Below, piece by piece: positions 1 to 33,285 of a stretch of DNA of 33,285 bases. Made by a program: the position numbers and the translations under genes. Numbering within the stretch: the first letter of the stretch is position 1; each line of letters starts with the position of its first letter. The notes below the pieces were generated by a model. That model was not told where the DNA came from. It made no database searches and saw only the letters and a list, made by a program, of their open reading frames with translations. Source of the DNA: Woeseiaceae bacterium (GTDB lineage: Bacteria > Pseudomonadota > Gammaproteobacteria > Steroidobacterales > Woeseiaceae). The stretch lies in assembly GCA_030066075.1 (NCBI GenBank), contig JASJCH010000012.1, positions 1 through 33,285 on the forward strand, in the 5' to 3' direction.

Positions 1-66
1 GGTGTCCGGGCTCGGGTTGAGCTCGCGGAGCCGGGAGTAGATGGCGCTGCGTTTTTCCCTGTTCAT
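1..66 (-). CDS. nth: Endonuclease III, N-terminal fragment (cut by window edge)
   Basis: Only the first 22 codons are present. The reverse strand from the ATG at 64-66 reads [20 protein letters not shown], which matches the start of bacterial endonuclease III (MN-x-x-KR, then RLRE-x-NP-x-P). Nth is a base-excision-repair glycosylase/AP lyase with a C-terminal 4Fe-4S cluster; none of the catalytic part lies in the window. The start codon overlaps the rsxE stop codon (ATGA), which suggests translational coupling to the rsx genes. The rsx-nth order is common in Gammaproteobacteria and supports the call. Confidence 0.8.
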
Positions 67-659
67 CGACCGGGCTTGCCGTCGATATGATTCTTGAGGG
101 CTACCGCCAGCGCCAGTGCGAAAAAAGCTCCGGGCGGCAGGACGGCCAGCAGGAAGCCGCTGTCAGCAAACGAGAAACCTGCCAGCGAGGCCTGGCCGAC
201 GAGTTCGCGAAACGCGCCGAGCGCCATGAGCAGCAGCGCGAACCCGGCGCCCATGCCCAGCCCGTCGGCGATGCTGGCGCCAATCGGGTTGCGCGACGCA
301 AAGATCTCGGCCCGGGCCACGATGGCGCAGTTGGTGACGATCAGCGGTATGAAGATGCCCAGAGAGCGATCGAGAGCCGGGAACCACGCTTTGAAAATCA
401 GTTCGGCGCAGGTCACGAGGCTCGCAATGATCACGACGTAAATCGGGATGCGAATCTCCGGCCGTATCAGGCGTCGAGTTGCCGAAACGAGAGCGTTGGA
501 GAACGTCAGCACGAGCAGCGTGGCGATGCCGAGGCCGAGGCCATTGACGAACGTGGAGGTCACCGCGAGCAGCGGGCACAGGCCCAGCAATTGCACCAGT
601 CCCGGGTTGTCCTTCCAGAGGCCCGTGCGTAATCGTTCTGTCCAGGCGGCGGCCGTCAT
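63..659 (-). CDS. rsxE: Electron transport complex subunit RsxE (RnfE)
   Basis: This 198-residue integral membrane subunit belongs to the RnfA/RnfE/NqrD/NqrE family. With RsxA it forms the membrane core of the Rsx/Rnf complex, which moves electrons between NADH and ferredoxin and, in E. coli, reduces the SoxR [2Fe-2S] sensor. The sequence shows about six hydrophobic segments, the early [17 protein letters not shown] stretch, and the [19 protein letters not shown] motif, whose Asn-Cys pair is typical of the family and is implicated in an intramembrane Fe-S cluster shared with RsxA. It is last in the rsxABCDGE order, overlaps rsxG by 4 bp upstream, and its stop overlaps the nth start. Length is normal. 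Confidence 0.95.
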
Positions 660-1291
660 TCGTTCTCCTCGCTGGCGGCAACCGGGAATATCTCGTCCCG
701 ATGGGCGTCGAAGTAGAGCAACGTGTCACGGACAGCCCCGACGACCGCCCTTGGTGTGATCGACGCGCCGGTCAGCTGGTCGAACTCGCCGCCGTCGCCG
801 CGAATTGCCCAGTGCTCGGCTGCCGGGTTGCCGAGCGACCGACCGTCGAACTGGAGCACCCAGTCCGACCGGGATGAATCGATCATGTCACCCAGTCCCG
901 GGGTTTCGCGATGCTGCAGGATGCGCACACCAGACACGGTGCCGTCATACGCGACTCCGATGAGTACCCGGATCGGTCCCGAATAGCCGTCCCGTGCGGT
1001 CACGGCGAACAGAGCTGCCGCCGGCTCACCGGCGGCGAATACGCGGTAGACCAGGGCCGTGTCATTGCCGGGCAGTTCATGGGGCGGCTGCAACTCCAGC
1101 AGCGAGTCGGTGAGCCCGCTGTCGTAATCAATCCCCGCCAGCGCTGGCAGCAGGCTCTGCTCGAGCAGTGCCTTGTCGTTAGCAGCGATGCGGTCCCTCG
1201 TCGCCTGGTAGGTCGCCGCAACGAGCATCGTGCAGATAGCGCCGATGGCGGCAAGGGTCAGCCCGGTCCTGAAGATGCTGCTCGTGCTCAT
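656..1291 (-). CDS. rsxG: Electron transport complex subunit RsxG (RnfG), FMN-binding
   Basis: This 211-residue periplasmic flavoprotein subunit has an N-terminal membrane anchor (about residues 9-28) and a C-terminal FMN_bind domain. Conserved pieces include [13 protein letters not shown] (101-113), the [12 protein letters not shown] segment (128-138) and the covalent-flavin motif [15 protein letters not shown] (170-184). In E. coli RsxG the matching motif is TGAT and its final Thr (Thr174) carries FMN; here the equivalent residue is Ser177. ApbE-type flavin transferase would attach the FMN; no apbE lies in the window. The gene overlaps rsxD and rsxE by 4 bp each, so it sits inside a tightly coupled operon. 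Confidence 0.95.
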
Positions 1292-2340
1292 GTGCTGTCA
1301 CCCTTGCGCGGGTGGCCGACGATATGCGGCCGGGTCAGGTAGTCGATAGCCGGAACCGCCATGTTCATCAGCAAGACGGCAAAGGCCACGCCGTCGGCGT
1401 AGGAGCCCCACTTGCGGATCGCGAAGATCAGGAAACCGATGCCGAGCCCGTAGAGCAGTCTGCCGCGCGGAGTGGTCGCCGCCGACACCGGGTCGGTGGC
1501 GATGAAAAACGCGCACAGGATCGTCGCACCGGAGAACAGGTGGAAACCCGGCGCCGCATTGGTGCCCGGCGCCGCCAGGTACATGATCGACGCCGGGACC
1601 AGCAGGCCCAGCAGTACGCCGGTCGGGATCTGCCAGCGGATGACTCGTTTAATCAGTAACCAGCCGCCACCGATCGCGAACAGATTCCCGAGCCATTCCC
1701 AGCCGCGGCCGCCAAAGTCGCCCATTAGCGGGTTGGTACGAACATCCTGGTAAGTCAGCATGTTGCGCAGGCCGGACTGCATCGCATCGAGCGGCGTGGC
1801 GCGGCTGATCGCATCGTAGCCGAGCGCGTCGGGCAGCGATCCGGTCAGCAGGTACTGCAGCGTCTGCATCATCCCCGGATGAACGTAATCGATGTCGCCC
1901 ATGCGCGGCGCCACCCAGAGGTTCATCTCCATCGGGAAGGCCACGAGGACAACGACGTAACCGGCCATCGCCGGGTTAAAGACGTTGAAACCGATCCCGC
2001 CGTATAGGTGCTTGGCGACCACGATGCCGAACAGCGCGCCCGTGGCGGTGACCCACCAGGGCGTCAGGGACGGCAGGGCGAAGGCCAGCAGGGCGGCAGT
2101 GACGACGGCGCTGTAGTCAGACAGTGCAACCCGCGGATCGCGGCCCCGCGCGCGCATCATGAGCGCCTCTCCACCGACGCAGAACACGGTCGCCACGATG
2201 AAATTGAAGATAAACCCCGGGCCGAAGTACCAGACATGGGCCAGCGCCGCCGGCACCAGGGCGGCGAGGACCTGCAGCATCATCGATGCGACACTGGCGC
2301 TCGAGGCGACGTGCGGCGCTTCGCGTCGGGCAAACTCCAT
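1288..2340 (-). CDS. rsxD: Electron transport complex subunit RsxD (RnfD)
   Basis: This 350-residue polytopic membrane subunit belongs to the NqrB/RnfD family. It carries a covalently bound FMN and contributes to electron transfer and possible ion translocation. Visible signatures are GGIGFNVFNPAMAGYV (114-129) and the flavinylation segment YDAISRATPLDAM (175-187), where Thr182 corresponds to the flavin-bearing Thr of E. coli RsxD. Several hydrophobic helices run through both halves. The ATG directly abuts the rsxC stop codon (TAA-ATG, no gap) and the 3' end overlaps rsxG by 4 bp. Length agrees with E. coli RsxD. Confidence 0.96.
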   Translation of the reverse strand: MEFARREAPHVASSASVASMMLQVLAALVPAALAHVWYFGPGFIFNFIVATVFCVGGEALMMRARGRDPRVALSDYSAVVTAALLAFALPSLTPWWVTATGALFGIVVAKHLYGGIGFNVFNPAMAGYVVVLVAFPMEMNLWVAPRMGDIDYVHPGMMQTLQYLLTGSLPDALGYDAISRATPLDAMQSGLRNMLTYQDVRTNPLMGDFGGRGWEWLGNLFAIGGGWLLIKRVIRWQIPTGVLLGLLVPASIMYLAAPGTNAAPGFHLFSGATILCAFFIATDPVSAATTPRGRLLYGLGIGFLIFAIRKWGSYADGVAFAVLLMNMAVPAIDYLTRPHIVGHPRKGDST

Positions 2341-3858
2341 TTATTCGCCTCCGTCCTTGCGCTGCCTGCGCTTCATGATTTCCGCGATCGCGTCGGCCCC
2401 GGCCTGCTTCGCGTCGGACTTCTGCCGCGCCAGCTCCTGGCTGCGCTCGTCCTGTTCCCTCTCGAGACGTTCGTTACGGGCCTCGAAGCGCTGCCTTGCC
2501 CGCTCGGCACGCGCCTTCTCGTCCTCCAGTTCACGAATCCGGGCCTTGGCCATGCGAAACTCGCCGGTCAGCGGGATACGGCTCGGGCAAACGAGGTCGC
2601 AGCAGCCGCACTCGATGCAGTCGGTGAGGCCATAGGTACGCAGCTTGTTTTCGTCGTCTGCGCAGGCATACCAGTACAGCTGCTGGGGCAGCAGCTGGAT
2701 GGGGCACACCGCGGCGCACTCGCCGCAGCGAATACACGGCATGGCCGGCCCGGCGGCGGGCGGCTCGGCGGTCACGAGAATGCAGTTCGCTGCCTTCACC
2801 AGCGGCACCCGGTCGGTCGTCATCGATTTGCCCGTCATCGGCCCGCCTATGATGAGCTGCTGTGCCTGCTCGGTGTAGCCGCCGGCATGTTCGATGATGT
2901 GAGCGACCGTGGTACCGAGCCGGGCTTCGACATTGACCGGATTAGCCACGCCGGCGCCTGTCACAGTGGTCACGCGCGAGATCAGGGGCTCGTTGCGCAC
3001 GATCCAGTTGTAAATAGCCGCGGCGGTAGCGACGTTCTGCACCACGCAACCGACGTCGATCGGCAGTCCGCCGGAAGGCACCTCGCGGTTCGCCACGAGC
3101 TGCACGAGCTGGTCCTCTCCGCCTGACGGATAAATCGTCGGCACCTGCTTCAGGACCAGGCGCTCGTCATTCAGCTCGGCCAGCGCTTCGCCGAGACGTT
3201 TGAGGGCGTCGGGCTTGTCGCTTTCGACGGCGACATAACAGGTTTCGAGTCCGAGCGCGTGCAGCAGGATCTGTGCGCCGCCGAGGATTTCGCTCGCGTA
3301 TTCCCGCATCAGCATGTCGTCGCAACTGATGTAGGGCTCGCATTCGACGCCGTTGAGAATCAGGTATTCCAGTTCGCTGGTGGTCGCCTGCATCAGTTTT
3401 TGCGCGGTCGGAAACACCGCCCCGCCGAGCCCCACAATGCCGCCCTGGAGAATGCGCTCCAATAGTTCGTCGGGCGCCACCTGCCGAAAATCCGGCAGGT
3501 TCACGGCCGCCTCGGCGGCGCGGTCCTCGCCGTCACACTCGATGACGATGCACGGCGCCTTGTCGCCGTAGCGTCGCGGTACGGGCCAGGGCTCGATGGC
3601 GACGATTGTGCCTGACGACGATGCGTGCACGGGGGCGCCCAGCGTGCCTTCGGCGTTGGCGACGAGCTGCCCCCTGAGGACCTGCTCACCGATTTGCACG
3701 ACGGGTTGCGCCGGGTCCCCGGCATGCTGCGTCAGCGGCAGCACGAGTTGGTCCGGAACTGGTACCCGCAAGATCGGTGCAGAGGTCGAGGCGGTCTTGT
3801 GCGCCGGCAGCCTTAATCCGCCGTGCAGTCTGCCGAGGTCGAAAGTGGGGGCGCTCAC
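2341..3858 (-). CDS. rsxC: Electron transport complex subunit RsxC (RnfC)
   Basis: This 505-residue peripheral subunit holds the predicted NADH/FMN site and two 4Fe-4S clusters. The Gly-rich stretch GLGGAVFPT (143-151) fits the NADH/FMN-binding domain. Two ferredoxin-like motifs follow: CIRCGECAAVCP (375-386) and CIECGCCDLVCP (414-425). After them comes a charged, Ala/Glu/Arg-rich region (435-500) that is probably a coiled coil. In E. coli and Pseudomonas RnfC this tail is much longer and repetitive, so this is a short-tail version. The start overlaps the rsxB stop by 4 bp and the end abuts rsxD. Confidence 0.96.
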   Translation of the reverse strand: MSAPTFDLGRLHGGLRLPAHKTASTSAPILRVPVPDQLVLPLTQHAGDPAQPVVQIGEQVLRGQLVANAEGTLGAPVHASSSGTIVAIEPWPVPRRYGDKAPCIVIECDGEDRAAEAAVNLPDFRQVAPDELLERILQGGIVGLGGAVFPTAQKLMQATTSELEYLILNGVECEPYISCDDMLMREYASEILGGAQILLHALGLETCYVAVESDKPDALKRLGEALAELNDERLVLKQVPTIYPSGGEDQLVQLVANREVPSGGLPIDVGCVVQNVATAAAIYNWIVRNEPLISRVTTVTGAGVANPVNVEARLGTTVAHIIEHAGGYTEQAQQLIIGGPMTGKSMTTDRVPLVKAANCILVTAEPPAAGPAMPCIRCGECAAVCPIQLLPQQLYWYACADDENKLRTYGLTDCIECGCCDLVCPSRIPLTGEFRMAKARIRELEDEKARAERARQRFEARNERLEREQDERSQELARQKSDAKQAGADAIAEIMKRRQRKDGGE

Positions 3859-4343
3859 GCGAGTTGCCTCAGGCTGATGCAGTCAACCGGGCAGGGTGCG
3901 ATGCAGAGTTCGCAGCCCGTGCATTCGCTTTCGATAACCGTGTGCATCAACTGCTGCGCCCCCACGATGGCGTCAACCGGGCAGGCGTTGATGCAGTGCG
4001 TGCAGCCGATGCACACCGCTTCATCGATGACCGCCGCGACGCGGCCTGCGGCCTGTGGCTCGGCGAGCGGCAGCGCCTCGCGGCCGAGGAGGGCGGCGAG
4101 TCGTCGCACGGTGTCGTCGCCGCCGGGCGGACACAGGTTGATTGGCACGTTCTCCTCGACGATCGCCGCGGCGTAGGGGCGGCAGCCCGGATAGCCGCAC
4201 TGGGCGCACTGCGTCTGCGGCAACAAACGGTCGACGTCATCGACAAGCTCTCCCGGGTCGGCCGGCAGGCTGCGCCACGCGAAACTCAGCGCCAGCCCGG
4301 CGACGAGCGCGAGAACGGCGATGGTGATGACGGCGGTCCACAT
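3855..4343 (-). CDS. rsxB: Electron transport complex subunit RsxB (RnfB), ferredoxin-type
   Basis: This 162-residue subunit has one N-terminal transmembrane helix (residues 3-22), a Cys cluster C46-x2-C49-x4-C54...C71 that binds one 4Fe-4S centre, and two classical ferredoxin motifs (C111, C114, C117, C121-Pro and C141, C144, C147, C151-Pro). It passes electrons between ferredoxin and the rest of the complex. The polypeptide stops soon after the second ferredoxin motif, unlike the longer, more Cys-rich RnfB of clostridia, so it is of the gammaproteobacterial Rsx type. It follows rsxA after 9 bp and overlaps rsxC by 4 bp. Confidence 0.96.
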   Translation of the reverse strand: MWTAVITIAVLALVAGLALSFAWRSLPADPGELVDDVDRLLPQTQCAQCGYPGCRPYAAAIVEENVPINLCPPGGDDTVRRLAALLGREALPLAEPQAAGRVAAVIDEAVCIGCTHCINACPVDAIVGAQQLMHTVIESECTGCELCIAPCPVDCISLRQLA

Positions 4344-4352
4344 GCGCGTCCG

Positions 4353-4934
4353 CTACGGCCTGGCCATGCCGGAAAAGCCCATGAACGCAAGCGACATGAT
4401 TCCCGCGGTCACCAGTGCAATCGCGGTGCCGCGGAACGCGGGCGGGACGTCCGCCGCATCGAGGCGCTCGCGAATCGTGGCGAACATGATCAGCACCAGC
4501 GCAAAACCGGCGGCGGCGCCAAAGCCGAAGAAGACCGACTGCACGAAGCTCTTGGATTGCTGAACGTTCAAAAGCGCCACTCCCAGCACGGCGCAGTTGG
4601 TTGCGATCAACGGGATGAAGATGCCCAGCACCTGGTGCAGCAGTGGGCTGAGACGCCGCACCATGATCTCGGTGAACTGCACGCTGGCCGCAATCACCAG
4701 GATGAACGCGATGGTTCGCAGGTAGCCCAGCTCGAGCGGTATCAGTACGTACTGGTGCAGCAGGAAAGCGATGGCCGACGAGAGCGTAAGCACGAATGCC
4801 GTGGCCATCGACATGCCCGCGGCTGCCTCGAGATTGCGCGACACCCCCATGAAGGGGCACAGGCCCAGGAACCGGGCCAGCACGAAGTTATTGACGAGGA
4901 TCGTGCCAACCAGGATGACGATGATCTCGCTCAT
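4353..4934 (-). CDS. rsxA: Electron transport complex subunit RsxA (RnfA)
   Basis: This 193-residue membrane subunit is homologous to RsxE and NqrE. It begins [20 protein letters not shown], the hallmark start of RnfA, followed by [13 protein letters not shown] and, near residue 100, [19 protein letters not shown]. The paired Cys motifs in RsxA and RsxE are implicated in an intramembrane Fe-S centre. About six transmembrane helices can be seen. It is the first rsx gene and starts 12 bp after the metG stop codon, so rsx expression may depend at least partly on readthrough from metG. Confidence 0.97.
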
Positions 4935-4946
4935 GCAGCTCCCGCT

Positions 4947-6959
4947 CTACTTGACGCGCATCCCCGGCTCGGCGCCGTCGTCCGGCGACAGGAGGAAAAT
5001 GTCGGCGCCGCCCGGTCCTGCGGCCAGCACCATGCCCTCGGATACGCCGAAACGCATCTTGCGCGGAGCGAGGTTGGCGACCACGATCACATGCCGGCCG
5101 ACGAGGCTCGCGGGGTCATAGGCGGCCTTGATGCCGGCAAAAACGTTGCGAGTGCCGTCGCCGACGTCCAGTTCGAGTTGCAGCAGCTTGTCCGCTCCTT
5201 CGACCGGGTTGGCGGCGTTGATCCTTGCAATCCGCAGGTCGACTTTCATGAAGTCGTCGATCGAGATGCTGTCGTCCCCGGCCGCGGCGGCTGCGACGGT
5301 CTCCGGGTGGGTTTCCTTCGATTGTTCGATCATGGTGTCGACCTGTTGCTGTTCTATGCGGGTCAGGAGCGGCTGGAACTTGTTGATGCGGCTGCCGAGC
5401 AGCGGTTCGCTCACGGACGACCAGCGCCACTCCTCCTCGCCGAGGAAGTCGCGCGCCTTGTCGGCGACGGCCGGGATCACCGGCGTGAGATAGATCATCA
5501 GGCTGCGGAACAGGTTGAGGCCCTGCGTGCAGACTGCCTGGACGGCGTCGAGCTGCGCCTCGTCCTTGATCATGACCCACGGCTTGTTGTCGTCGATATA
5601 ACGGTTGGCCTCGTCGGCGAGCCCCATGATGATGCGCATCGCCTTCGAGTACTCGCGATTCTCGAAATGCCCGGCGATCGTGTCCGCGGCTGCCGCAAAC
5701 TCTTCGAAGAGCGCGGTGTCCGGCAACGACGCCGCTAGCTGGCCATCGAACCGTTTGTTGATGAAGCCCGCGCAGCGGCTGGCGATGTTGACGAGTTTGC
5801 CAACAAGGTCGGAATTAACGCGCGCAATGAAGTCATCGAGGTTGAGGTCGATGTCCTCGATCGTCGGTCCGAGCTTGGCGGCGTAGTAATACCGCAGGTA
5901 AGACGGGTCCAGGTTGTCGAGATAGGTTCGCGCCTTGATGAACGTGCCGCGCGACTTCGACATCTTTTGTCCGTTGACCGTCAGGAAGCCGTGCGCAAAG
6001 ACGCTGGTCGGCTGCCGGAAGCCGGCGCCCTGCAGCACCGCCGGCCAGAACAGCGTGTGAAAGTACATGATGTCCTTGCCGATGAAGTGATAGAGCTCAG
6101 TATCGCTGCCCGGACGCCAGTATTCGTCGAAATCGAGATCATCCCGGCGGTCACACAGATGTTTAAAGCTCGCCGGGTAGCCCACCGGCGCGTCGAGCCA
6201 GACGTAGAAATACTTGTCGTCGGTGCCCGGGATGCGGAAGCCGAAATACGGAGCGTCGCGGGAAATGTCCCAGTCCTGCAGCCCGGCTTCGAACCACTCT
6301 TCGAGCTTGGCGACGACGTTCTTGTCGAGCGTCGCATCGCGCATCCACTGCCGCAGCTTGTCGCCATACTCGCTGAGCCTGAAGAAGTAGTGTTCGGATT
6401 CGCGCTTGACGGGTGTCGTCCCCGAAAGCACCGACACCGGGTCGATCAGGTCCGCCGGCGTGTAGGTTGCGCCGCAGTTCTCACAAGCGTCGCCGTACTG
6501 GTCCTCGGTCTTGCAGCGCGGGCAGGTGCCTTTGACGAAACGGTCGGGCAGGAACAGGCCCTCCTTTTCATCGAAGGCCTGCTCGATCGTCCTCGTGTAG
6601 ATATCTCCCGATGCGCGCAGGGCCTCGTACATCTCCGTCACCAGCGCCTCGTTCTCCGGCGAATGCGTGGTGTGGTAGTTGTCGAAATCGACGCCGAAAT
6701 CCTCGAATGCGCTGACGAATTCCTTCGTGTTCGTCTCGGTCAGCTCCTCGGGGGTGATGCCGAGTTCACGCGCCTTGAGCATGATGGGCGTGCCGTGCGC
6801 ATCGGACGCGCAGACATAGATGCAGTCGTTCCCTATCAGCTTCTGAAAACGGACCCAGATATCGGTCTGAATGTACTCGACCATGTGCCCCATGTGCGGG
6901 TGCCCGTTGACATAGGGCAGGGCACTGGTGACGAGGATTTTTCTGGCGGTGTCGGACAT
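4947..6959 (-). CDS. metG: Methionyl-tRNA synthetase
   Basis: This class I aminoacyl-tRNA synthetase (670 residues from this start) charges tRNA-Met in the cytoplasm. The N-terminal Rossmann fold has the HIGH-type motif PHMGH within [16 protein letters not shown] zinc knuckle [19 protein letters not shown] follows, then the KMSKS loop ([12 protein letters not shown]). The C-terminal ~105 residues form an OB-fold tRNA-binding domain ([15 protein letters not shown]... [15 protein letters not shown]), as in dimeric MetRS. An in-frame TTG at 6966-6968 could extend the protein by three residues; I chose the ATG at 6957-6959 because [16 protein letters not shown] matches the family start. Neither start has a clear Shine-Dalgarno sequence. 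Confidence 0.97.
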
Positions 6960-7015
6960 TCGCGGCAATTATCGGTCAGGCAATCTCGAAGCCCGCGATT
7001 ATGCCACGGGCCGGG

Positions 7016-8077
7016 TCAGGTTTCGTGCTTCATCCGTTCGAACTTGGACTTGTCATTGGCCTGCTGATAGGCGTCCTTGCCGGCGATCATGGCCTGCTCC
7101 ACGAGCGCCATCAGCGCGGAGTCCATGGTCTGCATCCCCACGTTGCCGCCGGCCTGCATGGCGGTCTCGAGCTGGTCGAGCTTGCCCTGGCGGATCAGGT
7201 TCGCCACTGCCGAGGTGTTGATCAGTACCTCGAGCGCGGCAACCCGCCCGGCGTGACCCTTGGTCGGCAGCAGCTGTTGCGAAATCACGCCGCGCAGCGA
7301 CGTGGATATCATCGTGCGGATATGCGACTGCTTGTCGGCCGGGAACGAGTTGATGATGCGATCGACTGTCTGGGCGGCGCCGTTCGTGTGCAGCGTGCCC
7401 ATGACCAGGATGCCCATCTCGGCCGCGGTGACCGCGATCGAGATCGTCTCGAGATCGCGCATTTCACCCACGAGAATCACGTCCGGGTCTTCGCGCAAGG
7501 CCGAGTGCAGGGCCTCGGCGAACGAGGGGCTGTGCACGCCGATCTCCCGCTGGCTGATCAGGCTCAACTGGGTCTTGTGGACGAACTCGATCGGGTCCTC
7601 GATGGTCAGGATGTGGCCCTTCAGGTTCTTGTTGAGCGAGTCGATCATCGCCGCGAGCGTTGTGGACTTCCCCGAGCCTGTCTTGCCGGTGACGAGGATC
7701 ATGCCGGAATTCTGCTTGCACATGTCGCGCACGACATTGGGCATGCCGAGGTCGTCGAGCGTCAGCGCCTTGGACGGGATCGCCCGAAAGATGCCGCCGA
7801 TGCCGTTGAGGTGGCGAAACGCATTGGCGCGAAAACGGGACAGACCTTCAATCTCGTAGGCGAAGTCTGCCGCTTCGTTCTTTTCGAAATCACGCTGCGT
7901 CGTCGCATCCATGATCTCGTACAGCGCTTCCTGGGCAAACTCGGGCGAGAGTGTCTCGTCGGCCAGCACGCGCAGTTCGCCATGCACGCGCATGCGGATC
8001 GGATCGCCCGATACGAAATGCAGATCCGACGCGTTGTTCTTCAGCATCGCTTCGAGGTACTGGTCGACCTTACTCAC
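7016..8077 (-). CDS. PilT-type ATPase, paralogue 2 (altered His box)
   Basis: This 353-residue protein is a GspE/PilT secretion ATPase of the retraction (PilT/PilU) branch: short, with no long N-terminal pilin-assembly domain. It has an N-terminal PAS-like region (SDLHF, 17-21), Walker A GKTGSGKST (131-139), an Asp box TIEDPIEFVH (158-167), and Walker B with catalytic Glu DPDVILVGEMRD (197-208). The His box reads AAEMGILVMGTLHTN, so the first His of the usual TGHL is Ile223; the second His (230) is kept. The C-terminal AIRNLIRE motif of PilT appears as AVANLIRQG. The gene overlaps the upstream PilT-like gene by 8 bp and ends 56 bp before metG. It may be a PilT or PilU homologue, but linkage to a kinase rather than to pil genes argues for a specialised role. 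Confidence 0.9.
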   Translation of the reverse strand: MSKVDQYLEAMLKNNASDLHFVSGDPIRMRVHGELRVLADETLSPEFAQEALYEIMDATTQRDFEKNEAADFAYEIEGLSRFRANAFRHLNGIGGIFRAIPSKALTLDDLGMPNVVRDMCKQNSGMILVTGKTGSGKSTTLAAMIDSLNKNLKGHILTIEDPIEFVHKTQLSLISQREIGVHSPSFAEALHSALREDPDVILVGEMRDLETISIAVTAAEMGILVMGTLHTNGAAQTVDRIINSFPADKQSHIRTMISTSLRGVISQQLLPTKGHAGRVAALEVLINTSAVANLIRQGKLDQLETAMQAGGNVGMQTMDSALMALVEQAMIAGKDAYQQANDKSKFERMKHET

Positions 8078-9182
8078 TCATGAACCTCCCCGTTACGCTC
8101 GTATCCAGGGTGCGAACAAGCTCGGTATCCGTGACGAACCGCGAGAACTTGCGCTTGTCGTTGGCGAAACGGAAGGCATCGTCCGGGTCGACCTCCTTGC
8201 GCTGGATCGCGTCGATCAGGCCCTGGTCGAGTAGCTGCATGCCGAGGTCCTTGCCGGTCTGGATCTGCGAGGGTATCTGGTGCGTCTGGTCCGTGGTGAT
8301 GAGCTTGGCGATTGCGCGGGTGTTGACGAGAATCTCCAGCACGGCGCGGCGGCCGCGGCCGTCGGGCGTCTTGCAAAGGACCTGCGTTACGACGGCCTTG
8401 AGGCTCATCGCGAGAAACGCCTTGGTCTGCTCGCGCAGCTCGCCCGGCAAGGCATCGATAATTCGATCGATCGTCTTTACAGCGCCGGTCGTATGCAGGG
8501 TGCCGAGCACGAGGTGGCCGGTCTCGGCGGCCGTCATCGCCATCGTGATGGTCTCGGCGTCGCGCAACTCGCCGACCAGGATAACGTCAGGGTCCTCGCG
8601 CATCGCTGAGCGCACGCCGTCGGCAAACGACGTCAGGTGCGTGCCGAGTTCGCGCTGGATGACCTGGCAGTTCTTGCTCGGGTGCACGAATTCGATCGGA
8701 TCCTCGAGGCTGATGATGTTGAGGTTTCGGTGCTCGTTGATGTGATTGATCATCGCGGCCAGGGTCGTCGATTTGCCGGTACCGGTCGAGCCGGTCACCA
8801 GCACCATGCCCTGGTGAAAATCGCAGAAGTCGTAGAGCGCCTTCGGCATATTGAGCTGTTCCAGCGTTGGCACTTCCGGCGGGATGTGCCGGAAGACCGC
8901 GCCATAGCCAGTGACCTTGCGGAAGACGTTCACACGGAATCGCCCGCCTTCTTCGGCGACGTAGGAGAAGTCGAGGTCGTGGCCGGCATCGAGTTTTTCC
9001 TGCTGGTTCGCCGTCAGGATCTCGCGGACGTAGGTTTCGAGTTCAATGTCCGAGAGTTCGCGGAACTTGATCGGCATCAGGTCGCCGTTCATTCGCAGCA
9101 TCGGCGGTACGCCTACCGACAGGTGAACGTCGGAACAGCCTTGCGCCAGGCCGAGCTTCAGGAATGCATCGATGCGTGCCAT
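8070..9182 (-). CDS. PilT-type ATPase, paralogue 1
   Basis: This is a 370-residue hexameric-type retraction ATPase of the PilT family. Features in order: SDVHLSVGVPPMLRMNG (17-33), Walker A GSTGTGKST (131-139), Asp box SLEDPIEFVH (158-167), Walker B and catalytic Glu DPDVILVGELRD (197-208), and an intact His box AAETGHLVLGTLHTT (218-232). The C-terminal AIRNLIRE-like motif is changed to AIAKLITT. About 30 residues beyond the usual PilT end (KRKFSRF onward) form a charged tail; the sister ATPase also ends in a KSKFERM segment. It starts 12 bp after the HEAT-kinase stop and overlaps the next ATPase by 8 bp, so the three genes are very likely one transcript. Confidence 0.92.
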   Translation of the reverse strand: MARIDAFLKLGLAQGCSDVHLSVGVPPMLRMNGDLMPIKFRELSDIELETYVREILTANQQEKLDAGHDLDFSYVAEEGGRFRVNVFRKVTGYGAVFRHIPPEVPTLEQLNMPKALYDFCDFHQGMVLVTGSTGTGKSTTLAAMINHINEHRNLNIISLEDPIEFVHPSKNCQVIQRELGTHLTSFADGVRSAMREDPDVILVGELRDAETITMAMTAAETGHLVLGTLHTTGAVKTIDRIIDALPGELREQTKAFLAMSLKAVVTQVLCKTPDGRGRRAVLEILVNTRAIAKLITTDQTHQIPSQIQTGKDLGMQLLDQGLIDAIQRKEVDPDDAFRFANDKRKFSRFVTDTELVRTLDTSVTGRFMSE

Positions 9183-9194
9183 GGTTACAGGAAT

Positions 9195-11645
9195 TTACAC
9201 CCGAACGTGGTCGAGCGCCTCTGTCAATTCGTCCATTGACTGGTAGCGCTTGGTCTTGTCGACCGACATGGCCTTGGCAATGATGCCGGCGAATTCGTCG
9301 GGAATGCCGGGATTGATCTCCTGGCACTGCTTGGCCTTGCCCTGGACGTGCTGGTACATGACGGACATGTGGTCGCCGCGGCTGTACGGCGGCACACCGG
9401 TCGCCATCTCGTACATGATGACGCCGACGCTGTAGATGTCGGCCGTCTCGTCGACCTTCTTGCCGAGAATCTGCTCGGGCGCCATGTATTTCGGCGAGCC
9501 GATGACGTAGCCGGTCTTGGTGAGCTGGGTATCGCCGCTGGCGGCGGCCGCGGCAACACCGAAGTCCACGATCTTGAGCAGGCCCTCCTCATTAACCAGG
9601 ACGTTGGCCGGTTTGAGGTCGCGATGAATGACGCCGGCCTGGTGCGCGACCGACATGCCCGTGGCGATATCGCGCGAGTACTTGAGCACTTTCTTGATGT
9701 CCATCGGCTGGTTGTCGGGAATCTCGCCGCTCAGCGTGTGCGATGGGAAATACTCCATCGAGATCGCATAGCTGCCTTGCAGGTTCAGGAAATCGTAGAT
9801 ACGAATGACGTTGCGATGGGTGATCTTGCGCGAGTAACGCAGCTCGTGGACGAACCGTTTCATCATCTCCTCATCCGAGGAGACGTTCGGGTTCAGGAAC
9901 TTGAGAATGAGGTGTTCGTCGACAACCTCGTCCTGCATCAGCAACACCGTGCCGAATGCGCCCTTGCCGATCTTCTCGATGTACTTGTAGCGGCCATCGA
10001 GCACGTCGCCCGGGGTCAGTTTCGAAATGTCGAGCTGCGGCGGCGCCGTCGGGGCGGCCGGCGTCGTCGCTGTCGGATCCGCATCGAGTGCGGCCGCCTC
10101 GGTGCGCGCCTTGGCCTGCGCGTCGAGCAGTTTCGAAAGGTCCTCGTCGTCGAGCAGCATGGTCTTGGTGTGCGCACCGATTTTCTTGGCGCGCTCGTTC
10201 TCGGCCATGACGGTGGCCGAGAAGCGGGCGTCGAGATCCTTCAACGCCTTGTCGGCGCTGTTGATGATCGTGGGCTCTTCAGCCTGCTTGATCTTGAGCA
10301 GGACGCCGCGCACCGTCTCGGCGTGGGTTTCGTCCGCCAGCGCCGAAATCGCCCGAATGGCCTCGACCTGGACGTCGCGTTCGGGGCTGTTGAGCAGCGG
10401 CACGATGCGGTTGATGTGTTTGTGGCTGCCGAGTTTGCCCAGCGCGCGCACGATCACGGTGTCGGTCTTGGGGTTCTGGCCCAGCATCTCTTCCAGGCGG
10501 GGGACGGCCTTGGGGCTGCCGATCTTGGACAGGGCATCGACAGCGCGTTCCTTGACCCACCAGTCGGAGTCGTGGGTGGCCTTGATCAGGTGATCCACGG
10601 CGGCCTCGTCCTTGGTCGCGTTGAGGATCTCGATGGCGGTGCGCCGCACCTCTTCATCTTCATCCTTGATCAGTTGCACGACGGAACTGACGACCTTGGG
10701 CCCGCCAATCTCGGCAAGCGCGTCGCCAGCGCGCGACCTCACCCACCAGTCGTCGTCCTTGAGCACCTGGAAGAGCTCCTTGACGGAGTCCTTGGTGCCC
10801 ACCTCGTTGAGAACCTCGACCGCGGCACGGCGCGCGTACTCGGACTCGTCCTTGAGCGCGTCCGTCAGGTACTTGACCGTCTCGGGGTGATTGAGATGGA
10901 CCATCATGTCGACAGCCTTGTTCTGGACGTCGATATCCGGATCCTGGAGCAGTTTCGCAACGGCGGCGATGTTGACGGCATCGCCGCGTGATGCGAGCGC
11001 GGTCAGGGCGGCGCTGCGGACCATCTTGTTGGGATCGCGAAGCTGCATTTCGAGCGCCTGGTTGACCTCGGGCCGATCGAACTTCGTGATGAGGTTGATG
11101 ATGTGGACCTTGATGACCGGGTCACGGCCGCCGAGGCGGGAGATCAGGTCGGGCACCATCTCGGCCCGAACCGTGTCCTCGATGATCTTGAACAGGGCGG
11201 CCGACTCATTGGGGTCCGACTCGTAGGCGCGTTGCAGCAGTTCGTGGACGCTCAGGTCCTGTTTGTGGACCCGCAGAACCTCGATCAGCGCCGGTTTCGA
11301 AACCTCCGGGTCATCGAAAAACGGCAACAGGTTGTTGGCGTTGTAGTTGGTGCTGCTGGAAAGGGCCCAGGACGTGCCCGAGACGACGCGCTCATTGCCG
11401 TCAGCCAGGCCTTCCTTGTAGAGCTCCAGCGACTTGTCGTCGACGAGGCTGGAGAGGATGTCCACGAACACCATCGTGTGTGATTTGTCGGACAGGGCGA
11501 GCGCGTCGATGGCCTTGGGAATGACCTTGGGCCCGATCTTCTTGAGGCGGTCCACGAGCTTCTTGGCTGACGCCGAATCCGGTTTTTGCTCGGCAACGAG
11601 CTTCTCAACCAGCTGATCCGCCCGGAATCCACCCAGCAAACTCAT
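9195..11645 (-). CDS. HEAT-repeat protein with C-terminal Ser/Thr protein kinase domain
   Basis: From the ATG at 11643-11645 the product is 816 residues. Residues ~1-475 are a series of HEAT/PBS-lyase-like helical repeats (for example DDDWWVRSRAGDALAEIGGP and DSDWWVKERAVDALSKIGSP). A charged, then Ala/Pro/Thr-rich linker covers ~480-550. The kinase domain fills ~553-816 with a glycine loop GKGAFG (560-565), ATP-binding Lys582, HRDLKPAN (674-681), DFG (694-696) and APE (722-724), so it looks catalytically competent. No transmembrane segment is visible, which points to a cytoplasmic protein. An upstream in-frame start at 11675 would add ten residues that do not look like the family. The gene leads a three-gene unit with two PilT-type ATPases; regulation of those ATPases by phosphorylation or scaffolding is an inference. 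Confidence 0.92.
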   Translation of the reverse strand: MSLLGGFRADQLVEKLVAEQKPDSASAKKLVDRLKKIGPKVIPKAIDALALSDKSHTMVFVDILSSLVDDKSLELYKEGLADGNERVVSGTSWALSSSTNYNANNLLPFFDDPEVSKPALIEVLRVHKQDLSVHELLQRAYESDPNESAALFKIIEDTVRAEMVPDLISRLGGRDPVIKVHIINLITKFDRPEVNQALEMQLRDPNKMVRSAALTALASRGDAVNIAAVAKLLQDPDIDVQNKAVDMMVHLNHPETVKYLTDALKDESEYARRAAVEVLNEVGTKDSVKELFQVLKDDDWWVRSRAGDALAEIGGPKVVSSVVQLIKDEDEEVRRTAIEILNATKDEAAVDHLIKATHDSDWWVKERAVDALSKIGSPKAVPRLEEMLGQNPKTDTVIVRALGKLGSHKHINRIVPLLNSPERDVQVEAIRAISALADETHAETVRGVLLKIKQAEEPTIINSADKALKDLDARFSATVMAENERAKKIGAHTKTMLLDDEDLSKLLDAQAKARTEAAALDADPTATTPAAPTAPPQLDISKLTPGDVLDGRYKYIEKIGKGAFGTVLLMQDEVVDEHLILKFLNPNVSSDEEMMKRFVHELRYSRKITHRNVIRIYDFLNLQGSYAISMEYFPSHTLSGEIPDNQPMDIKKVLKYSRDIATGMSVAHQAGVIHRDLKPANVLVNEEGLLKIVDFGVAAAAASGDTQLTKTGYVIGSPKYMAPEQILGKKVDETADIYSVGVIMYEMATGVPPYSRGDHMSVMYQHVQGKAKQCQEINPGIPDEFAGIIAKAMSVDKTKRYQSMDELTEALDHVRV

Positions 11646-11938
11646 CGGCGCACACCGAGGCAGGGACCGCCGCATGCTGGCGTCCCTGCAGAAAACGTGC
11701 CCTCGCGTCTGCTATGAAAAGTCAATCGTCGCTCTGCTATTGCGAAAACCTGAGCGCTGCAGGCGGTCCCTGCAAACCTGCGCTGCTCACAAAATCCCAG
11801 ATGCAGTCTTATACCACATCGCTACTGCGCAATTGCTCCGTTACAATGTGCGCCCGCGGTGTCTCCGTCACGAGCCACCTGCGCATAATTTTACCTAATA
11901 CCACATGCGGAAATGTGACGCCGTCAACAGAATCGAAC
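11646..11938. other. Divergent intergenic region between the HEAT-kinase gene and apbC
   Basis: These 293 bp separate two divergent genes and must hold both promoters. The AT content is higher toward the apbC side. A TACAAT hexamer at 11842-11847 on the plus strand resembles a -10 box, but no convincing -35 box lies 16-18 bp upstream. A TTGACT on the minus strand near 11726-11731 has no matching -10. The apbC frame is open back to 11714, but that stretch is Cys/Ser/Thr-rich and unlike the family, so I treat it as non-coding. I see no RNA gene or repeat here. Confidence 0.5.
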
Positions 11939-13009
11939 GTGAATAAATTCCTGAAATCCTTTGAATTACCGGGCCTCGACCGCACGATTGGCGAAGTGGC
12001 CCAGAAAGCCGACCTCGAGGTCGGCGAAACGACCGCCAAAGCCACCATCCAGCTCGGATTTCCGGCAGCGAGCCGGCACGAAGAGTACCGCGACGCCATC
12101 GCCGCGGCATTGCGGCAGGAGACCGGCATCGACGATGTTCAGGTCGACCTGTCGACGCGCATTATTGCACACGGCGTGCAGCGCAATCTCAAGCCCATGG
12201 AGGGTGTGCGCAACATCATCGCCGTGGCGTCGGGCAAGGGTGGTGTCGGCAAGTCCACGGTGTCGGTGAACCTGGCCCTGGCGCTGGCTTCGGATGGGGC
12301 GTCGGTCGGCTTGCTCGATGCGGATATCTATGGACCGAGCGTGCCGCAGATGCTGGGGCTGGGCGGCAGCCAGCCGAACAGCGACGACGGCAAGACGATG
12401 CAGCCGCTCGAGGCCCACGGTGTGCAGGCGATGTCGATAGGCTTCCTCGTCGACGCCGACCAGCCGATGATCTGGCGTGGCCCGATGGTGACCTCGGCCC
12501 TGCAGCAGCTGCTGCACCAGACCAACTGGAGCGACCTCGACTACCTGATCATCGACATGCCGCCCGGCACCGGCGATATCCAGCTAACCCTGTCGCAGCA
12601 GGTGCCGGTCAGCGGCGCCGTCATCGTCACGACGCCGCAGAACATCGCGACGCTGGATGCCCGCAAGGGGCTTGCGATGTTCAAGAAGGTCGCCGTGCCC
12701 GTGCTCGGGGTTATCGAGAACATGAGCACCCATGTTTGCTCCAGCTGCGGCCACGAAGAACCGATTTTCGGCACGGGCGGCGGCGCGCAGATGGCGCAGG
12801 ACTACGACGTGGGCCTGCTGGGGCAGCTGCCGCTCGACGCGGCCATCCGCGAGCAGACCGATAGTGGCCGGCCGACCGTCGCCGCAGCGCCCGACTCCGC
12901 GGCCGCGGCGGCCTATCGCAACGCGGCGCAGCACATGGCCGCCGAACAGGCCGCGCAGGGGCGCGATTACAGCAGCAAGTTCCCCAATATCGTCGTCGAG
13001 GCCAGCTGA
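11939..13009 (+). CDS. apbC: Iron-sulfur cluster carrier protein ApbC (Mrp/Nbp35 family P-loop ATPase)
   Basis: From the GTG at 11939-11941 the product has 356 residues. An N-terminal MIP18/DUF59 domain (1-~80) precedes the deviant Walker [11 protein letters not shown] (98-107), the switch DMPPGTGD (206-213) and the C-terminal CxxC (Cys267, Cys270) that binds a bridging 4Fe-4S cluster in the dimer. ApbC/Mrp delivers Fe-S clusters to apoproteins. The start was chosen because family similarity begins at [13 protein letters not shown]; there is no in-frame ATG before residue 87 of this product, and the 75 upstream codons look non-coding. The Shine-Dalgarno is weak. The stop overlaps the dcd start (TGATG). 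metG and apbC/mrp are neighbours in E. coli, here separated by the kinase/PilT unit. Confidence 0.93.
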
Positions 13010-13575
13010 TGAGCATCAAGTCCGACCGTTGGATTCGCCGCATGGCGGAACAGCACGGCATGATCGAACCGTTCGAGCCCGGCCAGGTGCGCCACAGCGG
13101 CGACGACCGGATCGTGTCGTTCGGCACCTCGAGCTATGGTTACGACGTGCGCTGCTCGGAGGAATTCAAGATATTCACCAATATCAATTCGGCCATCGTC
13201 GACCCGAAGGGCTTCGACGATTCGAGTTTCGTCGACGTGCAGAACGACGTCTGCGTCATACCGCCCAACAGCTTCGCGCTGGCGCGCACGGTCGAGTACT
13301 TCCGCATCCCCCGAAACGTGCTGACGATCTGCCTGGGCAAGTCGACCTACGCCCGCTGCGGCATCATCGTCAATGTGACGCCGCTGGAGCCGGAGTGGGA
13401 GGGGCACGTCACCCTGGAATTCTCGAACACGACGCCGCTGCCCGCCAAGATCTACGCCAACGAGGGTGTTGCCCAGATGCTGTTCCTCGAGTCCGACGAG
13501 GAATGCGAGACGTCCTACAAGGACCGCGGCGGCAAATACCAGGGGCAGACCGGGGTTACGCTGCCCAAGGCCTGA
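13009..13575 (+). CDS. dcd: dCTP deaminase
   Basis: This 188-residue trimeric enzyme deaminates dCTP to dUTP, the main route to dUMP for thymidylate synthesis in Gammaproteobacteria. It starts [19 protein letters not shown] and carries the family motifs [25 protein letters not shown] (Ser and Arg of the active site) and [18 protein letters not shown], which contains the catalytic Glu. The length is close to the 193 residues of the E. coli enzyme. The ATG overlaps the last base of the apbC stop (TGATG), so translation is coupled. It converges on the small gene at 13597-13986. Confidence 0.97.
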
Positions 13576-13586
13576 TTGACGGGCCG

Positions 13587-13610
13587 CGCCGGAGTCTCAC
13601 CAGACCGGCG
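13587..13610. terminator. Possible short hairpin between convergent dcd and STAS-like gene
   Basis: CGCCGG at 13587-13592 pairs with CCGGCG at 13605-13610, with a further TCT/AGA pairing inside. It lies just after dcd and across the stop codon of the convergent gene. There is no T-tract on either side, so termination is only a possibility. Confidence 0.25.
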
Positions 13611-13986
13611 TCTCGAGCAGCCAGTCGACGGCGCGGTCGCGGTCGAGGAACGTCTCCACCCGCCAGCCGCGATTGACGCAGGTGTCTTCGAAAAAATTCA
13701 CTGCCCACTGAGACTGCGCGTCCATGGGTGCGACCACGGCGATCGTCACACTGCGTGAGAGACCCGCTTCGTCGTACAGGCGGGCAGGAATCTCGAATAC
13801 GGCGCCGCTCGTCGACCTCGGGGCCTCGAGATGCCTGACGTTGATGATGTAACGCTTGGCGCCTTTCTCCTTGCCGAAAGCGATGCGCGCGGCCGCCGCT
13901 TCACGCAGCTCGTCGCCGTCTGCACGCCCATTAATGTGCAGTTCGACAATCTGCGACTGTTCGTGATATTCGAGCTTCCACGCCAT
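13597..13986 (-). CDS. Small STAS/SpoIIAA-like protein of unknown function
   Basis: This 129-residue soluble protein has no signal peptide or membrane segment. The alternation of predicted strands and helices (KLEYHEQSQIVELHINGRAD, then an acidic/Ala-rich helix, GAKRYIINVRHL, SVTIAVVAPMDAQS and AVNFFEDTCVNRGW) resembles the STAS/SpoIIAA-like fold, in which small proteins mediate regulatory protein contacts. That assignment rests on pattern only. It lies 21 bp from purN on the same strand and could be the last gene of a purM-purN transcript. Alternatives include any small alpha/beta protein. Confidence 0.6.
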   Translation of the reverse strand: MAWKLEYHEQSQIVELHINGRADGDELREAAAARIAFGKEKGAKRYIINVRHLEAPRSTSGAVFEIPARLYDEAGLSRSVTIAVVAPMDAQSQWAVNFFEDTCVNRGWRVETFLDRDRAVDWLLETPVW

Positions 13987-14007
13987 CTCTATCCCCCGCG
14001 GCCGGCA

Positions 14008-14661
14008 CTACGAGTACTGTGTTACCACCGGATCTTTCAGTAATCCACCATCGAGCCACGCCGCGCCGTCCCGAAATTCGAGGCGGCCCTGTCCGAACCA
14101 GTGCGCGGCCTCGGGGTAGATCTGGTGCTCGACGGCCTGAACCCGCCGGCACAGCTCCTTCGCGCTCTCGCCAGGATTCACGGCCAGCCGACCCTGCAGA
14201 ATGCGCGGGCCGCCGTCGAGTTCCTCGGTGACGAAGTGCACGGTACTGCCATGCCATTTCTCGCCAGCGTCGAGCACGCGCTGGTGCGTGTCGAGTCCCG
14301 GGTAAGCCGGTAACAGAGCCGGGTGGATGTTCAGGATGTGGCCGGCATAGTGCTGCACGAACCACGGGCTCAGGATGCGCATGAATCCTGCCAGGACGAT
14401 GAGATCGGGCGAATAGCGGTCCAGGACCGCAGCGACGGCGCGGTCAAACGACTCGCGGTCCGGGTAGTCGCCGTGTTTGAGGCACTCGACAGGAATTCCG
14501 GCCTCCCTGGCGCGCGTGAGCCCGTAGGCGTCGGGCTTGTTGCTGAATACCACGCACAGGTCGAGGTCGATGTCCCCGCAAGCGGATTTGTCGATGAACG
14601 ACTGCAGGTTGCTGCCCGATCCCGAAATCAGGACCGCGGCCTTGCGCGGCAGGTCGCTCAA
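14008..14661 (-). CDS. purN: Phosphoribosylglycinamide formyltransferase
   Basis: PurN transfers the formyl group of 10-formyl-THF to GAR in purine synthesis. The 217-residue product begins [18 protein letters not shown] after a short leader and shows the folate-binding and catalytic core: [19 protein letters not shown] (catalytic Asn-x-His) and the [19 protein letters not shown] segment containing the catalytic Asp region. I chose the TTG at 14659-14661 as start because it overlaps the purM stop as TTGA and gives a normal length. The longer reading frame up to 14709 adds a low-complexity Arg run inside purM and is unlikely. Confidence 0.93.
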
Positions 14662-15671
14662 CGGAATGCTACGGCGCCGGCGCCGTCCGCGACCGAGCCG
14701 ATATGCCATGCGTCCTCGCCGAGTTCGCGCAGTCTCGCCAGCGCGTCGTCGAGGTCCGCTGCAGCGACCGCCACGATCATGCCAACGCCGCAGTTGAACG
14801 TACGTCGCATTTCTTCCTCGGCAATATTGCCCGTCGCGGCAAGCCAGTCGAATACCGGGCCCTGCTGCCAGGAACTCGTATCGATGAGGGCGTGCACCGA
14901 GTCGGGAAGGACGCGCGGCAGGTTCTCGCTGATGCCGCCGCCCGTGATATGCGACAGGCCTTTGACCGTGATCGATCGCATTAGCTCGAGTACCGGTTTG
15001 ACGTAGATGCGGGTCGGTTCGAGCAACCGATCGCGGGCAGGGCGGCCGTCGACAGCGGCATCGCTGTCGATGTCGAGGACCTTGCGGATCAGCGAGTAGC
15101 CGTTGGAGTGCGGGCCGCTCGAAGCGAGCGCAATGAGCTCGTCGCCGGCGGCGATGGACTGGCCGTCGATCATCTGCTCGCGCTCCACGGCGCCGACGCA
15201 GAAGCCCGCGAGATCATACTCGCCGTCGGGGTACATATCGGGCATCTCGGCGGTCTCTCCGCCGATCAGCGCCGCCCCGGCCAGTTCGCAGCCCGCCGCG
15301 ATACCTGCGACGACGTCGGTCGCGACATCCACATCGAGGCGTCCGCAGGCAAAATAGTCGAGGAAGAACAGGGGCTCGGCGCCCTGCACGAGCACGTCGT
15401 TAACGCACATTGCGACGAGGTCGATCCCGATCGTGTCGTGCTTGCCAAGCTGCTGCGCCAGCATCAGCTTGGTTCCCACACCGTCGGTGCCCGAGACGAG
15501 CACGGGCTCGCGGTAGCGGTCGGGCGGCAGCGCAAACAGGCCCCCGAATCCGCCGAGGCCGGCCAGGACCTCGGGCCGGTGCGTGCGTTTAACGAGGGGC
15601 TTGATGCGATCGACCAGCGCATTGCCGGCATCGATATCGACGCCTGCGTCCTTATAGGTCAGCGGCTTCAT
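14658..15671 (-). CDS. purM: Phosphoribosylformylglycinamidine cyclo-ligase (AIR synthetase)
   Basis: This 337-residue enzyme makes aminoimidazole ribotide from FGAM and ATP. It begins [17 protein letters not shown], the standard family opening, and contains [14 protein letters not shown], the metal/ATP-binding segment [46 protein letters not shown] and [13 protein letters not shown]. The frame is open further upstream, but that part lies over the divergent DUF2066 gene and lacks family similarity. Its start is 42 bp from the start of that divergent gene. The stop overlaps the TTG start of purN, a common purM-purN pairing. Confidence 0.97.
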
Positions 15672-15677
15672 CGACGA

Positions 15678-15684
15678 TATAATA
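15678..15684. promoter_or_regulatory. Candidate -10 elements between purM and the DUF2066 gene
   Basis: TATAAT (15678-15683, plus strand) is a perfect -10 match 31 bp before the DUF2066 TTG start, and its complement shifted by one base gives TATTAT for purM. No good -35 hexamer is seen 16-18 bp upstream on the plus strand, and the purM version would leave almost no leader. The plus-strand reading is the better supported one. Confidence 0.35.
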
Positions 15685-15713
15685 GTGCCTGGGCATCCAC
15701 GGGGAAACCATCC

Positions 15714-16787
15714 TTGCTGAAATCTCGATTCACGGCGCTGTTGCTGGTCATCGTCGCGGCGCCGGTCTGGGCCGTCGATGTTGCTTCGCTGTACACGGCG
15801 CAAGTGCCTCTCGATCCCGAGGAGGACAATCCGCGCGCGGCCGCCTACGAAATGGCGCTGGTCGATGTCCTGTTACGGGTGTCCGGCACGGAGCTGGCGA
15901 ACGATCCGGAGATGATCGAGCTGCTGTTCCCCGAACCCGCGGCGTACATCGTTCAGTACCGGCCGGGTGACGACGACACGCTGTGGGTGTCGTTCGATGG
16001 CGATGCGATTGAACGTGTGCTGCGCCAGGCGGGCAAGACCGTGTGGGGTTCCGACCGGCCGCTGACACTCGTCTGGCTCGCCGTCGACTGGGGGCAGGGC
16101 GAGCGCGAGGTCGTCGGGGCGGATGATCCGGTTCGCAGCCGGGACGAGGCGCGATCGATTGATCGCAATCGGCTGCTGCGCCAGCGGGTGCTCGATGTCG
16201 CCGAGCGTCGCGGCCTGCCGGTGGCGTTCCCGCTGCTGGACACGATCGACCTGCAGAACCTCAGTTTCAGCGATATCTGGGGCGGTTTCGACGATGCTCT
16301 GATTGGCGCGTCCGAGCGTTACGAGGCCGACGCTATCCTCGTTGGCCGCATTCGTCCGGCATCTGCCATGCGCAATCGCTGGAGCTTCTACCTGGGCGGC
16401 GAGGAGCGCAGCTGGACCGGCGAGCCGGAGCTGGTCATCAATTTCGTCGCCGACCTGCTGGCGGCCGAGTTCGCGATCAGCGGCAACGCTGTCGCGGAGA
16501 CTGTCGAACTCGCGGTGTCGGGCATCTCGTCGGTGGAGTCCTTCGCGAGCGTCGAAAATATGCTCACCAAGATGACTGTCGTGGAACGATTTTCTATCGT
16601 CGAGGTTGACGGCGATCGCGTGCAGTTTCGCGTCACGGCCGTCGGCGGCGTCGATCGACTGCGCCGGGCGTTGCGCTTCAATGGCCTGATCGAACAAAAT
16701 GACGAGGACTCCCTCGGTTTCGATTCGTTCGAGCAGGATCTCGAGTTTTTCTACAGCCCGGAAGGCGCGTCACGAAATGGACTATAG
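15714..16787 (+). CDS. Exported DUF2066 family protein
   Basis: This 357-residue protein starts at TTG 15714-15716, with a Shine-Dalgarno GGGGA at 15701-15705, and has a signal peptide ([19 protein letters not shown], cleavage near residue 20), so it is exported. The body resembles DUF2066 proteins found beside purM/hda in many Gammaproteobacteria, with conserved stretches [28 protein letters not shown] and [17 protein letters not shown]. The function is unknown. Its last 11 bp overlap the next gene, so it probably heads a transcript that runs through to hda. The longer open frame from 15108 is antisense to purM and was discarded. Confidence 0.85.
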
Positions 16788-17325
16788 CTGGATACCCAAT
16801 GCCATATCGTTGATGCGCATCTTCCTGATCGCGCCAATCATCATCCTGTTCGTCAACGGCGAGTTCGGCTGGGCGCTGGCGCTGTTTGCGATTGCGGGCC
16901 TCTCTGACGGCATCGATGGCTACATCGCCAAAAAATATGACTGGGACACGCGCCTCGGCGCATTTCTCGACCCGGCTGGCGACAAGCTGCTCGTCGCGTG
17001 GTCGTTCGGCACCCTGGCGTTCCTCGGCCACATCCCGGTCTGGCTGGCCGTGGCTGTCATCTCGCGCGATGTGATCATCGTTGCCGGTTCCTTCATGTAT
17101 CACTACCTCGTCGAGCGCCTCGAGGGCAGTCCGTCGACAATCAGCAAGCTCAACACGGCGCTGGAGTTCACCTTCCTCGTGTTCGTGATCATGAAAGCAG
17201 GCTTCGGGTGGCCGGATGAGATTACCGTCACCGTTACCGGCGCGGCGGTCCTGGTCACCGTGATCATCAGCGGCTACGACTACGTTGCCGGCTGGGTTCG
17301 CGGTGCGAAGGCACATAAGCCCTGA
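16777..17325 (+). CDS. CDP-alcohol phosphatidyltransferase family membrane enzyme
   Basis: This 182-residue membrane protein has the CDP-alcohol phosphotransferase signature D-x2-DG-x2-A...G-x3-D-x3-D, visible as SDGIDGYIAKK followed by GAFLDPAGDK; the usual Arg after Ala is Lys here. Family members join a CDP-activated lipid to an alcohol (PgsA with glycerol-3-phosphate, cardiolipin or phosphatidylserine synthases). The substrate cannot be fixed from the sequence; a PgsA- or cardiolipin-synthase-like role is most likely. About five to six hydrophobic segments are present. The ATG at 16777 gives a family-like start ([16 protein letters not shown]) and overlaps the upstream gene by 11 bp. The stop overlaps the next start (TGATG). 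Confidence 0.88.
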   Translation: MDYSWIPNAISLMRIFLIAPIIILFVNGEFGWALALFAIAGLSDGIDGYIAKKYDWDTRLGAFLDPAGDKLLVAWSFGTLAFLGHIPVWLAVAVISRDVIIVAGSFMYHYLVERLEGSPSTISKLNTALEFTFLVFVIMKAGFGWPDEITVTVTGAAVLVTVIISGYDYVAGWVRGAKAHKP

Positions 17326-18443
17326 TGGCCAGCCTCCGCACCAACTGGCTCATCGCGATCGCGCTGGTCGGCGGGGTTCTGTACCTGCTGGCACCGGTCC
17401 TGACACCGTTTGTTGCGGCGGCTCTGCTCGCCTACATCGGTGACCCGCTGGCAGACCGCCTGCAGAAGCTGCGCATGCCGCGGACCCTGGCGGTGGTTGC
17501 CGTCTTCGTGCTGACCTTCCTGTTACTGGGCCTGCTCGTGCTGCTGGTCGGGCCGCTAATTCGCAACCAGGTCGGGGCGTTACTGAATGCACTGCCTGAC
17601 ATCGTGCGCCAGTTCGAGCAGGTGTGGCTGCCCAGCATCGCCGATCTGCTCGATATGGATGTCGGCGAAGACGTCGGTATCGGGGCATTCGTGGATCGGT
17701 ATGGCGACATGGCGGGCTCCTGGGGAACGAAAGTGCTGATGGGGCTCACGCAGTCCGGCAGCGTCGTGTTCGCCGCGATCCTGAGCCTGTTCCTCGTGCC
17801 CATCCTGACCTTCTACCTGCTGCGCGACTGGGATGGAATCCTCGCGCACCTCACGGCGCTGATCCCGTCCGGCCAGCGCGACACGATCGTCGGTCTCGCC
17901 CGGGACGTTGACGACATGCTCGGCGCTTTCCTGCGTGGGCAACTGCTCGTAATGCTGGCGCTGTCGACGATCTACTCGATCGGGCTGGGATTGATCGGCC
18001 TCGAGTTCGCCATTGCGATCGGCGTCGTGTCCGGTCTTGTCAGCTTCGTGCCGTATCTCGGACTGATCTTCGGTATCGCGCTGGCGTCGGTGACGGTGGC
18101 GCTCGAACCCGAGCCGTTGTTCAAGCTGATCGGCGTTGTGGCCACGTTTTCGATTGCCCAGATGATCGAGGGCTCGGTGCTGACGCCGAAGCTCGTCGGT
18201 GACCGCATCGGCCTGCACCCGGTACTGATTATCTTCGCCGTCGCAGCCGGCGGGCAGCTGTTCGGCTTTTTCGGCATCCTGCTGGCGCTGCCGGCCGCCG
18301 CCGTCCTGTCCGTGCTGGTCCGATTCGCCTACGTCCGCTTCCTGCAGGAGCACCCGGAAGTCGTCGAGGAACTCGAGGAAATCGAGGAATTCGACGCGGT
18401 CCCCGACGAGATTTCCGACGAACTCGACGTTGACGAGTCGTAA
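17325..18443 (+). CDS. perM: AI-2E family / PerM-like permease
   Basis: This 372-residue polytopic membrane protein belongs to the AI-2E exporter/PerM (YhhT/YdiK) superfamily. Paired N-terminal helices (LIAIALVGGVLYLLAPVLTP), a helical soluble stretch, the LSLFLVPILTFYLLRDWDG motif and a C-terminal membrane block with FVPYLGLIFGIALA and a GDRIGLHPVLIIFAV segment are all typical. The tail (about 340-372) is strongly acidic. The transported substrate is unknown; family members have been linked to AI-2 export or ion/proton exchange. It starts in the stop of the previous gene (TGATG) and lies 18 bp before hda; the E. coli counterpart yfgO is likewise close to hda. Confidence 0.9.
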   Translation: MASLRTNWLIAIALVGGVLYLLAPVLTPFVAAALLAYIGDPLADRLQKLRMPRTLAVVAVFVLTFLLLGLLVLLVGPLIRNQVGALLNALPDIVRQFEQVWLPSIADLLDMDVGEDVGIGAFVDRYGDMAGSWGTKVLMGLTQSGSVVFAAILSLFLVPILTFYLLRDWDGILAHLTALIPSGQRDTIVGLARDVDDMLGAFLRGQLLVMLALSTIYSIGLGLIGLEFAIAIGVVSGLVSFVPYLGLIFGIALASVTVALEPEPLFKLIGVVATFSIAQMIEGSVLTPKLVGDRIGLHPVLIIFAVAAGGQLFGFFGILLALPAAAVLSVLVRFAYVRFLQEHPEVVEELEEIEEFDAVPDEISDELDVDES

Positions 18444-18461
18444 CGCCGGGAGATCGCGACC

Positions 18462-19139
18462 GTGACTCAGATGGCATTACCGCTACGCCTGGCGGACCAC
18501 GCCGTGTTTGCGAGCTACTTCATGGCTGGCAACGAGACGCTGGTGGCGATGCTCAAAGATCTCGCCAGCGGCGCCGAGGCGCAGGGCTGCTGGGTCTGGG
18601 GCGCCCCGGCCACTGGCAAAACGCACCTGCTGCAGGCTGCCTGCGAGAGGGCGGGCGACCGGTCGGTTTATGTGCCGCTGCGCATGCTGGGCGCAGCGGG
18701 CCCCGAGATCCTCGAAGGGCTGGCCAGCCGCGACCTGATCTGCCTCGACGATATGGGCGAAATCGCGGGTCGGGCCGACTGGGAGGCGGCCCTGTTCGCG
18801 CTCTGCAACGAGGTCCTCGACGCTGGCCGCTCGCTCGTGGTGGCAGCCGCCATGTCGCCACGCGAGTGCCCGATCGCGCTCCCCGATTTGCAGAGCCGAC
18901 TGGCGCGGCTCGCGACGTTCAAGGTCCAGGAACTGGATGACGGCGAGCGAATCGGTGCGCTGCAGCTGCGGGCCCGGCACCGGGGCCTCGAATTACCCGA
19001 CGACACGGCGAAGTACCTGCTGAGCCGCAGCCGCCGGGACATGGCGAGTCTCTACGAACTGCTCGACAAGCTGGATCTCGAAGCGCTGCGCGCCCAGCGG
19101 CGCCTGACCATACCGTTCGTCCGGGAGGTCCTAAGCTAG
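18462..19139 (+). CDS. hda: DnaA regulatory inactivator Hda
   Basis: Hda is a DnaA-like AAA+ protein that, with the DNA-loaded sliding clamp, triggers ATP hydrolysis by DnaA after initiation. The 225-residue product begins MTQMALPLRLAD. The QMALPL hexapeptide is the clamp-binding motif, and keeping its Gln requires the GTG start at 18462 rather than the ATG at 18471. A Shine-Dalgarno GGGAG (18448-18452) supports that choice. Walker A is GAPATGKTH; Walker B is LICLDDMGEI; the Box VII/sensor region includes LQSRLARLATFKV, and SRSRRDMASLYELLDKLD forms the C-terminal lid. It converges with and overlaps wrbA by 9 bp. Confidence 0.95.
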   Translation: MTQMALPLRLADHAVFASYFMAGNETLVAMLKDLASGAEAQGCWVWGAPATGKTHLLQAACERAGDRSVYVPLRMLGAAGPEILEGLASRDLICLDDMGEIAGRADWEAALFALCNEVLDAGRSLVVAAAMSPRECPIALPDLQSRLARLATFKVQELDDGERIGALQLRARHRGLELPDDTAKYLLSRSRRDMASLYELLDKLDLEALRAQRRLTIPFVREVLS

Positions 19140-19718
19140 TTTCGCTGCGATTTCCGCAACCCGCCGGCCAAGCGCCCGGGCCAGGCTTTTCTCATCGTCG
19201 GACAGTTCGTGTTCGCGACTCCACGAGACGTGGCTGGCCCCGTAGGGCGTGCCCCCCGTCGTTGTCGCGGACAGCGCTTCCTCGGTCCACGGGATGCCGA
19301 CGAACAGCATGCCGTGGTGAATCAGTGGCAGGGCCATTGATAGCAGCGTCGATTCCTGGCCGCCGTGCAGGCTGGACGTCGACGTAAACAGGCCGAACGG
19401 TTTGCCGACGCAGGCTGCCGTCATCCACTCGTTGACGGTATTGTCGATGAAGTACTTGAGGGATGCGTCCATGTTGCCGAACCGCGTCGGACTGCCCATC
19501 GCCAGGCCCGCGCACTCGACGAGGTCCTGGGTCGTCGCGTAGGGCGGGCCCGCATCCGGTACTTCGGACTCGGTGGCTTCGGTCGTGGCGGAAACGACGG
19601 GCACCGTGCGCAGCCGGGCCGACATACCGTCGACCGAATCCACGCCCCGGCATACCTCGCGAGCGAGCTTCTCGGTGGAGCCCGCCCGGGAATAATAGAG
19701 GACCAGTACGTCACTCAT
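19131..19718 (-). CDS. wrbA: NAD(P)H:quinone oxidoreductase, WrbA type
   Basis: This 195-residue flavodoxin-like FMN protein reduces quinones by two electrons. The FMN phosphate loop is YYSRAGSTEKLA (residues 8-19), followed by the family hallmarks GSPTRFGNMDASLKYFIDNT and FTSTSSLHGGQESTLLSM. The segment GGTPYGASHVSW matches the WrbA C-terminal region. It starts inside the arsC stop (ATGA overlap), so the two are co-translated. The tail overlaps the convergent hda gene by 9 bp. The arsC-wrbA pair beside hda is a recurring arrangement in Pseudomonas and relatives. Confidence 0.93.
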   Translation of the reverse strand: MSDVLVLYYSRAGSTEKLAREVCRGVDSVDGMSARLRTVPVVSATTEATESEVPDAGPPYATTQDLVECAGLAMGSPTRFGNMDASLKYFIDNTVNEWMTAACVGKPFGLFTSTSSLHGGQESTLLSMALPLIHHGMLFVGIPWTEEALSATTTGGTPYGASHVSWSREHELSDDEKSLARALGRRVAEIAAKLA

Positions 19719-20074
19719 TGGCCGACGAGCTCCAGGACGTTCTCGGGCGGTCGGCCAACGACCGCGCGCTTGCCGTCTTCATCGACGACAATCGGTCGTT
19801 CGATGACTTTCGGGTGTTGTTCCAGCCAGGCGGCCAGGGCGGCATCGTCGTCCAGGTCGGGCAGGTCCTGCGCTTGCCTGAATTCGTCCTCGCCGCGTCG
19901 CAGCAGTTCGGCGACGCTGACGCCAATGAGTGCGGCGTTTCGCAACGTCGTCGCGGCGTCCGGCGGCGACTTCAGATACTCGACGATTGTCGGCGTGACG
20001 CCGGCCTGTTCGAGTAATTCCAATGTTTTCCGGGACTTGGAACAGCGCGGGTTGTGGTAGATCTTGATTGACAT
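19715..20074 (-). CDS. arsC: ArsC family reductase (arsenate reductase-like, YfgD type)
   Basis: This 119-residue protein of the thioredoxin-like ArsC family starts MSIKIYHNPRCSKSRKTLEL. Cys11 in NPRCSKSR is the catalytic Cys that attacks arsenate in glutaredoxin-linked ArsC enzymes, and ERPIVVDEDG with the following GRPPENV fits the family C-terminus. The open frame continues upstream to 20287, but that part is antisense to the lipoprotein gene and unlike the family. Linkage to hda/wrbA (E. coli yfgD next to hda) suggests the housekeeping YfgD subgroup rather than an arsenic-resistance operon; no arsR or arsB is present. Confidence 0.9.
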   Translation of the reverse strand: MSIKIYHNPRCSKSRKTLELLEQAGVTPTIVEYLKSPPDAATTLRNAALIGVSVAELLRRGEDEFRQAQDLPDLDDDAALAAWLEQHPKVIERPIVVDEDGKRAVVGRPPENVLELVGQ

Positions 20075-20125
20075 TGCGTCCTCGTACTTGATAGCGTTGA
20101 CCGGTTTCCGATAACAAGAATAACA

Positions 20126-20437
20126 ATGCTCGCAGCCCAGACAACAGTATTCCTTCGTGGCATCCTCATTGCCGCGCTGTTCGTCCTCGCGGCCTGCGAA
20201 ACCATGCCGGTTCAGGAAATGTCGGATGCCCGGCAGGCGATTTCCGCAGCGCGCGAGGCGGGCGCCGAAGAACACGCGGCCGAGCAACTGCTGGCCGCCG
20301 AATCGGCGCTGGAAAGTGCGGAAGAATCCCTGAGTACCCGCAACTACGGCGTGGCCCGGCAGGAGGCGATGGCAGCCAAGACCGCCGCCATTGACGCGCT
20401 GCGACTCAGCGAGGCGGCGCGCGACGCCGAAAACTGA
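20126..20437 (+). CDS. DUF4398-like small lipoprotein
   Basis: This 103-residue protein has a lipoprotein signal: a positively charged/hydrophobic stretch (FLRGILIAALFVLAAC) with lipobox LAAC and Cys24 as the modified residue, followed by Glu rather than Asp, so outer-membrane sorting is expected. The mature part is an Ala/Glu-rich helical hairpin (SDARQAISAAREAGAEEHAA, AAESALESAEESL, RQEAMAAKTAAIDA), typical of DUF4398 periplasmic proteins. The function is unknown. It is divergent from arsC (51 bp between starts) and 8 bp upstream of acylphosphatase. Confidence 0.8.
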   Translation: MLAAQTTVFLRGILIAALFVLAACETMPVQEMSDARQAISAAREAGAEEHAAEQLLAAESALESAEESLSTRNYGVARQEAMAAKTAAIDALRLSEAARDAEN

Positions 20438-20445
20438 GACGACGG

Positions 20446-20718
20446 ATGTCCGCGGCGCGCCGATTCATAGTCAAGGGCCGCGTCCAGGGCGTTTTTTTCC
20501 GTGAAAGCACCCGGCGGGTCGCCGAATCCCTGGGCATCACGGGTCACGCGATCAATCTTTCGAACGGCGACGTCGAGGTTTTCGCCTGCGGTGAGCGTGC
20601 TGCCCTGGACAAACTTGCGGCGTACCTGGCGGAAGGCCCGACGATGGCCGTGGTAACGGGCGTCTCAACGGAATTCGTCGATAGCGACGATGAGTACGAC
20701 CGGTTCGTAACCGGCTAG
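20446..20718 (+). CDS. acyP: Acylphosphatase
   Basis: This 90-residue enzyme hydrolyses carboxyl-phosphate bonds such as acetyl phosphate. The anion-binding loop KGRVQGVFFRESTRR contains the catalytic Arg, and the second signature, normally G-W-V-x-N, appears as GHAINLSNGDVEVFA with the catalytic Asn kept. Length is standard. The TAG stop lies inside the left arm of a perfect 20-bp inverted repeat, so transcription probably ends right after the gene. Confidence 0.93.
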   Translation: MSAARRFIVKGRVQGVFFRESTRRVAESLGITGHAINLSNGDVEVFACGERAALDKLAAYLAEGPTMAVVTGVSTEFVDSDDEYDRFVTG

Positions 20719-20799
20719 AAGCGTCCCGGACAGTACTTTGCTTCATGCCTCGCTTCGCTGCGGGTGACTTCCGCAAAGCACTGTCCGGGACGCTTCTAG
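20715..20799. repeat. Perfect 20-bp inverted repeat, likely bidirectional terminator or REP-like hairpin
   Basis: The arm at 20715-20734 (CTAGAAGCGTCCCGGACAGT) is exactly complementary to 20780-20799. After one mismatch the stem continues with CTTTGC (20736-20741) and GCAAAG (20773-20778), leaving a 31-nt loop. It fills the whole gap between convergent acyP and the lytic transglycosylase gene, and includes the acyP stop codon. No T-tract follows on either strand, so it differs from a canonical intrinsic terminator and may be a copy of a dispersed repeat. Confidence 0.8.
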
Positions 20800-20800
20800 C

Positions 20801-21376
20801 CTATACTTGGAACCACTTGGTGCTCAGCTTATCGATGACCTTGTTGGGATACTTACGTTTCCCCAGCGACCCGTTGTAACGTCCGAGCGCCCGCCGCAGG
20901 TCCCCATTCTCCTTGTCGAGGTAGTAACGCAGGATCGTGCAGCCATACCGCAGATTGGTATCGATGCGATTGAGGTTGTCTTCTGGCCGGCCGATTTCGT
21001 CTTTCCAGAATGGCATGACTTGCATCAGTCCCAACGCACCGGCTACCGAGATCGCGTAACGGTCGAAATTACTCTCCACATCGATAACGGCGAGGATGAG
21101 TTCCGGTGGTAATTCGACGCGCGCGGCCTCGTAATGGACGCGCGTCAGGATTTCCATGCGTTCCTCGGGGTCTTTGACCTGGCGGGCAAGTCGGGATGAC
21201 ATGTCGGTCAACCAGACCTCCGCATGGAAGCGGTCTTCGAAACTGTCGGCCTCGGACGCGGCTGCGCGCAGGATTTCGCGCAGTTCGGGGTCGGGCACCT
21301 GCTCGGCCACAGCGCCGGGGGGCGTCGCGAGCAGTACCAGGCAGCAGGCCAGGGCGATGTAGCGTCCGATCTCCAT
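20801..21376 (-). CDS. Small exported lytic transglycosylase (SLT domain)
   Basis: This 191-residue protein has a signal peptide (about residues 1-24, ending GAVA) and a compact SLT/goose-lysozyme-like catalytic domain. The catalytic Glu is Glu101 in LAVIDVESNFDRYAIS, followed by the motif AGALGLMQVMP (112-122), NLRYGCTILRYYLD and the RYNGS signature (166-170). Such enzymes cleave the MurNAc-GlcNAc bond of peptidoglycan. It is near-minimal and lacks LysM or U-domains. No lipobox is evident, although two Cys are present in the signal region. It lies 25 bp after proS on the same strand. Confidence 0.9.
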   Translation of the reverse strand: MEIGRYIALACCLVLLATPPGAVAEQVPDPELREILRAAASEADSFEDRFHAEVWLTDMSSRLARQVKDPEERMEILTRVHYEAARVELPPELILAVIDVESNFDRYAISVAGALGLMQVMPFWKDEIGRPEDNLNRIDTNLRYGCTILRYYLDKENGDLRRALGRYNGSLGKRKYPNKVIDKLSTKWFQV

Positions 21377-21401
21377 TTCGCGAGAGATTGTAACTAAAAC
21401 A

Positions 21402-23108
21402 CTAGCTTATAGTGCTTTCCTTGAGCAATTTGAGAGCTTCTTCACGCTTCAGGTTGCGGGATTCCTCGTCGCGGCGGTGGCGGTATTCCAGCTCGCCGGC
21501 GCCCAGACCACGCTCGGAAACGACGAGGCGGTGCGGGATGCCGATCAGCTCGGCGTCGGCAAATTTAACGCCCGGGCGTACGTCGCGGTCGTCGAACAGC
21601 ACCTCGAGGCCTGCGTCGGTCAACTCGCCGTACAGCGCCTCGGCCGCGTCGCGCACGGCGTCGGAGCGGTGCATATTGATCGGTACGAGGACAACGTCGA
21701 AGGGGGCGAGCGGCGCCGGCCAGATGATGCCGTTGTCGTCGTGGTTCTGCTCAATGGCCGCGCCGACGATACGCGTGATGCCGATGCCATAGCAGCCCAT
21801 CTCCATCACCCGGTCCTTGCCGTCCTGGTCCTGTACAGTGGCGCCCAGGGCTTCGCTGTACTTGGTGCCGAGCTGGAAGATATGTCCGACCTCGATACCG
21901 CGGGCGATGCTGAGCGTGCCCTCACCGCCGGGGGCCGGGTCGCCTGCCACGACGTTGCGCAAGTCGACGGTCTCGGGTTCCGCGAGGTCACGGCCGAAAT
22001 TCACGCCGGTGTAATGAAAGCCTTCCTCGTTGGCGCCGCAGCTGAAGTCGGCCAGCTGCCCGACCGCGTGATCGATATAGACCGGCAGGTCCATGTCGAC
22101 CGGCCCCAGCGACCCGGCGGCGCTGCCGGTGGCTTCACGAATGGTCTTGTCGTCGGCCATGGTGAGCGGGGAGGCGACGCCGGCCAGTTTCTGCGCCTTG
22201 ACGGCATTGAGCTCGTGGTCGCCGCGCAGCACGAGCGCTACGGGGCCATCGTCGCCCTCGACGATCAGGGTCTTTATCGTCTGTGATGCCTCGATACCGA
22301 GCAGCCCGCACAGGTCGGCGATTGTCTTGACGCCGGGGGTCGCTATCTTCTCCAGCTCCTTTGTCGCCGCCGCGCGCTTGCCATCGCCCGGGAACGTGGG
22401 CGCTGTCTCGATGTTCGACGCGAAGTCGCTGCTATCGCAATAGGCGATTGCGTCCTCGCCGGAGTCGGCGATGACGTGGAACTCCTGTGACTTGCTGCCG
22501 CCGATCTCGCCGCTGTCGGCCCACACGATGCGGAACTCGAGGCCGAGGCGCTCGAAGATCGCGCTGTAGGCCGCGTGCATCTTCTGGTAAGAGACTTCCA
22601 GGCCGTCATGGTCGATGTCAAAGGAATAGGCGTCCTTCATGATGAACTCGCGCGACCGCATGACACCGAACCGCGGCCGGATCTCGTCCCGGAACTTGGT
22701 CTGAATCTGGTAGTAATTCACGGGCAGCTGCTTGTAGCTGCGCAGTTCCCGGCTGGCTACGTCCGTTATGACTTCCTCGTGCGTGGGACCGAAGCAGAAC
22801 TCGCGCTGGTGCCGGTCGTGCATGCGCAGCAACAGCGGGCCGTACTGGTCCCAGCGACCGGTTTTTTGCCACAGCTCGGCCGGCTGCACGGCGGGCATCA
22901 GCAGTTCGAGAGCGCCGGCGCGATTCATCTCTTCGCGCACGACTGCCTCGACCTTGCGCAGCACGCGCAGGCCGAGCGGCATCCATGTGAACAGGCCCGA
23001 AGCCAGGCGCCGGATCAACCCGGCTCGCAACATCAACTTGTGACTGACGATCTCTGCATCCGCAGGGACTTCCTTGAGCGTCGTCAGCCCGAATTCCGAA
23101 AATCGCAT
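21402..23108 (-). CDS. proS: Prolyl-tRNA synthetase, bacterial type with editing domain
   Basis: This 568-residue class II synthetase has the bacterial ProRS layout: N-terminal motif 1 and 2 region ([73 protein letters not shown]), an inserted YbaK-like editing domain (~225-400) that deacylates Ala-tRNA-Pro, motif 3 ([19 protein letters not shown]) and a C-terminal anticodon-binding domain ([10 protein letters not shown] onward). Length matches E. coli ProS (572). Only 47 bp separate it from the divergent Psd-like gene; a TAGAAT on the minus strand in that gap could be its -10. Confidence 0.97.
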
Positions 23109-23155
23109 CGAGAAACTACTTTGTTAGGCAATCGCGCGAATTCTAGAGCATATGG

Positions 23156-23863
23156 GTGCGGTGTACACAAAAACGTATTGACTCCCGCCCGAAAGTTCGG
23201 GAAGGTCGCGGCTCTCTCGCAGCTGCAGGTCTGTCATTGGAAGGTAGGCGCAATCCATTCGTTGCCGGCGAAGGCATCCCGTTCCTGGTCGCTACCGCCG
23301 TCGCGTTCGTACTGGCGCTGCGCTTTCTCGACATAGCGGTCGCGGTTGGCCTTGTGCTGTTGTTCGGCGTTCTGGTGCTCGTGTTCCGGGATCCGCGCCG
23401 CACGATCCCCTCGGCGCCGCTGGGGGTGGTCAGTCCCGTCGACGGGCAGGTGATCGAGGTCGGGCTTGCCGACAAGGGCGTACTCCAGGGCGAGGCGCAC
23501 CGCATTCGCATACGCATTGACGCACTCGGGACCTACTCGGCCCGGGCCCCTATCGAAGGCAAGATTCAGGACCTGCGGTCGGTGGAGAGCGAGCGGGTCG
23601 CCGATTACCAGACCAACGCCCTCTGGCTGCAAACCGATGAAGGCGACGATGTGGTCCTGCAGTTCGACGGCTACCGCCTGGGTCTTGCGCCGCGATCGTT
23701 TGTCCGATTCGGCGAACGTGTGGGGCAGGGGCAGCGCTGCGCCTACTTGCGGTTGGCCCGCTACGCGGAGGTGCACCTGCCGATCAAGAGCAAGGTGCTC
23801 GTCGAGCCTGGGCAGGTGGTGATGGCAGGCACCGACCTGATTGGAAAAGTGCCGCACCCCTGA
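23156..23863 (+). CDS. Phosphatidylserine decarboxylase-like membrane protein lacking catalytic residues
   Basis: This 235-residue protein from a GTG start resembles the short (PSD-A) phosphatidylserine decarboxylases: RRNPFVAGEGIPFL, two transmembrane helices (~41-77), FRDPRRTIPSAPLG (78-90), the SPVDG motif with the triad Asp (93-97), RAPIEGKI, and VHLPIKSKVLVEPGQVV near the end. The His-containing VHVNR motif is replaced by TYSAR (126-130), and the Gly-Ser self-cleavage site that forms the pyruvoyl group is replaced by Leu-Ala-Arg-Tyr (200-203). It should therefore neither self-process nor decarboxylate. Similarity starts near residue 28, so the TTG at 23237 is an equally plausible start. 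It is followed after 15 bp by the uracil-DNA glycosylase gene. Confidence 0.75.
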   Translation: MRCTQKRIDSRPKVREGRGSLAAAGLSLEGRRNPFVAGEGIPFLVATAVAFVLALRFLDIAVAVGLVLLFGVLVLVFRDPRRTIPSAPLGVVSPVDGQVIEVGLADKGVLQGEAHRIRIRIDALGTYSARAPIEGKIQDLRSVESERVADYQTNALWLQTDEGDDVVLQFDGYRLGLAPRSFVRFGERVGQGQRCAYLRLARYAEVHLPIKSKVLVEPGQVVMAGTDLIGKVPHP

Positions 23864-23878
23864 GTGTAAAATAGCCCG

Positions 23879-24574
23879 ATGGTCCATCCTGAACAGCAAC
23901 GACGCGCCTACCTCGACGCGCTGGGCATCGACGTGTGGGTGCCCCGCGACGAGCCGGAGCCCGAGGCAGCGGCCGTCGAGGAACGCGACGAGGCGGCGGC
24001 CCCGGTCGCGAGCGAGGGGCTCGCATGGCCCGCACTTCGTGACGCCGTATCGGGCTGCACCCGGTGTGCGTTACATGAGACGCGCACGCAAACCGTGTTC
24101 GGCGTGGGCAACGAGAACGCCGACTGGATGATCATCGGCGAGGCGCCGGGCGCCGAGGAGGATCGCCGCGGGGAGCCCTTTGTCGGCCGCGCCGGCAAGC
24201 TGCTCGACGAGATGCTGCGGGCGGTCGGCCAGGGGCGTGAGAAAGTGTTCATCGCCAATATCCTGAAATGCCGTCCACCCAACAACCGCGATCCGAAACC
24301 CGAGGAGTCGTCGCAGTGTCGCGGCTATCTCGAGCGCCAGATCGAGCTCGTGCAGCCGCGCATCATCCTGGCGGTGGGTCGCATCGCGGCCCAGCTCCTG
24401 CTGGATACCGACACGCCCGTGGGCAGGCTGCGCGGCAAGGCTCACCAGCTCGGTACAACGCCGCTGGTGGTCACCTACCACCCGGCCTACCTGCTGCGCA
24501 GCCCGTCGCAGAAGCGCAAGTCCTGGGATGATCTGTGCCTGGCGCGTCGCGTCGCCGCCGAGGTCGCGGAATGA
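23879..24574 (+). CDS. Family 4 uracil-DNA glycosylase (Fe-S type)
   Basis: This 231-residue protein removes uracil from DNA. A variable acidic N-terminus (~1-45) precedes Cys60-x2-Cys63 ([11 protein letters not shown]). With Cys131 ([11 protein letters not shown]) and Cys147 these four Cys would bind a 4Fe-4S cluster, as in type 4 UDG. Motif 1 is GEAPGAEED (87-95), followed by [14 protein letters not shown], and motif 3 is HPAYLLRSP (201-209). The KRRIH loop of the UdgX subgroup is not seen. Its stop overlaps the rimI start (ATGA). Confidence 0.92.
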
Positions 24575-25047
24575 TCCGGCCCGCACCCGAAGCCGAGGTC
24601 GTGATTCGGCCGATGCGACACGAGGACCTGCCACACGTCTCCGATATCGAGCGTCGCAGTTACGACTTTCCCTGGAGCCATGGCGTATTTCGCGATTGCC
24701 TGCTGGCCGGCTACCAGTGCATCGTGCTCGAGCGCGATGGCGACGTTTCCGGGTATGGAGTCCTGTCGGTAGCTGCCGGCGAGGCGCACATTCTCAACCT
24801 GTGCGTGGAGCCGGCTTACCGTTCGCACGGCTACGGCGAGCGCCTGCTGGACGACATGCTGTTTCGGGCGCGAGCGTCATCGGTACGCGAGATCTTCCTC
24901 GAGGTTCGGCCTTCCAACGCCAATGCCCTCGCGCTTTACAAGAAAAAGGGCTTTTACCAGGTCGCCAACCGGCCCGCTTATTACCAGGCGCACGAGGGAC
25001 GCGAAGACGCGGCCGTGCTGGCCAAGAAGCTCGTCGTCGACGGCTGA
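24571..25047 (+). CDS. rimI: Ribosomal protein bS18 alanine N-acetyltransferase RimI
   Basis: This 158-residue GNAT acetyltransferase modifies the N-terminal Ala of ribosomal protein S18. Motifs: IRPMRHEDLPHVSDIERRSY, the substrate segment FPWSHGVFRDCL, the acetyl-CoA loop VEPAYRSHGYGERLLDDML, and EVRPSNANALALYKKKGF, which is almost diagnostic for RimI. The start at 24571 overlaps the glycosylase stop; the upstream ATG at 24535 would add 12 Arg-rich residues inside that gene. In many genomes rimI follows tsaB; here it follows a uracil-DNA glycosylase. Confidence 0.94.
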   Translation: MIRPAPEAEVVIRPMRHEDLPHVSDIERRSYDFPWSHGVFRDCLLAGYQCIVLERDGDVSGYGVLSVAAGEAHILNLCVEPAYRSHGYGERLLDDMLFRARASSVREIFLEVRPSNANALALYKKKGFYQVANRPAYYQAHEGREDAAVLAKKLVVDG

Positions 25048-25053
25048 AATTCG

Positions 25054-26634
25054 ATGCCCGAAATTTCTGAACAGGTCGGTAAGCGACGCACGTTCGCGAT
25101 CATCTCCCACCCGGACGCGGGCAAGACGACGCTCACTGAGAAGCTGCTGCTTTATGGTGGCGCTATCCAGCTTGCAGGCACGGTCAAAGGCCGTAAGGCG
25201 AGCCGCCACGCGACCTCCGACTGGATGAAGCTGGAGCAGCAGCGGGGTATCTCCGTTACCTCGTCGGTGATGCAGTTCCCGTACCGCGACCACGTCGTGA
25301 ATTTGCTGGACACGCCGGGTCACGAGGACTTCTCCGAAGACACGTATCGCACGCTGACCGCGGTCGACTCGGCGCTCATGGTGATTGACTGCGCCAAGGG
25401 CGTCGAGCAGCGGACCATCAAGCTGATGGAGGTCTGCCGCCTGCGTGACACGCCCATCATGACGTTCATCAACAAGCTCGATCGCGAGGGCAGGGAACCG
25501 ATCGAGCTGCTGGACGAGATCGAGTCGGTGCTCGGTATCGAGTGTGCCCCGATCACCTGGCCGATCGGCATGGGCAGCCGGCTCAAGGGCGTGTATCACC
25601 TGCTGCAGGATCGCATCTACCTGTACGACAAGGTGGGTCGCGAGAAAGCCTCCGAGCAGCGCATTGTCGAGGGCCTCGACTCCGCGGAGGCCGACGAGGT
25701 CCTCGGTGACGATGCCGAGGACTTTCGCGAGGAAGTCGAACTCGTAAAGGGCGCGACTCCGGAATTCAACATCGACGAGTACCTCGCGGCGCGGCAGTCG
25801 CCGGTTTTCTTTGGCTCGGCGTTGTCGAACTTCGGGGTCAAGGAGCTGCTCGACGAGTTCGTCAATCATGCGCCGCGGCCGCAGGCGCGCGAGAGCGAGG
25901 AGCGCGACGTGGCGCCGGACGAGGAGCGGCTGACGGGCTTCGTCTTCAAGATCCAGGCCAACATGGACCCCGGGCACCGGGACCGGATCGCGTTCATGCG
26001 GATTTGTTCCGGCAAGTACGAAAAGGGCAAAAAGGTGCTACACGTGCGCTCCGGCAAGGAAATGAAGATCCCGGATGCGATTACCTTTCTCGCGGCGGAC
26101 CGCCAGCATGCCGAAACGGCTTACGCCGGGGACATCATCGGCCTGCACAACCACGGCACCATCAACATCGGCGACAGTTTCACCGAAGGCGAGTCGATCC
26201 GCTTCACGGGCATCCCGAACTTTGCACCGGAGATTTTCCGGCGCGCGGTGCTCAAGGATCCGCTGCGGCTCAAGGCGCTGCAGAAAGGGCTCGCGCAGCT
26301 GTGCGAAGAGGGTGCGACACAGTTGTTCAAGCCGCTGCGCAACAATGACCTGATCCTGGGTGCCGTCGGACCCCTGCAGTTCGACGTGGTCGCTCACCGC
26401 CTGCGTGACGAGTACAAGGTCGAGTGCCAGTTCGAGACTGTCAACGTCGCGACGGCACGATGGGTGCAGTGCGACGATGCCAAGATGCTGGCTGATTTCG
26501 AGAAGAAGGCGCATGACAATCTCGCGCTCGACCACGGCGGCCAGCTCGTGTACATCGCCCCGACCAAGGTGAATCTTGGCCTGACCGAGGAGCGCTGGCC
26601 CGATATCGTGTTCCGCGAGACGCGAGAGCATTGA
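25054..26634 (+). CDS. prfC: Peptide chain release factor 3
   Basis: This 526-residue translational GTPase recycles RF1/RF2 from the ribosome. G1 is [16 protein letters not shown]2 lies in the [13 protein letters not shown] segment, G3 is [14 protein letters not shown], and G4 is [11 protein letters not shown], all intact. The domain II/III and C-terminal portions ([56 protein letters not shown]) match RF3 rather than EF-G. Length is within a few residues of E. coli PrfC (529). It lies 6 bp after rimI and its stop overlaps the TTG start of the next gene. Confidence 0.97.
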
Positions 26635-27896
26635 AACTCCGGGACGTCATTGATCGCAAGGTAGCGGCCTGGGCGGTCTACGACTGGGCGAACTCGTCCT
26701 TCGCGCTGAGCATCATGGCCGTGCTGTATCCGTTGTTCCTCGGCAGCTACTGGAGCGCGGGCGCGAGCGGTGCCGAAGTCACCGCGCGGCTGGCCTGGGT
26801 GACGGCTGCCGCCAACTTCGTTGTGGCCGTCGCCGCGCCGGTGCTGGGCACCATTGCCGATGCCGGCGGCTTCCGGAAACGTTTCCTCGTGGTATTCGCC
26901 GTCGTCGGCGCCGCGATGACGGCTGCGCTCGGCCTGGTGCCCGAAGGAAACTGGCAATGGGCCCTCGGCCTGTATGTGCTGGCGTCCGCGGGCTTTTACA
27001 GCTCGACCGTCTTCTACGACTCGTTGCTGGTGGATGTCACCCGGCCCCGCTATTTCGATTTCGTATCCGCGCTCGGGTTCTCGATGGGCTATCTCGGCGG
27101 CGCTGTCCTGCTGGCGCTGCACGTCTGGATGATCTCGTCGCCAGCGACCTTCGGCCTCGATAACAGCACCGAGGCGATTCGTTATGCGTTCTTCACGGTC
27201 GGTTTCTGGTGGGCCCTGTTCCTGATGCCGCTCATGCGCTGGGTGCCGGAGCACAAGCGGGAACTCGTCATCACGGGCGGCGTCGTTGGCGCGGCTTACC
27301 GCGAACTGCGGTCCACCATCCTGAAGATCGGGCAATACCGGCAGGTGGTCGTGTTCCTGCTCGCCTACCTGCTCTACGTTGCCGGCGTGTTTACGGTCAT
27401 CTCGATGGCCGTCAATTACGGACAGCGCCTCGGCTTCAGCGACCAGGACCTCGTCTTCGCCCTGATGATCACCAACTTCGTCGGTTTCCCGGCGACCTTC
27501 GCGTTCGGCTTCATCGGGCAGCGATTCGGCCCCAAGGTCGGCCTGTATATCGCCCTCGGCGTTTATATCGCGGTATCCAGTTACGCCGTGTTCATGACCA
27601 GCATTACGCAGTTTTTCGTCATGGCTATTGTGATCGGCTGCGTGCAGGGGGCCGCGCAGGGTTTGAGCCGGTCGCTGTATGCGAAGCTGATTCCGAGCGA
27701 TGCGCCCGGAGAGTTCTTCGGGTTCTACAACATGATCACCAAGCTCGCCCACGTCCTCGGCCCGTCACTGGTCGGCGTCGCGGCGCTGCTGTCCGAGGAG
27801 CCGAAGGCAGTGCTGCTGGCGGTGCTGCCGCTGTTCATCCTCGGCGGGCTCGTGCTCGCCGCGGTGCGCAAGGCGAACGACCCGGCGCCGAACTAA
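26631..27896 (+). CDS. MFS transporter, UMF1 (Atg22-like) family
   Basis: This 421-residue protein has about 12 transmembrane helices. The opening [18 protein letters not shown] contains the YDWANS signature of the UMF1/Atg22-like family; related yeast Atg22 exports amino acids from the vacuole, but bacterial substrates are not established. Later conserved segments include [45 protein letters not shown] and [16 protein letters not shown]. The TTG start (26631-26633) overlaps the prfC stop as TTGA; there is no nearby alternative ATG. It converges with the transglutaminase gene, with 11 bp between stops. Confidence 0.9.
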
Positions 27897-27907
27897 CAAC
27901 TATTGGG

Positions 27908-29905
27908 TCAGGCTGTCCGTTGCGCGCGCGCAGCAGACGCGAAGCGCGGCATTGCGCCGACCGCTTTTTCGAGCCGTTCGAGCCACGTCGGGTCCGGAAC
28001 TCCGTAGCGTGCTTCGAGGTAGCTGCGGGTGATCTCGTTGACCGTCGCTGCGGGCAGCCTGTCCTCCGATTGCAGCCGCAGCGCAAACGCGGCCGGGGTT
28101 TCGCCAACGGCGGGCACTTGCCCGGACCGCTTGACGAACTGCCGGTAGAGCCTGGCTGCGCGATCGCGCCGCGGCGCTCCGTTGCGCAGCGCCATGGCGA
28201 AACTGACGACGAACAACAGGCCCATCGTCCAGCCAATCAGCAACAGCACTTTCTTTTGCCAGTCCGGGTCGTCGATGCCGAGCCAGTCCATGAACCGGTC
28301 CTGGTTCTCCGGGCCGTAGCCGAGAATCCACTCATTCCATTTCGCGTTCAGCGCATCCATGTACATCTGCATTTCGTAGACCCACATGGACGGCGAGCTG
28401 AAGCCCCACGCTTCCGCGACACCGTCGAACATCGAGCCGCTGCGGCCGGCCTCGATGCGTTCGGGGGCGACCGCGCTGGTCGGGTCGATACGGCGCCAGC
28501 CCAGGTCAGGCAGCCAGATCTCGTTCCAGGCATGGGCATCTGACTGGCGGACGATCATGTGTCCGCCCATCGGATTGACTTCGCCCCCCTGGTAGCCCAG
28601 TACCACGCGCGAGGGAATACCGGCGGCGCGCATCAGGACAGCGAACGCCGACGCGTAGTGCTCGCAGAATCCCTGGCGCGTATCGAACAGGAAGCGGTCT
28701 ACAGAGTCACTACCCAGGGCCGGTGGTTGCAGCGTGTAGTAGAACTCCTCCTCGTGGAACATGCGCATGACGGCCTCGACGAAGGCCGCATCCGAGCCGT
28801 GCTCGGCGCGCATCTGGCGAGCCAGCTCCCGCGTCCGCGGGTTGCTCGTATCGGGGACTGTCGTGAAGAAATCACGTGCGTCGTCAGACAGCTCAACATC
28901 CGTGCGGTAATCGAGAAAGGACACGGCGTCGTAGGCCATGCGCTGGTCGATCGGTATCGAGCGCGCGAGCTGTTGCTGCGGACCCATGAACGTACGCGAC
29001 AGGTTCCACGACTCGGGCATGTCCAGGGCAAACACCCATATCTGGCGAGTGGGTTCCAGCGTCACCGTATATTCGACAGGCCTGCCGTTGTAGACGACCT
29101 GCTCGAGCGCGCGCACCGCGTAAGGGTCGCTGGATGTCCATGTACGACCGTTGAAGTTGGTCAGCACCAGGCCGCGCCAATAGCGATCGCGCGGTTCCGG
29201 TATAACCCCTTTGAACGTTACGCGGAATGCGACGGCGTCCGACATGGACAGCGAGCTGATATCGCCCGGACTCATCGTGTCACTGACACCGGACTGGGCG
29301 GTGCCGGTGTCCATCGGGACCGACCAGAACGGTGTGGCGATCCGCGGAAAGAAGATCCACATGGCGATGGCCAGCGGCGCCGCGTACATGACCAGCCTGC
29401 CGCTGGTACCGAAGCTGCGTCGCGGCCGCTCGGCACCGGGCGAAGAGATCCGCAACCATGCCGTCATGATCATGAACACCGAGAGCACGAGGTAGGGCAG
29501 GGACCAGAGATACTGTTCGCGCAGCAGCGACGACATCACCAGGAATATCGATATGAACAGCAGCACGAACTGGTCGCGTCGCTGCCGGGTCTCGATGAGC
29601 TTGAGCGCAGCCATGATCGCGAGCAGGGCGGATCCGGGTCCAACGCCGCTGATGGTCGAGTAGGTCGCCAGCACGCCGAGGAAACACGACATCGCAAGCA
29701 ACGCTCGGAACCAGGTCGAAGGGACGGGTCGCCGCCGCTTTTCGATGCTGAAGCGCCAGACGCCGCAGACGATGAATGCAGCCGTAATCCACCAGGGCAG
29801 GTAAGGCACATGCGGCCCGAGGGATATCGCCAGCGCCAGCAGTGTCCACGGCAGGCTCGCGAGCAGGGATCCGTCCGTGCCTCGCCCCTTAGTCATCGCC
29901 GTCAT
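27908..29905 (-). CDS. tgpA: TgpA-type transmembrane transglutaminase-like protein
   Basis: This 665-residue protein has five to six N-terminal transmembrane helices (~15-190, DUF3488 region), a periplasmic transglutaminase-like domain, and a C-terminal helix (~552-573) followed by a DUF4129-like cytoplasmic tail. The papain-like triad is visible: Cys414 (TRQGFCEHYASAF), His458 (QSDAHAWNEIW) and Asp474 (GWRRIDPTSA). P. aeruginosa TgpA is essential and acts in the periplasm, possibly on cell-wall components. The ATG at 29905 overlaps the DUF58 gene by 17 bp; a second ATG at 29896 is possible. It forms an operon with DUF58 and moxR. Confidence 0.92.
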   Translation of the reverse strand: MTAMTKGRGTDGSLLASLPWTLLALAISLGPHVPYLPWWITAAFIVCGVWRFSIEKRRRPVPSTWFRALLAMSCFLGVLATYSTISGVGPGSALLAIMAALKLIETRQRRDQFVLLFISIFLVMSSLLREQYLWSLPYLVLSVFMIMTAWLRISSPGAERPRRSFGTSGRLVMYAAPLAIAMWIFFPRIATPFWSVPMDTGTAQSGVSDTMSPGDISSLSMSDAVAFRVTFKGVIPEPRDRYWRGLVLTNFNGRTWTSSDPYAVRALEQVVYNGRPVEYTVTLEPTRQIWVFALDMPESWNLSRTFMGPQQQLARSIPIDQRMAYDAVSFLDYRTDVELSDDARDFFTTVPDTSNPRTRELARQMRAEHGSDAAFVEAVMRMFHEEEFYYTLQPPALGSDSVDRFLFDTRQGFCEHYASAFAVLMRAAGIPSRVVLGYQGGEVNPMGGHMIVRQSDAHAWNEIWLPDLGWRRIDPTSAVAPERIEAGRSGSMFDGVAEAWGFSSPSMWVYEMQMYMDALNAKWNEWILGYGPENQDRFMDWLGIDDPDWQKKVLLLIGWTMGLLFVVSFAMALRNGAPRRDRAARLYRQFVKRSGQVPAVGETPAAFALRLQSEDRLPAATVNEITRSYLEARYGVPDPTWLERLEKAVGAMPRFASAARAQRTA

Positions 29906-30902
29906 CCAGGCCGAACAGGGCCAGGGCCTCGAGACACTGGCGCCGGTGCGCGTCGCCGTGCGCCGGCGGAAACTCCGCGCCGGGAATGCGCAGACCGTAG
30001 TCTTCGCGGGTGCGGTCGGCGCTGATGATCCAGGCGGTCAGTATCGACAGGCGTTCCTCGATGTCGTCGCTCTGGATCTCCGAGAAGTCGAACCATTGGC
30101 TACTGGTATCAGCGCCGGCGAATTGCTTGGACAGCAGCTGTCCGCTGCGCGCGAACGCCTTCCAGGCCACGTGCCGCGGAGAGTCGCCCTCGTGAAACTT
30201 GCGCAGTCCGGCGAAGTCTTCTTCGCCCCGTGCGTCGTGCTGGCGATGGCCGTGCGCCGACTGCGTGGGCGGTGGCGGTGGCGCATCGTCGGCGGGTTTC
30301 GGATAGACGAGGCCTGCAAGGTCCATGTGCAGCCAGGCCCAGGACTTGAACAGCTCGAACGGGAACAGGGTGCGAACGCCAAAACGCTCGAGCATGATCC
30401 GGCCGCGTTCCGTGGTCGGTGCCGCAATCACGAAGACTTTGCTTTCACCGGGCTCCAGGTCTTTTATCGCGCTCAGGTTGTCATCGGAATAGATGCGTAT
30501 ACCGTGGCGGGCGCTTTTCGAATAGTTGGTGATGGCCACGCGGAACTGCGCGGCCTGGCCGGCGAATACGGGTTCGACGCCCGCGAAGTGCAGTTCGAGT
30601 CCAACGAGGTTGCGCTGGCACTGGTGCATCGCGATGAAGCCGATGCCGCCCAGCAGAAAGGTCAGAACGAACGACAGGTTGTTGTTGTAATTCATCGAGC
30701 CGAGCAGCATGGCAAAGACCATGAGACCGAAGACCAGTCCGACGCCGGTTGGCAGGATGTAGACCCGTCCGGGTCGCAGGCGGGTTACCGGGGGATCGAT
30801 GCCCTGGCGCTTGCGCGCCCAGCGTCGCACACGCCGGGAAGCAGCCTGGGCCAGTTTCGGTTTGAAGCCGAACTTAGGGAATGGCAACCGAATCGAGGAC
30901 AT
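29889..30902 (-). CDS. DUF58 domain-containing membrane protein
   Basis: This 337-residue protein has a basic N-terminus, two adjacent transmembrane helices (~50-95, split by NYNNN), a beta-rich region and a C-terminal DUF58 domain. The DUF58 core is recognised by FHEGDSPRHVAWKAFARSGQ followed by LLSKQF and DTSSQWFDFSEI, resembling a degenerate vWA-like fold. A Pro run (DDAPPPPPTQ) sits in the middle. DUF58 proteins are regularly encoded with MoxR ATPases and may be their substrates or partners. It overlaps moxR by 29 bp and tgpA by 17 bp. Confidence 0.9.
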   Translation of the reverse strand: MSSIRLPFPKFGFKPKLAQAASRRVRRWARKRQGIDPPVTRLRPGRVYILPTGVGLVFGLMVFAMLLGSMNYNNNLSFVLTFLLGGIGFIAMHQCQRNLVGLELHFAGVEPVFAGQAAQFRVAITNYSKSARHGIRIYSDDNLSAIKDLEPGESKVFVIAAPTTERGRIMLERFGVRTLFPFELFKSWAWLHMDLAGLVYPKPADDAPPPPPTQSAHGHRQHDARGEEDFAGLRKFHEGDSPRHVAWKAFARSGQLLSKQFAGADTSSQWFDFSEIQSDDIEERLSILTAWIISADRTREDYGLRIPGAEFPPAHGDAHRRQCLEALALFGLDDGDD

Positions 30903-31839
30903 GCTGGCAGAGCTCGGCGGCGGATCGGTACGTCGTATTGCCAGCCGGCTTCAGGCGATGCCCGGCGACGGCGGCGAACACGGCCTGGATGTCGTCGGGG
31001 TACACGCCGGAATGATGCTCCACGAAGGCGTGCGCCTTGGCCGCAGCCGCCAGCGCGAGCGCGCCGCGCGGTGACAGGCCGATGTCGATGTCCGGCGATT
31101 CTCGCGTCTGGCGGACGAGAGCCTGGATATAGTCCACGAGTGGATCGCTCATGTGCAGTGCCGCCGCCGCCTTCTGCAATGCGAGCAGCGCTTCGGGCGA
31201 GGCGACGGCATCGATACCTTCGAGCATCGAGCGGCGATCCTCGCCGATGATCAGTTCGCGCTCGTTGTCTTCGTTCGGGTAGCCGAGTTCGAGGCGCATC
31301 AGGAAACGGTCGAGCTGGGACTCCGGCAGCGGAAACGTGCCGATCTGGTCGGCGGGATTCTGCGTGGCGACGACGAAGAACGGCTCCGGCAGGGTGCGCG
31401 TATTGCCGTCAACGGAGACCTGGTATTCCTCCATGGACTCCAGCAGCGCGCTCTGCGCCTTGGGCGTGGCGCGGTTGACCTCGTCGGCGAGAATCAGCTG
31501 CGAAAAAATCGGTCCGGGCTGGAACTCGAACTCGCCTTTTTCCTGGCGGAACACCGATACGCCAACGATGTCGGCCGGCAGCAGGTCACTGGTGAACTGG
31601 ATGCGTCGATAGCTCAGCCCGAGTACGCGGGCGAGCGACTGGGCAAGCATGGTCTTGCCAAGGCCCGGCAAGTCCTCGATGAGCAAATGACCGCGCGCCA
31701 GCAGACACGACAGGGCCAGAGCGATCTGGTCGTCCTTGCCGAGAATGATGGTACCCAGCGTCTTGCGCGCGCGATCGAGCGCCGCACGATTCTGGTCATC
31801 GCCGATCGGCAGTTTTTCGAGGGTGCTTCCGCTCTGCAT
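30874..31839 (-). CDS. MoxR family AAA+ ATPase
   Basis: This 321-residue chaperone-like AAA+ ATPase has Walker A EDLPGLGKTMLAQSLA, the pore-region FTSDLLPADIVGV, Walker B LILADEVNRATPKAQSALLE, sensor 1 FFVVATQNPADQIGTFPLPESQLDRF and sensor 2 GLSPRGALALAAAAKAHAF. MoxR proteins are thought to activate vWA-type partners. The ATG at 31837-31839 was chosen over an in-frame GTG at 31849-31851, because a Shine-Dalgarno GGAG (31846-31849) sits 6 nt before the ATG and overlaps the GTG. It is first in the moxR-DUF58-tgpA operon. Confidence 0.94.
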   Translation of the reverse strand: MQSGSTLEKLPIGDDQNRAALDRARKTLGTIILGKDDQIALALSCLLARGHLLIEDLPGLGKTMLAQSLARVLGLSYRRIQFTSDLLPADIVGVSVFRQEKGEFEFQPGPIFSQLILADEVNRATPKAQSALLESMEEYQVSVDGNTRTLPEPFFVVATQNPADQIGTFPLPESQLDRFLMRLELGYPNEDNERELIIGEDRRSMLEGIDAVASPEALLALQKAAAALHMSDPLVDYIQALVRQTRESPDIDIGLSPRGALALAAAAKAHAFVEHHSGVYPDDIQAVFAAVAGHRLKPAGNTTYRSAAELCQHVLDSVAIP

Positions 31840-31858
31840 TAAGTTCTCCACGAAGCTC

Positions 31859-31886
31859 GGGGTCAGAGCCCTGGGGCTCTGACCCC
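31859..31886. repeat. Perfect 13-bp palindrome between valS and moxR
   Basis: GGGGTCAGAGCCC (31859-31871) is repeated in inverted form at 31874-31886, with a 2-bp centre. It would form a tight GC-rich hairpin with a tetraloop. It lies 75 bp after the valS stop and 20 bp before the moxR start codon on the minus strand. No T-run follows, so it may be a REP-like element rather than a plain intrinsic terminator. Confidence 0.75.
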
Positions 31887-31960
31887 AATTATGCGGGCAG
31901 AATCCCTATTTGCACATTCAACCGGCCAGAGTGTGATGCAGTGCTCAGTATTGGCGCGCC

Positions 31961-33285
31961 CTAGGAGAGTTCGGCCAGCTTTTCGATTTGCTCGTCAAGC
32001 TGGGCGAGCACCTTGCCGAACTCGGCCTCGCGTTCTCTCTCCTGTGTGACCACGGCGGGTGGGGCATTGTTCACGAAATTCTCGTTGCCCAGTTTCGCTT
32101 TGGTTTTCGCGAGATCGGCGGCGACCTTTTGCTTTTGCTTGTCGAGGCGAGCGCGTTCCGCGTCGACATCGATGACGCCGCCTAATTGCACCAGGAGTTT
32201 GGTGTCGCCAAGTAGCGCAGTGGCTGAGGGAGGAGGGTTGTCGATTTCCCTGAGTCGCCCGACGTGCTCTACACGTCCAACGCGCTTCAGGAGATGCTCG
32301 TAGTCGTCCTTCAGCCGCCAATCGTCGTCTGATGCATTCTCCATGAGGACTGTGAGCGCTTTACCGGGGCTGATGTTCATCTCACCGCGAACTTGGCGGA
32401 CGCCGCTGATGAAACCCTTGACCCACTCCATGTCCGCGATGGCGTCCTCGTCGACCTCGCCGGACGCCTGCGGGAACGGCTGGGTCATGATGGTGTCGCC
32501 CGGGACCCCGGCGCGCGGCGCGACCTGCTGCCAGATCTCCTCGGTGATGAACGGCATCAGCGGATGGATCAGTCGCAGCAATGCTTCGAGGACGCCGATC
32601 AGCGTCTGCTGAGTGCCACGCTTTTGCGCATCGCTGGCGTCGCCCGACTGCAGGACGGGCTTCGACAGCTCGAGGTACCAGTCACAGAACTCATTCCAGG
32701 TGAATTCGTAGATGGCTTTCGCAGCAAGATCCAGTCGATAGGTCCTGAAGTGGTCGTGCACGCTGGTCACGGTCTGGTCGAACCGTGACCGGATCCAGCG
32801 ATCGGCGGCTGACAATTCGGCATCGCCGTCGCTGATGTCCTCGGTGTTCATGAGAACGTAGCGGGCGGCGTTCCAGATCTTGTTGCAGAAGTTCTTGTAA
32901 CCCTCGATACGTCCGAGGTCGAAGCGAATGTCTCGGCCCGTTGTGGCGAGCGCGGCAAACGTATAGCGCAGGGCATCGGCGCCATACTGATCGATGCCGT
33001 CCGGGAATTCCTTGCGGGTCGCTTTCTCGATCTTGGCTTTCAGGTGATCCTGCATCAGGCCCGTCGTGCGCTTGCGCAGGAGCTCTTCCAAGCCAACTCC
33101 GTCGATTAGATCAAGCGGGTCTAAGATATTTCCCTTCGACTTCGACATCTTCTGGCCGTCGTGATCGCGAATCAGCCCATGGATATAGACCTCGTGGAAC
33201 GGCACGTCGCCCATGAACTTGAGGCCCATCATGATCATGCGGGCGACCCAGAAGAAGATGATGTCGAAGCCGGTGACCAGCACGT
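31961..33285 (-). CDS. valS: Valyl-tRNA synthetase, C-terminal part (5' end outside window)
   Basis: The visible part is the C-terminal ~440 residues of this class I synthetase. It enters at VLVTGFDIIFFWVARMIMMG, contains the KMSKS loop (DGQKMSKSKGNILDP) and the DLGRIEGYKNFCNKIWNAARY segment, then the anticodon-binding helical domain (NEFCDWYLELSKP, RLIHPLMPFITEEIWQ). It ends with the family's C-terminal coiled coil (IDVDAERARLDKQKQKVAAD and NFVNNAPPAVVTQERE), which contacts tRNA-Val. The HIGH motif and editing domain lie beyond position 33285. The stop is TAG at 31961-31963. Confidence 0.97.
   Translation of the reverse strand, partial: VLVTGFDIIFFWVARMIMMGLKFMGDVPFHEVYIHGLIRDHDGQKMSKSKGNILDPLDLIDGVGLEELLRKRTTGLMQDHLKAKIEKATRKEFPDGIDQYGADALRYTFAALATTGRDIRFDLGRIEGYKNFCNKIWNAARYVLMNTEDISDGDAELSAADRWIRSRFDQTVTSVHDHFRTYRLDLAAKAIYEFTWNEFCDWYLELSKPVLQSGDASDAQKRGTQQTLIGVLEALLRLIHPLMPFITEEIWQQVAPRAGVPGDTIMTQPFPQASGEVDEDAIADMEWVKGFISGVRQVRGEMNISPGKALTVLMENASDDDWRLKDDYEHLLKRVGRVEHVGRLREIDNPPPSATALLGDTKLLVQLGGVIDVDAERARLDKQKQKVAADLAKTKAKLGNENFVNNAPPAVVTQEREREAEFGKVLAQLDEQIEKLAELS

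Follow-up and report, generated by a model that had tools for sequence, protein, structure and literature searches.

Type IV pilus retraction drives twitching, DNA uptake, surface sensing and phage entry, and the pilT-pilU pair is usually found beside yggS, proC and yggT-like genes. In the window analyzed here (the whole stretch of 33,285 nucleotides from a Woeseiaceae bacterium), two PilT-type ATPases are instead encoded next to a HEAT-repeat Ser/Thr kinase. Are these ATPases the ordinary pair beside an unrelated neighbor, or do the three genes form a module with a function of its own? The reading that we favor, with a probability of about 0.58, is that the three genes provide the type IVa pilus (T4aP) with an accessory pair of retraction motors regulated by phosphorylation under kinase/FHA control, as judged from sequence comparisons.

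Composition of the kinase-ATPase unit

On the minus strand, the kinase gene is followed by two genes for PilT/PilU-family ATPases, here called TA and TB, with a spacing of +12 bp between the kinase and TA and of -8 bp between TA and TB (Table 1). A ribosome-binding-like GGGGAGG lies just upstream of the GTG start of TB. In the window, apbC and dcd border the unit at one end and metG and rnf genes at the other, and the window genes examined include no pilus structural gene. These observations confirm the three-gene layout, with its coordinates and spacings, and the lack of an adjoining pilus gene that had been reported in a preliminary description of the locus.

Table 1. Positions in the window of the three genes and of the segments of the kinase gene discussed in the text (residues in ORF numbering)
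Feature	Position	Strand	Basis or remark
HEAT-repeat Ser/Thr (Hanks-type) kinase gene	9195..11645	-	ORF, Pfam and orthologue alignment; orthologues of full length in 83/117 order genomes
HEAT array, residues about 12-530	10086..11642	-	AlphaFold model; Pfam HEAT_2
HEAT repeats 9-12, residues 271-385, with WW/IGG/ERR motifs	10521..10865	-	Most conserved part; candidate docking surface
Thr505 codon, linker motif KTMLLDDED	10161..10163	-	Putative autophosphorylation or FHA-binding site
Kinase domain, residues 556-822	9210..10010	-	Pfam PF00069; Foldseek matches to Stk1, PknA and PknB
TA, 370-aa PilT/PilU-family ATPase	8070..9182	-	Own clade; ATPase motifs intact; without AIRNLIRE motif
TB, 353-aa PilT/PilU-family ATPase	7016..8077	-	Own clade; AIRNLIRE-like motif AVANLIRQ

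The kinase ORF comprises 826 aa and opens at position 11675, and an alignment of 25 orthologues placed the conserved start at Met11 (position 11645). The protein begins with a HEAT array and ends in a Hanks-type kinase domain, with a variable linker between them, and it matches HEAT_2 (E = 7.5e-74) and Pkinase (E = 6.4e-52). The AlphaFold model of the kinase had a pLDDT mostly between 85 and 96 across residues 21-480 and a pTM of 0.50, too low for reading domain orientation or mapping surfaces. Across the 25 orthologues, the glycine loop, K592, E611, HRD 684-686, N691, DFG and APE show little or no variation, and the protein, which carries the full catalytic motif set of Hanks-type Ser/Thr kinases, is a predicted kinase. 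The catalytic residues are likewise kept in both ATPase clades (see below), which bears out the earlier claim that the kinase and Walker motifs are intact.

Within the kinase protein, conservation peaks in HEAT repeats 9-12, with mean values of 0.75 to 0.81, compared with 0.69 for the kinase domain and 0.41 to 0.60 for the other repeats (residues 12-484). This pattern fits what would be expected of a binding surface or protein scaffold. Pairwise distances of the HEAT part, compared with those of the two ATPases after regression on canonical PilT and PilU, gave modest correlations of 0.77 with TB and 0.51 with TA in a set of only 17 genomes. In the linker, the motif [KRASQ]T[MLA]L was present in 22/22 kinases of the window's order, versus 0.6 expected in shuffles, and in 0/21 kinases from outside the order.

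Relationship of TA and TB to canonical PilT and PilU

Both ATPases matched the PilT/PilU family TIGR01420 above its curated cutoff of 319.1 bits (TA, 417.7 bits and E = 3.6e-125; TB, 446.5 bits and E = 6.5e-134), and for both, the closest solved structure by sequence was that of Pseudomonas aeruginosa PilT (3jvu/3jvv). The TA and TB clades both retain Walker A, Walker B with its catalytic Glu, and the Asp and His boxes. Such features would be those of an ordinary PilT and PilU encoded away from yggS, with the kinase as a chance neighbor. However, the genome from which the window derives (2.58 Mb in 114 contigs, 79.7% complete) contains a second, canonical pilT-pilU pair (C81) beside yggS, proC and yggT-like genes. 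In addition, a maximum-likelihood tree of 108 rows separated four groups, with support values of 96 for TA, 98 for TB, 99 for canonical PilT and 100 for PilU; L046, a row filed as canonical that fell within TB, is a TB copy. TA and TB fell neither in the yggS-linked PilT clade nor in the PilU clade, and PilU sits at the separate yggS-linked locus.

Because of this separate pair and these separate clades, we consider the unit a conserved module rather than a canonical pilT-pilU pair with a chance neighbor. The linkage to the kinase in more than 110 genomes also speaks against a chance neighborhood, which we regard as extremely improbable, and the identification of TA and TB with canonical PilT and PilU was rejected on the basis of the second pair in the genome and of the tree. 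Thus, TA and TB share with PilT and PilU their family, their ATPase motifs and their arrangement as a tandem pair but differ in forming separate clades, in coexisting with PilT and PilU and in being linked to a kinase instead of yggS. They are an extra pair distinct from canonical pilT/pilU, and the first ground for refutation named in the preliminary description (no other pilT/pilU in the genome, with both ATPases in the canonical clades) does not hold. At the canonical locus itself, a third PilU-like gene is found in many related genomes.

PilT proteins conserve the C-terminal AIRNLIRE motif, which PilU lacks (PMC6762196). TB has the near form AVANLIRQ, and the motif is lost in TA, which has AIAKLITT. 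The lack of the motif in TA would suit a pair of signaling adaptors or sensors that report the state of the pilus, with information flowing from motor to kinase and no contribution to pilus movement; with canonical PilT and PilU still encoded, force would not have to come from the extra pair. Yet both clades conserve the Walker motifs together with the Asp and His boxes, which suggests that ATP hydrolysis is under selection in both proteins, and we consider it unlikely that they act solely in this way. A role for TA and TB as accessory retraction motors is the reading that we retain.

Extra PilT-family ATPases beside the main motor have been described as PilT-2 in Neisseria and PilT1-4 in Geobacter, and Neisseria PilT-2 was reported to modulate retraction (PMC6762196, PMC5065972). 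The descriptions consulted mention no linked HEAT kinase or FHA gene, a difference of gene context by which they may be set apart from TA and TB.

Distribution of the unit and co-occurrence with type IVa pili

The preliminary description had made its case for a module dependent on whether the kinase is conserved next to the ATPases in related genomes. Among 117 genomes of the window's order, the kinase and TA were each detected in 83, and the two lists, compared by hand, were an identical set. The two genes were adjacent in 80 of these 83 genomes, and in the remaining 3 (G001, G054, and G108) the kinase gene runs into a contig end. TB directly followed TA in all 32 triad loci (kinase, TA and TB) fetched from outside the window's genus (L026 to L057). 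The surroundings of the unit are apbC and metG within the order and other genes outside it. Since the arrangement recurs in more than 110 genomes, it is far beyond what chance would produce, and the conservation of the kinase next to the ATPases is established.

In a sample of 369 genomes of the class, which we judge to be gammaproteobacterial by its genes, the kinase was matched in 50 and TA (at E <= 1e-106) in 45, and all 45 TA-bearing genomes carried the kinase. Five genomes had a kinase without a full TA match. In G413, TA is cut by a contig end, and G398 and G425 are incomplete or broken; G398, which is without TA and TB, has a kinase that keeps its HEAT part only and has lost the catalytic domain. 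The divergent HEAT kinases of G269 and G379 (28% identity), located between clpB and a bolA-like gene and without TA, were set aside as a different kinase. In G278 and G479, the kinase lies apart from TA-TB, although the contig has room for the unit. A draw of 349 genomes across the phylum yielded no further triad, so the triad seems confined to a part of the sampled class. Phage cargo was rejected, as no relative of the kinase was found in viral contigs, and plasmid cargo was rejected as well, plasmids having given generic kinase-domain matches only.

The genome from which the window derives contains PilB, a pilin-like gene and an adjacent PilC-like ORF (C58), as well as PilM (C93). Scoring genomes of the order as T4aP positive when they had PilM (E < 1e-40) or PilB (over its cutoff), we found these markers in 79/83 genomes with the triad versus 8/34 genomes without it (Fisher p = 5e-15, a descriptive value, since related genomes are counted as independent). 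Of the four triad-bearing genomes without a PilM or PilB match, three were 70 to 85% complete and one (G101) was 97% complete. The triad is not essential for pili, because at least seven T4aP-positive genomes are without it, and large genomes bearing type IV pili could hold both the triad and T4aP for other reasons.

The genome also has GspE and, in an msh-like cluster, an MshE-type ATPase that carries a c-di-GMP-binding domain, so we asked how well TA and TB would fit as motors of another type IV pilus-like filament, for example, the MSHA pilus, regulated by the kinase. MshE orthologues occurred in only 9/117 genomes of the order, compared with 83 for the triad, and the T4aP markers track the triad far better. 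An MSHA motor pair was rejected on this distribution, and service to another filament in general is in our view very unlikely. The initial proposal that the unit tunes pilus retraction or another membrane machine is thereby narrowed: the co-occurrence data favor the type IVa pilus, and the distribution of MshE disfavors MSHA.

Candidate signaling partners and proposed mechanism

Outside the order, a gene encoding an FHA domain and a second FHA-like half lies after TB in 10/21 loci. In the window's order, a related FHA gene is present as a single copy elsewhere, in a conserved run with a Ser/Thr membrane kinase and an Stp1-type PP2C phosphatase (C92 in the genome from which the window derives). 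This FHA gene was found in 79/83 triad-bearing genomes versus 2/34 genomes lacking the triad (Fisher p = 5.6e-22, with related genomes counted as independent). As it adjoins its own kinase, it may serve that kinase. The Stp1-type PP2C encoded beside it could be a candidate phosphatase for the pathway. Since a gene for a phosphothreonine reader joins the conserved module in other lineages, a signaling function is favored, which agrees with the initial view of the unit as a signaling module.

A second partner, of about 155 aa and with weak similarity to DUF6812, is encoded upstream of the kinase in 16/21 loci outside the order. It is modeled as a pair of small beta barrels with a best partial resemblance to Hfq/Sm-like proteins, and no solved structure matched it at E <= 0.001. 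No relative was found in the 117 genomes of the order by a search that had no positive control there.

Kinase and FHA pairs that control cell-envelope or pilus-like machines have precedents. In the T6SS, PpkA, Fha and PppA act as a Ser/Thr kinase, FHA reader and phosphatase controlling an envelope nanomachine (PMC3953482, PMC5995506). The present system differs in the machine, in a kinase that bears HEAT repeats and shares its locus with two ATPase genes, and in a PP2C known only from another locus, beside a kinase of its own. In archaea, kinases and an FHA protein (ArnA/ArnB and ArnC/ArnD) regulate the archaellum, a type IV pilus-like machine, without extra motor ATPases (PMC5300886, PMC12852372). 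The kinase PknG bears a helical-repeat scaffold and recruits its FHA substrates OdhI/GarA in a phosphorylation-dependent manner (PMC8546545), but its repeats are TPR rather than HEAT and its target is 2-oxoglutarate metabolism rather than pili. The linker motif of the unit's kinase appears to resemble the threonine motifs bound by FHA domains, for which PknG-OdhI may serve as a precedent and a possible analogue of its KTxLL core.

The ArnA-D network acts in good part at the level of expression (PMC5300886, PMC6509490), and by analogy the kinase/FHA pathway might control pilus-gene expression or general physiology, the linkage to TA-TB reflecting shared regulation. However, the loci examined show no transcription factor linked to the module, and conservation in the kinase is highest in a HEAT stretch, as for a protein scaffold. 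We therefore judge control at this level to be quite unlikely and keep to direct regulation of the pilus motor.

According to the mechanism that we propose, TA and TB, being neither PilT nor PilU, would probably form hexamers at the pilus base and would act with, or in place of, canonical PilT and PilU. The HEAT array of the kinase, most likely through repeats 9-12, may serve as a scaffold for the ATPases or for a protein of the pilus base. The kinase would phosphorylate threonines on this complex or on itself, the FHA protein would read these phosphothreonine marks and the PP2C phosphatase could reset them. The presumed outcome is that the force, rate or timing of retraction is switched in response to a signal.

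The components of the unit belong to known families, and our results suggest that the linkage of a distinct PilT-family pair to a HEAT kinase is a new combination; we found no description of it in the literature searched, which covered sources other than subscription journals. A broader proposal, possible but with the odds against it, is that an undescribed Ser/Thr phosphorylation pathway directly gates T4aP retraction across many Gammaproteobacteria-like genomes, with a HEAT-scaffold kinase holding a dedicated second ATPase pair, an FHA protein as reader and the two-barrel DUF6812-like partner as input. If true, this pathway would constitute a post-translational clutch for type IV pili, distinct from the transcriptional, cAMP and c-di-GMP controls already known. 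With a conserved kinase tied to an extra motor pair and a phosphothreonine reader in the wider module, the questions of what leads many bacteria to keep more than one PilT-like ATPase and of how they switch retraction would become testable by single-gene deletions.

Genes next to HEAT-repeat kinases

Outside the window's order, a gene encoding a ~155-aa protein lies directly upstream of the triad's HEAT-repeat Ser/Thr kinase in 16 of 21 loci (L037-L057). The protein is built from a pair of small beta barrels and weakly resembles DUF6812; comparison with solved structures gave no confident match. In L058 and L059, divergent HEAT-repeat Ser/Thr kinases (26-29% identity) are placed between clpB and a bolA-like gene, and no PilT-like genes adjoin them.

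Coordinates of features within their loci
Feature	Locus	Position
~155-aa protein gene (example)	L045	3950-4420
Divergent HEAT-repeat Ser/Thr kinase	L058	5168-7582
Divergent HEAT-repeat Ser/Thr kinase	L059	5058-7508
MSHA-like cluster, own genome (C17)	L012	2083-11001
Kinase-PP2C-FHA run, own genome (C92)	L171	3-3296

Pilus-related loci

The canonical pilT-pilU locus frequently contains a third, PilU-like gene (L067-L069, L074, L076-L083), and these genes group into subclades of their own. In the MSHA-like cluster of the window's own genome, the MshE-type ATPase bears a c-di-GMP-binding domain; the stretch beyond it, which contains no single long ORF, may be frame-broken. The triad is present in G101, a 97% complete genome of the window's genus from which PilM, PilB, and FHA matches are all absent, possibly reflecting loss of the pilus assembly genes or a gap in the assembly.

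A second Ser/Thr signalling locus

A Ser/Thr kinase, a Stp1-type PP2C phosphatase, and an FHA protein are encoded in a conserved run that recurs in L172, L173, L175, L177, and L182. The kinase is of the membrane type, with an N-terminal part judged by eye to be CHASE2-like. The run is adjoined by alr and dnaB; related genomes additionally have a radA-like gene beside it. It constitutes a second Ser/Thr signalling locus in the same organisms.
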